Origin: Rheinheimera sp. D18
GTDB taxonomy: Bacteria > Pseudomonadota > Gammaproteobacteria > Enterobacterales > Alteromonadaceae
Assembly (NCBI RefSeq): GCF_004345025.1
Contig: NZ_CP037745.1
Location: 434,001 to 498,000 of the forward strand
Length of the DNA: 64,000 bases
Direction: 5' to 3'
Part shown: positions 1 to 64,000 of the stretch, piece after piece
How the letters are laid out: the number at the start of each line of letters is the position of its first letter
How positions within the stretch are numbered: the first letter of the stretch is position 1
The notes under the pieces: model-generated
The model's database searches: none
What the model was told of the DNA's origin: nothing
Seen by the model: only the letters and a program-made list of their open reading frames with translations
Position numbers and translations under genes: made by a program

Positions 1-872
1 TTTGCCAGTTTGTCATACACGGACGCACGTGAACCATCTTCACTTCCTAGGTTTGTTGTCATGGCCAGGCAGTTTTGATCTTCGGGATAACATAAGCCTG
101 CGCTGACTTTTTTATTAGTGGTATCGATAAAGCAAAATAGCTGTGACACGCCAAACATGTTCATGCCTAAATCAACTCGAAGCACCCGTGAGTTGTTCAT
201 CAGCTGGGGATAACGATTGGCTTTTAACACAGACTTTAGATGTGAAAACACAAGATCTATCATCCCCGGCGCGAAACGTGAGGGAATAAACTCAATTTCT
301 AGATTGTGAGGTAGGGGGCGGCCCAAATTTCTTGGATGCGATTTGTCTGCGAAATATATGTTCACATATTTATACGCATCACCATCAACTTTAAGTTCGA
401 AGCACCTAGTGAAAAAAGGCTTGGTATCACCCTCTTTAAAACCCTTATTTTTATTCTTAGCGGCGAGACTGGTAACAGTCAGGTGGCTATTTCTGTTCTT
501 AGTTTTTACTTTAAAGATCCCATCTTCTTTAGATAGGAATGAGCAGATGTCTTTCTCTGTCAGATCCACTGCGAGGGTTAGATAGTCGATATCAACCAAT
601 TCAGCACTGATATTCTGAACGTAGTTAGCTAAAAGCTGTTCCTGTTCTATTGCAATATCATGGTTGGTTATGACATCTATAACTTGTGCAGTGTTATTGA
701 CATGTTGGAACTGTGGCACGGTAGTACATGCATTAATTTTGCGCTGATGCGCTGTTTTAATAGCATTCGTTAACTTATTTTTTTTGAAAAAATCATTCAA
801 AAATTCATTGTTAAAAAGTGAGGTCAGCGCAAAAGCGCGATTTGGCTCATCTATTGGTGGTTTAATTAGCAT
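1..872 (-). CDS. Hypothetical protein, possibly a replication-initiator-like protein (partial, C-terminus outside window)
   Basis: An open minus-strand frame starts with ATG at 872, preceded by AAGGAAG nine bases upstream, and stays open for 290 codons to the window edge. I do not recognise it with certainty. The visible C-terminal part has the order RVDLG..MNMFG, then a run ending in GSRASVYDKL. The pairing of an RxDL motif with a 'GSR...YDK' motif recalls rolling-circle or filamentous-phage replication initiators (RstA/Gp2-like). That is a weak resemblance. It follows two other small minus-strand genes and may be the last gene of a small mobile element. The stretch is AT-rich compared with the core genes right of 32 kb. 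Confidence 0.6.
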   Translation of the reverse strand, partial: MLIKPPIDEPNRAFALTSLFNNEFLNDFFKKNKLTNAIKTAHQRKINACTTVPQFQHVNNTAQVIDVITNHDIAIEQEQLLANYVQNISAELVDIDYLTLAVDLTEKDICSFLSKEDGIFKVKTKNRNSHLTVTSLAAKNKNKGFKEGDTKPFFTRCFELKVDGDAYKYVNIYFADKSHPRNLGRPLPHNLEIEFIPSRFAPGMIDLVFSHLKSVLKANRYPQLMNNSRVLRVDLGMNMFGVSQLFCFIDTTNKKVSAGLCYPEDQNCLAMTTNLGSEDGSRASVYDKLA

Positions 873-995
873 GGAATATCACTTCCTTAAAAACAGTAAT
901 TAATTAAATTTGCACGACGTTTAAGAGAAAATTATCAAGTAGTTAGGCTGCTTAGAGAGGTAGTCAGTGTTACCAACTACCTCTTAGCTCCTTCC

Positions 996-1388
996 CTAAG
1001 ATGTGATATGTTGAGGACATTTAAATCCCAAAGATTTGGCATGATCATGAACATGTTTTGCATTAACGCGTTCGGGATTTTTCATGCCAATTTGATCTGC
1101 AATATTTAGCAAAATAATTTCTCGGGTTAGGGGAGGGTAAAACTCCAGTGCGAGAATAGTGGTAGTTTTAAACTTCCCGAATACTGCAATGTCGTCTGAA
1201 AATGATTTAAGAATTTCATAGCATTTTTGCTTTTCAGCTAGAAGTGGATACATTTCAGGGCAGTGGTTTAAACAAATTGTATCCAGCGGATTAAAGCTGG
1301 AAGCAGAGTGCACCGTGATGTATTGGTGCAGTAGCTCGAAGTTATTAGTAACTTCCGTAATTAGTTTTCTTGCACAAGCGTTGTTCAT
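996..1388 (-). CDS. Hypothetical protein, 130 residues
   Basis: The start is set at ATG 1388, because GGAGAT lies four bases upstream; an in-frame ATG four codons earlier has no better signal. The product is soluble and has no signal peptide. It contains several cysteines and histidines (for example HCPEMYP in the first half and a C-terminal HVHDHAKSLGFKCPQH stretch) that could bind a metal, but there is no clear zinc-finger spacing. I do not recognise a family. It lies between the 224-residue gene upstream and the Rep-like gene downstream, all on the minus strand. A terminator-like hairpin separates it from the upstream gene, so it may have its own promoter in 1440-1528. Confidence 0.6.
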   Translation of the reverse strand: MNNACARKLITEVTNNFELLHQYITVHSASSFNPLDTICLNHCPEMYPLLAEKQKCYEILKSFSDDIAVFGKFKTTTILALEFYPPLTREIILLNIADQIGMKNPERVNAKHVHDHAKSLGFKCPQHITS

Positions 1389-1396
1389 GAGTATCT

Positions 1397-1437
1397 CCAA
1401 AAATAAAAAAAGAGCTCCTCATAACTGGGAGCTCTTT
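1397..1437 (-). terminator. Rho-independent terminator (minus strand)
   Basis: A 10-bp stem pairs 1409-1418 with 1428-1437 around a 9-base loop. Read on the minus strand it is followed by TTTTTTATTTTT. It lies just after the 224-residue gene and overlaps the start region of the 130-residue gene. Confidence 0.8.
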
Positions 1438-1528
1438 GGGATTTACAGATTTAAATTGAGTAAGAAACGCTAGATTTTTAGCTTGCAGTCCGTACTCGTT
1501 TGAATGAGATTTTTGATTTACAGAGAGA

Positions 1529-2203
1529 CTAATTTGGGAGGCTGTCTTCAGCGATAATGCTGTTGATCGCAGCTATGAGTTTCTTGAGTTTTTTCTCCTT
1601 TAATGTCTCTTTTAAGAACGTAGCAAGTTTTTTTGGTGTACCGTTGTTGACGAACTCTGCAATTAGTTGAGACGACATTTTGTCCAATTTTGTTTTCTCA
1701 ACGGGTGCATCGATATAACCTAATTCAATTGCTTTCTTTTTTACGCTTGAAGACGTTACAGTGCAAAATTTTGTTTCATCATAATTGTCAGTCAGTTCTG
1801 AAATAATATGTCGGCGAGCCTTGATCTTTAGATCCCGCAGTAAATTTAGAGAGTGTGGAGTAAAACTCTTATAGTCGACCGGTTCAAAACGCAGCGAGTA
1901 AGTGATTTCATAATGATGGCATTTACGGAGAGTTGTTGTGTAATGACAATCATAGTGCGTCTGGATAAATGCCTTTAAATCGTTATATCCGAATTTATCC
2001 CAGAGTTTCTCTACTGTTAGCAAATGCATAGCAGCTACATCATGTTTTGTATTACTTTTGAGAACTTTTACTACTGATTCTTCAGACATTTCGTTATTTG
2101 GAATATCTAGAATCCGGCAAGCCTCCGTAAACTGTTTGTGTTTTAGTTCTTTCGGATTAGTTGCTGGATTATTTTTGATGGTTTTTTGGCTTGATTTTTC
2201 CAT
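1529..2203 (-). CDS. Hypothetical protein, 224 residues, Lys-rich
   Basis: ATG at 2203 is preceded by AGGAAG six bases upstream. The protein is basic (many KK pairs at both ends), soluble and has no membrane segment. The middle holds a Cys/His patch (around HYDCHYTTTLRKCHHYE). No family was recognised. The basic character and the position upstream of a possible replication gene would fit a DNA-binding accessory protein of a small mobile element, but that is only inference. Terminator-like hairpins flank it on both sides (1397-1437 and 2231-2259). Confidence 0.6.
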   Translation of the reverse strand: MEKSSQKTIKNNPATNPKELKHKQFTEACRILDIPNNEMSEESVVKVLKSNTKHDVAAMHLLTVEKLWDKFGYNDLKAFIQTHYDCHYTTTLRKCHHYEITYSLRFEPVDYKSFTPHSLNLLRDLKIKARRHIISELTDNYDETKFCTVTSSSVKKKAIELGYIDAPVEKTKLDKMSSQLIAEFVNNGTPKKLATFLKETLKEKKLKKLIAAINSIIAEDSLPN

Positions 2204-2230
2204 TAGAAACTTCCTATTTAATTAAAGCAA

Positions 2231-2259
2231 AAAGCCTGAAGACTAAGTCTTCAGGCTTT
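2231..2259 (-). terminator. Terminator-like hairpin (minus strand)
   Basis: AAAGCCTGAAGA at 2231-2242 pairs perfectly with 2248-2259. On the minus strand the stem runs into TTTTTGCTTTAA. It would stop transcription coming from the umuC remnant side before the 224-residue gene. Confidence 0.65.
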
Positions 2260-2850
2260 GTTGGGGGTTGAGTTAATTTAGAAATTTAAAGGTGTTTTTG
2301 TAGCTGCAAGTTTGCAGCTGATACAGATCAAGTAATCTGTTTTTACGGTAATTTATCTGACGATTAAGATCAGAATTTTTCCGAGAAATGCTCGAAGTGC
2401 TGATTAGTGCAAACTGAAAATATAGTGCCGCGATATGGTGCCAATGCGTTTCACCTATCTATTTCGACAAAACGATTTCAATTTGAGAATGGGCTATCGA
2501 GCTTGCTCAAGTTCTAATTCACTTGGCAATGTATTTACAGAACTTTAGGAAAGTTAAAGTGCATACAGACATGGTAAAACTTGGTATGCAAAATTGAGGT
2601 TACCAAAACGTTTGTTTGATTTCCAGCACTATTTTTGACACGGATAAATTACGAACTATGTTTTTTTGTTATTTAAATCAATGCCTTGCATGGTGGGTAA
2701 TTTTTTACTATCAAATGCAATGGATCGCATCCTATTGAACACGCCTAATAATCAACAGACGAAATGAGACAAAATCGATATCGATTGATATAAACCACGG
2801 TTAATGACTTCAGATTAATTATGCGGTCTGTAGTTAGCTTGTAACAACTA
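2260..2850. other. Non-coding, hairpin-rich stretch
   Basis: I see no convincing gene in these 590 bases. Several inverted repeats are visible: AGCTGCAA/TTGCAGCT at 2302-2319 with a 2-base spacer, CAGAT/ATCTG shortly after it, and the perfect 14-bp palindrome AATCGATATCGATT at 2773-2786. The sequence is AT-rich. It could hold a promoter for the minus-strand genes, a structured RNA, or the replication or transfer origin of the element on the left. None of these is shown. Confidence 0.4.
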
Positions 2851-3897
2851 TTACCTAGCCACCGGAAGTTCTCGCCAGTTTGTCGTGTAAGCTGGTGAGA
2901 GTAGCTCTCGCTTCATACTCCATTCCTGCTTATTGCCTTGGCTAGCAAACCAGATGGTTTTAGTGTGCTTAGTGTTTAATTGATCTATTAGCTGCATGAG
3001 CTTTTGGTCTGACTCTTTTACAGCTAACGGATCATCAAACAGGCTTGGTTGATAAACTCCAATATCGAAAAAATCAGCTAACATAACACCGGCCTTGGCA
3101 TACCTGTAACCGTTAACCCATAGTCCGTCCAATAGCTGCATTGCCTTGTTTAGAAATATACGTGTGTCGCTACTTGGTGTATCAAGTTCGACACTTCTGC
3201 TGGCGCTGTAGGGCGCATCTTTATCGCTAAACGGGCTGGTGCGTAAGAACACAGTTAAATGTTTAGCTGTCTGCTGCTCTTGGCGTAGCTTCTTGCAAGC
3301 ACGGCTGATGTATTCGCTTATTGCCTCACCCATTTGCTGCTTATCGGTTATGCGTTCACCAAAGGCGCGGCTGCTGACAATCTGCTTTTTAGTCGGTACA
3401 ACTTCTTCCAGTGCGATACAGCTTTCGCCGTTAAGTTCTCGTACGGTGCGTTCAACCACTACAGAAAATTGCTGACGAATATACTCAGGGTCAGCGTCGG
3501 CAAGTTGCAGTGCAGTATTAATACCAAGTTGCTGTAACCGCTTAGTCAGCTTGCCACCGATACCCCATACTTCATCTACCGGTAACAAGGCCAATAACTT
3601 ACGCTGGCGCACTTTATCAGTTAAATCCACCACACCACCGGTTTTGGGCCAGGGTTTGGAAGCATGTTCCGGGAGAGATTGTAAAAAGGTGCCTGCATTC
3701 TCTGTAAAATCCAGCATTTCAGCGTATTCCGCCTCGCTGATGATGACACCATCGGCGACAGCTCCACTGTAATCGACCGCAACATAATCAAGCAGTTGCC
3801 ATAACTGCTTTGCATCTCCCGAAGTAGTGGTTTGAAAATTGCTGACGAATATACTCAGGGTCAGCGTCGGCAAGTTGCAGTGCAGTATTAATACCAA
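2851..3897 (-). pseudogene. umuC: umuC remnant (C-terminal two thirds of a Y-family DNA polymerase V catalytic subunit) behind an FTR1 fragment
   Basis: From about residue 67 onward the protein matches UmuC from its middle to its end. The visible landmarks are TGGVVDL, LLPVDEVWGIG (helix-hairpin-helix region), VERTVRELNGE, SSRAFGERIT, LRTSPF and a C-terminal WSMKRELLSPAYTTNW. The N-terminal palm with the metal-binding aspartates and the YSIDE motif is absent, so it cannot be a polymerase. Residues 22-66 are not UmuC but the start of an FTR1-type iron permease. The first 21 residues are out-of-frame translation of the neighbouring repeat copy. No umuD is present. UmuC is the translesion polymerase subunit of SOS mutagenesis and is common on SXT-like and other mobile elements. 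Confidence 0.85.
3464..3833. repeat. 370-bp tandem duplication, copy 1
   Basis: Positions 3464-3833 are repeated without a visible difference at 3834-4203, directly adjoining. The unit carries part of the FTR1 fragment, the FTR1/UmuC joint and the first UmuC codons. A unit of 370 bases is 3n+1 and therefore shifts the frame. Confidence 0.95.
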
Positions 3898-4285
3898 GTT
3901 GCTGTAACCGCTTAGTCAGCTTGCCACCGATACCCCATACTTCATCTACCGGTAACAAGGCCAATAACTTACGCTGGCGCACTTTATCAGTTAAATCCAC
4001 CACACCACCGGTTTTGGGCCAGGGTTTGGAAGCATGTTCCGGGAGAGATTGTAAAAAGGTGCCTGCATTCTCTGTAAAATCCAGCATTTCAGCGTATTCC
4101 GCCTCGCTGATGATGACACCATCGGCGACAGCTCCACTGTAATCGACCGCAACATAATCAAGCAGTTGCCATAACTGCTTTGCATCTCCCGAAGTAGTGG
4201 TTTGTGCAAACACAGAACCTGTAATCAGAAATAATACTGCGCCAATGCTGGCAATGCGTTTAAGGAAACTTTTTTGATTATTCAC
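3788..4285 (-). pseudogene. FTR1-family iron permease N-terminus fused to UmuC segment, frameshifted
   Basis: The first 27 residues form a signal peptide (KKR-like start, hydrophobic core, cut near SVFAQ). Next come about 60 residues typical of the periplasmic start of bacterial FTR1 iron permeases (QLWQLLDYVAVDYSGAV, VISEAEYAEM, then LPEHAS). At PWPKTGG the frame changes to UmuC and continues to QQFS, where the 370-bp duplication shifts the frame and a stop follows 14 codons later. All FTR1 transmembrane helices are missing. Before the duplication this would have been one continuous FTR1-UmuC reading frame. The locus lies 74 bases after the cadmium ATPase gene on the same strand, so the permease was probably once the last gene of the metal operon. 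Confidence 0.8.
3834..4203. repeat. 370-bp tandem duplication, copy 2
   Basis: Second copy of the unit at 3464-3833. The joint reads ...GGTTTG|AAAATTGC. Copy 2 continues into the unique FTR1 signal-peptide region at 4204-4285, so copy 2 is the upstream one in the direction of transcription. Confidence 0.95.
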
Positions 4286-4359
4286 GTTTATTTTTTGCCT
4301 CTACGTTTAGGGGGGCGATGGCGAATTTATATCAGCTCGCCGAGATGCCACTCTTTATT

Positions 4360-6408
4360 TTAAAACTTCATGCGCTGAATTCGCACGGCATTCATAATCG
4401 CTAGCAGCGCTACACCGACATCAGCAAAAACCGCTTCCCACATCGTGGCCAAACCACCGGCCCCCAGTATTAATACGATGGCTTTTACACCGAAAGCGAG
4501 GGAAATATTTTGCCAAACAATGCGTTTGGTTTGTTTACCGATGGCGATGGCGGTGGGAATTTTGCTGGGTTTATCATCTTGAATAACAACGTCGGCTGTT
4601 TCGATTGTTGCATCGCTGCCAAGGCCGCCCATCGCTATACCGACATCGCTCAGGGCAACGACCGGTGCGTCATTAACACCATCACCGACGAACGCAACAG
4701 TTTCATTTCGCGCTTTGATTTCTTTTACTTTGTTAACTTTATCTTCTGGTAGTAAATCACCAAAGGCATTCGCGATACCTAATTTCTGTGCGACAAATTG
4801 CACTACTGAACTTTTGTCACCGCTAAGCATGGTAATGTTGATGCCCAATTTTTTTAGTGTATCTATCGTTAATTGCGCGTCCTCTTTAATGCTGTCGGCG
4901 ATAGTAATGTAGCCTGCGAATTTTTGATCGTAAGCAATAGCGATGACGGTATACACAATGGTGGCCGGATCAAGATCGTAGGCGACGGCGAATTTATCGA
5001 GCAACCTGAAATTACCTACCAGTAACGCTTTGCCATTCACGTCGGCTTTCAATCCATGACCCGATATTTCTTCAACATTGTTCAATGTAATGCTGCTGTC
5101 GATACCACCTACAAATTGATGAATGGCGGTTGCTACCGGATGCGTACTTTGGCTTTCTAGTGCGTTGACCATTTTCAGGATTTCATCGCGATTGAACTCA
5201 GGGTTGAGGTTGACCTCCTGTACTTTAAAGACACCTTCCGTCATGGTGCCGGTTTTATCCATCACCACGTTTTGAATGGTAGAAATGGTGTCCAAAAAGT
5301 TACTGCCTTTGAATAAAATACCGTTTCGACTGGCTGCGCCTATGCCGCCGAAATAGCCCAGTGGAATACTAATGACCAATGCACAGGGACAGGAGATCAC
5401 CAGGAAAATCAACGCACGGTACAACCACTCACTGAATACATAAGTCTCCACAAATACATATGGGACCACACAAATCGCAACGGCCAAAGTAACCACAATA
5501 GGTGTGTATATTTTGGCGAATTTTCGGATAAATAATTCGGTAGGCGCTTTCTGTGCAGAAGCGTTTTGCACTAATTCTAAAATTCGGGACAGTTTGCTGT
5601 CGGTATAGGCAGTGGTTACTTTGACTTGTGACACTGCATTGAGATTAATCATGCCCGCCAACACACTATCACCTTTGGTTTTTGTGTCAGGTTTGCTCTC
5701 GCCGGTCAAGGCGGCGGTATTAAATGAGGCGGTCTCGGATAGGAGTTCACCATCCAATCCTAATTTTTCACCTGCTTTGAGTTGTATAATATCGCCAATG
5801 CTAACGGTCTCTGCCTTCAGGGTTATCGCTTGATTATTGCGTAACACGGTTACTTCGTCGGGGCGTTGATCGAGCAGGGTTTTAATGTTGGTTTTTGCGC
5901 GTTTCACGGCGAGGGTCTGGAACACTTCACCGATAGAATAAAACAACATCACGGCAACACCTTCCGGATATTCACCGATAGCAAAAGCACCGATAGTAGC
6001 AATGCTCATCAATAAAAATTCAGAAAATACTTCACCTTTCGCAATGCTTTCAACGGCCTCTTTCAACACTGGCAGGCCTACAGGTAAATAGGCGGCAACG
6101 TACCAGCCAATACGCAACCAGCCAGTAAACCAGGTTTGTGGAAAATAATTATCCAGTACTATCGCAATGAGCAGTGCAACCAAACTCATTGCGGCAGGCA
6201 GAAATAGCTTTATATTGCTACCGCCATCACTGGCATGATCGTGGTCATGGCTATCATCATCGACATGCTGATCTTGATCGTCACTGGCACAACAACAGCT
6301 TTTCGAAGGGCTATTTTTTATTAGCACATCTGCTTTGTTATTTATTTTTTCTTCTTCTGTGCAACATAGTTGTTTGCCCTGTTCATCATATTCGTGTGTA
6401 TGTTCCAT
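4360..6408 (-). CDS. cadA: Cd2+/Zn2+/Pb2+-exporting P1B-type ATPase (CadA/ZntA type)
   Basis: Inner-membrane pump that drives divalent soft metals out of the cytoplasm with ATP. It has the ion-path motif CPC (near residue 340), the phosphorylation site DKTGT (near 383), the HP dipeptide (STHPVA) and the hinge GDGVNDAP (near 573). These mark the P1B-2 Zn/Cd/Pb class. The start is placed at 6408, where AGGAAAC precedes the ATG; an in-frame ATG 15 codons upstream lacks such a site. The N-terminus has no typical HMA fold with GMxCxxC. It has CC and CCC clusters and a His/Asp-rich tail before the first helix, which probably bind metal. At 682 residues it is slightly shorter than ZntA. It ends the minus-strand czc operon. 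Confidence 0.9.
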   Translation of the reverse strand: MEHTHEYDEQGKQLCCTEEEKINNKADVLIKNSPSKSCCCASDDQDQHVDDDSHDHDHASDGGSNIKLFLPAAMSLVALLIAIVLDNYFPQTWFTGWLRIGWYVAAYLPVGLPVLKEAVESIAKGEVFSEFLLMSIATIGAFAIGEYPEGVAVMLFYSIGEVFQTLAVKRAKTNIKTLLDQRPDEVTVLRNNQAITLKAETVSIGDIIQLKAGEKLGLDGELLSETASFNTAALTGESKPDTKTKGDSVLAGMINLNAVSQVKVTTAYTDSKLSRILELVQNASAQKAPTELFIRKFAKIYTPIVVTLAVAICVVPYVFVETYVFSEWLYRALIFLVISCPCALVISIPLGYFGGIGAASRNGILFKGSNFLDTISTIQNVVMDKTGTMTEGVFKVQEVNLNPEFNRDEILKMVNALESQSTHPVATAIHQFVGGIDSSITLNNVEEISGHGLKADVNGKALLVGNFRLLDKFAVAYDLDPATIVYTVIAIAYDQKFAGYITIADSIKEDAQLTIDTLKKLGINITMLSGDKSSVVQFVAQKLGIANAFGDLLPEDKVNKVKEIKARNETVAFVGDGVNDAPVVALSDVGIAMGGLGSDATIETADVVIQDDKPSKIPTAIAIGKQTKRIVWQNISLAFGVKAIVLILGAGGLATMWEAVFADVGVALLAIMNAVRIQRMKF

Positions 6409-6464
6409 AGCGTTTCCTTTACTTGAAAATAGTGATAGAAAATGAAGGTTCATATCACAAAAAA

Positions 6465-6881
6465 TCAGTGAGCCTCATGCGGCATTTTTTGGTAACTCGC
6501 TTTAATAATTAATGCCTGCGGATGTATGTCATTGATCACGACTGAAAAAGATCCTGTACGACGGGTATTGGGCTTGAAGTGAAGATGGCAGGGAGAATAA
6601 TCAGTGACGATGGTTTTTAATAACACGCCTTGAGTGTCGAATACCTGAAATTGTATTTGACCGCACTTCACATGCACTTGCTTGTGTTCGGGCCAAACAC
6701 CACCGCTCAAGGTCAGGGTTCCCTTATCAAATTTGGCCGCCGCTTTCACAAGGCTCAAGTGATGCTGCCGAAGTTCCCCATCCTCAAACGCGACTTCAGG
6801 CAAAATCACTGACGATGATTGGCAGGCAGTCAGTAACATCCCAATCGATAGCAAAATAATTAATTTTTTAAAAGTAGTCAT
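6465..6881 (-). CDS. Small lipoprotein of unknown function in the metal-efflux operon
   Basis: The start is set at ATG 6881 because CAGGAG precedes it and because a lipoprotein signal begins there: a basic MTTFKK start, a hydrophobic core and the lipobox LTAC with the lipidated Cys at about residue 20. The mature part is about 118 residues and looks beta-rich, with two further cysteines (VKCGQ and SPCHL) that could form a disulfide. No family was recognised. It lies between czcA and the cadmium ATPase gene on the same strand, so a periplasmic role linked to metal efflux is likely. This is inferred only from its position. Confidence 0.75.
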   Translation of the reverse strand: MTTFKKLIILLSIGMLLTACQSSSVILPEVAFEDGELRQHHLSLVKAAAKFDKGTLTLSGGVWPEHKQVHVKCGQIQFQVFDTQGVLLKTIVTDYSPCHLHFKPNTRRTGSFSVVINDIHPQALIIKASYQKMPHEAH

Positions 6882-6992
6882 AGTCAATGCTCCTGTGAAA
6901 AAACCGGTTGATGACCGGGCAATCTGTAGCCCGGCCATCGGCTTCCATCTAATCGGCGCAATTAGCGCCAAACTCTGAGCCTCCGAAGAAAA

Positions 6993-10124
<3,132 letters not shown>

Positions 10125-11144
10125 TTAATGCGCGTGCTCGGCTTCAGATTTCTCAATATCCGCTTTTAACAGATAGCTATTTGTCGTGACATACCACTGG
10201 CCGGGCTTTAAACCGGCAATCACTTCGACATAATCCATGTCGCTACGGCCAAGCTGCAATGGGGTAAAGACATATTCGGTATTGTTTTTCACGAAGACAC
10301 CGCTTTGATTGTCCAGTATTTGAATGGCCGATTTTTTAACGGCAAGCTCAACGTTGAATTCACCGCTTATTACAGCACCCTCGATTAATTGCCCGGACGA
10401 CAGTTTACCGTCACGGTTATCCAGCTTAACTCTGGCCAGTTGATAGGGCTGGGTTAATGACGGGATGATATGTGCAATTACGCCGTTAATCTCAGTGTCA
10501 GCGGCCAGAATGACCACGTTTTGTCCTGTCGCGACAGCAACTTGTTGTGACGGGTACAGGCGAAAATCTGCCCACAGGCTGCCAAAATCAGCAATGCTGA
10601 ATAGCGTCTGCTGCTGTGCGACCTCACCAACATTGGCGCTGCGCTGAATAATAACGCCGTCAATTGGTGCTTTAATGGCATAGGTATTTAAGCTCTCATT
10701 TGACTCAACAACGGCCAGCACATCGCCTGCTTTTACGCTGTCACCCAGCGAGAATTTCACCGAGGTAAGAATACCGGGAAAACGGGCATTAACATGGATG
10801 ATGCGGTTTGGATCAGCGCTAAGCTTGCCATAAACAACCTGATGTTGGCGTAATCGCTGGCTGTCAGCACGGTCTGTGACAATATTAACCGCCGTAGCCA
10901 TATCATCACTAATGCGGCTGCTTAGGGTTTCGTTGTGTTCATGCTCGTCGTTTTCGTCGTGCCCTTCATGCTCATTGTGTTCTTCATGTTCTTCGTGCTC
11001 TTCATTTTTCTTAGTGTCAGATTGCGGCTTTACCGCTTGTTCTTTGGCATGGACGTGAGCTTGTTCTTGCTCATTGGCAGCCATTACTTGCATCGGCATC
11101 AGCCAGGCTGCAATAAACATTGCCAGTGTTACATGTGGTTTCAT
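10125..11144 (-). CDS. czcB: CzcB-type periplasmic adaptor of the RND efflux pump
   Basis: Membrane-fusion protein that links CzcA to CzcC. The start is placed at ATG 11144: AGGAAG lies upstream and a signal peptide follows (MKPHVTLAMFIAAW, cut near VMAAN). The mature N-terminus has a striking His/Glu tract (repeated HEEHEEHNEHEGHD pattern) that can bind zinc or cadmium. Biotinyl-lipoyl-like halves (VHARFPGILTSV, then AIKAPIDGVI) flank a short hairpin, and a beta-barrel domain follows. With 339 residues it is short for the CzcB family, mainly because of a small coiled-coil hairpin. It belongs to the minus-strand czcCBA operon. Confidence 0.9.
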   Translation of the reverse strand: MKPHVTLAMFIAAWLMPMQVMAANEQEQAHVHAKEQAVKPQSDTKKNEEHEEHEEHNEHEGHDENDEHEHNETLSSRISDDMATAVNIVTDRADSQRLRQHQVVYGKLSADPNRIIHVNARFPGILTSVKFSLGDSVKAGDVLAVVESNESLNTYAIKAPIDGVIIQRSANVGEVAQQQTLFSIADFGSLWADFRLYPSQQVAVATGQNVVILAADTEINGVIAHIIPSLTQPYQLARVKLDNRDGKLSSGQLIEGAVISGEFNVELAVKKSAIQILDNQSGVFVKNNTEYVFTPLQLGRSDMDYVEVIAGLKPGQWYVTTNSYLLKADIEKSEAEHAH

Positions 11145-11222
11145 AATGCTATCTTCCTGTATGTTCTGTTTGCCACGTCGCACAGTTAATGAAGTGCGGC
11201 AGCGGGGCAATAATCTTGTCAG

Positions 11223-12467
11223 TTACTGCGTTACCGGCTCGGCGGTAAGCTGTTCAATCGTCGCCTGGCTCAATAGCACCGCAGTGGCGGTTTCCAGTAT
11301 TTGTCTTTTTGCCTGCAACAATTCTTGCTGGGCATTAAGCCAATCTTGATAATTTGAGCGCCCGCGCTGGTATGCATCACGCGTAAGATCCAGCGCTTGT
11401 TCCAGGTTGGGGATCACGTACTGCGCCAACTGTTGGTGACTGGTAATAAATTGCTGTCGTTGCGAGTAGGCATCAAACAAGCGTTCATGCAGGATCAGTA
11501 AGCTATCCTGCTGCCGATACTCGACATTGTTTCGCTCTGCCAGCGCAGCTTCGATGGCTGCACTATTGCGACGTTCAGCAAATAATGGCACTGAGATACC
11601 AAAGGTAAGGCCTGTATCGTCACTGGCCTGATAGCGTCTTACCCCTACTTGCCAACTCAGATCTGCGCGGTTTTGGCTTTGCGCCAGTCGCACTTCAGCG
11701 TCTTTTAACCGACGTTCAGAGGCAAAAATGGTTAACGCCGGCGATTGTTGCAGCCGCTGATACAGCTCGGCAAAAGGGCGGCTTTGACCAAAAGCAAACA
11801 AATTACCTGCCACAACGTTAAAGTTGGCGCTGGTATCACCCCAAAAACGTGCTATGGCTATCTTTTGCCGCTCAATGCGCTGCAACAGGGCGTCCCGCCC
11901 GATCTGAACCTGAGCCAGTTGCGCCTTTGCCCTCATGATTTCAGCATCTGACAAGGCACCGCTGGCGGCACGTTTTTCAGCGCTTTGCAGCAGGGCTTCT
12001 GAGAGCTCTACTGCCTCTTCTGTCAGTGTCAATTCCTGCTGGCTGGCTAGCAGATTAATGTAGTTGCGGGTAAGTTCGGCCAGCACATCGAGGGTTTGCG
12101 CTTGTTGCTGCCAATCAAGAGTATTGAGCCTGGCGTCTACTACCGCAGCGCGCCACTGAGCTTTGTTATCCAGCTCTATCACGGAAGATAAGGCGACTGT
12201 CAGCTCAGCACCGGCCAGCCCTCTGGCCTCTCCGGTGCCCGCAACGTTCTCAAGCTCTACACCGAGTTGATAACCGGGTTTAAGGCTTTGCACATCACGC
12301 TCTGCCAGCAGTCGCTGTTGGGTAAATTTAAACTGATGCAGCTGCGGGTTGTGTTGCAGTGTTTTATCTATTGCCTGTTGTAATGTCAGTGCTTGCGGCT
12401 CTGCACGTAGCGGAAGCGCGCAAAATACCGCCGCCAGTATTGCTGGCAGCATTAGTCTCATACGCAT
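11223..12467 (-). CDS. czcC: CzcC-type outer-membrane efflux protein
   Basis: TolC-like outer-membrane channel for the CzcCBA pump. A signal peptide of about 22 residues (MRMRLMLPAIL..., cut after LRA) is followed by two outer-membrane-efflux-protein repeats, each starting with a long heptad-rich helix (LTLQQAIDKTLQHNP near the N-terminus; RTIDAYQRG-like QALDLTRDAYQRG near residue 370). The 414-residue length is normal. It lies between the czcI-like gene (51 bases upstream) and czcB (78 bases downstream) on the same strand. Confidence 0.9.
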   Translation of the reverse strand: MRMRLMLPAILAAVFCALPLRAEPQALTLQQAIDKTLQHNPQLHQFKFTQQRLLAERDVQSLKPGYQLGVELENVAGTGEARGLAGAELTVALSSVIELDNKAQWRAAVVDARLNTLDWQQQAQTLDVLAELTRNYINLLASQQELTLTEEAVELSEALLQSAEKRAASGALSDAEIMRAKAQLAQVQIGRDALLQRIERQKIAIARFWGDTSANFNVVAGNLFAFGQSRPFAELYQRLQQSPALTIFASERRLKDAEVRLAQSQNRADLSWQVGVRRYQASDDTGLTFGISVPLFAERRNSAAIEAALAERNNVEYRQQDSLLILHERLFDAYSQRQQFITSHQQLAQYVIPNLEQALDLTRDAYQRGRSNYQDWLNAQQELLQAKRQILETATAVLLSQATIEQLTAEPVTQ

Positions 12468-12518
12468 GGGTATGCTCCTGAAAGTTAATCGTTAATAAAA
12501 AAAGATAAACAAGCAGGA

Positions 12519-12884
12519 TCAGATATTTGGCGGCGGCACCGGTGGGCGATAGCTAATGAGGTTTAACCCTGGTTGGGTAGCGGCTATAACACTGTCACGG
12601 AAGTTAAGCAGTTCCATGCCCTGAAAAAAAGCGATATAGCAGGTCACATGAGCATGATTACTGTGTTCGTCGGTATCATGCTCAGAGTTATGTGCAACGT
12701 TATGTGCAGTGACTTGCTCACTGCTTACGTCGAAAAGGGTATCTGAGTGGCAGTGTTCATGTTGCAGGTCAGTGTAGGCATGGGCATGATCAGGCAAATG
12801 CATAACTAACGCATCACAGGCCATCACGGCATGATCCAGCATAATCAGCAACAGTAATAATAAGCCTGATGTACGACCTAACAT
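12519..12884 (-). CDS. czcI: CzcI-like small His-rich periplasmic protein
   Basis: The product has 121 residues with an N-terminal hydrophobic signal (a run of leucines, cut near VMAC or slightly later). The mature part is rich in histidine (DHAHAY, QHEHCHSD, DEHSNHAHV), and the C-terminus ends in a Pro-rich PPVPPPNI tail. A small His-rich secreted protein with a Pro-rich tail directly in front of czcC matches the position and form of CzcI, a modulator of the Czc system. Sequence similarity was not tested. It probably binds Zn or Cd in the periplasm. It starts 53 bases after the HMA-CDF gene on the same strand, which suggests one transcript. Confidence 0.65.
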   Translation of the reverse strand: MLGRTSGLLLLLLIMLDHAVMACDALVMHLPDHAHAYTDLQHEHCHSDTLFDVSSEQVTAHNVAHNSEHDTDEHSNHAHVTCYIAFFQGMELLNFRDSVIAATQPGLNLISYRPPVPPPNI

Positions 12885-12937
12885 AAATCCCTCAGTAAGT
12901 TAGCGCTATGGTAGCACTATTGCGACTTAACAACAAG

Positions 12938-13843
12938 CTACGCTTTTAGCTGTAAAATCCTGCGCGCACCATTGAGTACAACTAATCCAATGATGAACCC
13001 TATTACCAGATCCGGATAGCGTGACCCGGTCCAGGTGACTAATAATCCGGCCAAAATCACCCCAGCATTTGCGATAACGTCATTTGCAGAAAAAATCCAA
13101 CTGGCTTTCATATGCGCGCCGCTTTCTTTTTGTTGATGAATTAACGAAAGACAGATCACATTAGCAACCAAAGCAATAGCGCCCATAATTAACATCAACG
13201 TCGACACTGGCTCGTTACCAAACAGGTAGCGCCGTATCACCTCACTGATCACCCCAAAAGCTAAAATTAATTGCAGCCAGCCGGCAAGCTGTGCGGCGTT
13301 TAATTGAACCTTGCTACTACGCCCGACTGCGTATAGCGCAACCCCGTATACCGCTGCATCGGCAAACATATCCAGAGAGTCGGCTATTAACCCGGTTGAT
13401 TGAGCCAGCCAACCGGTCACAAACTCTACTGCAAACATCACCGCGTTAATGCCCAGCAACCATTTTAAAATTAACTCCTCACGCAGCGAACCTGATGCTG
13501 TGGATTGTCTGGCCTGCGTTACCTCTTCGGGTTTCACCGGCCCGGTCTTTGTCAGCGATGCGCCCAGCCCTAAGCTGTGCATTTTTGTTGTAATTTCATT
13601 GGCATTCACCGTGTGAAAAACGCGAACCTGCCTTTGTCGGATATCAAACTGTAACAGAACACCGGGCTCAACTGTTTCCAGCGCCATACGGATCAAACGC
13701 TCTTCGGCAGGGCAGTCCATTTTAGGCACCCTAAATTCACTAAGGTAGGCATATTTTGCATGCTTATCAGGTGCATCAACGGCGCTATTTTCACTGTTGC
13801 CCGTTTCGCTACACTTATCATTGGAACAGCATTTTGCATTCAT
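12938..13843 (-). CDS. Cation diffusion facilitator with N-terminal heavy-metal-associated (HMA) domain
   Basis: Inner-membrane divalent-metal/proton antiporter. The start is set at ATG 13843, where the protein begins MNAKCCSNDKC; the longer upstream frame would run across the operator. Residues about 30-95 form an HMA-like domain with the motif MDCPAEE, where a typical GMxCxxC site is reduced to one cysteine. The transporter domain follows, with about six helices and the family site DSLDMFADA (D-x3-D). The second site, SANDVIANAG, also keeps Asp. CDF proteins normally have a C-terminal cytoplasmic domain; here the protein ends soon after helix 6. It is the first gene behind the MerR-type promoter and probably leads the czc operon. 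Confidence 0.85.
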   Translation of the reverse strand: MNAKCCSNDKCSETGNSENSAVDAPDKHAKYAYLSEFRVPKMDCPAEERLIRMALETVEPGVLLQFDIRQRQVRVFHTVNANEITTKMHSLGLGASLTKTGPVKPEEVTQARQSTASGSLREELILKWLLGINAVMFAVEFVTGWLAQSTGLIADSLDMFADAAVYGVALYAVGRSSKVQLNAAQLAGWLQLILAFGVISEVIRRYLFGNEPVSTLMLIMGAIALVANVICLSLIHQQKESGAHMKASWIFSANDVIANAGVILAGLLVTWTGSRYPDLVIGFIIGLVVLNGARRILQLKA

Positions 13844-13874
13844 AACCGATAAACCTTGGGTTGATATGAAACCT

Positions 13875-13905
13875 AGTTTAAACTCTGTAGTTACTATAGA
13901 GTCAA
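13875..13905 (-). promoter_or_regulatory. MerR/CadR-type promoter and operator
   Basis: The 21-bp interrupted palindrome ACTCTGTAG-TTA-CTATAGAGT (13882-13902) sits between TTGACT (-35, complement of 13900-13905) and TAAACT (-10, complement of 13875-13880) on the minus strand. The spacer is 19 bp. The over-long spacer with a central dyad is the hallmark of promoters activated by MerR-family metal sensors through DNA distortion. It faces the HMA-CDF/czc operon and lies 15 bases upstream of the regulator start. Confidence 0.93.
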
Positions 13906-13919
13906 TAGGCAGTATCGAG

Positions 13920-14330
13920 ATGATCAAGATTGGAGAGCTGGCAAAAATCTCTGGCTGTTCTGTGCAAACCATCCGTCACTATGAAAAGGAGCAGCTTCTT
14001 GCGGCGAAATTACGTAGCGATGGTAATTTCCGCCTCTACGATCACGCTGATATCGAGCGGTTGCTATTTATTAAACACTGCCGGAGTTTAGATCTGAGTT
14101 TGGCAGAAATTCGTCAGTTACTGAGTTTGAATGACTCGCCAATGTCGCAGTGTGATGATGTCAATCAGATGATTGAACAGCATATCGAACAGGTAGAACG
14201 TCGCATAGCGGATTTAACGCAGCTTAATAAACAACTAAAGGCTTTACGTCTTAGCTGCAACTTGAAGCGCACGGTAGAGCACTGTGGTATTTTAAAACAA
14301 CTGAATGAAGCCGTTAGTCAAACCAACTAA
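13920..14330 (+). CDS. cadR: CadR-type MerR-family metal-responsive regulator
   Basis: Cytoplasmic sensor that activates the divergent efflux operon when Cd, Pb or Zn is present. The start is set at ATG 13920 (protein begins MIKIGELAKISGCSVQ), which gives 136 residues, the usual length; the longer frame overlaps the operator and the opposing gene. The winged helix-turn-helix is followed by the dimer helix. The C-terminal metal loop has LSCNLKRTVEHCGIL. This cysteine pair and the cysteine in the SQCDD segment match the CadR/PbrR arrangement. It is divergent to the HMA-CDF gene and 31 bases ahead of the czcD-like gene, with which it may be co-transcribed. Confidence 0.88.
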   Translation: MIKIGELAKISGCSVQTIRHYEKEQLLAAKLRSDGNFRLYDHADIERLLFIKHCRSLDLSLAEIRQLLSLNDSPMSQCDDVNQMIEQHIEQVERRIADLTQLNKQLKALRLSCNLKRTVEHCGILKQLNEAVSQTN

Positions 14331-14361
14331 GTTGTTATCAGCAATAAATAGGTGAGTCTTA

Positions 14362-15270
14362 ATGCACCAGCACAACCATTCACATATCAAAGACGACAGC
14401 GACAACCGGATCGCTATGGCTTTTTTTCTTAATGTGGGTTTCACCATAATTGAGTTTATCGGCGGTTGGTTAACCAACAGCACAGCAATTATGGCAGATG
14501 CAGTGCATGACCTGGGTGATAGCTTATCTATTGGCAGTGCATGGCTGTTGAACCGGCTTGGCCGAAAGTCTGCAAACCGACAATTTACTTACGGCTACCG
14601 CAGATTGTCATTGTTTGGCGCCTTAATTAACGGCTTGGTATTGATTGCCGGATCGGTTTGGGTACTGACTGAGGCAATACCGCGGCTGGCTAACCCGGTA
14701 ATGCCAGTGACAGAGGGAATGCTGGCTTTAGCTGTGCTGGGTGTTGCAGTCAATGGCTTTGCCGCTTACCGCTTGAGCAAAGGAAATACACTGAATGAAA
14801 AAGTGCTGAATTGGCATTTGCTTGAAGACGTTCTTGGGTGGGTTGCAGTTTTGGTTGTGGCTATTGTGTTGCAATTTGTGGATTGGCCTATCCTTGACCC
14901 TTTGCTTTCTATTGGTTTCACCTTATTTATTTTGGTTAATGTTTTACGAAACCTCAGCACAACTGCGCGTTTATTTCTGCAAGCCGCGCCAGATAGCAAA
15001 TTGCAAAATGAAATCCAAGATACTTTGCTGAAAATTGATGAGTTAGACAGCATTCATCACCTGCATCTCTGGTCGCTTGATGGTGAACATCATGTACTCA
15101 CCGCACATGTGGTAACCAATGCCAGCAAGGCATTTACTGCAAACCATTATGCCGATATTAAGCTGCGTATTGCTAACGCATTGGAGCAGTTTGATTTAGC
15201 ACATACCACGATAGAACTGGAGTTAACACAAGAACATTGTCGGGATGAAGTCCCGGATAAGGTGCAGTGA
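14362..15270 (+). CDS. czcD: CzcD-like cation diffusion facilitator
   Basis: Inner-membrane Zn/Cd/Co exporter that exchanges metal for protons. The 302 residues start with a His-rich stretch ([12 protein letters not shown]). Six helices follow. The first metal site reads DAVHDLGDS (H-x3-D), as in Zn/Cd-type CDFs, and the second is [12 protein letters not shown]. The C-terminal cytoplasmic domain ([19 protein letters not shown]) has the ferredoxin-like fold and metal-binding histidines of the family. It follows cadR and precedes the YnfA gene on the same strand. Confidence 0.9.
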
Positions 15271-15271
15271 A

Positions 15272-15598
15272 GTGACCGTCATTACAACGTTAGGTTTATT
15301 TATCATTACTGCAATAGCAGAAATTGTCGGTTGCTATTTGCCTTACTTGTGGCTGAAAAAAGGAGCTTCAGCCTGGGTGCTGTTACCTGCTGCAATCAGT
15401 CTGGCATTATTTGCCTGGTTGTTAACGCTTCACCCAACGGCTGCTGGACGTGTTTACGCGGCTTATGGCGGAGTATACGTAACAATAGCAATAGTCTGGT
15501 TGTGGGGAGTAGATGGCATTCAACCACACCGCTGGGATCTGGCTGGCGTCGGGCTAATGCTCGCAGGCATGGCAGTGATAATGTTTGCGCCGAGATAA
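15272..15598 (+). CDS. YnfA/UPF0060-family small membrane protein
   Basis: Four predicted helices with the family start [17 protein letters not shown] and a C-terminal [16 protein letters not shown] at 15272 is preferred: AAGG lies about eight bases upstream and the start falls right behind the stop of the czcD-like gene. An ATG at 15245 in the same frame would overlap that gene and lacks a ribosome site. The YnfA family is related to small multidrug transporters but has no agreed substrate. Its place at the end of a metal-resistance transcript suggests a link with cation stress. Confidence 0.85.
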
Positions 15599-15887
15599 AC
15601 AATTTGTTTTGAGCACGGTATTACGAAAAGAAAGACTTAGGTACTTTTATCATTTATAGCAATGGTTTTTCTGTTCTTGATTAAGAATTTTTCAGAATAC
15701 ATTGTGTATCAAATGTTAGTCGCCCACAAAAATGGTTACAGCAGTGCCTGATTTACCTATTTTTTTACAAGGTGTACGCTTTGTGTCACCGGTAATGTAA
15801 AACTGACCCACTAACGACAATTTAAAATTGACCCACCTGAGGCAAAATTACCGCCGACATTAATTGAATTAAGGCGGTGTAATTTTA

Positions 15888-17689
<1,802 letters not shown>

Positions 17690-17788
17690 TAAAAGCCTGG
17701 GGTGGGTCAAATTTAGATTACCGTTTTAAGCGGTAAGTGGGTCAAAATTGGATTGCCGTTGACATTGTTACTATTTCAGTTAAAAAGC

Positions 17789-17814
17789 TGCACTTTAATC
17801 ACTATTAAAGTGCA
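17789..17814. promoter_or_regulatory. 26-bp palindrome, operator candidate (copy 1)
   Basis: TGCACTTTAAT-CACT-ATTAAAGTGCA: 11-bp arms with a 4-base spacer, about 80 bases upstream of the 249-residue gene. The same arms with a different spacer occur at 23330-23355 before the AbiH gene. The shared part extends to CTGCAC... and ...GTGCAAAAT. Confidence 0.7.
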
Positions 17815-17894
17815 AAATGCTCTAATTCATTTCAAAAATATGAGCTCAAAGAATCATCAGTATTTCGCTCGTTCACAGTTATTAAGGAATTATT

Positions 17895-18644
17895 TTGCAG
17901 CAAGAAATTCTAGCCGTTTTGCTAGCGGTACTGCCCGCGAGTTTAGGTTATTGGGCAAAGGTGAGAACTGAATCATTAGCTTGCCGCAGGTTAATTTTGT
18001 CTTACCTGTTAGAAATCAGACATACGTTGATGTGTACTAGTTTGACTGCCGATAAATTATCAAAAGGCTTCGATAGTGCTTTGGAGAAAATTTTTGCAAA
18101 GTATCGCCAAGTTGATGATGAACCAATTATAGATGAAGCATTGGGAAAACTAAGGCCAATTGCTTATAAAATGTTCAATGATACAGTATGCGGTATGCGA
18201 CCAAGCTTTGATGATGCATTTCTAGCTGAGTTTAATTCAACGCTTAGAGAATTTCGAAAAGAAGAACCACTTCTCGCTTTTCAATTGAAAGGCTGGGAAA
18301 AGGAGCAGACCTACCTTCAGATTAAACAGAATTATGCTAATACATTCAGCAATCTAGATGAAATGCAAGGTGCAACATCTTTTAAGCAGTTTTTAGAGAA
18401 AACGTTGACTGAAGATGAGGATAAAAGTCTTATCGAAAGTGTTCGTCTACTTGACGGTTTAATTAGCAAAATCGCAAGATCGTCAGGAATACTTACTCTC
18501 GTAAAGATTTCTTTTTATCTATACAAGCGTCCTGTAGTAGCCTTCTCAGTAAATGAAGCTGATTTCCTTAATGAGATGTCACCGATTTTAGATAAGCTGG
18601 GTGAGTTAATAGAGCAACATCTGGCGAATAATCATGACCGGTAA
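17895..18644 (+). CDS. Hypothetical membrane-anchored protein, 249 residues
   Basis: Start TTG at 17895 with AAGGAAT five to six bases upstream. Residues 4-22 (ILAVLLAVLPASLGYW) form one hydrophobic segment, a likely membrane anchor. The rest is soluble, mostly helical and rich in charged residues. I recognise no family. It stands alone behind a 26-bp palindrome that recurs before the AbiH gene, ends 6 bases from the convergent DUF6988-like gene and lies within a defence island. A role as an anti-phage effector with a membrane target is possible but not shown. Confidence 0.6.
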   Translation: MQQEILAVLLAVLPASLGYWAKVRTESLACRRLILSYLLEIRHTLMCTSLTADKLSKGFDSALEKIFAKYRQVDDEPIIDEALGKLRPIAYKMFNDTVCGMRPSFDDAFLAEFNSTLREFRKEEPLLAFQLKGWEKEQTYLQIKQNYANTFSNLDEMQGATSFKQFLEKTLTEDEDKSLIESVRLLDGLISKIARSSGILTLVKISFYLYKRPVVAFSVNEADFLNEMSPILDKLGELIEQHLANNHDR

Positions 18645-18650
18645 CTACTG

Positions 18651-19301
18651 CTATCCATGAATAATTGGCAAGCAATCGACGAAGTGATGATGCATCTCTC
18701 TGATAGGCTCCATGGCTTCCTCATATCCTGCAAGAATTGACAGCATTTGCATATTTATAGCAGCAACGGCGTTGCAGTTTCGAAGAGAATCATAGATAAC
18801 CTTGGGTTCATAACCTACGCCATTGCTGACAAGAGCTGCAAGACCACTGTGTGTAAAGCTATTAAACGCAGAATTGTTAATGCCTCTAAAGTCATTCAAC
18901 TGACCGAGGATATGCTTTGGTGCTTCTGAATTATCAAGCGCTTTAAGCATATCTGCTATTAGTGGCGTTTCTAGCTTCTTGATTTGGTCTGGACCAACTT
19001 TACCTGCAGTTGCAAGTTTATTAAACCAAGCCTCAGTATTAGCGTACATGAGCCAAAATCCACGTATCAGGCTTTCGTATTGAGGGCGCATCAATGCAAA
19101 GCCCGATGATGTAAAGCCGTCAGCAATTAACTTAAGAGAAGAGAGACCATGTTCAAATGATAAAATGCCAGACTGAAAGGCCATTTGCCATTTAAGGTCC
19201 GGCATCGCTCCAAGATGTTGTAACTGCTCAACATGCTCGGCCATATAATCATACATTTCAAAGCAGCGCGGCAGCAGTGCTTCTAGTTCTTTTTCGTACA
19301 A
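18651..19301 (-). CDS. DUF6988-like hypothetical protein
   Basis: A soluble helical protein of 216 residues. Start TTG at 19301 (MYEKELEALL) has AAGGAAC four bases upstream and comes 9 bases after the stop of the ankyrin gene, so the two are probably co-translated. The segment ALMRPQYESLIRGFWLMY and the later NSFTHSGLAAL resemble the DUF6988/DUF5677 type of helical proteins often seen in accessory regions. The match is from memory and not secure. It is the last gene of the four-gene operon that begins at 21902. Confidence 0.65.
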   Translation of the reverse strand: MYEKELEALLPRCFEMYDYMAEHVEQLQHLGAMPDLKWQMAFQSGILSFEHGLSSLKLIADGFTSSGFALMRPQYESLIRGFWLMYANTEAWFNKLATAGKVGPDQIKKLETPLIADMLKALDNSEAPKHILGQLNDFRGINNSAFNSFTHSGLAALVSNGVGYEPKVIYDSLRNCNAVAAINMQMLSILAGYEEAMEPIREMHHHFVDCLPIIHG

Positions 19302-19310
19302 AACTGTTCC

Positions 19311-21524
19311 TTAGTGCCTCAAAGCCAAAATTGAGCGGGAGCGCCAGAAGGCGGCAATCTGCCATGAATTGTTAGCTGTTTTAGTGTTAGGGTCAATAAA
19401 GGTTTTATGTGGTTTACCACCATGCTCAAGCATTAGCGAATATAGTTCTCCCTCATCTAACTCTGCGGCTAACATTAACGGGGTATAACCTTTGGCCGGG
19501 CTGTTGTGCTCTGCATTGACATCTGAGCCTTGTCTTATTAGTAGTCTTGCAATGTCTCTAAGTTCTTCGATGTTGGTATGCTTGCATACTCGCTCAATCA
19601 TCAAATCGGCCATCAATTCTGATATTTCTTTGTAGAACTGCGTTTTTCTATGTTCAGATAATTGTGCCTGTAACTCCGAGAGGCTAAAGCCAAAATCTCC
19701 AGCTGACAACCTCCTACCCACGTCTATGAGTTCTGGCGTTATCGGGTGTTGCAACATGATTTCCCGAAATCTCTTCGGATTTTTTTTAATGCCGACCAGT
19801 TTAACAATCTCATTTAGTGCAGTTTGGTTATCCGCTAAACCACGCCTACTAACATCCGCACCTAACTCTAAAATCTTACTTACTATTTCGAACTTGCCCG
19901 TTCTGACAGCTTGTATTAGTGCGAGGTGCTTTTGCTTTTCCGTTTTTTGATTTACTGTGCCTGGAGTCATCGGATTTTTGATTATCGCGTCGTAATAGCG
20001 CCTATCAAGAGACATATAGGGTACTTCGAGTAAATCGAGTTTATGGAGTGACAGCAGTAATGGTGTATCGCCAACCTTGGAGCAGACATTTACGTCAGTA
20101 CCTTGCTGAAGAAGTTGGTTAACTGAAGATAAATCATCCATCATGATGAAATAATTAATTTGAGGCATTCTTCGCTGCCATGTACTGCCAACGTTGATTT
20201 TCTTGTCTGGATACCTTAAATCAGGCTTAAGCTCGCTATTAAGGTCTAGCATCAATGGACCATAGTTTGCTGTGAATGAATAAGAGACGCCTGGAAACAA
20301 AGTGCGAGGTAAGAACATCTGAGCAAACCCTTTTCGCCACATATCAACTTCCCACTTTTCCACAGTGTCTTTAAAGCGTAATTGTTTTTGCCCGGATTCG
20401 ACCTCAGCTGAGGTAATGTCATAGCCGAACAGCACCTGAGCTGCTTTAAGCTTTTTAAGAAATACGTTATCGGGATTCTCTGCGGCACTTGTAACCAACA
20501 AGCTCTCATTTACTACTTGCTCAATGTACGCCCCGCCGCAGCATAGCAAAGCATCAAATGCTTTTTCATAGAGCTCTTTTGCAGGTTCTAAGTGACCTGA
20601 CAGAACTAAAAATCTTGCTTCAAACCACTTGAGCAATCCCTCGCCGCCCTTTGGAATTAGGGATGTAGGGATGTTTTTACAGACTTGTAGTTGTTTGGCG
20701 GCAGATTCAAAGTCATCTAATGTTTTCTGCCGTTTGACCAGAATTTTCTCTAAAGCTGATAGCACTTTTCGAAAACTAACAAATGCCGAGAAATAACGAT
20801 TTGGCTGTCTATTCATCTTTGCTTGCAAATCGAAGCTGCCAGAAACGTGTATGTCGATGGCGCCTTTAATAAGTCGTTTGCCCCAACTTTTTTTCTTAAG
20901 TGCGTCAATGAATTTGGCTGTAAACAATAGTGGCAATGTATAAGATTGACTGTCCGGAGGGATTATCGCTCTCAGACTTTGGTTATCAGGAAGATGCTTT
21001 CCTGTGCGCCAATTTCTGATTTTATCTTTGTCTTCTTTGGTTGCCTCTTCAAATTTTTTCCAGTCCAAAAACGTATCACTGCACCACTGCCAAACCTGGT
21101 CAAAGGCTGAATGGGAACTCAATAAATCCAGAGCCGAAGGCGCATGATAACGTCTAAACGGGTAGAACACTTTTGTTAGTAAGGGCTCTAGCTGTATAGC
21201 GAAAAAATACCGGTTGATAGTAACAAGCGCTCTTTCACGGCTAGAGCCAATGAAAAATCCACAACCCGCCATTTTTTGACAGTATGTACTGATAACTGAA
21301 TTTATCGTGTGTTTAGTAAATTCAGCAAAACCATTCAGATCGCTTTGGGCTAAGCCTTCATAAAATACGCTATTTATTAGTTCACTGATTTGAACGGGGT
21401 GAAGAACTGCTTCTCTAACTTTATCATCCAAGGACTTTGTTGATTTAGTATTTCGAATGCCAAAACAGCCAGCTGTTTCTCGAATGATTTCAACGGGTGT
21501 TGGTAGAATGAATCCCTTTGTCAT
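19311..21524 (-). CDS. Large ankyrin-repeat protein with helical N-terminal region (candidate defence protein)
   Basis: The 737 residues have no signal peptide. The N-terminal 450 residues are helical and of no recognised family. Within them, KIRNWRTGKHLPDNQSLRAI looks like the end of an XRE-type helix-turn-helix, and the segment around WFEARFLVLSGHLEPAKELYEKAF resembles a TPR hairpin. The C-terminal third has ankyrin repeats: SSVNQLLQQGTDVNV.., FEIVSKILELGADVS.., LRDIARLLIRQGSDVNA.. and a last GYTPLMLAAE unit. The start overlaps the HicA-like gene by 4 bases (ATGA type), which indicates translational coupling. Ankyrin repeats bind proteins, so it may neutralise or direct the small HicA-like protein. 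Confidence 0.75.
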   Translation of the reverse strand: MTKGFILPTPVEIIRETAGCFGIRNTKSTKSLDDKVREAVLHPVQISELINSVFYEGLAQSDLNGFAEFTKHTINSVISTYCQKMAGCGFFIGSSRERALVTINRYFFAIQLEPLLTKVFYPFRRYHAPSALDLLSSHSAFDQVWQWCSDTFLDWKKFEEATKEDKDKIRNWRTGKHLPDNQSLRAIIPPDSQSYTLPLLFTAKFIDALKKKSWGKRLIKGAIDIHVSGSFDLQAKMNRQPNRYFSAFVSFRKVLSALEKILVKRQKTLDDFESAAKQLQVCKNIPTSLIPKGGEGLLKWFEARFLVLSGHLEPAKELYEKAFDALLCCGGAYIEQVVNESLLVTSAAENPDNVFLKKLKAAQVLFGYDITSAEVESGQKQLRFKDTVEKWEVDMWRKGFAQMFLPRTLFPGVSYSFTANYGPLMLDLNSELKPDLRYPDKKINVGSTWQRRMPQINYFIMMDDLSSVNQLLQQGTDVNVCSKVGDTPLLLSLHKLDLLEVPYMSLDRRYYDAIIKNPMTPGTVNQKTEKQKHLALIQAVRTGKFEIVSKILELGADVSRRGLADNQTALNEIVKLVGIKKNPKRFREIMLQHPITPELIDVGRRLSAGDFGFSLSELQAQLSEHRKTQFYKEISELMADLMIERVCKHTNIEELRDIARLLIRQGSDVNAEHNSPAKGYTPLMLAAELDEGELYSLMLEHGGKPHKTFIDPNTKTANNSWQIAAFWRSRSILALRH

Positions 21525-21730
21525 ACAGCCTCCGTGGCGCAGTAACGTCTAATATCGCGTTTAAAGTTATCCAAGGCTCTCTTGTCACTTGGTGAGCTTG
21601 GTACTACAACTCTTTTACCTGAAGGGGCTAAAAGCTTTGAATGCTTCTTTCCGTGGATAAAAGTACAGCCCGCTTTGCAAAGTTGCTTAATATACACATT
21701 AAAGTCTTTATTTGAGGTAAATTTTTTCAT
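21521..21730 (-). CDS. HicA-like small protein (putative mRNA interferase toxin fold)
   Basis: The 69-residue layout matches the HicA double-stranded-RNA-binding fold: helix (DFNVYIKQLCKAG), strand with a His (GKKHSKLLAP), then SGKRVVVPSS and a final helix (LDNFKRDIRRY). In HicA the histidine in the GSHR-like strand is catalytic; here GKKHSK keeps the His at that place. No hicB gene is adjacent. Instead it overlaps a 737-residue ankyrin protein by 4 bases and follows a 42-codon gene. The ribosome site is CAGGG. It could be a toxin guarded by the ankyrin protein, or a HicA-fold RNA binder with no toxicity. Confidence 0.65.
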   Translation of the reverse strand: MKKFTSNKDFNVYIKQLCKAGCTFIHGKKHSKLLAPSGKRVVVPSSPSDKRALDNFKRDIRRYCATEAV

Positions 21731-21743
21731 AGTCTAACCCTGA

Positions 21744-21765
21744 AGCGGGGGAAAGTTCCCCCGCT
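21744..21765. terminator. Perfect 10-bp hairpin between the 42-codon gene and the HicA-like gene
   Basis: AGCGGGGGAA (21744-21753) pairs with TTCCCCCGCT (21756-21765). There is no T-run on either side, so it is more likely an attenuator, an mRNA stabiliser or a translation-control hairpin than a classical terminator. It ends 13 bases before the HicA-like start. Confidence 0.55.
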
Positions 21766-21773
21766 GATATGCA

Positions 21774-21902
21774 CTAACGCTTTGCCGGTACTGGAACTGC
21801 AATGCCACGACCTTTACCAGATGGATTGCCGGTAGTGCTTGGCCAATTGCCGCCATTGCCAGGTTGGTTTGATACTGGGCGAGATGAACCTTGTTTACTC
21901 AT
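21774..21902 (-). CDS. 42-residue Gly/Pro/Ser-rich small protein
   Basis: ATG at 21902 follows TGAGGAAAAAGCA, a good ribosome site; the stop TAG is at 21774-21776. The product is disordered in composition: it starts MSKQGSSRPVS, has GNGGNWPSTTGNPSGKGRG in the middle and ends basic (VPAKR). The strong ribosome site, the low-complexity but not random composition, and the position 43 bases in front of the HicA-like gene on the same strand support a real gene. Function unknown; an antitoxin, a decoy or a regulator of the operon are open possibilities. Confidence 0.6.
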   Translation of the reverse strand: MSKQGSSRPVSNQPGNGGNWPSTTGNPSGKGRGIAVPVPAKR

Positions 21903-22050
21903 TGCTTTTTCCTCAGTTAAGCCCTGAATTGGGCATAACCAAAAATACAATCTTGCTTACTAGATTACGGCAGTGTAGTTGGCGGGATTTTTTTAAATTT
22001 CACAAGTCATTGAATTTTATATTAAAAGAAGTTAATGCAAATAGGCGGTA

Positions 22051-22611
22051 GTGTTAGTGAATTTACATTGCACCAAAAAGCTTTTTGAACAACTGAGCAT
22101 TTCACGTTTTGAGGCGGGCGAAACGAGTGCCTCGACCCAGGCGAATCCTTTGCTTAATTGGCATGCCAATATAGTTACCATTCAGCGTAAACAAAACTTG
22201 GTGTTTATAAACGATGCTACCCGGTACGCGGTGTTTATACCCTGTGTGATCAAAAGTGATCTGAACCGCTTACCCATTCTGTTTCAAGACGTTTTCATAA
22301 ACAGTCTGATGAAAGCTGGATTGTCGAGTGAGCTTGTGGAAAAGGCCGCGCTATATTTACACGATTCGGAAGTGAGTCTGGATACAGAGTGCAGTCGCTC
22401 AGTACAAGGAACAATGAGGTTAATGGTCAGTGATGTAGAGATAACACTCGATTACAGAGGCCAGAAGATCAGTGATTTACTGCCATATTCAACATCAGTA
22501 ATGCTATCTGACCGTCCATGCACAATCAAAGGTGTAAAGGGTGCTATTTGGCCAATCAGAGAAAAGGACAATTTACTAAGAGGCCTTCCAAGCATACAGG
22601 CGGTTGAATGA
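22051..22611 (+). CDS. DUF6933-like protein
   Basis: GTG at 22051 with AGGCGG close upstream (a second GTG two codons later is also possible). The 186 residues begin with LHCTKKLFEQL, then NPLLNWHANIVTIQRKQ and VFINDATRYAVFIP. This order (CTKKL, NPL.WHAN, N..TRY) is characteristic of the DUF6933 family as I recall it; biochemical function is unknown. Its stop overlaps the start of the nuclease-like gene by 4 bases, so the two form an operon and possibly a two-protein system. It is divergent to the HicA/ankyrin operon, 148 bases away. Confidence 0.7.
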   Translation: MLVNLHCTKKLFEQLSISRFEAGETSASTQANPLLNWHANIVTIQRKQNLVFINDATRYAVFIPCVIKSDLNRLPILFQDVFINSLMKAGLSSELVEKAALYLHDSEVSLDTECSRSVQGTMRLMVSDVEITLDYRGQKISDLLPYSTSVMLSDRPCTIKGVKGAIWPIREKDNLLRGLPSIQAVE

Positions 22612-23201
22612 GCATAATAAATAGCATTGATGATGAGTTGCTAAACTCCGACCTGAAGCTTGACGGAAAACTACTAGATTTTCTGTCATGGGCTTATTCA
22701 GATTTATGCGACGACGTTAATAAAGGTATTTTTGCTGAGTGGTTGGTAGCAAAAATTTTAGGTATAAAAAGTCCCAGACGCTATTTATGGGCAAATAGTG
22801 ATTTGGAAACAAGTAGCGGTGTTCGAATCGAAGTTAAAGCCAGCGCATATTGGCAGTCCTGGAAGGCACTTAATCCCGATGGGAGCCTAAAAGACTTATC
22901 AAAAGTCATCATCCAACCTGACAATAAAATTAGGTTTGGTGGATTAGTAGCAAGAGATACGATTGATAACAGCAAACAAGAATTTGGCTCATTGAAGTCC
23001 GATTATTACTGTTTCTGTTTTCACACTGAAAAGAACTACAAAGCATGGAATGCAATGGATATTTCAAAGTGGGAGTTTTATCTCGTAGCTGCTGAAGATA
23101 TCAAGACAAAGAGCGTTAGTTTGAAGTGGCTCAGAGAAAACGGATATGGTTCTTATTCACCAGCGCAATTACGCAGTCATTGGGACACCCTGCAATCTTA
23201 G
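22608..23201 (+). CDS. Putative PD-(D/E)XK-fold nuclease
   Basis: A soluble protein of 197 residues. The segment GIFAEWLVAKILGI (with Glu) followed about 45 residues later by SSGVRIEVKASAYWQSW gives the E...(x)n...ExK core of the restriction-endonuclease fold, with metal ligands at RIEVK. The rest (for example YYCFCFHTEK and KWEFYLVAAED) fits the later strands of such folds. It may be a restriction-like effector. It overlaps the DUF6933-like gene by 4 bases. Confidence 0.65.
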   Translation: MSIINSIDDELLNSDLKLDGKLLDFLSWAYSDLCDDVNKGIFAEWLVAKILGIKSPRRYLWANSDLETSSGVRIEVKASAYWQSWKALNPDGSLKDLSKVIIQPDNKIRFGGLVARDTIDNSKQEFGSLKSDYYCFCFHTEKNYKAWNAMDISKWEFYLVAAEDIKTKSVSLKWLRENGYGSYSPAQLRSHWDTLQS

Positions 23202-23435
23202 TAAGATTAATACACAGCACTACCTAAAGTTGCAATCATGTAAACTTTAACTAATATAGTGACAGCCTGCACAAAATTAACTAAGTTAGATACGCGAGAA
23301 GAACTTTGTCTCTAAGTCAGTGCAAATTCTGCACTTTAATGAGTATTAAAGTGCAAAATATTAAGCTAATCATGGCTAACGTCTATTGGAACTGGAGAAG
23401 TCCACACAGCGTGAGCAGTTAGTTCAATTTGTAGA
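23202..23435. other. Intergenic region upstream of abiH
   Basis: There is no gene. It contains the palindrome at 23330-23355 and, just before it, GTGCAAATTCTGCAC (23319-23333), so three GTGCA half-sites lie within 37 bases. Otherwise it is AT-rich and featureless. Confidence 0.5.
23330..23355. promoter_or_regulatory. 26-bp palindrome, operator candidate (copy 2)
   Basis: TGCACTTTAAT-GAGT-ATTAAAGTGCA, identical in both arms to the site at 17789-17814. An extra half-site (GTGCA at 23319-23323) lies directly upstream. It is about 90 bases before the AbiH start. Confidence 0.7.
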
Positions 23436-23447
23436 TTGGATCTGGTA

Positions 23448-24377
23448 GTGAATAGAAAACTATACATAATCGGGAATGGTTTTGATTTATGGCATGGGTT
23501 GCCAACGAGCTATGGGCACTTTTCTGAATATGCATACAGTTTGCTCTCTGAAATTGAGAATTATTATGCTCTGGATTTTAATCAGTACAACCCTTGGCAT
23601 GATTTCGAAAATGCACTTGGTGATTTCGACTCAGATACTTTTTTAGATAATTATAATGAGATAGATGCCAGTGCAGATGACTTTAGACCTAGCTTTGTCT
23701 ATGGTCTGGAAGATGAATTGACTGAACAAACCAACACACATGTTGATGCTATTCGGGACACTTTTTCTGAATGGATCAATCAGATTGATGTTAGCAAAGC
23801 TGTTGTGAAATTGACATTTCCCGAACATTCATTGTTTTTATCGTTTAATTACACATCGACTTTGCAGACCGTTTACGGAGTCGATAGCAATTGTATATTG
23901 CATATTCATGGCAATTCAGAGAACAACGATGAACTTATTTTTGGCCATGGTGAAGACATTCATGAGATCCATGCGTTTGACGAAGATGGTGAGCCAACTG
24001 GTGACATGTTTTCGGATGCTAGAGAAAACGCTAGATACCCACTTTATGCTCTTAAGAAGCCTGTAGATGATGTCCTCGCCAGGCACGAGGGTTACTTTGA
24101 TAAGCTCCGTGATATTGGAGACGTAATTGTTATTGGGCACTCAATGAATAAAATCGATCATCCATATTTCAGAAGGATCAACCAAGTTGCTTCTGATGCT
24201 ACGTGGACAGTGGTCTATTACTCTGATGTGCAAGAAAGTGATTTTATTCAAAGTTTAATTGACTGCGGCGTAAAACCTGAGCGCATTCAATGTTATGACT
24301 ACGATATTTGGGCTTCCCGAATTGCAATTGATGTCGAAAGTGCTGACAAGCCAAAAAAGTACTTTAATGCTTGGTAA
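23448..24377 (+). CDS. abiH: AbiH-family abortive-infection protein
   Basis: Start GTG at 23448 (VNRKLYIIGNGFD) is preferred because AbiH proteins begin a few residues before IIGNGFD; TTG at 23436 is an alternative. The landmarks are NGFDLWHGLPTSYGHF at the start, the central ILHIHGN..LIFGHGED and the C-terminal IVIGHSMNKIDHPYF. These match the AbiH family. Lactococcal AbiH blocks phage growth by abortive infection, but its molecular target is unknown. It is a single-gene unit behind the 26-bp palindrome in the defence island. About 309 residues is a usual length. Confidence 0.85.
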   Translation: MNRKLYIIGNGFDLWHGLPTSYGHFSEYAYSLLSEIENYYALDFNQYNPWHDFENALGDFDSDTFLDNYNEIDASADDFRPSFVYGLEDELTEQTNTHVDAIRDTFSEWINQIDVSKAVVKLTFPEHSLFLSFNYTSTLQTVYGVDSNCILHIHGNSENNDELIFGHGEDIHEIHAFDEDGEPTGDMFSDARENARYPLYALKKPVDDVLARHEGYFDKLRDIGDVIVIGHSMNKIDHPYFRRINQVASDATWTVVYYSDVQESDFIQSLIDCGVKPERIQCYDYDIWASRIAIDVESADKPKKYFNAW

Positions 24378-24466
24378 CGTGCAAAAAGTGATATGTAATC
24401 ATGAGTTTCTTAGCTAAGTCGCGTTTGAGAAACTGGCGACGATTCAGTTTATACAAGGAAGTAAAA

Positions 24467-24484
24467 ATGGGCATATTCAAATGA
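24467..24484 (+). other. Possible five-codon leader ORF overlapping the next gene
   Basis: AAGGAAGTAAAA is followed by ATG GGC ATA TTC AAA TGA, whose stop overlaps the start ATG of the next gene (ATGA). The best ribosome site of the region belongs to this mini-ORF and not to the long gene, so re-initiation or a frameshift must supply the long product. Confidence 0.4.
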
Positions 24485-25329
24485 TTGAAGTTTTATTCAC
24501 AGTTGACAATAGTGTATGCGACACAGAGCAGTACTCTTCAAATTCTGAGAAATTCAGAGGTAATATCGTTTGTATCGAATGCAAGAGAAAAGCCTGGTTT
24601 ATAAAGGGATATAACACGGAAAAGCTGTCACGCATGGCGTGCTTCGCTGCGCATCACATCGAGGGGTGTTTTGCCTCTACTATACAACTAGTTGCAGACG
24701 ATGTGGAATCCGAAGATGGTGCAAATAATGAGATTCAGTCGTCTGACATCTATGTTGATTTAGATAAGTCTAAATCACAATCCTTATATGTTGCCGAAGA
24801 TAACGATAAGCACGGCACAGAAGAGTCACAAAGAACATCTCCACAGAAACAGAAAGCTATAGGCAACACAGGAAATTTTCCGTTAAATAAGTCATTAAGG
24901 CAATTATTAACGAACCTATGTACGAACAAAGAATACCTTAATCAAGAAAGAGACATAAAAGTTGTAGCTGACTCTGGCAGAGTAGTTATCGAAGGGCAAC
25001 TGATGGACAAGGCTATTCATTTCGACGAGATCAGCCAGAATCACTCTCAACATACTTGGTTATTTTGGGGAACGATAAACAATATATACTTGCGTAAGAA
25101 TGGGGAGCTTTGGCTTAATTCTGGTTCTAGATTTGAGCCTTCAATTATCGTAAGAAAAGCTCTAATTAACGATATAAAGAGAAATTTTAAAATCGAAGAT
25201 TTAACGGAACTCAGTGGTGCTGACGTTTTAGTTATTGGTCCTCTTGGATTTGACGGCAAACAAGCACTGATTAGACCATCGTTCACAAAGTATATGACTT
25301 TTCGTCGCCATAGAATAAAAACACTATAA
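24481..25329 (+). CDS. Hypothetical protein with CoiA-like Cys/His N-terminal motif
   Basis: A protein of 282 residues. Near the N-terminus VCIECKRKAWFIK and, about 20 residues later, RMACFAAHHIEGC supply C-x2-C and C/H-H-C groups spaced like the zinc-finger start of CoiA-type competence nucleases. A low-complexity acidic linker (about residues 80-130) follows, then a C-terminal domain with strands around DIKVVADSGRVVIEGQL and LFWGTINNIYLRK. No catalytic core was recognised. It stands alone between abiH and the convergent Gabija genes. It could be a nucleic-acid-binding defence protein; this is inference from the zinc motif and the setting. Confidence 0.55.
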   Translation: MIEVLFTVDNSVCDTEQYSSNSEKFRGNIVCIECKRKAWFIKGYNTEKLSRMACFAAHHIEGCFASTIQLVADDVESEDGANNEIQSSDIYVDLDKSKSQSLYVAEDNDKHGTEESQRTSPQKQKAIGNTGNFPLNKSLRQLLTNLCTNKEYLNQERDIKVVADSGRVVIEGQLMDKAIHFDEISQNHSQHTWLFWGTINNIYLRKNGELWLNSGSRFEPSIIVRKALINDIKRNFKIEDLTELSGADVLVIGPLGFDGKQALIRPSFTKYMTFRRHRIKTL

Positions 25330-25389
25330 AGTCCAAGGCACTCTATTGGATGGAAATTAGGTTTAGGTGCAGAAAAATTTGACTCAAAT

Positions 25390-25424
25390 CTAACAGTTGC
25401 CAGTGAAAAACTGGCAACTGTTAG
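25390..25424. terminator. Bidirectional hairpin between convergent genes
   Basis: A perfect 15-bp stem (25390-25404 with 25410-25424) has loop GAAAA. A second small hairpin (TAGCTCA/TGAGCTA) follows at once. They lie between the zinc-motif gene (+) and gajB (-). The T-tract is poor, but the stem is very stable. Confidence 0.7.
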
Positions 25425-25481
25425 CTCAAGTCTGAGCTAGTAAAGATTAATAACAACCCCCCCCTCATATGGCTTTCCTTA

Positions 25482-27281
25482 CTAAATAGGCTTTTGGCTA
25501 TAGAAGAATACACAACTGTTCAGTACTTCAGTTGGTGTGTACATATTGTATCGCCCTCTACTACGGCCAGTCTCCGAAAATAGATAAAGATTTTTTCTCG
25601 CTCTTGAGCCAATGACATAAAGTAATTTCTTTGCTGAGTCGCTGCCATCTGGATCATTAAAATGAGGAACCATTCCTTCTAGTAAAGCGTAAGAAATAAC
25701 AACATCAAATTCAGCACCTTTAACGCCATGAATAGTTGAGACAGTTATGCCCGTTCTATTTTGAAAAACTTTTCTAAAAAAATTTATATCTCTTATACCA
25801 GTAATACCTTCTTTCTCTAACCTTTCAATTCTCGAGGTTGAACTATCAAAAAATGCGTCAAAGTGTTCGTTTAGTTGCTTGAAAAAGATCAATTCAATTC
25901 CAAGATGATCTAATAATTCAATGAAAAATCTCTTCAGAAAATTTAGTCCATCTTGCTCTATAGGTTGAATTGAGTTGCATAGCCTCAGTAATTCTCTTGA
26001 TGAAAGCTTTGGCAAATAAATCCCAATATCATTAAAATCTTTGATAATCTCTGCGGCCCACCGCAATCGACGAACATAATTCTCCGGTGATGGAAGTGTT
26101 AAAGCTAGTTTCGAAACTTTGTACCAATAATTCTCGATATCTCTCGCGAATGGCACCATTCCTGGACCGTCAAATGACTGTTCAGGCATATTCACTACTA
26201 ACTGTCTTGTCATTGACGCTAGATGAACCCATTGAGGAGCAACTACACAAATTTCATCTGGCTTAATATTGAGAATATCTATATTAAATCGGATTATTTT
26301 AATTATTTCATGCACTAGAGAATCGCGATGAATTAAATCGTCGTAGCAAATTATACTAGGGTATGATCTGTCCTTGCCTGCGGCGACTATATTAGTCTTA
26401 TACAAGTTATAGTTATTAAAATATTTAATTATATTTTCAGATGACCTAAAATTTTCTGTAAGTGCAAAATTCTTTATCGACAAATTTGTTATATTGATCA
26501 GTTCGGGGAGTAGAATAGGGTAACCACCTAAAGAACCGAAAATCGCCTGATTTGGATCTCCAACCATAAATAATCTGGTGTTACCGTTGCCAGCCTTTAA
26601 AATTCCAGCAAGTATTCCATATTGAATTTTTTTAGTATCTTGGTATTCATCCACCAGTATTACTGAGAAAAGTAAAGATAAAGTAAGATTAATTTCAGGA
26701 TTTTCTTTACATAGCGATCTTGCGGACCAAAGAAGAAGCTCAAAATCAATTTGTTTTTGCATTGCTAATTGATTGAAGTATTCTCTAAGTATTTCATGGA
26801 TGAATGCATGTTTTTTGTTGTCAGGGCAAATTAAATGATAGCCATTATCATTAACATAATAATCGCAATCATAATGTGTAATCTTGTCCTTTTGGTAAGG
26901 TTTGCAAAGTGATTCTAATAATTTTTCTTTTTCATGAGAGTCGATTATTCTGAATCCAGATGCAATGCTTTCCTCATAAATATGGTATGGCTTGACTATC
27001 CACTCAAGACAGAAAGAATGGATAGTTCCAATCCAAAGTTGCTCCGTTCTAATTCCTAATGACTCTACTCTTTCTTTTATTTCGTCAGCAGCCCTATTCG
27101 TATATGTTATTGCTATTACAAACTTCCTCCTTGATTGAATCATAGATAGTTCATAAGCAATTTTATAAGTCAAAGTGCGGGTTTTGCCGCTGCCAGGGCA
27201 GGCAACTAGGAATACGCTCTCTGGATGGAGAACTGCAGCAGTTTGCTCCGGCGTTAACTCAGTAGGCTGCCAAGTGAACAT
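25482..27281 (-). CDS. gajB: Gabija protein GajB, UvrD/PcrA-like helicase
   Basis: Superfamily 1 helicase partner of GajA. It has the Q-motif LTPEQTAAVLHP, Walker A ACPGSGKTRT (residues 27-36), motif Ia AITYTNRAADEIKERV, motif II VDEYQDT (about residue 210), motif III GDPNQAIFG and a C-terminal motif V STIHGVKGAEFDVV. At 599 residues it is somewhat longer than the Bacillus cereus GajB. ATG overlaps the gajA stop by one base (TAATG), the usual tight coupling. In Gabija, GajB is thought to sense free DNA ends or nucleotide depletion and to work with GajA against phage. Confidence 0.88.
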   Translation of the reverse strand: MFTWQPTELTPEQTAAVLHPESVFLVACPGSGKTRTLTYKIAYELSMIQSRRKFVIAITYTNRAADEIKERVESLGIRTEQLWIGTIHSFCLEWIVKPYHIYEESIASGFRIIDSHEKEKLLESLCKPYQKDKITHYDCDYYVNDNGYHLICPDNKKHAFIHEILREYFNQLAMQKQIDFELLLWSARSLCKENPEINLTLSLLFSVILVDEYQDTKKIQYGILAGILKAGNGNTRLFMVGDPNQAIFGSLGGYPILLPELINITNLSIKNFALTENFRSSENIIKYFNNYNLYKTNIVAAGKDRSYPSIICYDDLIHRDSLVHEIIKIIRFNIDILNIKPDEICVVAPQWVHLASMTRQLVVNMPEQSFDGPGMVPFARDIENYWYKVSKLALTLPSPENYVRRLRWAAEIIKDFNDIGIYLPKLSSRELLRLCNSIQPIEQDGLNFLKRFFIELLDHLGIELIFFKQLNEHFDAFFDSSTSRIERLEKEGITGIRDINFFRKVFQNRTGITVSTIHGVKGAEFDVVISYALLEGMVPHFNDPDGSDSAKKLLYVIGSRARKNLYLFSETGRSRGRYNMYTPTEVLNSCVFFYSQKPI

Positions 27282-29419
27282 TACGTCACGTCCTGCAATA
27301 AGTTGTGGACTTGGTCATTTGGCAGTAACAGCTGAATAGATATTTTTAAGTTTTGTAAGTTGAGATTTCCGGACAAATAACTATCTAAAAGGTCTTCTGC
27401 AGCAATTTTGGAACCTTTATCAATATTGCCATTTGTAAATGCACTAATAAGCCGATGTCTATAAATACTATTGATGAGTGCAATACCAAGCTCTTTTTTA
27501 GCGGTGAAAATGGCTTCGTAAATATATTTTGGAATTATCGTATCCGTTGTAACATGTTTTCCTAATAGAATTGCAAACCAGCCTTTGCCGCAGTTAGAAG
27601 CCATAGTAAGCACTCTTTTACCATAGTCACTAATTACTCCTGACGTGAGTTCCGTCTTTGCCAGTGATATCGTTTTTGGGTCAACATAGACCTGATCTAC
27701 TACGTTAGAAACAACGACTCCGTTACCTGATTTTATGAAGTCCACTTCAAATGTGTGTTCTGCATAATGGACAGATAACCAAATATTATTAAGGGTATAT
27801 GAATCCAGATCCGATTTTCGAAGTTTTCCTGATGCTTCAGATGATGCACACTTTTTCTTAAATTCGCTGATCACTGGGGTGTCTAAAGGTTCTGGTATGG
27901 TGTTGATGAAAGATGAATCAAGATCAGTAATTATGGCACAGTTTTTTCTAATTCTTGTGTCGTGAAAAAGCTGGGCAACATTTTTGAATCCGGTGCTACG
28001 AATATTAATAAGGCTTATACCAAGTTCATCTAGACTAAGCCCTAGTACTTTTTTGAAAAGAATAGGTATAAGTATTTCTTCCGCATCACCTTCAATTAGC
28101 ACAACGCTTTTAGCGAAGAGAAGATTGTTACGTACAGCGTCTAAGTAACGTTGAATACGTTCAATTTCGTTAGGTGATAAGTCTGTACTAGGTTGAAATG
28201 CTTCAGATACGCCATCAGAAAAACCAATTACGTTGATATTTTCAACATTACTCACTTCAGATATATGAGTAGAATGAGTTGAGTAAATAATCTGTGTATC
28301 AATGTAATTGAGCTTGTCGAAGAGACTTTTCTGGATATGAGTATGGATATGAGCCTCTGGCTCCTCTATCAGTAAAAAGTTTGCTATTGAATTCTTTTCT
28401 TTCTGATATTTGAATTCCAGTAATTTTAATGTAAGAAAAATGAGATTAGCACCACCTAGACTCAATTCATGAATGGCGCCTTCATAGCTCTCGTCTGACT
28501 CTCCTATAAATAACTTTAACGACTGAAATAATTTATCTGCCTCTTCAGGCAAATCAGAACGAATTGATAGTGAGTTTGGAGCGTATGTTTCACCTACAGT
28601 ATCTTTTATAGTATTTTTTATATCTACTCTAATTGTCTGAACATCGTCTAGTTTCTCTATGGACTGATTAAGTTCTTGTACCTTAGTAACAATAGGAAGC
28701 ATAACTGCGTTCGGTATTTCTCCACTTTTACTCTTTAGCAGTTTTAGCAGAGGGTTCGTTCTGTTGTTATGGAACTCTGCAACAACATCTCTTAGGGCTT
28801 GGACAAATGAAAGTGATATTTCTTTACTGACAGATAGAAAAGTTGGTAAACGTGCTCCAATAGTCGGCGAATCTATCTCGTTGTTGAAAATACATTTTTC
28901 AAAGTCACCTACCAATGATTTATAAATAACTTCATTAGTAAAATCTGCTGTGCTTCTTCCTGTAAAAAGCGTTTCATAATCATCTATTGTTATTTGTTCT
29001 CGGATAGCGTTCATTCCAACAGTATCAAGAGCTTTTAAAGCGGAAAATTTTAAGCGAACATCCTTTTTCGGTCTAAAAATCAGATTATAAGTAGCTTTTT
29101 TGACAACTGGTGTTTGAAGTTGTGCCGTGCCGTGCAAAAACAAAGCCTGTATTGCCTCGTCTGGTCCAATATCACTGAACTCAGCGCTGATAACAATCCA
29201 GTGGCCTCGCCAGTCCCCTATTTTTCTATTGAAATCTTGTTCCTCTAACTTAAATGCTAAACGGAGCATGTTATCGTCAAGTAGCAGCCGTATTGCTCTA
29301 AACGCGTTAGATTTCCCTGAACCATTTTCGCCAATAATCGTGTTCACGCCTTTATTAAATAGAAAACTCGTTCTGGCGAAATTACGATAGTTTACAAGCG
29401 ACAGTTTTGATATGTACAT
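27281..29419 (-). CDS. gajA: Gabija protein GajA, OLD-family ATPase/TOPRIM nuclease
   Basis: N-terminal ABC-type ATPase: Walker A GENGSGKS at residues 30-37, signature-like ELSLGGANL and Walker B LLIEEPEAH near 345. It is followed by a TOPRIM domain with VLIEGDAEEILIP near 440 (metal-binding Glu) and TDLDSSF near 498 (DxD). This ATPase-TOPRIM order next to a UvrD-like helicase is the definition of the Gabija system. GajA is a nicking endonuclease that is held back by ATP and fires when nucleotides are depleted by phage. At 712 residues it is longer than the B. cereus protein (about 578) because of an extended C-terminus of roughly 130 residues. A class 2 OLD nuclease outside Gabija is the alternative. 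Confidence 0.88.
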   Translation of the reverse strand: MYISKLSLVNYRNFARTSFLFNKGVNTIIGENGSGKSNAFRAIRLLLDDNMLRLAFKLEEQDFNRKIGDWRGHWIVISAEFSDIGPDEAIQALFLHGTAQLQTPVVKKATYNLIFRPKKDVRLKFSALKALDTVGMNAIREQITIDDYETLFTGRSTADFTNEVIYKSLVGDFEKCIFNNEIDSPTIGARLPTFLSVSKEISLSFVQALRDVVAEFHNNRTNPLLKLLKSKSGEIPNAVMLPIVTKVQELNQSIEKLDDVQTIRVDIKNTIKDTVGETYAPNSLSIRSDLPEEADKLFQSLKLFIGESDESYEGAIHELSLGGANLIFLTLKLLEFKYQKEKNSIANFLLIEEPEAHIHTHIQKSLFDKLNYIDTQIIYSTHSTHISEVSNVENINVIGFSDGVSEAFQPSTDLSPNEIERIQRYLDAVRNNLLFAKSVVLIEGDAEEILIPILFKKVLGLSLDELGISLINIRSTGFKNVAQLFHDTRIRKNCAIITDLDSSFINTIPEPLDTPVISEFKKKCASSEASGKLRKSDLDSYTLNNIWLSVHYAEHTFEVDFIKSGNGVVVSNVVDQVYVDPKTISLAKTELTSGVISDYGKRVLTMASNCGKGWFAILLGKHVTTDTIIPKYIYEAIFTAKKELGIALINSIYRHRLISAFTNGNIDKGSKIAAEDLLDSYLSGNLNLQNLKISIQLLLPNDQVHNLLQDVT

Positions 29420-29463
29420 GTTGTAAATTCATCCTTGCAATAATAACAATTTCAGTTGTGGCC

Positions 29464-29894
29464 CTATATACAGCCTCTTCGTTTGTAGCTGCCTTCCCAA
29501 GCTATATATCTACGCTCCCAAAGCTTTGCCGCCAACTCCTCGCGTTCCCACTTCTTTTCAATTTCTTTCTTATCGGGCAATTTGACACCTGACAGCTGTT
29601 GGCTGAACATGCGTGGGATCACATGGCTATAGTGGCGCTCTATCATCTCTATACTCGTACCACACTGACGAGCTAGCACATCAATAGTCACTTTTTGGGC
29701 AATAAGTTCCCATGTTATAAACGAGTGGCGTAAAGAGTAAAGTGTTCTTTTGCCATGAGGTGAATTGTCTAGCCCAAGATCTTTCAATGCCACGTAAAAG
29801 TGCGGCCTATTACTTTAGCTTCTTTACCATTTGGTAGCAGGAAAATTTTGTCTTCTGCTTTACGCGGGTACGGGCAGGAAAACGCTTTGCATGC
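29464..29894 (-). pseudogene. Integrase remnant (tyrosine recombinase, C-terminal part, frameshifted)
   Basis: The open part (29464-29793) is nearly the same as the C-terminus of the intact integrase at 30784-32061: RTLYSLRHSFITWELIAQ, the HYSHVIPRMFSQQLSG box with the catalytic Tyr, and a similar tail. Upstream, 29795-29894 still encodes a relative of the next segment (KIFLLPNGKEAKVIGRTF) but in another frame. A one-base loss after GRTF explains the break. The N-terminal two thirds are missing. It is not a copy of the neighbouring integrase, since many residues differ, so it records an earlier, related element. Confidence 0.85.
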
Positions 29895-30035
29895 TAGCGA
29901 ACTACTGAAAGAGCGGAAAATATGAGCTTATACACAGCCTGGGTAAAGTGTCGACTGTCAGATTTGACTGCGCTCACTTACTTTAAGGTACAAGCTGCTT
30001 CACCGTAAAATATGGGACATCCGTGTCCACATTAT

Positions 30036-30251
30036 TTATTTGGTATGGCAATTTGGGCTGCAGTAGTAGCAGCCGTCAAATTTATTATTTGGATACTGGC
30101 GATATGCTTCCTTTACAGCTGATTGGCAGGTGTCATGCTCACCAAGGGAAATCTGATTTTCCGCATTAGGTAAATACTGACATGTATTTGCATTGTGAAC
30201 TTCATGCTCGCCTGTTGGTTGAGCGTTTTTATTGACGATGTATCTAGCCAT
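30036..30251 (-). CDS. Small Cys-rich conserved-type protein, 71 residues
   Basis: ATG at 30251 has TAGGAG six bases upstream. The product starts MARYIVNKNAQPTGEHEVHN and ends GCYYCSPNCHTK; together with NTCQYLP and HDTCQSA it has five cysteines and several histidines, likely a small zinc site. Similar short proteins (start ARYxVNKNAQ, end CYYCSPxCH) are known to me from accessory regions. Role unknown. It lies between the two integrase genes and is followed by a stem-loop (30015-30028). Confidence 0.7.
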   Translation of the reverse strand: MARYIVNKNAQPTGEHEVHNANTCQYLPNAENQISLGEHDTCQSAVKEAYRQYPNNKFDGCYYCSPNCHTK

Positions 30252-30277
30252 AAACGGCTCCTAAATTGTAGTAAGTT

Positions 30278-30302
30278 AAAGCCCCAGTAATTAAGGGGCT
30301 TT
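30278..30302 (-). terminator. Terminator-like hairpin
   Basis: AAAGCCCC (30278-30285) pairs with GGGGCTTT (30295-30302) across a 9-base loop. It follows the 33-codon gene on the minus strand. The T-run is short. Confidence 0.6.
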
Positions 30303-30311
30303 CGACATAGA

Positions 30312-30413
30312 TCAATTGGGTGTAGATCTGTAGTGTTCAGGGACCTTCGTACCATCTTTCTTGGTATACGGTGGAACGTGAACTTTCTTCTTGCCGCTTT
30401 GCGTCTTAGCCAT
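30312..30413 (-). CDS. 33-residue basic small protein
   Basis: ATG at 30413 follows CCAGGAG by eight bases; the stop TGA is at 30312-30314. The product is basic, with the core KKVHVPPYTKKDGTKVPEHYRS. The 'V.PYT.KDGT.V..H.RS' pattern is a recurrent short motif in small bacterial and mobile-element proteins, which supports a real gene. Function unknown. It sits 61 bases upstream of the 71-residue gene on the same strand and may be co-transcribed with it. Confidence 0.65.
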   Translation of the reverse strand: MAKTQSGKKKVHVPPYTKKDGTKVPEHYRSTPN

Positions 30414-30783
30414 GCTAAAAACTCCTGGCTTGAAAGTTAATGTCTGGCTGCTACAATTCAGATCCTGCTAAAGGGGTAGCAACCGCTCTGGTTGATACTA
30501 AGATCTCTGACCGATTCGCACTCGGTTAGAGATCACATCAACTCTCACCAACACAACATATAGTGGTGTCATATCAAGATAGTGCGGCTATGTAGATATT
30601 GCAAGGTGGGAAACTGTATTTTTAAACAGTTATTTGGGTCGGTTAGTAATTACTAACTGGTTAACATATGTGTTTAAAAGGTGTACAGTATGGCAAGCTT
30701 TTTTTGTGCAATAAATTTATTTGTTCTATCAATATTTTTTTATAACACCATCCCTTAACGATCTTATATTTGCGGTTAATGAG
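30414..30783. other. Non-coding region with stable inverted repeats
   Basis: I see no gene. It holds a 13-bp stem (30502-30514 with 30522-30534, one G-T pair), AACTGT/ACAGTT at 30612-30631, and the perfect 16-bp palindrome GTTAGTAATTACTAAC at 30642-30657. It lies between the start of the small-gene pair and the end of the integrase gene. It may contain the promoter for the small genes, an operator, or a structured RNA. Confidence 0.45.
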
Positions 30784-32061
30784 CTAAATACTACCTCGGC
30801 TCTTGTAGTTCTTTTCCCAGAGAGTAAATCGTTTTTCCCACAAGCGGCTCAGCTTTTCCCCATTTTTCCATTTTTGTTCAATTTCTTCTTTTTTGGGCAT
30901 ATCCACTCCTGACAACTGCTGGCTAAACATGCGTGGTATTACATGGCTGTAGTGTTTTTCAATCATTTCGATACTGGTGCCACACTGGCGGGCTAGTACG
31001 TCTATCGTTACGCTTTGTGCAATTAGCTCCCAAGTGATAAATGAGTGGCGTAGTGAATATAGTGTTCGTTTACCGTATGGTGATTTGTCTAATCCAAGAT
31101 CTTTAAGTGCATTATTGAAGGTGCGGCCAATCTCATTGGTAACAGAGCCGTCGGGCAAACAGAAGATTGCGTCTTGTGGCTTACGATTTGGAAAGCGTTC
31201 AGTTAACCTTAAAATGGTATTTTGAATAGCGCGTTTGCAAACAACTTCCCTTGTTCCTGTGTGAATCGTCGTTTTACCTTTGCGGATACTGATAAAAAAA
31301 GTAGCCTTATCACCATGGCGTTCAATGTGCAGGTCGCTCCATGTCAGATTGTCTACTTCAGTTCCTGGGCGCATGCCCGTATAAATAACAAATTCTGCGT
31401 AGTCCTGAGTAAGTTCGCGGATTTGTCGAGTGATCTCTTTCCGACCGTTTGTTTCCAGTTCATAGAGGTGATCCATCACTTGCTCAAAGTCGGCAGGTGT
31501 TAGTGAAGCTCGTCTTACTGTATTTGTCCCTTTGACTGACAGCCCCGGAATTTGATTGTGAAGCATCCACTTATTCTCGACCGCTTCTTTAAACACCATT
31601 TGCATCGCTGCGTTGTGATTTAGGATGGTTGACTTAGCTGGTTCACGACCAATTTTCTCGATACGCCACTTATCAAATTCTCGCAGTATATCGCTGTCGA
31701 TGCTGGTTATCGGCGTACGGTCGAAAAATGGAATGTGGTATTTACGCAGAACAAGTATGTAGTCTTTATAAATAACCTTGCCTGTGCCACGGTAAAGTTC
31801 GGCCTCCATAGTCTGAATAGCCTTTTCCGCAACATCTTTGAATTGTTTTGAGCTAATCAATGTGCCTGTTTGATGGCGTATCTGATACTCGACCATCATC
31901 CTGTAAGCGATATCGATTGCTTTAAGCTTGTCTAGTTGTTTGGTTGCACGAGAGTACCACTTGCCCTCAACCTGAAAACGCGCATACCACCACTTGCTAT
32001 TTGACTGCTTGAAGATGTGTGCATCGTCACTAATTTGGTGACGCTCAGTTTGCTTTGCCAT
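30784..32061 (-). CDS. int: Tyrosine-type integrase of the genomic island
   Basis: Site-specific recombinase that joins the island to the tRNA-Leu gene. The start is set at 32061 (MAKQTERHQISDD). The longer frame to 32193 is discarded because its first residues (VPRVGLEPTR) are only the antisense translation of the tRNA fragment. The order is an N-terminal SAM-like core-binding domain (residues about 90-190), then the catalytic domain with TGMRPGTEVDNLTW (Arg I), SLRHSFIT (HxxR) and IEKHYSHV (Tyr). All catalytic residues are present and the 425-residue length is normal. The gene reads away from the attachment site, as is usual for such islands. Confidence 0.92.
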   Translation of the reverse strand: MAKQTERHQISDDAHIFKQSNSKWWYARFQVEGKWYSRATKQLDKLKAIDIAYRMMVEYQIRHQTGTLISSKQFKDVAEKAIQTMEAELYRGTGKVIYKDYILVLRKYHIPFFDRTPITSIDSDILREFDKWRIEKIGREPAKSTILNHNAAMQMVFKEAVENKWMLHNQIPGLSVKGTNTVRRASLTPADFEQVMDHLYELETNGRKEITRQIRELTQDYAEFVIYTGMRPGTEVDNLTWSDLHIERHGDKATFFISIRKGKTTIHTGTREVVCKRAIQNTILRLTERFPNRKPQDAIFCLPDGSVTNEIGRTFNNALKDLGLDKSPYGKRTLYSLRHSFITWELIAQSVTIDVLARQCGTSIEMIEKHYSHVIPRMFSQQLSGVDMPKKEEIEQKWKNGEKLSRLWEKRFTLWEKNYKSRGSI

Positions 32062-32137
32062 AACGTTCTCATGCGAAGTTTTTGCAAAGTTTATAGCAAA
32101 ATCATAAAAAACAGTAGTATGCAAAGCGCAATGAGCG

Positions 32138-32192
32138 TTCAAAATCCGCCGGGGGAAACTCCGTGTCGGTTCGAGTCCGACCCTAGGCACCA
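32138..32192 (+). other. Island attachment site: 3' fragment of tRNA-Leu(CAA)
   Basis: These 55 bases match a tRNA-Leu from the anticodon loop (TTCAAAA, anticodon CAA) to the encoded ACCA end: long variable arm, T-arm GTCGG-TTCGAGT-CCGAC (32165-32181) and acceptor strand CCTAGGC. The 5' half is missing; no GCCTAGG acceptor partner or D-arm lies upstream. So this is not a functional tRNA but the duplicated att site at the right border of the island. It is directly next to the integrase gene. Confidence 0.9.
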
Positions 32193-32363
32193 TATATTCA
32201 ATATTCTGCTGTTTGGCAGTACACGCGAAAAATAACTGACGCCAAAAGTATAATTTCTTCGTAACATAAACGCAGGAGATGCTGCGGCTAATAAGCAGTT
32301 ATATGCACTAGCTAAAGCCGTTGCTATGCACTAACTGGTTGCGCAACCCAAGTTATTAACCAA

Positions 32364-33173
32364 TCAAAAATACTGCTCAATACTTTGCTGTAAACTGGCT
32401 GCCGATAGCTCGCCCATATGGCTATGTACCAATTGACCGTTAGCATCAAAATACAAGGTAACGGGTAAACCAAACGCGCCCATACTGGTTGCCATATCAC
32501 CTTTACTATCTAACAGCACATGCTTAAAGCTCAAGCCTTTCTGCTGTAAAAAATGCTCAACGGTATGACTGGGTTCTTGCTGATTAAGCAGAATAAATTT
32601 CACATCGTTATGGCGTTGTTCCGCCTGCTGTAACACTGGCATTTCACGCCGACAAGGCGGGCACCAAGTAGCCCATAAATTAACCACCGTTGGCTGTTGT
32701 TGACTAATTTCTGGCAGCGTTACAGTTTGACCGTCTAGCTGCATAAAGCTGCTGTGCGGTAACACCAATTGCTCGCGCCCTGCGCTAATTACTAAGCTAA
32801 AAACCACATATAAACCTGCCATTGTTAATACACCAGACAGCAAGGCCTTACGTAAGTGTCGTTGGCGTAACTGTAAAAACAACACCACGACAAAGCTAAA
32901 TAAGGCAGCCGTATAATCGATACCACGATCTCGTATATCAAACATCTGCCAAACGCTGTCGTAACTATCAGCAAAGCGCAGCACAAACACCAATCTACCT
33001 ATCACTAACCCGGCCAACAAAATCAGCATTAACGCGTTTGACGCCTTTTCTTTCTTTTCTGTGTCGCCCTTTTTTGCGGCTAATGAGCTGACGGTAAAAC
33101 CAATAATGACACTAATTAACACCAGTAATGGCGACACCGGTAAAGCCAAAGAGCCAATGTTAACCGTTATCAT
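32364..33173 (-). CDS. TlpA-like membrane-anchored thioredoxin (thiol-disulfide oxidoreductase)
   Basis: Start ATG at 33173 (MITVNIGSLALPVSP), with GGAG in front. Several hydrophobic segments (residues about 10-30, 50-70, 80-100, 110-130) anchor the protein in the inner membrane; the periplasmic thioredoxin domain follows. It has the active site WCPPC near residue 170 and the cis-Pro loop GLPVTLYF. It should reduce or transfer disulfides in the periplasm, for example for cytochrome maturation or metal-stress repair. The frame continues upstream without a stop into a DsbG-like piece (33174-33404), entered separately. Confidence 0.8.
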   Translation of the reverse strand: MITVNIGSLALPVSPLLVLISVIIGFTVSSLAAKKGDTEKKEKASNALMLILLAGLVIGRLVFVLRFADSYDSVWQMFDIRDRGIDYTAALFSFVVVLFLQLRQRHLRKALLSGVLTMAGLYVVFSLVISAGREQLVLPHSSFMQLDGQTVTLPEISQQQPTVVNLWATWCPPCRREMPVLQQAEQRHNDVKFILLNQQEPSHTVEHFLQQKGLSFKHVLLDSKGDMATSMGAFGLPVTLYFDANGQLVHSHMGELSAASLQQSIEQYF

Positions 33174-33404
33174 TATTTCTCCATTTTCATCATTATAAAA
33201 ACTGGTTGGCGTTGCTGAATATCCTAACTCTTGCGGCATCGTAGTATTCGCATTAACTGCTTCAATACCATTTCTATTCGCTTTTTGATCGTATTTAGTG
33301 CCGTCTTTACCTAACACAGTGTAATGCAGCAATAATACATGAGCCGGATCATGAAATGGTAACGGCGATAAGCAACTACTGTTTCCGAAATGTAACAGAC
33401 TCAT
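33174..33404 (-). pseudogene. Possible DsbC/DsbG C-terminal remnant in frame with the TlpA-like gene
   Basis: The 77 codons in front of the TlpA-like start are open and read like the end of a DsbG-type disulfide isomerase: KYDQKANRNGIEAVNANT, then LGYSATPTSFYNDENGE with the cis-Pro motif. The catalytic CxxC part is missing. It may be a dsbG gene truncated near the island border or a real N-terminal extension. The first ATG (33404) faces the divergent UPF0114 gene. Confidence 0.4.
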
Positions 33405-33440
33405 ATATAATTTACTCCTTCTTAAAAGTATGAGAGCTGT

Positions 33441-33965
33441 ATGTTAGAAAAAATTGAACAAAGTTTGGAAACGACTATTTTTAGAAGTCGCTGGATATTA
33501 GCGCCGTTTTATGTCGGTTTAATTCTTAGTGTATTTATATTATTTATTAAATTTGCTCAAGAGTTATGGCATTTGATCACGGGAGTTTTTAGCGCGACTG
33601 AAGCAGACGTTATCGTTGGTATGCTGGCGTTAGTTGATATGTCTTTGGTAGCCAGTTTGTTACTAATGATTATATTCAGTGGGTATGAAATATTTATATC
33701 AAAAATCGATATTGGTGATCACAAAGACCGTCCAGATTGGATGGGTAAAGTTGATTTTTCTGGCTTAAAATTAAAAGTTATTGGCGCTATCGTTGCCATT
33801 TCTGCTATTGATCTTTTAAAGTCATTTATGGATATATCTGCCGATATGAGTGATGCAAATGAGAATAGTTTAAAGTGGAAAGTCATCATTCATATGGCGT
33901 TTGTAGTGTCTGGCGTACTCTTTGCCATAATGGATAAAGTTGCGGGCGATACAAAAAAACATTAG
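33441..33965 (+). CDS. UPF0114 (YqhA) family membrane protein
   Basis: An inner-membrane protein of 174 residues with about four helices. The start LEKIEQSLETTIFRSRWILAPFYVGL is the family signature, and LVDMSLVASLLLMIIFSGYE is the second conserved block. Function is not established. It is divergent to the TlpA-like/DsbG remnant gene. Confidence 0.9.
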   Translation: MLEKIEQSLETTIFRSRWILAPFYVGLILSVFILFIKFAQELWHLITGVFSATEADVIVGMLALVDMSLVASLLLMIIFSGYEIFISKIDIGDHKDRPDWMGKVDFSGLKLKVIGAIVAISAIDLLKSFMDISADMSDANENSLKWKVIIHMAFVVSGVLFAIMDKVAGDTKKH

Positions 33966-34057
33966 TGAATTCAGTCTCAGTCAGACACGCCGACTCGCAT
34001 CATCGTAACGTTTCCAAGTATACATTTGACAACAGTACGAAAACATAAGAGGTAACT

Positions 34058-34549
34058 ATGGAAGTTTGGCTAGATGAGATAGTAAACACTATTAGAGATG
34101 AATTTTCTGATCTGCCGGATATAGCGGGTGTAACAAGGATAACCGTCAGATTGTTGTTGGCGGCGATACTTGGCGGCCTACTTGGGTTTGAGCGAGAGCA
34201 AAAAGGTAAATCGGCAGGGTTGAGAACGCATATGCTCGTTGCGCTTGGCGCTGCGCTTTTTGTGCTCATTCCACAACAAGCGGGCGTGTCGGATGCTGAC
34301 CTAATGCGAGTATTACAAGGTTTAATCACAGGTGTTGGTTTTCTTGGTGCGGGGACAATCATTAAAAGTGCTGGGGGCGAGGATGTCAAAGGATTAACTA
34401 CCGCAGCTGGGATCTGGTTAACTGCAGCAATCGGCATGGCAGCTGGATTAGGTCGTGAGGCAACAGCTATTCTCAGTACTTTGTTGGCACTATTTATTCT
34501 TTATGTAATACCTAGATTTATTCTGATATTTGAAAATCGAATTAAGTAG
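34058..34549 (+). CDS. MgtC/SapB-family membrane protein
   Basis: A membrane protein of 163 residues. It has the family blocks [32 protein letters not shown] and [12 protein letters not shown], followed by [19 protein letters not shown]. MgtC proteins modulate Mg2+ homeostasis or F-type ATPase activity. The C-terminal soluble domain of the Salmonella protein is absent, as in the short SapB type. The gene is alone between UPF0114 and the exporter operon. Confidence 0.9.
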
Positions 34550-34906
34550 GTGTGATTTTAAAGATTACTATTCTATGAGATGTGTCTACATAAATCAGAC
34601 TATCTGGCGTAGATGCCATTGTCATGTTAACGATGCTAGGTACTTCAAAAGAGGCAATATCTATATTAGTTAAGGTAATATTTTGTTTAATCGCGTGTCA
34701 TCAGCAAGGCATTTAAAAAATTTCGTATGTGCTGACTGAGTGGCTGGTTAATTAAATTTTTAGATTATTAGCCGATTTATAATCTAACAATAATATTCTC
34801 GTTTAAACATGTGTTTATTAGCCCATAATACAAACCGCCTAGCACATTGCGAAATCGTACCTCGTACATGCTATTCTTCTAATCTAAACCATATTGGAGA
34901 GATCGA
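34550..34906. other. Intergenic region with no recognised feature
   Basis: 357 bases without a convincing gene. It is AT-rich. Near the end, TTGCGA at about 34848 and TATTCT at about 34873 could be a promoter with a long spacer for the exporter operon, but this is weak. Confidence 0.35.
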
Positions 34907-36136
34907 TTGCACGCTAGCCGTTATAAGCCGTTAATTATTATCTCGCTGTTGCTCTTTACCGTGGGCTTTGCTGTGCTGCGTTGGTGGCAGGGGCCTAAGC
35001 TTGCTGGCTATGTTGTTGCGTCAACGCCGCTGGTACAAACCGTGGTAGCAACCGGGCGGGTAGTTACCGTGTCGCGGGCGCAAGTAGGCAGTGAAATTAC
35101 CGGTGTTGTGCTAGAACGCCATGTAAAAGAGGGTGACCAGGTTGCCCCAGGTGATGTGCTATTAGTGTTACGCGCTGACGATATTGCTGCGCAAGTGCGA
35201 CAGGCTGAAGCTGCACTAATGGAATTGACGACAAGCACACGGCCCCAAGCAGCAGTAGCCATGAATAATGCTGAAACCCAGTTAGCTCAGGCTAATCGCG
35301 AATTAGCGCGGCGGCGCGATCTGACTCAACGCGCATTATTACCAGCAGAAGCACTAGAGCAAGCAGAGCAAGCGCAGCGTTTAGCGAGTAATGCTTATGA
35401 AACGGCACGGCTAAACGCAGCCGCGTTAGCCGGCAATGGTGTTGAAGAGCAGCAGGCGCAACAGCGTCTTGCCGCGCTGCAAGCGCAGCTAGCCAAAACG
35501 ATAGTGCGCAGCCAGGTAGCTGGCACCGTGCTAACACGTAATGCCGAGCCTGGCGACTTAGTACAGCCAGGCAAGGTGCTGTTTACTATTGCATTAGCTG
35601 GCCATACTGAAATTTTAGTACCCTTAGATGAGCGTAATTTATCGCGACTAGCCTTGCAGCAACCGGCTTTTGCTATTGCTGATGCCTACCCTAATCAGCC
35701 GTTTGCCGCACACGTTAACTTTATTGCGCCCAGTATCGACCCGCAGCGCGGTACGGTAGATGTGCGCTTAAGTGTGGTGCCAGAGCCAGCGTTTTTACGC
35801 CAAGATATGACAGTATCTGTGAATATTGAAACCGGGCGACGCGAGCAGGCATTAACCATTGCCAATGATGCGCTAAGTGCAGTGCAGGCCGACCATGCGC
35901 AGGTGTTGCTAGTGCGCAGTGGCAAAATACAACGACAAACCGTGGGCTTAGGCTTACGGGGTTTAGTTAGAACCGAAGTGCTAACGGGTTTACACGCCGG
36001 TGATCAGGTGCTTGCCGATGCCGCTTCTACATTAGAAGAGGGTACGCGGGTGCGTTTTGTTGAGCAAAACATGCTACCCAATAGCGGTACTAATAGTGCA
36101 AATACCCGCAACGAACTACCGGTAAAGCTTAATTGA
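34907..36136 (+). CDS. HlyD/RND-type periplasmic adaptor of an ABC exporter
   Basis: TTG start at 34907 with GGAGAGA in front. One N-terminal membrane helix, then biotinyl-lipoyl halves (TVVATGRVVTVSRAQVGSEITG and KTIVRSQVAGTVLTRNA) around a long coiled coil (about residues 100-200, Ala/Gln/Arg-rich), then a beta-barrel domain (residues 230-320). Of 409 residues. The stop overlaps the permease start. It links the ABC transporter to an outer-membrane channel; the substrate is unknown. Confidence 0.88.
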   Translation: MHASRYKPLIIISLLLFTVGFAVLRWWQGPKLAGYVVASTPLVQTVVATGRVVTVSRAQVGSEITGVVLERHVKEGDQVAPGDVLLVLRADDIAAQVRQAEAALMELTTSTRPQAAVAMNNAETQLAQANRELARRRDLTQRALLPAEALEQAEQAQRLASNAYETARLNAAALAGNGVEEQQAQQRLAALQAQLAKTIVRSQVAGTVLTRNAEPGDLVQPGKVLFTIALAGHTEILVPLDERNLSRLALQQPAFAIADAYPNQPFAAHVNFIAPSIDPQRGTVDVRLSVVPEPAFLRQDMTVSVNIETGRREQALTIANDALSAVQADHAQVLLVRSGKIQRQTVGLGLRGLVRTEVLTGLHAGDQVLADAASTLEEGTRVRFVEQNMLPNSGTNSANTRNELPVKLN

Positions 36137-37356
36137 CGCGCTTTTTTGCACGGCTATGGATAGAGTGGACAATTGCACTCGGCTTTTTGCGTGAGGGGCG
36201 AGCGCAATCGGTAATGATTAGTGTTGGTGTGGCCGTTGGCGTGGCAGTAATTGTGTTTGTTACCGCGTTAATTCAGGGGTTACAGTCGAACATTATTGAA
36301 CGCACCCTTGGCACGCAAGCACATATTCGTTTAATTTCGCCCGATGAAGTAAACATTGTGCTGCCCACAGCAAAGGGTACCTTGCAATTAATACAAGAAG
36401 ATAAACGTGCCCAGCGTTTGCGTTCAATTAATAACTGGCAGCAAATTAGTGCTAGCTTAGACCAATTACCGCTACTTACCGCTGTGTCACCGGTGGTATC
36501 TGGCCCTGCCTTTGCTCGGCGTGGTGAGGCCGTTGGCTCTGTCGCTTTGGTCGGGATAGATCTTGCGCGTTACCAAAAAATTATTCCATTAAAAAACTAT
36601 CTGATTGGTGGCCAACTACGAGTAGGGGCGGGCGATGCGCTTATTGGTAGTCAATTAGCCAAAGATCTGGGTGTGCAAGTGGGCAGTAAGCTACGCTTAG
36701 ATACTGGGCAGCAAAATAGTGCGGTGGTTAATATTGCCGGTATTTTTGAATTGGGTGTGCGCGAGCTAGATGCGCGTTATGTGTATTTAGATTTAAAGCA
36801 GGCGCAGTCGCTACTGGGTTTGCCTGGCGGGGTTACGGTAATCGATCTTAGGGTTGCTGATATCTTTGCCGCCGAAACCATAGCCGGCCAAGTTGGGCGT
36901 TTAACCTCGTTACAAGCCGAAAGCTGGATAAAAACTAACGCGCAACTTATGAATGCGCTTACCGCGCAAAGCCTGTCGACCAATATGATTATTGTGTTTG
37001 TTGCTATTTCTGTGGCCTTTGGTATTGCTAGCGTGTTGTCAGTTAGCGTAGTGCAACGCACGCGTGAAATTGGTATTTTGCGAGCAACAGGTGCCACACG
37101 ACAGCAAATTTTACGCATATTTTTAATTCAAGGCGCGGTGTTTGGCTTGTTAGGCTCGCTGATTGGCACCGGCGTTAGCTATGCGCTAGTGTGGGTGTTT
37201 AATCGCTTTGGCCCTGGTTTATTTTATATTCCGGTATCTAGCACACTCATTTTAGTTACCATGTTATTAGCGACGCTAACCGGAGTGTTGGCCGCGGCTG
37301 TGCCATCGCGCCGTGCGGCAGCGCTAGACCCGGTAGTAGCGATCCGTTATGTCTGA
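36133..37356 (+). CDS. ABC exporter permease, FtsX/MacB-like
   Basis: TTG start overlapping the adaptor stop (TTGA). The 407 residues have the MacB-type topology: one N-terminal helix ([22 protein letters not shown]), a periplasmic domain of about 230 residues, and three C-terminal helices (for example [20 protein letters not shown]). The C-terminal segment [19 protein letters not shown] is a typical FtsX-family end. It works with the adaptor and the ATPase as one tripartite exporter. Confidence 0.9.
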
Positions 37357-38056
37357 TAATACGCGCGAGGTGCTGCGCCTCGACAACTTACGCAAGTCTT
37401 ATAACCTTGGTCAGCCGAACGAAATTGAAGTGCTGCATGGTATTAATTTTAATATTGGCCGTAATGACTTTGCGGCCTTAGTTGGCCCGTCAGGGTCTGG
37501 TAAGAGTACGCTGCTAAATATTCTCGGCTTGCTAGATAAGCCCACAAGCGGCGAGCTGTATCTACTAGGCCAAGCTACCAGCGGCATGGATGATGCCACA
37601 CGTACAGCGCTACGTGGAAGCAGTATTGGCTTTGTGTTTCAGTTTCATCATCTTATTCAAGCTTTTACAGCGCTAGAGAATGTGCTGATGCCGTTAATGC
37701 TTACCCGAGGTAAACCTGATAAGTTGGCACTGCAGCAAGCGCATGAGTTATTAGCTGCAGTGGGTTTAGCAACGTTTGCCAATAGTAAGCCTAATCAGCT
37801 ATCGGGAGGGCAACAACAACGCGTGGCTATTGCTCGGGCACTGATCACCGAGCCTGCGTTGCTATTAGCCGATGAACCCACGGGTAATTTAGATACGCGT
37901 ACAGCGGCAGACGTGTTCGACTTATTTCGTAAGGTTAATCGTGAGCGCGGCTGTGCGGTGTTGTTGGTAACACACGATCCACGCTTATCAGCATCTTGCG
38001 AGCGTACCATTAACCTAGTTGATGGCCGTATTGAAAGTGACACGTTGAATAACTAA
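37349..38056 (+). CDS. ABC exporter ATPase, LolD/MacB-like
   Basis: Energises the exporter. It has Walker [10 protein letters not shown] near residue 48, the Q-loop VFQFHHL, the signature [15 protein letters not shown], Walker [13 protein letters not shown] and the H-loop VTHD. The 235 residues are normal for the LolD group. It overlaps the permease by 8 bases and closes the three-gene operon. Confidence 0.93.
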
Positions 38057-38118
38057 ACACGGATCGATTTTTCAAAATGAACCGTAGTGCTAAATGAACA
38101 GAACACGGAGCAACATCG

Positions 38119-39051
38119 ATGAAAAATACAGTGCGTCAGCTACTTAAAACAGAATTTAAGCCAGAATCAGAGCAAAAACCACAGTTACCAGCTCAAGCTT
38201 ATAAGTTATACGATAAATACGCTCACGGCATGCTAAGTCGGCGCGATTTCTTTAGTGCTATGGCAGGTTTAGCCGTTAATGCGGCATTGGCGGCTACCTT
38301 TATTAATAGCATGTTGCCCAACTATGCGTTAGCGCAGCAGGTATCGTTTAACGATGATGATATTACTGCTAGCTATCAGAAATTTACTTCTCCGCAGGGA
38401 TATGGCGAAGGACGAGGATATTTAGTTAAGCCAAAACATCTAACTGCTGCGACATCAACGGTATTAGTGATCCATGAAAACCGCGGTTTAAATCCTTATA
38501 TAGAAGATGTTGCTCGCCGCTTAGCTAAAGCCGGCTTTATTGCCTTTGCACCGGATGCCTTATGGCCGCTGGGCGGTTATCCGGGCAACGATGATGAAGG
38601 CCGTACTATGCAAAGTAGCCTGCAGCCAGAAAAAATTGTTGCCGATTTAAAAGCTGCCGCAACCTGGCTGAAACAGTTAGATGGTGGTAATGGCAAGCTT
38701 GGCGTCGTTGGTTTTTGTTTTGGCGGCTCTATGACCGGCCGTTTAGCCGCTGAATTGCCCGAAGCAGTAAACGCTGCCGTGCCTTTTTATGGCGCACCAC
38801 CGGCGGCCGATAGCATTGTGGATATTAAAGCGCCAATGTTAATACAGTTGGCTGAACTTGATGAGCGGGTAAACCAGCAATGGCCTGCTGCAGAAGTGTT
38901 ATTTAAGCAGCATAAGTTGAATTACAAAATTGAAATTTACCCGGCGTCTCACCATGGGTTTCATAATGACTCTACTGCGCGTTATAATAAAGAAATGGCC
39001 GACTTAGCTTGGCAGCGTACATTGGCCTTTTTCCAGCAGCATTTAAGCTAA
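38119..39051 (+). CDS. Dienelactone hydrolase-family protein with twin-arginine-like leader
   Basis: Alpha/beta hydrolase of 310 residues, similar in layout to YghX of E. coli. The N-terminal 75 residues contain SRRDFFSAMAGLAV, a twin-arginine-type export motif followed by a hydrophobic stretch and a likely cut after ALAQQ. The nucleophile motif GFCFGG supplies the Cys. DERVN gives the acid and HHGFHND the His. CGGAG precedes the ATG. The substrate is unknown. It lies between the exporter operon and metE, with a shared terminator. Confidence 0.85.
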   Translation: MKNTVRQLLKTEFKPESEQKPQLPAQAYKLYDKYAHGMLSRRDFFSAMAGLAVNAALAATFINSMLPNYALAQQVSFNDDDITASYQKFTSPQGYGEGRGYLVKPKHLTAATSTVLVIHENRGLNPYIEDVARRLAKAGFIAFAPDALWPLGGYPGNDDEGRTMQSSLQPEKIVADLKAAATWLKQLDGGNGKLGVVGFCFGGSMTGRLAAELPEAVNAAVPFYGAPPAADSIVDIKAPMLIQLAELDERVNQQWPAAEVLFKQHKLNYKIEIYPASHHGFHNDSTARYNKEMADLAWQRTLAFFQQHLS

Positions 39052-39072
39052 ATAAAATATTTTACGGTTTAA

Positions 39073-39099
39073 CAAGAGCCAATTTCTAATTGGCTCTTG
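39073..39099. terminator. Bidirectional terminator between yghX-like gene and metE
   Basis: CAAGAGCCAAT (39073-39083) pairs with ATTGGCTCTTG (39089-39099) around TTCTA, with perfect 11-bp arms. It lies between the convergent stop codons. Confidence 0.8.
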
Positions 39100-39114
39100 G
39101 CGACGTAACTCGTT

Positions 39115-41436
39115 TTAGGCTACTTGTTCTGCGGCTGCAGCGCGCAGGGCTTTAGCTGCGTCGACCATGTTTTGTAGAGCAGGTATTACCTCATCCCATT
39201 GCCGAGTTTTTAGGCCGCAGTCTGGGTTTACCCACAAGCGTTGCGCTGGAATACGCTCGGCGGCTTTTTGCATTAGCTTAGTAACCTGTTCAGCTGCAGG
39301 AATATTTGGCGAGTGAATATCGTACACGCCTGGCCCTATCTGGTTCGGGTAGGCAAACTGTTCAAATACATCGAGTAATTCCATATCAGAGCGTGAGGTT
39401 TCTATAGTGATAACATCGGCGTCCATGTGGGCAATGGCAGCAATAATGTCATTAAATTCTGAATAACACATATGAGTGTGAATTTGCGTTTCGTCTTTTA
39501 CGCCGTTAGCGCTAATACGAAAGGCTTCTACCGCCCAGTCTAAATAGCTCTGCCATTGTGCTCGGCGCAGCGGTAAGCCTTCGCGCAGCGCTGCTTCGTC
39601 AATTTGAATTACGTTAACACCGGCTGCTTCTAAATCTTGTACTTCTTGGCGCACTGCTAACGCAAGTTGCAAGCAGCTATCGCGGCGGCTTTGATCGTCA
39701 CGCACAAAAGACCAATTTAAAATAGTCACCGGGCCGGTTAACATGCCTTTCATCGGTTTGTCGGTTAGTGACTGGGCGTATTTAGTCCAGGCCACTGTCA
39801 TGGGCTGCGGCCGGCTAATATCACCGAATAAAATGGGTGGTTTTACACAGCGCGAGCCATAAGACTGCACCCAGCCAAACTGGCTAAAAGCATAACCTTG
39901 CAGCTGTTCGCCAAAATATTCGACCATGTCGTTACGTTCAGCTTCGCCGTGCACCAATACATCTAGCCCCAGCTTTTCTTGTTCGCGTACCGCGTATTCA
40001 ATTTCGGCTTTCATTTTTACTTCATATTCGCTGGCACTAATGCTGTGCTTTTTAAAGGCAAGCCTTGCTTGGCGAATTTCTTTAGTTTGCGGAAATGAGC
40101 CAATCGTGGTGGTGGGATACAGTGGCAATGGCAAATGCTTAGCTTGTTTCGCTGCGCGCACGCTATAACTACTTTGGCGTTTGCCTAGCTGTGCGCTAAT
40201 GTTACTTACTGCCGCTTTTACTGCCGGGTTATGCACGCGAGGCGATGTATGGCGGCTGTTAATCGCAGCAAGGTTATCGGCTAGTTCACGGCCTACCGCA
40301 TTTGGCCCGTCGTTTAGGGCTTTACCTAGTACAGTTAATTCGATTAGTTTTTGCTCAGCAAAAGCCAGCCAGCTAAGAATATCGGTATCAAGTTTTGTTT
40401 CATTATCCAAGTTTACCGGCACATGTAATAGCGAGCACGAAGGCGCTAACCATAAGCGCTCAGCCAGTTTAGCGGCTATAGGTTGCAGGTAAGCTAGTGT
40501 GATGTTTAAGTCGGTTTTCCAGATATTCCGGCCGTCAATAACACCCAGTGACAGCACCTTATCGCTGGGTAAGCTTGCCACAACTTGCTCAAGTTCGGCT
40601 TTACCGCGCACTGCATCAAAGTGAATGCCGGCAACGGGTAGGTTTAATGTTAACGTTAAATTATCGCCCAGGGTACCAAAGTAGGTGGCGAGTAATAGTT
40701 TAACAGGGCTAAATTTTAACGCCTGATAAGCCTGAGTTACCGCCTCTTGCCATGCCTGATCCAACTCGGTTACTAACGCGGGTTCGTCAAGTTGCACCCA
40801 GTCGGCACCGGCTTCGGCTAGCTCGATTAACAACTGTTGGTAAACTGGTAGTAGTTTATCTAACAGGTCGAGTTTGTTAGAGCCGTCTTTCTCTTTGCTT
40901 AGCCACAAGTAAGTGACTGGACCAATAAGTACCGGCTTAAACTTAACGCCTTGGGTTTTTGCTTCAGCTACTTGCGCCAAAATACGCGCACTATTAAGCG
41001 TAAATACGGTATCGGTTGTTACTTCAGGCACAATGTAATGGTAGTTCGTATCAAACCATTTAGTCATTTCGCCAGCGTGTATGCACTGGCATGGGCTATC
41101 GTTAGCCGAGCGGCCGCGCGCAATACGAAAATAATTGTCCAGCTCGCTATCGTTTAAATGCGCTACCCGCTTAGGGAGATTGCCTAAGGTGAAGCTCATA
41201 TCGAGCACCTGGTCGTATAGTGAGAAATCACCAACAGGTACAAGATCTAAGCTTTGTTGTAACGTCCAGTTTTTACTGCGGATTTGCCCCGCGGTAGCCA
41301 GCAACTCGGTTGCTGTGCTGTCGTTTTTCCAAAAGCTTTCTAACGCAAATTTTAATTCGCGCTTATTGCCAATACGCGGAAAGCCTAAGTTATGTAATTT
41401 TACTCGTTGTAACGAAACGTCGTGTGCAGTAGCCAT
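39115..41436 (-). CDS. metE: Cobalamin-independent methionine synthase MetE
   Basis: Transfers the methyl group of 5-methyltetrahydropteroyl-triglutamate to homocysteine; the last step of methionine synthesis. Start ATG 41436 (MATAHDV) has AGGATG upstream; a GTG two codons earlier is possible. The N-terminal half begins [13 protein letters not shown], and the catalytic half contains the zinc ligands HTHMCYSEF (His, Cys), the Glu in the [12 protein letters not shown] region and NPDCGLKTR (Cys). The length is normal (773 residues). It is divergent to metR and has a MetJ box in between. Confidence 0.97.
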
Positions 41437-41463
41437 AGTCACATCCTATTTATAATTCAATTT

Positions 41464-41487
41464 AACCATCTAGACGTCTAAATCTTA
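41464..41487. promoter_or_regulatory. MetJ box (AGACGTCT) between metE and metR
   Basis: The perfect palindrome TAGACGTCTA (41471-41480) contains the 8-bp Met box AGACGTCT. The flanking octamers only partly match, so a single strong box with a weaker neighbour is likely. MetJ with S-adenosylmethionine would repress metE here. A MetR-like site (TGAATATGGCTCA near 41532) is a weak candidate. Confidence 0.75.
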
Positions 41488-41568
41488 TCGTGTAATATGT
41501 ATGACTTGAAATGGTATGTTTTCATAGATAAATGAATATGGCTCATCAGTGGCAGGCGCGAGAACAAC

Positions 41569-42477
41569 ATGATTGAAAAAATTCACTTAAGTGTACTGCG
41601 CGAAATATCTCGCAATGGTTCATTAACGGCAGCGGCGAATAGATTGCACCTAACGCAGTCGGCGCTTAGCCATACCATAAAAAAACTAGAACGGCAGATT
41701 AATGTGAGCCTATGGCTGAAAGATGGCCGCAGTATTAGGCTAACTGAAGCAGGGCAATATTTGTTAGAGCAGGCCAATAGATTATTACCGCAGTTTGAGC
41801 GGATGGACGATACATTAAAACAGTTTGCTAACCATGAAACCGGCAGTTTACGTATTGGCATGGAATGCCACCCCTGTTATCAGTGGTTGTTAAAGGTTGT
41901 GCAGCCATTTTTAGCCCAATCGCCAGGGGTAGATATTGATGTAAAACAGAAATTTCAGTTTGGTGGTATGGCGGCACTGTTTAATTACGAGATTGATTTA
42001 CTGATCACACCTGATCCAATAAATAAAGATAGTATTGTGTTTGAACCGGTGTTTCCGTATGAGCAGGTATTAGTGGTTAGCGTAGACAACAAGCTCGCTG
42101 CACTAAAACAACAGCAACACATTACGCCGCAACAGCTTTGTGATCAAACCTTGCTAACTTATCCGGTTGAAACCGCGCGCCTAGATATTTTTCAGCAGTT
42201 TTTATTACCAGCGCAATGTATGCCAAAACAGCATAAAACGCTGGAGTCTACCGATATTATTTTACAGATGGTGGCAGCGAATCGTGGTGTAGCAAGCTTA
42301 CCTAAATGGCTAGCGTTGGACTATGCGAAAACACTGCCGCTACATATTATTCGCCTAGGTCGTAGCGGTATTTATAAGCATATTTATATCGGTTATCGCA
42401 AACAGGAGCGAAGTAACCGGCATATTCAAACCTTTATTCAGTTAGCAAAGCGAAGTAATTCATTGGGTAGCCTTTGA
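41569..42477 (+). CDS. metR: LysR-type regulator MetR
   Basis: Activator of methionine genes, with homocysteine as co-effector. The N-terminal winged helix (HLSVLREISRNGSLTAAANRL..LTQSALSHTIKKLE) is typical MetR. The effector domain starts LRIGMECHPCYQWL, with the ECHPC segment found in MetR proteins. Of 302 residues. It is divergent to metE, as in enterobacteria, and its 3' end overlaps the opposing acyltransferase gene by 40 bases. Confidence 0.93.
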   Translation: MIEKIHLSVLREISRNGSLTAAANRLHLTQSALSHTIKKLERQINVSLWLKDGRSIRLTEAGQYLLEQANRLLPQFERMDDTLKQFANHETGSLRIGMECHPCYQWLLKVVQPFLAQSPGVDIDVKQKFQFGGMAALFNYEIDLLITPDPINKDSIVFEPVFPYEQVLVVSVDNKLAALKQQQHITPQQLCDQTLLTYPVETARLDIFQQFLLPAQCMPKQHKTLESTDIILQMVAANRGVASLPKWLALDYAKTLPLHIIRLGRSGIYKHIYIGYRKQERSNRHIQTFIQLAKRSNSLGSL

Positions 42478-44384
42478 CTAAAACGCACTTTGCCAAGCTG
42501 AGAAAAGTGATCGCCATCATCCCAAAATTTTTCCTGGCATGACAGTAAATCTCGCGAGAAATCAAATTGCATTAAGGCATTTTGGGAAATAAAGCGTAGC
42601 TTTTTATCGGCTGGCAGATGGCGGCTAATATACTGATCTAGTTCATCAAACGGTTGTTGTTGGCCGTCTCGTAACGTGAAGGCGTAGTTACAGCCCCGTT
42701 GTAGAATTTGCCGCGTGCTGATATGCGGTTCAAGTCGACTACCAAACCAGGTAACAGGGGTAAAGTTACTAAGCTCAGTAAGATACTGCATCACCTTATC
42801 TACGTTATCGGTGTTAACACTAATGCCCGTAACCGGTTCTGACAAGGCTAAACGGCTAAACATTGCTCTACTGCCACTATCGCCTTGTTTATCGCGCAGT
42901 AAGTAAAAACCACCCTGTTCAAAAATAATGTGTTTGAATAAGGGTTGCTCAGTAATCAAGCGCTTTACATCGTTATATTGGCAGTTTGGGTCGTACTTAT
43001 GTGGGCGGCAACCAACACTGGTAATACCAACAATAAAAGCATCATTAAACTTTGTCGTTACAGTGCTAAATAGGTCAATGGCATGGCTATCGCCAATAAT
43101 AAGTATGCCTTTACCATACTGGTTAAAGCACTGTTTAAGCTTAGCGCGATAAGGGGCGGTGAGTTTATCAATATTAAAACGGCAGGCCGTTAACTGTTGT
43201 AAGCCGTCTTCTTCTATGGCTTGTTGCTTTTGTGCCGCCACATTTTGGCTGATAACCTGATAGGTCTGTTTAATAATATCGCTTTGCCGTTGTAACCAAT
43301 AGTTTTTCCCATTAGTAACAAAAACTACCGCACCTAATAGTGCAACTGAAACCGCAAAGTACAGCGGTACTGCCTTGTAGAGGTCAAAAACCCGGACTAA
43401 TTTTTTAAAGCGAAACGATTCAATATATTGATAACTAAGCCAACCAAAAATAAAGGATAACGGCACGCCAATAGCGAACCAGTAATGCGGCAAAAACAAA
43501 TACCCCAGCACCACTAACGGCCAATGCCAGAGATAAATAGAATAAGAACTAGAGCCAATTTTTTGCAATACGATATTGTTAGTTACAACGCTGTTTTCGC
43601 GCTGGGCCTGAATAACGAGAAATGTACCAACAACAGGAGCTAAGGCTAAGTAACCCGGCCAAGGGTTGTGTTCTGAAAATAGTAGGTAGCTGCTTAATAT
43701 CAGTAATAAGCCTAGCCATTCTACCGGCAATTTATGTTGAGCTTTAAGTGTAAATGGATATAGAAACGCGACGCCACCAATTAGCATTTCCCAAGCGCGG
43801 GCGGGGAAGAGGAAATAGGCAGCTTCAGGCCATAAACGCGTGGTAATAATGCTATAAGCTAAACCAAGTAAGGTAGCGGCGATAACTAAACGTTTCAGTA
43901 TTTTTAGTGAAAAAACGTAGGCCAATAGGCTAAGCACTAACGGATAAATAAGATAAAACTGCCATTCAACCGATAATGACCAAGTATGCAATAACCATTT
44001 TTCTTTTGATGCGGAAGCAAAGTAACCAGATTCTAGCCAGTAAGTGATATTTGAAATAAAGCCAATACTGCTGGCAACGTGCTTGCCTAAAGTACGAAAC
44101 TCAATCGGCGTCAAATAAAGATAACCCAATAGCAGTAATACACTGCATAACGCCGCTAGCGCTGGGATAATTCGGTTTGCGCGAGCAACATAGAAGCCAA
44201 TTAACGAGAATTTTTGTTGCTGCAAGCCATTAAAGATAATGGCTGTCATTAAATAACCAGAAATAACAAAAAATACATCAACACCAGCAAAGCCACCGGG
44301 TAGCCAAGTTGGCTGAAAATGAAAAAGTAGCACAGCAATAACCGCTATGGCTCTTAATCCGTTGATGTCGCTACGAAAGTGCAA
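42438..44384 (-). CDS. OafA-type acyltransferase with C-terminal SGNH domain
   Basis: Inner-membrane enzyme that O-acylates a surface sugar, probably O-antigen or peptidoglycan. The N-terminal acyltransferase-3 domain (about 340 residues, ten helices) begins RSDINGLRAIAVIAVLLFHF and has the GGFAGVDVFFVISGYLM signature. The C-terminal SGNH hydrolase-like domain has GDSHAIDLF near residue 415 and DGDHFSQLG near the end (Asp and His). Of 648 residues. Its 3' end overlaps metR in the opposite direction. Confidence 0.9.
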   Translation of the reverse strand: MHFRSDINGLRAIAVIAVLLFHFQPTWLPGGFAGVDVFFVISGYLMTAIIFNGLQQQKFSLIGFYVARANRIIPALAALCSVLLLLGYLYLTPIEFRTLGKHVASSIGFISNITYWLESGYFASASKEKWLLHTWSLSVEWQFYLIYPLVLSLLAYVFSLKILKRLVIAATLLGLAYSIITTRLWPEAAYFLFPARAWEMLIGGVAFLYPFTLKAQHKLPVEWLGLLLILSSYLLFSEHNPWPGYLALAPVVGTFLVIQAQRENSVVTNNIVLQKIGSSSYSIYLWHWPLVVLGYLFLPHYWFAIGVPLSFIFGWLSYQYIESFRFKKLVRVFDLYKAVPLYFAVSVALLGAVVFVTNGKNYWLQRQSDIIKQTYQVISQNVAAQKQQAIEEDGLQQLTACRFNIDKLTAPYRAKLKQCFNQYGKGILIIGDSHAIDLFSTVTTKFNDAFIVGITSVGCRPHKYDPNCQYNDVKRLITEQPLFKHIIFEQGGFYLLRDKQGDSGSRAMFSRLALSEPVTGISVNTDNVDKVMQYLTELSNFTPVTWFGSRLEPHISTRQILQRGCNYAFTLRDGQQQPFDELDQYISRHLPADKKLRFISQNALMQFDFSRDLLSCQEKFWDDGDHFSQLGKVRFSQRLPNELLRFAN

Positions 44385-44461
44385 AATAGGCTAATTTTAA
44401 GTTATGGGTTTGTTGCATTTTAAAGCAATGCATCGACAGATCAAGGTTTGTCTGGTTTTTA

Positions 44462-44498
44462 CACAAAAAAATAGCTCAGGATGCGTTAACCTGAGCTA
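44462..44498 (-). terminator. Rho-independent terminator for gor
   Basis: TAGCTCAGG (44472-44480) pairs with CCTGAGCTA (44490-44498). On the minus strand the stem runs into ATTTTTTTGTG. It lies 19 bases after the gor stop. Confidence 0.9.
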
Positions 44499-44517
44499 AG
44501 TCTACAGAGATGATAAT

Positions 44518-45873
44518 TTAACGTAAGGTAACAAACTCTTCGGCACTGGTAGGATGTAACGCTACCGTGGCATCAAAATCGGCTTTAGTTGCGCCCATTT
44601 TAATGGCTACAGCGAAGCCTTGTAGTACTTCGTCCATGCCTTCGCCAATACCATGTAAACCTACTACTTTTTCATCGCTACCAGCACAAACCAATTTAAA
44701 CCGGCTTAGCGCACGGTGTGGCGTAATAGCGTTATACATTGCGGCAAAGTTTGAGCGATAAACTTTTATGTTTTCATTGCCATATTGTTGTTTGGCTTCG
44801 TCTTCAGTTAAACCAATAGTACCGATTGGCGGGTGGCTAAATACAATGGTTGGAATTAAGCGATAATCCATATGTGCATCGCTCATCTCTTTATTAAATA
44901 GTCGCTCAGCTAACATACGGCCTGCTTTTACTGCTACCGGTGTCAGCTGAGCTTCGCCGGTAATATCACCTACCGCGTAGATGCCTTTAACATTAGTATT
45001 TTGGTATTTATCGGTGCGAATAAAACCGTGTTTATCAACAGTGACACCGGCTGCAGCTAAGTTTAGTTGGTCGGTTGCAGGTTCGCGGCCAATGGCCCAA
45101 ATTAAGCAGTCAACATCTGTAAATACAGTGCCATTATCACAATGCACAGTTAAATTAGTGTCGCTTACTTTTTCAACTTTAGTCACGTTAATATGGGTAT
45201 GTAGGTTTAGTTTATCTTGTGCCATGCGTTCTAATAGCATGTCAGTAATGTCGTGATCAAAATAACGCAGTGGTCGATCTTTGCGCACCAGTAAATGGGT
45301 GTCGCTGCCTAGAGCATGCAGTACGCCAGCAATTTCTACTGCGATATAGCCAGCGCCAATAACTAAAGCTTTTTTCGGTTGAGTAGTGAGGGCAAAAAAA
45401 CCGTCGGAATCTATGCCATGTTCTGCGCCTGGAATGGCCGGAATAGACGGTCGGCCGCCAACGGCAATAGTAATATGATCCGCCGTGATCTGCTCGCCAT
45501 TAACTTCAACCGTGTTGGCATTGATAAAGCGGGCAAAGCCTTGAATATAGCTAACGCCGTTGCTGTCAAAGCCGCGTTGGTAACTACCATGAATGCGTTG
45601 AATATAAGCTTCACGGTTTTGCACTAAGGTAGCCCAAGTGAAATTGTTTTGCGTGACGTCAAAGCCGTAGGCTGCGCTGTATTTTAATGCTTCAGCAATA
45701 TGCGCGCCGTACCACATCACTTTTTTTGGTACGCAACCCACATTAACGCAAGTGCCGCCGACAACTTTAGCTTCTATTACCGCTGCTGTTGCCCCACGCA
45801 TTGCGGCGCGGTTGGCGCTGGCAATACCGCCGCTGCCGGCACCTATAGTAAGAAAATTAAAATGACGCGTCAT
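44518..45873 (-). CDS. gor: Glutathione reductase Gor
   Basis: Flavoprotein that reduces glutathione disulfide with NADPH. FAD site [16 protein letters not shown] near the start, redox-active disulfide [13 protein letters not shown] (residues about 40-52), NADPH site [13 protein letters not shown] and the C-terminal catalytic HPTSAEEFV. The 451 residues are the usual length. It is transcribed alone. Confidence 0.96.
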
Positions 45874-45935
45874 AACACTGTTCCGTGATCACTAAGTATC
45901 AACAGTTTATATGGGGTCAAACGAGATTTTACAAG

Positions 45936-45957
45936 CCCAGCACTAAATAGTGCTGGG
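45936..45957. terminator. Terminator-like hairpin upstream of gor
   Basis: CCCAGCACTA (45936-45945) pairs perfectly with TAGTGCTGGG (45948-45957) with only two bases between. It lies 16 bases after the stop of the 191-residue gene. T-tract weak. Confidence 0.6.
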
Positions 45958-45972
45958 TGTAGAGGCTTAAAA

Positions 45973-46548
45973 CTAGAGCTTTTTCAGATCTATGGCATTG
46001 GCCAATTCTAATAGGGTGCTTTGCGCGGCTTTATCACCACTTAGCGTAACCATGGCACCGCTTGGCGTTACAAACTGAATTTCCACGCTATCGCCATCAA
46101 TTTTTTGTACCGCTTGAATACCTTGAATTTTTGTTAGTTTACCACCCGACATAGCAATCATTGATGGGTTGCTTAGCATCATTGAAAAAGCTTGTAGCAT
46201 AGGTGAATCCATCATCAGTTGAATTTCTATGCGACTGTTGTCGTTGTAGTAGGCCCTTGATGCGTTAATACCGCCGCCAAACATTGCCGCACCGGCCACG
46301 TCGCTGCTGGCTTCGTCAGCCTTCCAGCCAGACGGCGGCGCAGGAAAAACCTTTTTTACTTGCTCACCTTTTTCTTGGCGGATTAGCGTGCTGGCATAAT
46401 CAAGCTGGGCAATAGCTTGCGACAGCTCACCGGCTTTATAATGTTTAGTTGCTGTTGTTATGGCCTCATCAATATCATCTGCACTTGCGGGCATACTTAA
46501 CAGTGCCGTTAAGCCGCTAATAAGCAGTGTTTTATGTAATGTTTTCAT
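45973..46548 (-). CDS. Periplasmic protein of unknown function
   Basis: A signal peptide (MKTLHKTLLISGLTALL, cut near ASADD) is followed by a short helical region (DEAITTATKHYKAGELSQAIAQLDYA) that resembles a TPR-like hairpin and then a beta-rich domain. Of 191 residues. No recognised family. It stands alone upstream of gor and opposite prlC. Confidence 0.75.
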   Translation of the reverse strand: MKTLHKTLLISGLTALLSMPASADDIDEAITTATKHYKAGELSQAIAQLDYASTLIRQEKGEQVKKVFPAPPSGWKADEASSDVAGAAMFGGGINASRAYYNDNSRIEIQLMMDSPMLQAFSMMLSNPSMIAMSGGKLTKIQGIQAVQKIDGDSVEIQFVTPSGAMVTLSGDKAAQSTLLELANAIDLKKL

Positions 46549-46692
46549 GTGAATCTATTCCCTTGATTAACAAACTGTGCACATTATAGACAGGCAAAAG
46601 CTATTCTGCCAATAGGCTAAAACTGTGTTGATAATGGCACAGTGTGCCCCAACATTAGGCTTAATCAGTTACATTTTTATAAAAGGTTTATT

Positions 46693-48741
46693 ATGACTGC
46701 TTCTGACAACGTGTTGCTATCTTTTACCGGCTTACCGCCTTTTTCGCATATTACGCCTCAGTTAGTTAAGCCCGCAGTCGAGCAGGCTATTGCGCAGTCT
46801 AGAGCGGCGGTAGAGCGGGTTGTTGCGGCTTCTGACGTAAGTTGGCACAGCTTAGTCGAGCAGCTAGAGCAAGATAGCGAGCGCTTAAGCAAACTGTGGT
46901 CACCGGTGTCACATTTAAATTCGGTATTAAACAGTGCAGAGCTACGTGAAGCTTACGAAAGCTGCTTACCGTTGTTATCCGATTACAGCACCTGGTTGGG
47001 GCAGCACGAAGGTTTATATCAAAAGTATCAGCAACTGGCACAAAGTGCTGACTATGCTAATTTAACCCCAGCGCAACAAAAAGTGATTCAAAACGCGTTG
47101 CGCGACTTCAAACTGTCTGGCATTGGTTTGTCGACAGATAAAAAACAGCGTTATGGCGAAATACAAAGCCGACTATCTGATTTAAGCTCGCAATTTTCTA
47201 ATAATACCTTAGATGCAACTCAAGCCTGGTTTAAGCAAGTAACGGATGAAGCTGAACTTGCCGGCATACCTGATGATGCCAAATTAGCTGCGGCAGAAGA
47301 GGCAGCCAGCCGAGAGCTTGGCGGTTGGGTATTTACGCTAGAATTCCCCAGTTATATTGCCGTAATGACCTATGCGGACAATCGCCAGCTCCGCGAAGAG
47401 CTTTACAGCGCCTATTGCACGCGTGCCTCTGATCAAGGCCCTACGGCAGGGCAGTTTGATAACACAGCTATTATTGAAGAAACCTTAGCATTAAAGCATG
47501 AGTTAGCGCAGCTGCTTGATTTTAATAATGCGGCAGAAGAGTCTTTAGCTACCAAAATGGCACAAAGCCCCGACCAAGTTTTAGCATTTTTACATGATTT
47601 AGCCACGCGAGCTAAACCTCAAGCTGAGCAAGATTTAGCAGATTTAGCCGCGTTTGCAAAAGAGGAATTTGGCATCAGTCAACTTGCGGCGTGGGATATT
47701 ACTTATTACGCCGAAAAGTTAAAACAGGCCCGCTACGCGATTTCTGATGAACTGTTACGGCCGTATTTTCCAGAACATAAAGTGGTTGCTGGTTTATTTA
47801 CGGTATTAAATAAACTGTTTGGTGTTACGGTAAAACTGCGCACGGGTGTTGATGTATGGCATAGCGACGTTAAGTTTTACGATATTTTTGATGGTAATAA
47901 TGAGCTGCGCGGTAGTTTTTATTTAGACCTCTATGCTCGACCGCACAAGCGTGGCGGTGCGTGGATGGATGACTGCCAAGGGCGCAGAATTTTACCCGAT
48001 GGCACGGTGCAAGCGCCTATCGCTTATTTAACCTGTAACTTTAATAAGCCAATAGGTGGCAAACCAGCGTTGTTTACCCATGACGAAGTAGTGACATTAT
48101 TTCATGAGTTTGGCCACGGTATTCACCATATGCTAACTAAGGTAGATGCAGCCGCTGTTGCCGGTATTAATGGTGTGGCGTGGGATGCGGTGGAACTACC
48201 TAGCCAGTTTTTAGAAAACTGGTGTTGGCAAAGCGAAGCGCTAGCGATTATTTCCGGTCATTATAAAACGGGTGAGCCCTTACCTCAAGATTTGTTAGAT
48301 AAAATGTTAGCGGCCAAGAACTTTCATTCAGGCCTATTTTTAGTGCGTCAGTTAGAATTTGCTTTATTTGATTTTAGGCTACACGCCGAGTACGACCCAG
48401 AGCAGGGCGGCAGGGTACAGCAAATGCTAGACGAAGTACGTGCCGAGGTGTCGGTTATAGTTCCGCCACGTTTTAACCGCTTTCAGCATGGCTTTAGCCA
48501 TATTTTTGCCGGCGGTTATGCTGCAGGTTATTACAGTTATCTGTGGGCCGAAGTGTTATCAGCCGATGCGTTTAGCCGGTTTGAAGAAGAAGGTATTTTT
48601 AATGCTAATACTGGCTACGATTTTTTAACCTGGATTTTAGAGCGTGGCGGTAGCGCTGAACCTATGGAACTGTTTAAAGGTTTTCGTGGCCGTGAACCGA
48701 GCAATGCCGCACTGCTGCGACATATGGGTTTAACTTGCTAG
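46693..48741 (+). CDS. prlC: Oligopeptidase A (M3 metallopeptidase)
   Basis: Cytoplasmic zinc peptidase that degrades signal-peptide fragments and short peptides. The start is set at ATG 46693 (MTASDNVLLSF) with AAAAGG upstream, giving 682 residues, close to the 680 of E. coli; the longer frame begins in untranslated sequence. The zinc motif is FHEFGHGIHHM near residue 470, with the Glu ligand further on. All M3 blocks are present. Confidence 0.95.
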   Translation: MTASDNVLLSFTGLPPFSHITPQLVKPAVEQAIAQSRAAVERVVAASDVSWHSLVEQLEQDSERLSKLWSPVSHLNSVLNSAELREAYESCLPLLSDYSTWLGQHEGLYQKYQQLAQSADYANLTPAQQKVIQNALRDFKLSGIGLSTDKKQRYGEIQSRLSDLSSQFSNNTLDATQAWFKQVTDEAELAGIPDDAKLAAAEEAASRELGGWVFTLEFPSYIAVMTYADNRQLREELYSAYCTRASDQGPTAGQFDNTAIIEETLALKHELAQLLDFNNAAEESLATKMAQSPDQVLAFLHDLATRAKPQAEQDLADLAAFAKEEFGISQLAAWDITYYAEKLKQARYAISDELLRPYFPEHKVVAGLFTVLNKLFGVTVKLRTGVDVWHSDVKFYDIFDGNNELRGSFYLDLYARPHKRGGAWMDDCQGRRILPDGTVQAPIAYLTCNFNKPIGGKPALFTHDEVVTLFHEFGHGIHHMLTKVDAAAVAGINGVAWDAVELPSQFLENWCWQSEALAIISGHYKTGEPLPQDLLDKMLAAKNFHSGLFLVRQLEFALFDFRLHAEYDPEQGGRVQQMLDEVRAEVSVIVPPRFNRFQHGFSHIFAGGYAAGYYSYLWAEVLSADAFSRFEEEGIFNANTGYDFLTWILERGGSAEPMELFKGFRGREPSNAALLRHMGLTC

Positions 48742-48814
48742 GTTTAATTAATGATTCATTGCCAATTCACACCGGCTCTGCCAAGCTAAATGTCAGACCG
48801 TGGAGGATAATAGA

Positions 48815-49312
48815 ATGCGCACTAAGTTATTAATACTTATCATAACAACCTTAACATTGACCGCCTGTCAGCAGGGTCAAGCTGGCAGTGATAGCTCAGT
48901 AGAGCGTTTACCACCTAACCCGGTAGTAGAGCCAATTGATCCCGCGACAAACCCGATTGGTGCGGTTAAAGCGAGGAAGCAACAAATGGCAGAGCAAATA
49001 AACTTACCGGCAATGCGTGCAGAAGTGATGGCCATGATAGGTGAAGCAAAAGCCGATGATGTGCAGCAGTGTCGTGTTGTTGGTTTTGGCAGCAAACCCT
49101 GCGGTGGCCCAGCTAGCTATATTGCTATATCCACTAAAGACGGCAACGAAAACAGCATAATGGCTTTGATTAGCCAATATAACGCTGCGGTAAAATCAGA
49201 GAATGATCGTTTAGGTTTAATGTCAGACTGTGCTGTGGTGCCTAAACCTGCGGTAACGTTAGAAAACGGGGTGTGCGTGTTAACCTCGGCAACTGACCGC
49301 GCAACATTCTAA
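48815..49312 (+). CDS. Small lipoprotein of unknown function
   Basis: Start ATG 48815 (MRTKLLILIITTLTLTAC) with GGAGG in front gives a clean lipobox LTAC, Cys at residue 18. The mature part has four further cysteines (QQCRVVGFGSKPC, SDCAVV and GVCVL), probably two disulfides. A conserved-looking segment is GSKPCGGPASYIAIST. No family was assigned with confidence. Confidence 0.8.
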   Translation: MRTKLLILIITTLTLTACQQGQAGSDSSVERLPPNPVVEPIDPATNPIGAVKARKQQMAEQINLPAMRAEVMAMIGEAKADDVQQCRVVGFGSKPCGGPASYIAISTKDGNENSIMALISQYNAAVKSENDRLGLMSDCAVVPKPAVTLENGVCVLTSATDRATF

Positions 49313-49378
49313 AGCACCTAAGGTGCAACCCGCATTTAAGGTAGTGGTTAAGGCCGCTACCTGCATTGGCTTTTAAAG

Positions 49379-50089
49379 ATGAATAACATGCAAACAGTAG
49401 AACCTTTTACACGTATATATCAGCGCGCTTGTGAGCGTAAAGCTGGCGCTCTGGCGTTAGAGGCGTTACTTAGTAACTGCGCGAGTGCCGAAGATATTGC
49501 CGTAATACCTGATAATCTTTTGTTGGGTGAATTGACAAAAAAAGTATTTCAATCAGGCTTTGTCTGGCGAGTAGTACGGCAAAAGTGGCCTGGTTTTTGT
49601 GACGTGTTTTTTGATTTTAATATCGAAAAAATACTGTTAATGAGCGATGAAATGCTGGAAGAAAAAGCGCGTGATGTGCGTATTATTCGTAATGCTAATA
49701 AAGTATTTACGGTTCGCCATAACGCTTTGATGATTCACGATCTTGCCTTAGAGCACGGTAGCTTTGCCCGTTTTATTGCCAACTGGCCAACGGAAAACAT
49801 TATTGGCTTGTGGGCATACTTAAAACAGCACGGTGCACGTTTAGGCGGTAATACTGGGCCTTATGCACTAAGGGCTATAGGTAAAGACACCTTTATTTTA
49901 AGTACCGATGTTGAGGCCTATTTGCGTGCAAGCAAGGTGTTTGACGGCGGTATTACTAGCAAGCGTAGTTTGGCACAAATTCAGCAGCAATTTAACGTGT
50001 GGCAGCAACAGTCAAACCGTAGCTTGCAGCAGATTAGCCAAATTATTGCCTTTAGTGTTGGCGATAACTATGTCGGCATGTTGCAGTAA
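49379..50089 (+). CDS. DNA-3-methyladenine glycosylase I-like protein
   Basis: Base-excision repair glycosylase of the HhH superfamily, of the Tag/adenine_glyco group. The central block FQSGFVWRVVRQKWPGFCDVF corresponds to the substrate-pocket region of Tag, followed by ARDVRIIRNANKVFTVRHNA. Unlike E. coli Tag it lacks the visible N-terminal and C-terminal zinc ligands, so it belongs to a divergent subgroup. It is 35 bases upstream of rsmJ. Confidence 0.75.
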   Translation: MNNMQTVEPFTRIYQRACERKAGALALEALLSNCASAEDIAVIPDNLLLGELTKKVFQSGFVWRVVRQKWPGFCDVFFDFNIEKILLMSDEMLEEKARDVRIIRNANKVFTVRHNALMIHDLALEHGSFARFIANWPTENIIGLWAYLKQHGARLGGNTGPYALRAIGKDTFILSTDVEAYLRASKVFDGGITSKRSLAQIQQQFNVWQQQSNRSLQQISQIIAFSVGDNYVGMLQ

Positions 50090-50123
50090 AATAATAATCT
50101 GACACAGTTTTTTAAGTGAAAAT

Positions 50124-50873
50124 ATGCACAGTACTTATTATGTTAGTAACACTGAACTGCCGGCTGAGCTTGCTATTCAGTTACAGCGATTTGGCTTGCA
50201 GCCAATAGCCACGCCTACTGGCTGGTATCTCGCTTGGCAAGATAACGCGCTAGTGCTGTTACATACTGATTTACCTAAGCAAGGCGCTATCTTAGTTGAT
50301 TTTGCCAGCGGTGCTGCTAGTTATCGACGTATGCACGGCGGTGGCAAAGATGAAGCTATTGCTAAAGCCTGTGGGTTAAATAAAAAACGCAATTTGACCG
50401 TGCTTGATGCCACTGCGGGTTTAGGCCGTGATGCCTTTGTGTTGGCAAGTTTAGGCGCGAGTATTACTTTAGTTGAACGCAACCCCGCTATTGTTGCCTT
50501 ACTGTTTGATGGTTTGCGCCGTGGTGCAGAAATAGCTGAGCTAAGTTGGCTGCCTGAGCGTATGAAACTACTGCATAGCTCAGCGCTTGACGCATTACAG
50601 CAACATAGCTCGGTCGATGTAGTCTATTTAGACCCGATGTTTCCAGCGCGAGATAAAACCGCATTAGTGAAAAAAGAAATGCGCGCATTTCATGATGTGG
50701 TGGGCAGCGACACCGATGCCGATGCGTTATTGGCACCGGCACTTAAGCTGGCGCAAAAGCGTGTGGTAGTAAAGCGGCCAAGTTATGCTAGCTTTCTTGC
50801 TGAGTTAGCACCAACCATGTCGGTAACCAGTAAAAATAACCGTTTTGATGTGTACATTAACGCAGCAATTTAA
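50124..50873 (+). CDS. rsmJ: 16S rRNA (guanine1516-N2)-methyltransferase RsmJ
   Basis: SAM-dependent methyltransferase that acts on G1516 of the small ribosomal RNA. It has the SAM motif [27 protein letters not shown] as the catalytic DPxFP block, and the family start with an [16 protein letters not shown] segment. Of 249 residues, normal. Cytoplasmic, single gene. Confidence 0.94.
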
Positions 50874-50915
50874 TGAACTTCGATTTGTAGCTATTAACTT
50901 AAGAAGGAAACAATA

Positions 50916-51389
50916 ATGATTAAAGTAGGCGATAAGTTACCAGAAGTAAGTTTTTCACAACTGACTAAAGAAGGTGTAATGAACCCGACCACCAGTCAAA
51001 TTTTTGCGAATAAAAAAGTGGTATTATTTGCAGTGCCTGGCCCATTTACACCAACCTGCTCGGCGGCACACTTACCTGGTTATATTACGCTAGCTGACCA
51101 AATTAAAGCCAAAGGTATTGATACCATTATTTGTACTGCGGTGAGTGATGCCTTTGTGATGAGCGCATGGGCAAAAAGCCAAAATGCAGAAGAAATTGTA
51201 TTTTTAGCCGACGGCGGCGCAGCATTTCATAAGGCGACTGGCTTAACGATGGACACCGCTGACTTTGGTGGTGTGCGTTCACAGCGTTACGCCATGATCG
51301 TCGATAACGGCGTAGTAACCTTATTAAACGTAGAAGCACCAAAAACCTTTGAAGTGAGCAAAGCCGAAGTGGTATTAGCTGCACTGTAA
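50916..51389 (+). CDS. Peroxiredoxin (Prx5 type)
   Basis: Thiol peroxidase that reduces peroxides with glutathione or thioredoxin. The peroxidatic Cys lies in PGPFTPTCSAAHLPGY (near residue 49). No C-terminal CxxC is present. Of 157 residues, typical of single-domain Prx5. AGGAAAC in front of the ATG. Followed by a terminator that reaches into gmhB. Confidence 0.92.
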   Translation: MIKVGDKLPEVSFSQLTKEGVMNPTTSQIFANKKVVLFAVPGPFTPTCSAAHLPGYITLADQIKAKGIDTIICTAVSDAFVMSAWAKSQNAEEIVFLADGGAAFHKATGLTMDTADFGGVRSQRYAMIVDNGVVTLLNVEAPKTFEVSKAEVVLAAL

Positions 51390-51398
51390 ACATCAGGC

Positions 51399-51433
51399 CT
51401 GACTGCGATTACTAGAGCGCAGTCAGCGCCGTT
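51399..51433 (+). terminator. Terminator of the peroxiredoxin gene, within the gmhB 3' end
   Basis: CTGACTGCG (51399-51407) pairs with CGCAGTCAG (51418-51426). On the plus strand GTTTTTATT follows shortly after. The hairpin overlaps the last gmhB codons (minus strand). Confidence 0.65.
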
Positions 51434-51960
51434 TTTATTGACGGCCATACTTCATCGGCACTGGCTTTATCTGCTTCAGTTAGGTTTTGTCCAGACAATA
51501 CTAAAACTTTACGCGCAATACCGGCAGCTTTAGCCGCTTGCATATCGGCTTTTTTATCACCTAGCATTAAGCTTTGCGCTGGGTCTATCTGATATTTCTT
51601 TATCGCTTGCAATAACATACCAGGCGCAGGTTTACGGCAGTCACATTCGGCTTGATAGGGCGGTTTCGCATTAATCGGGTGATGTGGGCAAAAATACACA
51701 TCGGTTAATTTAACCTGATGCGCTTCAAACTGGGCTTTCATCCAAGCGGTAAGTTGCCAAAACTTGGCTTCGTCGTAATAGCCACGGCCAATACCAGATT
51801 GGTTAGTCACCACAATTAATAAATAACCTTGTTGTTGTAAATGCCGACAGGCAGCAAATACACCGTCAATAAACTCAAATTGCTCTGGCGAGCTAACATA
51901 ACCATGGTCAACGTTAATTACGCCGTCTCGATCTAAAAAAGCGGCTTTGCGTAATGACAT
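51412..51960 (-). CDS. gmhB: D-glycero-beta-D-manno-heptose-1,7-bisphosphate 7-phosphatase GmhB
   Basis: HAD phosphatase of the ADP-heptose pathway. It has AFLDRDGVIN (nucleophile Asp), VTNQSGIGRG and MLGDKKADMQAA, and a zinc-binding CPHHP...CDCRKP loop. The 182 residues are normal. First LPS-core gene in the cluster, transcribed after the heptosyltransferase with a 13-base gap. Confidence 0.95.
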   Translation of the reverse strand: MSLRKAAFLDRDGVINVDHGYVSSPEQFEFIDGVFAACRHLQQQGYLLIVVTNQSGIGRGYYDEAKFWQLTAWMKAQFEAHQVKLTDVYFCPHHPINAKPPYQAECDCRKPAPGMLLQAIKKYQIDPAQSLMLGDKKADMQAAKAAGIARKVLVLSGQNLTEADKASADEVWPSIKTALTAL

Positions 51961-51973
51961 TATAAGCGCACCA

Positions 51974-53026
51974 TTATAATTTCTGCTCCGTTACAACTTT
52001 ATCAAACATTGAAGCAACCGCAGCTACCGAGATTTTTTGCATAATATTGCTGCCTTTTACTCTGGTGCCCCATTTTAACTCAGAGGCCGTTTTGCCTTTT
52101 TGCTCCAGCAAGCTTTGGTGGTAAACCTCAACCACATACTGACGAAATAAATACGGGCCGGTGCGGTCGGGGTTACTATGGCCATATAAACCGATAACGG
52201 GCGTGCCTACGGCTACGGCCATATGAGTTGGCCCAGTGTCAGGCGCTAGCACAACACTGGCATGCTTAAGTACGGCTAGTAACTGTTTTAACGTGGTTTT
52301 ACCGGTTAGATCGGTAATAGTGCAGCTGGCTGAAGCTATAATAGCTTGGCTTAAATTGCGCTCTAGCTCGGTTGGCCCACCGCATAACATAACGGCAAAG
52401 CCCTTGCTCATGGCGTAATCGGCTAAGGCCGCGTAGCGCTCTGGCAACCAATTACGTTCGGCTTTGGATGCTGCAGGGCTAATAACAAGTACGCGGCTAT
52501 TACCGGTGGCGGCAAGCTGCTGTTTGGCCCAAGCTTCGTCTTCGTCTGTTATAGGTAACTGCCAGGTTGGTGCTTGTTCTGGTACGCCAATAGCTTTGGC
52601 AAACTGGCGAAAACCATCTAGTACATGACTGCGCGGTGCGGCTTGTACACGATGGTGCATAAATAACGCGTGTAGCTCTTTTGCGGTATGCCAATCAAAA
52701 CCAATTTTTTTACGCGCTTTAATAAATAGCGAAGCTAAGTTAGCGCGAAACGCTACCTGCATATGCAATAGCACATCGAAATGTTCATTTTTTAATTGCT
52801 GTTTTAACTGCCCGTAAGCGGCTTTGCCTTGTTTTTTATCAAATACTACCAGCTGAACACCTGGCAGGCCTTCGAGTAAGCGCGCTTCAACCTTGCCAAT
52901 TACCCAAGTTATATTTGCCTTTGGATACTGACGCTGAATACTCTGCACGACAGAAACGGCATTACACACATCGCCAATGGCTGATAAGCGCAAAATGCAA
53001 ATGGAGTTAAGTTGCTGCACAGACAA
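51974..53026 (-). CDS. Glycosyltransferase family 9 protein (heptosyltransferase-like)
   Basis: Adds heptose or a related sugar to the LPS inner core. It has the GT9 N-terminal ILRLSAIGDVCNAVSVVQSI and the C-terminal donor site PDTGPTHMAVAVGTPVIGLYG. Of 350 residues. It is one base after hldE and co-transcribed with gmhB, which fits use of ADP-heptose. Whether it is WaaC, WaaF or another GT9 cannot be decided from sequence alone. Confidence 0.9.
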   Translation of the reverse strand: MSVQQLNSICILRLSAIGDVCNAVSVVQSIQRQYPKANITWVIGKVEARLLEGLPGVQLVVFDKKQGKAAYGQLKQQLKNEHFDVLLHMQVAFRANLASLFIKARKKIGFDWHTAKELHALFMHHRVQAAPRSHVLDGFRQFAKAIGVPEQAPTWQLPITDEDEAWAKQQLAATGNSRVLVISPAASKAERNWLPERYAALADYAMSKGFAVMLCGGPTELERNLSQAIIASASCTITDLTGKTTLKQLLAVLKHASVVLAPDTGPTHMAVAVGTPVIGLYGHSNPDRTGPYLFRQYVVEVYHQSLLEQKGKTASELKWGTRVKGSNIMQKISVAAVASMFDKVVTEQKL

Positions 53027-53027
53027 A

Positions 53028-54488
53028 TTAGCTATTTCCTTTTAGATCTTGAATTTTGCGGATCACTTTACTGGTAGAGCGGCCATCAACAAAGGTAAGT
53101 ACCTGTACTTCGCCACCATGCGCAATAACCACATCCGCACCAATGATAGTATCTAGGCTGTAATCACCGCCTTTTACCAATACATCGGGCAAAATTTGGC
53201 TAATTAGCTGCAGTGGCGTGTCGTTTTCGCTGGCATCATCACCAAAGGGCACAACCCAATCAACACTGGCTAAGCTGGCTAATACCGTTGCGCGGTCTTC
53301 AAGGGTATTAATTGGTCGCTGTTCGCCTTTTAGCCGCCGTACTGAGGCATCTGAATTTAAGCCTACCACTAAGCGGTCGCCTAAGGCTTTGGCTTGGGCT
53401 AGGTAGCGCACATGGCCGGCATGCAAAATATCGAAACAGCCATTAGTAAAGACAATGCGCTCATTATTTTGCTGGGCAAATTGAATATGCTGCAGCACTT
53501 TATCAAATGGCGTTTGGTAGAAATCGCCCTGGCGGAATAAGTCTTTATTTAGCTTTATCGCCAGCTCTTTGGGTGACACTGTAGCCGCGCCAACTTTACC
53601 TACAACTATACCCGCGGCTAAGTTAGCTAACTGGGTAGCATCACTAAGTGACAAACCGGCACTTAACATTACCGCTAAGGTAGCAATAACGGTATCGCCG
53701 GCACCGGTAACATCACTGACTTCTAGTACTTGAGCTGGAAAATGATGATGCTCGTTGGCGGTAATTAAACTCATACCTTGTTCGCTACGGGTTAATAAAA
53801 TAGCCTTAACTTGTGCGCGCTGTATCAGCATGCGCGCCGAACTTAATATCAGCTCTAGAGAATCTGTTTTACCACCAGCGGCTTTAAATTCACCCAAATT
53901 AGGCGTAATAACATCAGCACCGGCATAAACCGATAAGTCGGCTTGTTTGGGGTCAACTAATACCGTTTTTCCAGCCATTTTAGCTAGTTGAATCATTTTG
54001 CTTATTTGTTGCAGCGAGCCTTTATTGTAATCGCTAAACACAATAACGTCGTAAGTTTGATAAATGCCGGCAAAGCGCTCTGCCAGCAGTGTGGCGTCGG
54101 CAAGGCTAAACATTTCTTCTTGGTCTAAGCGCACTATTTGTTGCTGGCGCGACACCACGCGCATTTTTGCAATGGTCGGTTTAGTGTTCTGGCTAAATAA
54201 CTCAGAATGAATATGTTCACCCACTAATAGCTGCTGCAACGATTCACCAGCACTGTCGTTGCCAATAATGCCCAGCAGGCCGGTTTTACCATCTAAGTGG
54301 GCAATATTACGCGCTACGTTGGCGGCACCACCGGCTTTATCTTCTATTTTACTGATTTTCACTACTGGCACGGGCGCTTCAGGTGAAATGCGTTGTGAGT
54401 CGCCGTTAAAATAGCGGTCAAGCATAACATCGCCAACCACCAATACTGATGCCGATGATAGGTTCTGTAGCAGGCTTAAATCAATCAT
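53028..54488 (-). CDS. hldE: Bifunctional heptose-7-phosphate kinase / heptose-1-phosphate adenylyltransferase HldE
   Basis: Two activities in the ADP-heptose pathway. The N-terminal ribokinase-type domain (residues 1-320) has [20 protein letters not shown] and [12 protein letters not shown]. The C-terminal nucleotidyltransferase domain (from residue 345) has [17 protein letters not shown] with the HxGH site and KGGDY. Of 486 residues, normal. It overlaps gmhA by one base. Confidence 0.97.
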
Positions 54489-55069
54489 TAATGGCTACCT
54501 GTGATGGCAAAGTCGAGTGCTTCACACAGCCAATGGCCAATAAACATATGCACTTCTTGAATACGCGCAGTTTCGTCGTTGTTAACGATAATAGCCAGTT
54601 TAGCAATGTCTTTTACTAAACCGCCATCTCGACCGGTTAGAGCCACAGTATAAGCGCCAAGCTCGTTAGCGGCTTGTAAGGCCAAATTAATATTGGGGCT
54701 TTTGCCTGATGTGGTTAAACCAATAACCACATCTTCGGCGCGCACTAAACCTTTAACTTGGCGCTCAAACACGCTGTCAAAATGGTAGTCGTTAGCATGA
54801 GCAGTTAAAATGGAGGTGTCGGTGGTTAAGGCAATAGAGGCCAGTGGGCCGCGCTCGGCTTTATAACGCACCATAAATTCTGCGGCTAAATGCTGGCTAT
54901 CGGCGGCGCTGCCACCGTTACCCATCCACACCACTTTGCCACCTTGGGCTAGGCCATGTTGCACCGCATTAAACAATTGCATCGCATCGTCATGGTAGGC
55001 TTCTACAGTGGCAAAAGCGTCACGGTGGCGCTGTAAACTATCTAAGAAACTTTGCTTTAAATTTGACAT
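54488..55069 (-). CDS. gmhA: Sedoheptulose-7-phosphate isomerase GmhA
   Basis: First enzyme of the ADP-heptose pathway. A SIS-fold protein with [16 protein letters not shown] near residue 50 and TTSGKSPNI, and the final [13 protein letters not shown] with the zinc/substrate His. Of 193 residues, normal. It leads the gmhA-hldE-GT9-gmhB operon. Confidence 0.96.
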
Positions 55070-55181
55070 ATTAGGGCCCTGCGTTGCGGCATCAGTAAAC
55101 GTATTTTAACGGATCTTTACTGTTGCAGAAGTACTTTTTACAGCTTATCCCAAAAGCTAGTGTAACGGGAGAGTTCGCTGA

Positions 55182-56222
55182 TTATGACTGTGACGGTTCA
55201 AAAATTGCTTTAAAATAATCGAGTACATAGGTTAAGCCCGGAATAATATTGAGCTTTTGTTGTAACGGCTGCGCCAGTGCTAGTTTAGCTTGATTCGCTA
55301 TTTCTGCTTGTGCTAATGCGCTGGTATAGATCAATCCTTGCTCTAGGCATTTAGCAATACGCGTTGGCTGATCTTTTGCTACCGGAATTGCTACGATATT
55401 TTTCTGCAATGCAATGGCTTGTCCCATAATATCACCGCCACCACTAACAATAAGTTTAGCGTGCTGCACTAAGGTCATTAACTCGGCGTTGGGAATGCTT
55501 TTTACCAGTTGAATTTGCCCCGTTTCCGCCAACGTGCCTTGATAGTTAGCGCCGGTTACTACTATATGTTGCAGTTGTGGTTGCTTAAGTAGTTTAGCCG
55601 CTTGGTAAAATACTTCAGTAGCTGGCACACCTTTGTAGGTGTGGCCACCCCCACCTGCGGCCCAAAGTACAAAGTCTTTGCCAGTTAAATTGGCAAACTC
55701 TGCGGGTAGATTAGCAGCTGGCTGGCTAAACACTGGGCCAATAAACTGCGGTTGCTTTGCCTTGCATAGGGCTAATTTAAGTTTTTCTAGCCAAGTAAAA
55801 TCGCCATCAACAAATTTAAACTGGGTGATCCAGTGCGCATCTAAATACGGCAAACGACTGAATGAAAAGCCACGCTTACGCTTTTTCTTATGTTGACTAA
55901 TAAACACAACTTTACTACCACAGGTTTTGGCATGACGCACTTGTGATGCGCGGCCCGAGCAATCAAATACTGTAACATCGGGGCGTATTTGCGTTACCAG
56001 TTGATTAACCGCCGTAACTTCTTTAGTTGGGCTGTTGTTTAATAAGAAATATGGAAATGGGCAACTGGTAGCATAGGGCGCATCTTTACTTAAAATAAAG
56101 CTGATTTCTGCTGCAGGCCAGTGCTGCTTTATGGCTTGGGCGATAATAAGTGAGCGCATGTATTCGCCCGTGCCTTGAGCGGAAGATACGGGTATAAACA
56201 GAATTTTCAATGCGTTGGCCAT
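55182..56222 (-). CDS. Glycosyltransferase-like protein (MurG/UDP-glycosyltransferase fold), unknown role
   Basis: Start ATG 56222 (MANALKILFIPVSSAQGTGEYM) is preferred because the nucleotide-sugar loop follows at once; the ribosome site is poor and the longer frame is less likely. The Rossmann-like N-terminus, a basic KKKRKRGFSFSRL patch and a C-terminal donor-type segment (AKLIVSGGGDIMGQAIALQKNIVAIP) resemble family 28 transferases. It is opposite the waaA-kdkA fusion and separated from gmhA by 112 bases, so an LPS role is likely but inferred. Confidence 0.7.
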   Translation of the reverse strand: MANALKILFIPVSSAQGTGEYMRSLIIAQAIKQHWPAAEISFILSKDAPYATSCPFPYFLLNNSPTKEVTAVNQLVTQIRPDVTVFDCSGRASQVRHAKTCGSKVVFISQHKKKRKRGFSFSRLPYLDAHWITQFKFVDGDFTWLEKLKLALCKAKQPQFIGPVFSQPAANLPAEFANLTGKDFVLWAAGGGGHTYKGVPATEVFYQAAKLLKQPQLQHIVVTGANYQGTLAETGQIQLVKSIPNAELMTLVQHAKLIVSGGGDIMGQAIALQKNIVAIPVAKDQPTRIAKCLEQGLIYTSALAQAEIANQAKLALAQPLQQKLNIIPGLTYVLDYFKAIFEPSQS

Positions 56223-56326
56223 TATAAACAACAAGCGATTTGGGTGTGACAAGTTTAACAAATTGCAGTGTAACAAGCTATTCTGTGATAATAGCGGCGT
56301 CTTTTATTTTAATGTTCAAGGTACTG

Positions 56327-58327
56327 ATGATAAACCGGCTGTTTTACTCTTTGATTTTATTGTTGTGCTGGCCGCTGGTTATTGCTTACTTGTTGTGGCG
56401 CTCAGTTAAAGATCCTGCGTATCGTCAGCGCTTTGCTGAGCGTTTTGCTGTTAAGTTGCCATCAAACCGGGCAAAAAACGGCATAGTGCTGCACGCGGTG
56501 TCGGTGGGGGAGTTTAATGCGGCAAAACCGATTATTAAACAATTGCTACAACAATACCCACAACTGCCTTTAACGTTAACCTGTACTACGCCTACTGCGT
56601 CTGCTGCTATTTTGCAGCTACAAGCTGAACAGCCAACAATTCAGCACTGTTATCTGCCGTTTGACTATCCGATCCTTGTGCGTCGTTGGCTTAAGTTTAT
56701 GCAGCCACAACTGTTTATTATTTTAGAAACTGAGTTATGGCCCAATTTATTGGCCAATTGCAAAGCTTTTACGATACCTACTTTAGTGATTAATGCTCGG
56801 CTATCGGCGCGTTCAGCCAAGGGATATCGGCGTTTCAGCTGCTTTACTAAAGCCATGCTGGCGGACATTAGCCAAATTCTAGCCCAAGATCGTGCGAGTG
56901 CGCGCCGGTTTCAAGCTTTAGGTGCTAAGCAAGTACAGGTTGCGGGCAATATAAAATACGAATTATCGATCCCCGAAACCAGCATTGCGCTGGCGCAACG
57001 GATTAAACCTTTAATACAAGGGCGGCGAGTTTGGGTTGCTGGCAGCACGCATGCCGGCGAAGATGAAATATTACTACAAGCGTATCAACAATTAAAAATA
57101 GACCACCCAGAACTACTATTAGTGCTAGCGCCACGGCATCCAGAGCGATTTACGGCCGTTGCTGAGTTGTTGCAACAACAAAAAATAGCTTACGTACAAC
57201 GCAGTAGCGGCCAAGCACCCAGTAGTGGCACTGAGGTATGGCTGATTGATAGTATGGGCGAGCTATTAACATGGTATCAGCTTGCAGATTTTGTGTTTAT
57301 TGGCGGCAGTTTAATTGCACGGGGTGGCCATAACCCATTAGAAGCAATGGCGTTTGCTAAAACAGTGTTGTCTGGCCCCTATATATTTAATTTTCAACAG
57401 GTATTTCAACTACTACAAAAGCAAGATGCCTATTTTTCGGTATCAGATACCGCCTCCATTGTGTCGCGGGTGCAGCAGCTTATTACGCAGCCTGATCTGG
57501 CCGTACGCACTGGGCATAAAGCGTTTGCATTATACCAACAGCAACAAGGGGCCGTGGCGCAAGTTATGGCCAAGGTTGCGATATTATTACCTATGGCTGG
57601 TATTAAAACCTGGTGTCAGGGCGCGAATGTGGCGTGGTTTGACCCCGATTTTTACCCTGAATTTGAGCTAGCGTACTTTCAACCTGAATTTTGGCAACGT
57701 CGAGGTTTAGTAACGGGGCAGTCAACCGGGCGAAATACCGTGTGGTTTGTGCAGCAAGATAATAAACAGGCGGTATTGCGCCATTATTATCGCGGCGGTT
57801 TAGTCGGTAAAATAAATAAGGACACATTTTGGCCTAGCCCAGTGTTAAAGAGCCGCGCTATGGTTGAGTTTCGCTTATTGCAACAGATGCGCTTATGGCA
57901 GTTACCCGTGCCTCGCCCCTGTGCGGCGTTATACCAAGCAGATCGCTTTGGTTACCGTGCTGACATTTTGATTGAGCGCATTAGCTCATCAACAGAGCTT
58001 GCGCAGCTATTAGTAACACGAGCATTAAACAAAGCGGAATGGCATGACCTAGGGGTATTGATCGCGAGGTTTCATCAATATGGTGTGCACCATTCTGATC
58101 TTAATTGCCACAATATTTTATTAGATAACACAGGCCAGTTTTGGCTGATTGATTTTGATAAGTGCGAGATAAGACCGCAGGGCGGATGGTGTCAACAAAA
58201 CCTAGCTCGCTTACAACGCTCTTTGTTAAAAGAACGTAGTTTACAGCCTGCATTTAACTGGGATATAGCACAATGGCGCTGGTTAGTTGCCGGTTATAAT
58301 GCACAGTTTACAAATAAGGCCAATTAA
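56327..58327 (+). CDS. waaA: Fusion of Kdo transferase (WaaA/KdtA) and Kdo kinase (KdkA)
   Basis: The start is set at ATG 56327 (MINRLFYSLIL) with AAGG upstream; the longer frames start in a stretch without a ribosome site. Residues 1-420 are WaaA: an N-terminal membrane helix, HAVSVGEFNAAKP with the catalytic Glu, LILE-like ILETELWPN and GGSLIARGGHNPLEAMAF. Residues about 430-666 are a Kdo kinase-like domain: VHHSDLNCHNILLD (catalytic loop) and WLIDFDKCEIR (DFD motif). The two activities act in succession on lipid A: Kdo addition and then phosphorylation of that Kdo. In most bacteria kdkA is a separate gene. Confidence 0.92.
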   Translation: MINRLFYSLILLLCWPLVIAYLLWRSVKDPAYRQRFAERFAVKLPSNRAKNGIVLHAVSVGEFNAAKPIIKQLLQQYPQLPLTLTCTTPTASAAILQLQAEQPTIQHCYLPFDYPILVRRWLKFMQPQLFIILETELWPNLLANCKAFTIPTLVINARLSARSAKGYRRFSCFTKAMLADISQILAQDRASARRFQALGAKQVQVAGNIKYELSIPETSIALAQRIKPLIQGRRVWVAGSTHAGEDEILLQAYQQLKIDHPELLLVLAPRHPERFTAVAELLQQQKIAYVQRSSGQAPSSGTEVWLIDSMGELLTWYQLADFVFIGGSLIARGGHNPLEAMAFAKTVLSGPYIFNFQQVFQLLQKQDAYFSVSDTASIVSRVQQLITQPDLAVRTGHKAFALYQQQQGAVAQVMAKVAILLPMAGIKTWCQGANVAWFDPDFYPEFELAYFQPEFWQRRGLVTGQSTGRNTVWFVQQDNKQAVLRHYYRGGLVGKINKDTFWPSPVLKSRAMVEFRLLQQMRLWQLPVPRPCAALYQADRFGYRADILIERISSSTELAQLLVTRALNKAEWHDLGVLIARFHQYGVHHSDLNCHNILLDNTGQFWLIDFDKCEIRPQGGWCQQNLARLQRSLLKERSLQPAFNWDIAQWRWLVAGYNAQFTNKAN

Positions 58328-58343
58328 ACTCGGTAATTTTCTA

Positions 58344-59222
58344 GGGCCTGTTGATCTTTGCTGTTTATAATTTAGCCAACCCACATTGGCAGCCATATAA
58401 GGCAGCAAGCCAAGGCCAGTGTACTTGCATAATTCCGGGCTAATTTATCATACCTTGTTGCTACTGAGCGGTAATGTTTTAGCCTGGCAAACACGTTCTC
58501 AACCAGATGGCGATATTTGTACAGACACCAGTCAATATCGCCATTACCAATCTTCGAATTACGCTTGCGCGGTATGTTAGGGACGCCCTTTTTTTCTCGG
58601 ATCTGCTCTCGTATCTTCTCGCTATCATAGCCCCGGTCAGCGATAACGTGTTCGGCATCAGGCAGTTGTTTTAGTAATTCTATGGCTGCTTTACTGTCAT
58701 GAACCTCACCGCCTGTCACAATAAAATCTATTGGCAAGCCGCAACTATCCACTGCCATATGGATTTTCGTCGTGTTACCACCACGACTTTTCCCAATCGC
58801 TTCTTTATCTTCTGAGCGAGCACCTGTCGCATGCTGATGCGCTTTGACGATGCTGCCGTCTATAAATTCCCACTCTAAATCAGCCAATTGCCTTAACTCT
58901 GCGAATAGCTGCATTAGAATGCCTTTCTTAGACCACAGGTTAAAACGCCGGTAGATGGCGCTCCAATCTCCAAAAGCTTCTGGCACATCGCGCCAAGGGC
59001 AACCGACCCGCATCCGATACAAAATGCCTTCGAAAGTATTTCTGTGTTCCGGCTTGTCATATACGCGGCCCGTTTTAAGCATCAATCTGATTAGCTTTGA
59101 CCAGTACTCGTCTGTTAACATTGTTCTTGGCATGATGGGTTGTCATGGTTAGTTTTTGGCGAAAGTAATTATACCAGCCCATCATGCTGTCTAATAATCC
59201 ATCACGAAAGATCAACAAGCCC
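58344..59222. mobile_element. IS5-family insertion sequence (complete, 879 bp)
   Basis: Ends: GGGCCTGTTGATCTTT on the left and, in complement on the right, GGGCTTGTTGATCTTT. A two-base TA target duplication lies at both flanks (58342-58343 and 59223-59224). The single transposase gene is intact. It sits between waaA-kdkA and the Sel1 gene without interrupting a gene. Confidence 0.92.
58372..59133 (-). CDS. IS5-family transposase
   Basis: DDE transposase of 253 residues. An N-terminal DUF4096-like part (RNTFEGILYRMRVGCPWRDVPEAFGDW) is followed by the catalytic domain with FIDGSIVKAHQHA (first D), VIADRGYDSEKIR (second D) and YRHLVENVFARLKHYRSVATRYDK (Glu region). It is continuous in one frame, unlike members that need frameshifting. 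Confidence 0.93.
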   Translation of the reverse strand: MPRTMLTDEYWSKLIRLMLKTGRVYDKPEHRNTFEGILYRMRVGCPWRDVPEAFGDWSAIYRRFNLWSKKGILMQLFAELRQLADLEWEFIDGSIVKAHQHATGARSEDKEAIGKSRGGNTTKIHMAVDSCGLPIDFIVTGGEVHDSKAAIELLKQLPDAEHVIADRGYDSEKIREQIREKKGVPNIPRKRNSKIGNGDIDWCLYKYRHLVENVFARLKHYRSVATRYDKLARNYASTLALACCLIWLPMWVG

Positions 59223-59318
59223 TAATTTATTCACCCGACATTCACTTTTTATCTCTCGTTCCGGCTTGGTGCTGGCGCATTTGTTTGATATAACAAGGTG
59301 AAATGGAGGGTAACATCG

Positions 59319-61319
59319 ATGCGGCTAAATAAAATAATAATAGGCTTGATGCTAACCAGCTTTATGTTAGTGGCAGAATCGCAAGACATTGCCGCAGCTA
59401 AAGCGGCTTATGAGCAAGGCGATCACGCTAAGGCAGCGCAACTATGGCTTGCTTTGGCAGAACAAGGCAACACTACGGCTCAGTTTGAGTTAGCCAAGTT
59501 ATATTCGCTGGGGCAGGGTGTTGAGCAAGATGCACTGCAAGCGGCGTACTGGTTGGAAAAGGCGGCATCGAAAACCGCAACCAGCGATAAAAATTCGATA
59601 AAACAGCCAGACATTACCGCGCTAACCGCTGACCGCAACGAAGTGGCCGATTTACCTGTGTTAGCGCTTAGCGAAGCCAATTTTGCTAATGGTATGCGCT
59701 TGTTTCAGCAAAAAAACTATGCGGCAGCTTACAGCCATTGGTATCCGTTGGCTCTGTCTGGCGTACTTGATGCGCAGTTAAATTTAGCCGCTATGTATGC
59801 CAACGGTGATGGTTTGAGCAAGAGTGACGCAAAAGCCGTGCGATGGTTTACTGCCGCCGCAGAACAAGGTTCTGCACAAGCGCAGTATCAGCTTGCCCTC
59901 GCTAACGCCAATGGCAACGGTGTCGCGCAAGATGACGCCTTAGCCGTATATTGGTATCGCAAAGCCGCAGAGCAACAATATAGGTTAGCGCAGTATAACC
60001 TTGGGTTTATGTATGCCAACGGGCGCGGCGTAACCCAAGATGATGTGAGTGCTTTATTATGGTATGAGCGCGCCGCCGTACAGGGCGATGTTGACGCGCA
60101 ATATCTTGTTGCAGAGCGATACCGCACAGGCAGAGGTACGAATGCGGATATCAATAAAGCGATAGGTTGGTATCAACGAGCTGTTGAGCAAGCGCATAGT
60201 CGAGCTATGTATCAGTTAGCGCAATACTATTTGCAGGGTATTGGCGTGAGTAAAAATGAATCTCGCGCTTTTGACTTATTTAACTTAGCGGCGGCTAAAG
60301 GCATTGTTGAAGCTCAGCGCGAAGTCGGCATTAGTTATTCACTAGGCCGAGGTGTGCGTAATAACTATGATAAAGCGCTTGGCTTTCTTGAAAGCGCTTG
60401 TGCACAAAAGGATAGCCAAGCGTGTTATCAGCTGGCCGTGCATTTTGATGAGGGCTTAGGTGTAAAGGCGGATGCGAGTCGTGCGATGCCATTGTTTCGG
60501 CATGCAGCTACCGCCGGTAATGTTGACGCACAGTTTCGTTTAGCTGCCATGCTTAGCCAAGCAACGGAGCAAAACATTGATGACGTTGAGGTATTTAATT
60601 GGTTTCTTAAAGCGGCCGAGCAAGGGCATGCTCAGGCGCAATACTTAACGGCAATACGTTATGCCGACGGCAATGGTACTGCAAAAAATGATACTGCGGC
60701 GGTAAAGTGGTATCAGCTTGCGGCAGAGCAAGGCGTGTTATTTGCGCAGTACAACCTAGGGTATATGTATGGCGCAGGCCGTGGTGTTGCGCAAAATGAT
60801 GAAAAAGCTTTGTATTGGTACACTAAGGTTGCGCAGCAAGGCGATGCCGATGCGCAGTTTAATTTGGGCTTGCGCTACGAAACCGGCCGCGGCGTGCGCC
60901 AAGACGATAATCAAGCGGTACATTGGTATCAAAAATCCGCAGCACAAAATCATTTACGTGCGGTGGCCAACCTCGGTTATATGTACGAAAAAGGCTATGG
61001 CGTTAACTTAGATGAGCGTAAAGCCTTTGAGTTATATCAGCAGTCGTTATCAGAGCAAGTGCCAAGGGCATTAACCGCACTTGGCCTATTTTACAAAAAT
61101 GGCCGGCAAGTAAAAGCGAGTGATGAAAAAGCCGTAGAACTCTTTCGCCTAGCCGCCGAGCAGGGCCATGCAAATGCACAATATAATTTGGCGTGGATGT
61201 ACGAGTATGGCCGAGGGGTAAAGAAAGATTTAGTTAAAGCCCGAGATTTTTACCAACTTGCAGCCGAACAAAATGAACCCCTAGCACAGGCACAATTAAA
61301 TCGTTTACTAAACCTATAG
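59319..61319 (+). CDS. Long Sel1-repeat (TPR-like) secreted protein
   Basis: The start is set at ATG 59319 with GGAGG upstream. An N-terminal signal peptide (MRLNKIIIGLMLTSFMLVAES) is followed by Sel1-like repeats of about 36 residues over nearly the whole length, each with the pattern AQY.LA..Y..G.GV..D...A..WY..AA.QG. I count roughly 15 repeats; the exact number needs an alignment. Sel1 arrays are scaffolds for protein binding. The protein is 666 residues and probably periplasmic. Role unknown. It is alone between IS5 and the flavoprotein gene. Confidence 0.9.
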   Translation: MRLNKIIIGLMLTSFMLVAESQDIAAAKAAYEQGDHAKAAQLWLALAEQGNTTAQFELAKLYSLGQGVEQDALQAAYWLEKAASKTATSDKNSIKQPDITALTADRNEVADLPVLALSEANFANGMRLFQQKNYAAAYSHWYPLALSGVLDAQLNLAAMYANGDGLSKSDAKAVRWFTAAAEQGSAQAQYQLALANANGNGVAQDDALAVYWYRKAAEQQYRLAQYNLGFMYANGRGVTQDDVSALLWYERAAVQGDVDAQYLVAERYRTGRGTNADINKAIGWYQRAVEQAHSRAMYQLAQYYLQGIGVSKNESRAFDLFNLAAAKGIVEAQREVGISYSLGRGVRNNYDKALGFLESACAQKDSQACYQLAVHFDEGLGVKADASRAMPLFRHAATAGNVDAQFRLAAMLSQATEQNIDDVEVFNWFLKAAEQGHAQAQYLTAIRYADGNGTAKNDTAAVKWYQLAAEQGVLFAQYNLGYMYGAGRGVAQNDEKALYWYTKVAQQGDADAQFNLGLRYETGRGVRQDDNQAVHWYQKSAAQNHLRAVANLGYMYEKGYGVNLDERKAFELYQQSLSEQVPRALTALGLFYKNGRQVKASDEKAVELFRLAAEQGHANAQYNLAWMYEYGRGVKKDLVKARDFYQLAAEQNEPLAQAQLNRLLNL

Positions 61320-61420
61320 GTTGCTTAGGGCGGTGTTGGCAGGCGTGAGATTTTTCTGTCTTAGCACTCGCGCTAATTGCATCTGGCAACATAGTCACCG
61401 ACAATAGCCGCCTTTAGCGA

Positions 61421-62623
61421 ATGGGCAGGTATATAGCCGTGATACAGCAGTGGGATGTTATTGTAATTGGTGCTGGCGCTGCCGGTTTAATGTGCGCAAT
61501 AGAAGCCGGCAAACGAGGCCGTAAAGTATTAATACTGGATAACGGCAAACGCGTTGGCCGTAAAATTATTATGTCCGGTGGTGGTCGCTGTAATTTTACC
61601 AATATGTATTCCAGCCCTGAGAACTTCCTATCGCACAATAAGCATTTTTGTAAATCGGCGTTAAGCCGTTATAGCCAATGGGATTTTATCGCCCTAGTGC
61701 AAAAGCACAATATTGCTTACCACGAAAAAACCTTAGGTCAGCTATTTTGCGATAATAGCGCTAAAGATATTGTTGATATGCTGCTAACTGAAGCCAAAAC
61801 GGCGGGTGTACAAATTGCACTGCAACAACAGATCCAGCAAGTGAGCAAAACGGAGGCGGGTTTTATTGTCGATACACCAGACGTTAGCCGAGCCTGTCAC
61901 AGTTTAGTGGTCGCTAGTGGTGGCTTAAGCTTGCCCAATTTAGGCGCTACAGCCTTTGGTTTTCAACTTGCCGAGCAGTTTGGTCTTAACGTACTACCGC
62001 TTCGTGCGGCATTAGTGCCAGTAACGTGGCAGCCGGCAGACAAAGCCGTATTTGAAGAAATTAGCGGCGTATCATTACCGGTAACTGTCGAAGCAAATGG
62101 CACTCTATTTCCTGAAGATATGCTCTTTACACATCGCGGTTTAAGTGGGCCTGCCATATTACAAATTTCTAGCTATTGGCAACCGGGTGACGATATAACA
62201 GTAAACCTGTCACCAGAAACTGACATAAACGAATTTTTAACCAACCAACAGCAAAGCCACCCAGAGCAAGAATTAAAAACCGCTTTAAGCAAATTACTAC
62301 CAAAGCGCTTAGTTGAAAAACTGTTAGACATGCAGCTTGTTACCAACCAGCCACTAAAAGCTTTACACAATAAAACCATACAAAACATTGCTAATAGCCT
62401 ACACAGTTATATTTTTAAACCCAACGGCACTGAGGGTTATCGAACCGCAGAGGTCACCTTAGGTGGTGTAGACACCAATGATTTATCGTCAAAAACCATG
62501 GCCGCTAAACAGCACGATAACCTATTCTTTATTGGCGAAGTAGTAGACGTTACCGGCTGGCTAGGGGGATATAACTTCCAATGGGCCTGGGCCAGCGGCT
62601 GGGTAGCAGGGCAGTATTGTTAG
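61421..62623 (+). CDS. HI0933/YhiN-family FAD-dependent flavoprotein
   Basis: An FAD-binding protein of 400 residues. VIVIGAGAAGLMCAIEAGKRG near residue 13, the family block GRKIIMSGGGRCNFTNM and the C-terminal GEVVDVTGWLGGYNFQWAWASG are diagnostic for HI0933-like proteins. A GTG at 61439 is an equally good start (AGG about ten bases upstream). The biological substrate is not known. Confidence 0.92.
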   Translation: MGRYIAVIQQWDVIVIGAGAAGLMCAIEAGKRGRKVLILDNGKRVGRKIIMSGGGRCNFTNMYSSPENFLSHNKHFCKSALSRYSQWDFIALVQKHNIAYHEKTLGQLFCDNSAKDIVDMLLTEAKTAGVQIALQQQIQQVSKTEAGFIVDTPDVSRACHSLVVASGGLSLPNLGATAFGFQLAEQFGLNVLPLRAALVPVTWQPADKAVFEEISGVSLPVTVEANGTLFPEDMLFTHRGLSGPAILQISSYWQPGDDITVNLSPETDINEFLTNQQQSHPEQELKTALSKLLPKRLVEKLLDMQLVTNQPLKALHNKTIQNIANSLHSYIFKPNGTEGYRTAEVTLGGVDTNDLSSKTMAAKQHDNLFFIGEVVDVTGWLGGYNFQWAWASGWVAGQYC

Positions 62624-62646
62624 TGTTAATTACTAAGTGAATAGAT

Positions 62647-62955
62647 ATGAAAAAACTTTCTATAGTACAAAAAAAGCAGCAGCAATATGTAATGAGTGCA
62701 GTAACTGCGTTAGAGCAACAAGCGTTAACAGAATTAGCGGGCGTGGTGCAGTGTTGGTTTAGTTTTGATTATGAAGCTTTTCCAATTAGCTTATTAGCAC
62801 GGGTGCAATTTGCTGAACAGGCGGCACTTGATGCGGCGCAGCCGCAGTTAGCGCTGTGGCAAAAACGTTTTAGCGGTTTAATGCTAAAGCGTGGCGTCAT
62901 TTTAAAAGATATGCGTAAGCATTTAGTGTTTACCACCCTTAGCCCCGACGACTAG
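62647..62955 (+). CDS. Hypothetical protein, 102 residues
   Basis: A soluble, helical protein without motif that I recognise. It starts MKKLSIVQKKQQQYVM. AAGTGAATAGAT lies upstream, a weak ribosome site. It stands between the flavoprotein and DUF4862 genes on the same strand, spaced 23 and 13 bases, which suggests one transcript. Confidence 0.6.
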   Translation: MKKLSIVQKKQQQYVMSAVTALEQQALTELAGVVQCWFSFDYEAFPISLLARVQFAEQAALDAAQPQLALWQKRFSGLMLKRGVILKDMRKHLVFTTLSPDD

Positions 62956-62968
62956 AAGGCTATTTATA

Positions 62969-63934
62969 GTGAAATATTATCTTGGCGCTTATGCGGCGTC
63001 ACCAAATCACAGTACTTGGAATGCCGCACTAGAAACGGCGTACTACACCGAACTAAAAAAACTGGATAGATTAAAAGGCTTAGAGCATCCATTTTATGGC
63101 AGTTTGCATCAATATGACGATGCGTGGTTTTTGGCAAATATAGCGCCGGCTTGGAATTACGTATTTACCTGTATTCCCGGCACTATGAATGCGTTGGCAA
63201 CTAACCCACAGTTTGGTTTGGCGTCAAATGACGAGGCAGGTCGTGCGGCAGCTCTGCAGTTTATGCAGCAAGCTTGCGCAGCGGTTGCTAAGTTGAATCA
63301 GCACGTAGGTAGGCAAGCGGTTACGGCGATTCAAATTCATACTGCACCGGCACGCCACCGTGCGTCGTCATCAACCGCAGCGTTAGTTAAATCGTTAAAT
63401 ACGCTGGCCAGCTGGGATTGGCAAGGCGCGCGCATTGTTATTGAGCATTGCGATGCTTATGTTGATAGCCATGTACCGTCAAAAGGTTTTTTGTCGTTAG
63501 CCGATGAAATAGCGGTACTTTGTGAAGTAAATCAATATACTGCTGCGCCGCTTGGCATAGTAATTAACTGGGGTCGTTCGGTATTTGAAGCGCGTGAAAT
63601 TAATGGTGCGGTGGCACATATTCAGGAAGCGCTGGCGGCTGGCGTGTTAGCGGGTGTAATGTTTTCTGGTGTGTCAGATCAAGACAGTGAGTATGGCGCA
63701 TGGCGTGATAGCCATCAACCGCCTAAAAGCAGTGCGTTGATTCAACACGGTTCACCAGTCTCGTGGATGACAGAACAGACAATGCACGATTGTTTAGCGG
63801 CTTGCACTGATCCTGAGCAGTTACTGATACTGGGCGCTAAAATTGGTATTCGACCACAGGATGCAACAGTAAAGCAGCGTATCGCTTATATTCACGATAC
63901 GCTGGCTATTTTACAACGCTATTTTACGCGCTAG
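62969..63934 (+). CDS. DUF4862-family TIM-barrel-like protein
   Basis: GTG start at 62969 with AGAAGG upstream. The 321 residues begin KYYLGAYAASP; the conserved parts are SLHQYDDAWFLANI, IPGTMNAL, IQIHTAP and IVIEHCDAYVDSH, followed by GIVINWGRSVFE and VMFSGVSDQDSEYG. This is the DUF4862 family, with a presumed xylose-isomerase-like barrel (His, Glu and Asp as possible metal ligands). Function is not established. Confidence 0.85.
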   Translation: MKYYLGAYAASPNHSTWNAALETAYYTELKKLDRLKGLEHPFYGSLHQYDDAWFLANIAPAWNYVFTCIPGTMNALATNPQFGLASNDEAGRAAALQFMQQACAAVAKLNQHVGRQAVTAIQIHTAPARHRASSSTAALVKSLNTLASWDWQGARIVIEHCDAYVDSHVPSKGFLSLADEIAVLCEVNQYTAAPLGIVINWGRSVFEAREINGAVAHIQEALAAGVLAGVMFSGVSDQDSEYGAWRDSHQPPKSSALIQHGSPVSWMTEQTMHDCLAACTDPEQLLILGAKIGIRPQDATVKQRIAYIHDTLAILQRYFTR

Positions 63935-64000
63935 TTCGATGGCGTGCGGTACTTTTCAAACCAAGCAAGCATGTATTCTACTTTTTCAATCATGCGGCTT
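63931..64000 (-). CDS. C-terminal end of an unidentified protein (partial)
   Basis: The stop TAG at 63931-63933 (complement) belongs to a minus-strand frame that is open to the window edge and ends ...VEYMLAWFEKYRTPSN. The tail recalls S9-type peptidases but is too short to name. It overlaps the DUF4862 stop by 4 bases. Confidence 0.5.
   Translation of the reverse strand, partial: SRMIEKVEYMLAWFEKYRTPSN

Follow-up and report, generated by a model that had tools for sequence, protein, structure and literature searches.

A micropeptide-HicA-ankyrin operon in a Rheinheimera defence island, apparently a new variant of toxin-antitoxin defence

In the genome of Rheinheimera sp. D18 (3.31 Mb) we observed a gene for a small HicA-like protein which, here and in other genomes, belongs to a recurring unit of three genes: one for a basic micropeptide, hicA itself, and one for a large ankyrin protein located downstream of hicA and referred to here as BIG (737 aa in the window, i.e. 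the whole stretch of 64,000 nucleotides analysed, contig NZ_CP037745.1, positions 434,001 to 498,000). While HicA beside viperin is already in print, the micropeptide-HicA-ankyrin operon looks like an apparently new variant of toxin-antitoxin defence. We see an even chance that it constitutes a compact toxin-guard defence operon, in which HicA would act as effector, BIG as its sensor and restrainer, and a hairpin together with the peptide would limit HicA.

Gene layout and the recurring three-gene unit

An earlier note on this DNA listed four minus-strand ORFs; all of them are open at the places given there, with the overlap, gaps and ribosome sites as described: the micropeptide gene (21774..21902; 42 aa), hicA (21521..21730; 69 aa) 43 bases further on, the BIG gene (19311..21524), which begins with a 4-base overlap with the end of hicA, and, after a gap of 9 bases, a gene with a TTG start encoding 216 aa (18651..19301; PDC-S52 in PADLOC). 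Putative ribosome sites (GAGG, CAGGG, CGGAGG and AAGGA) lie ahead of the four starts. The same note had taken all four genes for one system and asked whether they stay together in other genomes, which they do not. Behind BIG, the fourth gene, a match to DUF6988 (E 4.9e-53), was seen only in the window and the Rheinheimera copies; at 16 other BIG loci, the first 250 bases past BIG contain no start of an ORF of 100 aa or longer on the same strand (for one of them, L066, just 43 bases are visible beyond BIG). Since the gene was seen in the genus of the window only, a four-gene unit was rejected; the DUF6988 gene fits better as a candidate defence gene in its own right, which Rheinheimera copies keep outside the core unit. 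A literature search found no paper naming PDC-S52.

The micropeptides come in two types, A and B, without clear mutual similarity by eye. A survey based on HicA only, covering four genome sets (369, 398, 385 and 394 genomes, some present in several sets) and keeping matches at E up to 2e-10, yielded 26 distinct loci. BIG lies downstream of hicA in 16 of them; the BIG profile was built partly from survey members, the remaining survey loci match it at 6e-61 or better, and the match of L130 starts at profile position 40. Directly upstream of hicA in these 16 loci we found a type B peptide gene (11 loci), a type A gene (4) or viperin (1), the peptide genes being assigned by eye and viperin by PADLOC. 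Among the ten loci without BIG, viperin adjoins hicA in six, a type A peptide alone in one (G385:C25), and neither of the two in three (G1520, G1389, G1330). According to tblastn, viperin is positioned upstream of hicA in G234, at two G618 loci (one matching the C-terminal half only) and in G1417, and downstream in G1440 and G1276 (in two frames in the latter); the contig of G234 stops shortly past hicA, so BIG could still lie beyond. In total, viperin adjoins hicA in 7/26 loci, one of which also has BIG: there (L135:687-4027) viperin, HicA and BIG form one operon with viperin in the micropeptide slot. Peptide and BIG co-occur (Fisher p 3e-5, for survey loci that are partly non-independent), and two loci, L036 and L023, carry hicA with a type A peptide and no BIG. 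Further copies outside the survey were seen on an Acinetobacter soli plasmid (type A), in G090 (type B) and on a Sulfitobacter plasmid (type B), where BIG is split around IS5.

The HicA-like protein, its ankyrin partner and their neighbourhood

The identification of the 69-aa protein as HicA-like with the expected His stands. It matches the PADLOC 'HicA-like' model (E 1.7e-24), and structure prediction, which had been proposed as a check, gives a HicA fold (alpha-beta-beta-beta-alpha) with modest scores. His30 is invariant in 18/18 HicA-like sequences and precedes directly the second predicted strand (residues 31-34), a position which we take to be that of the catalytic His of HicA. The Pfam HicA_toxin match is below the cut-off (E 0.024, 15.2 bits versus 27), and a search of structure sequences found no match between this family and any solved HicA structure. 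The absence of HicB was likewise borne out: hicA is flanked in the window by the micropeptide and BIG genes; BIG matches ankyrin families and, weakly, others, and the peptide of the window has no match to any family of Pfam, PADLOC, NCBIfam or PHROG. The HicA-like protein would be an RNase effector. In R. hassiensis, the hicA frame (L003:7796-8035) shifts past about residue 53, with the peptide and BIG genes remaining open; behind a HicA relative in Neisseria (L007:5001-5361) lies a small ORF rich in Asn/Gly, which may encode a third type of peptide.

For the coupled 737-aa partner, a possible HTH, a TPR-like part and C-terminal ankyrin repeats had been proposed, and of these the ankyrin repeats, together with the coupling itself, are well founded. 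Ank_2 scores over the cut-off in the BIG protein of the window (E 2.1e-11, 44.6 bits versus 27.3) and ankyrin families match 17/17 aligned members at E up to 1; in the structural model (mean pLDDT 86), about 430 residues are predicted to be all-helical and perhaps TPR-like (residues 1-430, 20235..21524), followed by a predicted ankyrin repeat domain (residues 431-737, 19311..20234). TPR_2 is matched weakly, in 3/17 members with a best E of 0.09, and the HTH is a reading by eye of a W..G..P stretch in residues 1-430, which resembles the XRE type; no HTH family gave a usable score in BIG, the best being FAN1_HTH (1/17 members, E 0.049). The protein is conserved widely: ten distant members share 19-31% identity with that of the window, and their PxPxEI start, W..G..P stretch and ankyrin part are still recognisable by eye. 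A close relative is encoded at two named loci, both in Rheinheimera; L039 contains a BIG relative without HicA detected alongside, and G113 and G080 show partial matches to the N-terminal part. A relationship to the PADLOC 'Ankyrin' model was considered and rejected, the matches being weak and confined to the ankyrin part. Ankyrin chains occupy the whole VIA list of BIG, so that the first 430 residues are hardly probed by it. A protein search did not find BIG in phage records, nor was it found in E. coli genomes in a distant DNA search with two queries, the latter a result of little weight at such divergence.

The BIG start overlaps the end of hicA in 8 of the 10 loci for which both positions were compared, and the hairpin described below lies 5-39 bases from the hicA start. 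Together with the XRE-like stretch, this would also suit a BIG protein that serves on its own as antitoxin and autorepressor, i.e. as a substitute for HicB with an HTH-like N-terminal part, the peptide then being a leader ORF whose translation, along with the hairpin, sets the translation of hicA and whose product is inert toward HicA. We consider this unlikely, as the core of type A is conserved well past the needs of a leader, also in stand-alone genes, the stretch is not backed by a usable HTH score, and type A peptide and hicA occur without BIG in L036 and L023. These BIG-less pairs also argue against an indispensable BIG.

That the operon of the window resides in a defence island was confirmed: around it are Gabija genes (25482-29419; GajB 3.4e-247, GajA 1.4e-302), an AbiH gene (23436-24377), a PDC-S63 gene (22051-22611) and the PDC-S52 gene. 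Comparison of neighbourhoods, as the earlier note had advised, revealed defence genes beside several distant copies as well: BrxL and PglZ of BREX (L037), Mrr and the type I R-M protein HsdM (L139), GmrSD upstream (L142) and a TIR/ThsB-like protein nearby (L040). Since these distant neighbours were chosen by eye (ten proteins, examined also with Pfam, four without match), they lend support but imply no rate. Mobile elements are present too, in the window as IS21-type istA and istB (15888-17689), about 1 kb from the 3' end of the operon, and near other operon copies. Such IS elements, a patchy distribution (12/197 relatives, several as partial matches only) and the existence of damaged copies would be in keeping with a toxin-antitoxin module of the ordinary kind, kept through addiction and carried as mobile cargo with defence genes, without any phage sensing; this is nevertheless improbable, given that known defence systems repeatedly adjoin the operon, viperin once, and that, for plain addiction, a partner of some 700 residues is large.

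Two micropeptide types and a hairpin

Comparison of the 42-residue peptide of the window with two relatives places 10/13 and 9/13 base changes at third codon positions; this bias and the recurrence of the protein elsewhere indicate that the gene is real. The peptide belongs to type A, is basic (pI 12) and carries the core motif PGNGGNWPSTTGNPSGKGRG; the type A core reads GGNWPSTTG..SG..RGN, of which L036 and L023 have a shorter form. Type B is similar to the SMP domain of Pfam (PF04927); of three type B peptides compared with it, two match over the cut-off (E 9e-5 and 5e-6) and the third below it (0.019). Both types are very basic (pI 10.7-12 in 27 sequences).

Stand-alone type A genes exist on plasmids (L073, L075, L076, L079) and on viral contigs (L081-L094, L096, L097), without a HicA or BIG match nearby; in the DNA of L073-L098 no such match was found except a BIG fragment in L080, a locus that had been selected for BIG. 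On viral contigs, 16/17 type A pattern matches are in frame within a short ORF, and a type A search of plasmids gave 29 records at E up to 1, none covering more than 80% of the query. On enterobacterial plasmids, longer proteins of about 94-113 residues have the motif as their C-terminal tail (L074:2100-2390, L077:3779-4084, L078:2222-2563, L133:869-1153), the smallest such plasmid being a 2364-base Salmonella plasmid. Type A was not found in phage records. Searching plasmids for a single type B peptide gave nothing, but the BLAST low-complexity filter may mask this query; on the viral contig L098 a viperin gene is shortly followed by a type B peptide ORF (L098:7494-7798).

The idea that the peptide type marks one BIG lineage was dropped, for type A rows occur in three places of the BIG tree. 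A single clade by peptide type is not rejected by the AU test (p 0.0525 for type A, 0.0629 for type B) on a tree with several long branches; one clade per type remains compatible with this test, though swapping of peptide types among BIG lineages is suggested. As a long shot, the micropeptides might be mobile and interchangeable, serving as antitoxins or as counter-defence agents: operons with HicA and BIG would silence HicA through either of two unlike basic disordered types, and stand-alone type A motifs on plasmids and viral contigs would neutralise the HicA-ankyrin defence of the host.

In the window, the 43 bases that separate the peptide stop from the start of hicA contain a single hairpin (21744..21765, minus strand; 9 pairs, 0 mismatches, loop of 4, dinucleotide z -2.9) without a T-run after it, and no tandem repeats by eye. 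A strong stem is found in 19/20 peptide-hicA gaps (the exception is L036) versus 7/40 control gaps (same-strand gaps of 35-75 bases in the same DNA), and in the gap of L116, which is additional to the 20; with close relatives counted once, 15/16 locus groups have it. An ordinary intrinsic terminator was considered and rejected: terminator calling gave none at this place in the window, and inspection by eye showed no long T-run behind the stems of other gaps, the longest being TATTTT in L014 and L015. Several, though not all, stand-alone type A genes have stems 3' of their stop as well. The hairpin form persists while the stem sequences vary between groups; comparison of the L014 stem with that of L015 shows, among 19 pairs, two changes on both sides, one on a single side, and one broken pair. 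The best stems upstream of hicA in 12 peptide-less loci contain at most 3 G-C pairs, some being long and AT-rich (14 pairs in L007), and the viperin-HicA-BIG locus (L101/L135) has no comparable stem.

That HicA, a dsRNA-binding fold, is restrained by the hairpin RNA itself, after the manner of type III toxin-antitoxin systems, or that this RNA is a HicA target in autoregulation, with the peptide as a bystander or RNA chaperone, would agree with the kept form, the both-sided changes and the lack of a comparable G+C-rich stem in the peptide-less loci, but is very improbable, as a plain insulating or processing stem fits equally, one pair is broken in L014/L015, the sequence is unconserved between groups, and L101/L135 does without such a stem.

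Proposed mode of action and known systems

According to the toxin-guard reading, the micropeptide would be synthesised first, and the hairpin 3' of its gene would uncouple its production from that of the toxin, so that peptide exceeds toxin. HicA, a small RNase of predicted HicA fold, would be the effector; BIG, translated from the overlapping start codon, would bind HicA and keep it inactive, while its ankyrin/helical surface would watch for a phage-made signal. Upon infection, HicA would be freed, RNA cut and the phage stopped, with the host surviving or not. The basic peptide may provide a second restraint, through contact with HicA or by shielding RNA. That one and the same slot can be filled by either of two peptide types or by viperin argues against a simple dedicated antitoxin.

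The three-part make-up of the operon is shared with toxin-antitoxin-chaperone/guard systems of the CmdTAC type, which consist of three genes for a small toxin, a small disordered partner and a third, possibly phage-sensing protein; a SecB-like chaperone is lacking in the operon described here, and the folds are unrelated. RNase L likewise pairs ankyrin repeats with an RNase, and Foldseek matches BIG to RNase L chains (ranks 44 and 48-50) by way of generic ankyrin repeats; in our operon, however, ankyrin and nuclease are encoded by separate genes, and the nuclease is unrelated.

HicA contexts have been arranged in 14 classes, and ankyrin is not among them in the accessible part of that paper (Gerdes 2024, PMC10865869). 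Classes 1-8, as given there, are HicAB type II modules, which resemble the present operon in having a small HicA-fold protein encoded in defence islands beside the gene of a partner, frequently with an overlap; here HicB is missing and an ankyrin partner and a micropeptide are found instead. The HicA proteins adjoining prokaryotic viperins (classes 9 and 10 of PMC10865869) are relatives of the same profile as ours, whereas a micropeptide takes the place of viperin in 15/16 BIG operons. The PADLOC models 'HicA-like' (PDLC02910) and 'Ankyrin' (PDLC02908) are numbered close to those of pVip (PDLC02903-05), and the PADLOC authors may have been aware of the viperin link. DUF6988 and HicA are among the domains newly validated by DefensePredictor in E. 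coli anti-phage operons (PMC13092281, main text); these operons share domain families with our locus, and that main text mentions no ankyrin and is silent as to a micropeptide in them. Nor is ankyrin mentioned in the accessible part of a review on HicAB (PMC11594946). The earlier note knew of no described system with this gene set, and in the searchable full-text literature, which includes few subscription articles and no preprints, we found neither a HicA-ankyrin-micropeptide operon nor a paper linking a seed maturation protein with HicA or viperin with an ankyrin repeat in anti-phage defence; the few papers that did come up for HicA or ankyrin dealt with other topics.

On plasmids and viral contigs, the analysis exposes a micropeptide family that is basic, highly conserved and for the most part unannotated, and supplies it with a concrete candidate partner. 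To the much-studied HicA toxin family, the operon adds a context without HicB but with a candidate ankyrin guard, and thereby offers a testable lead on how HicB-less HicA proteins, including those adjacent to viperin, may be controlled.
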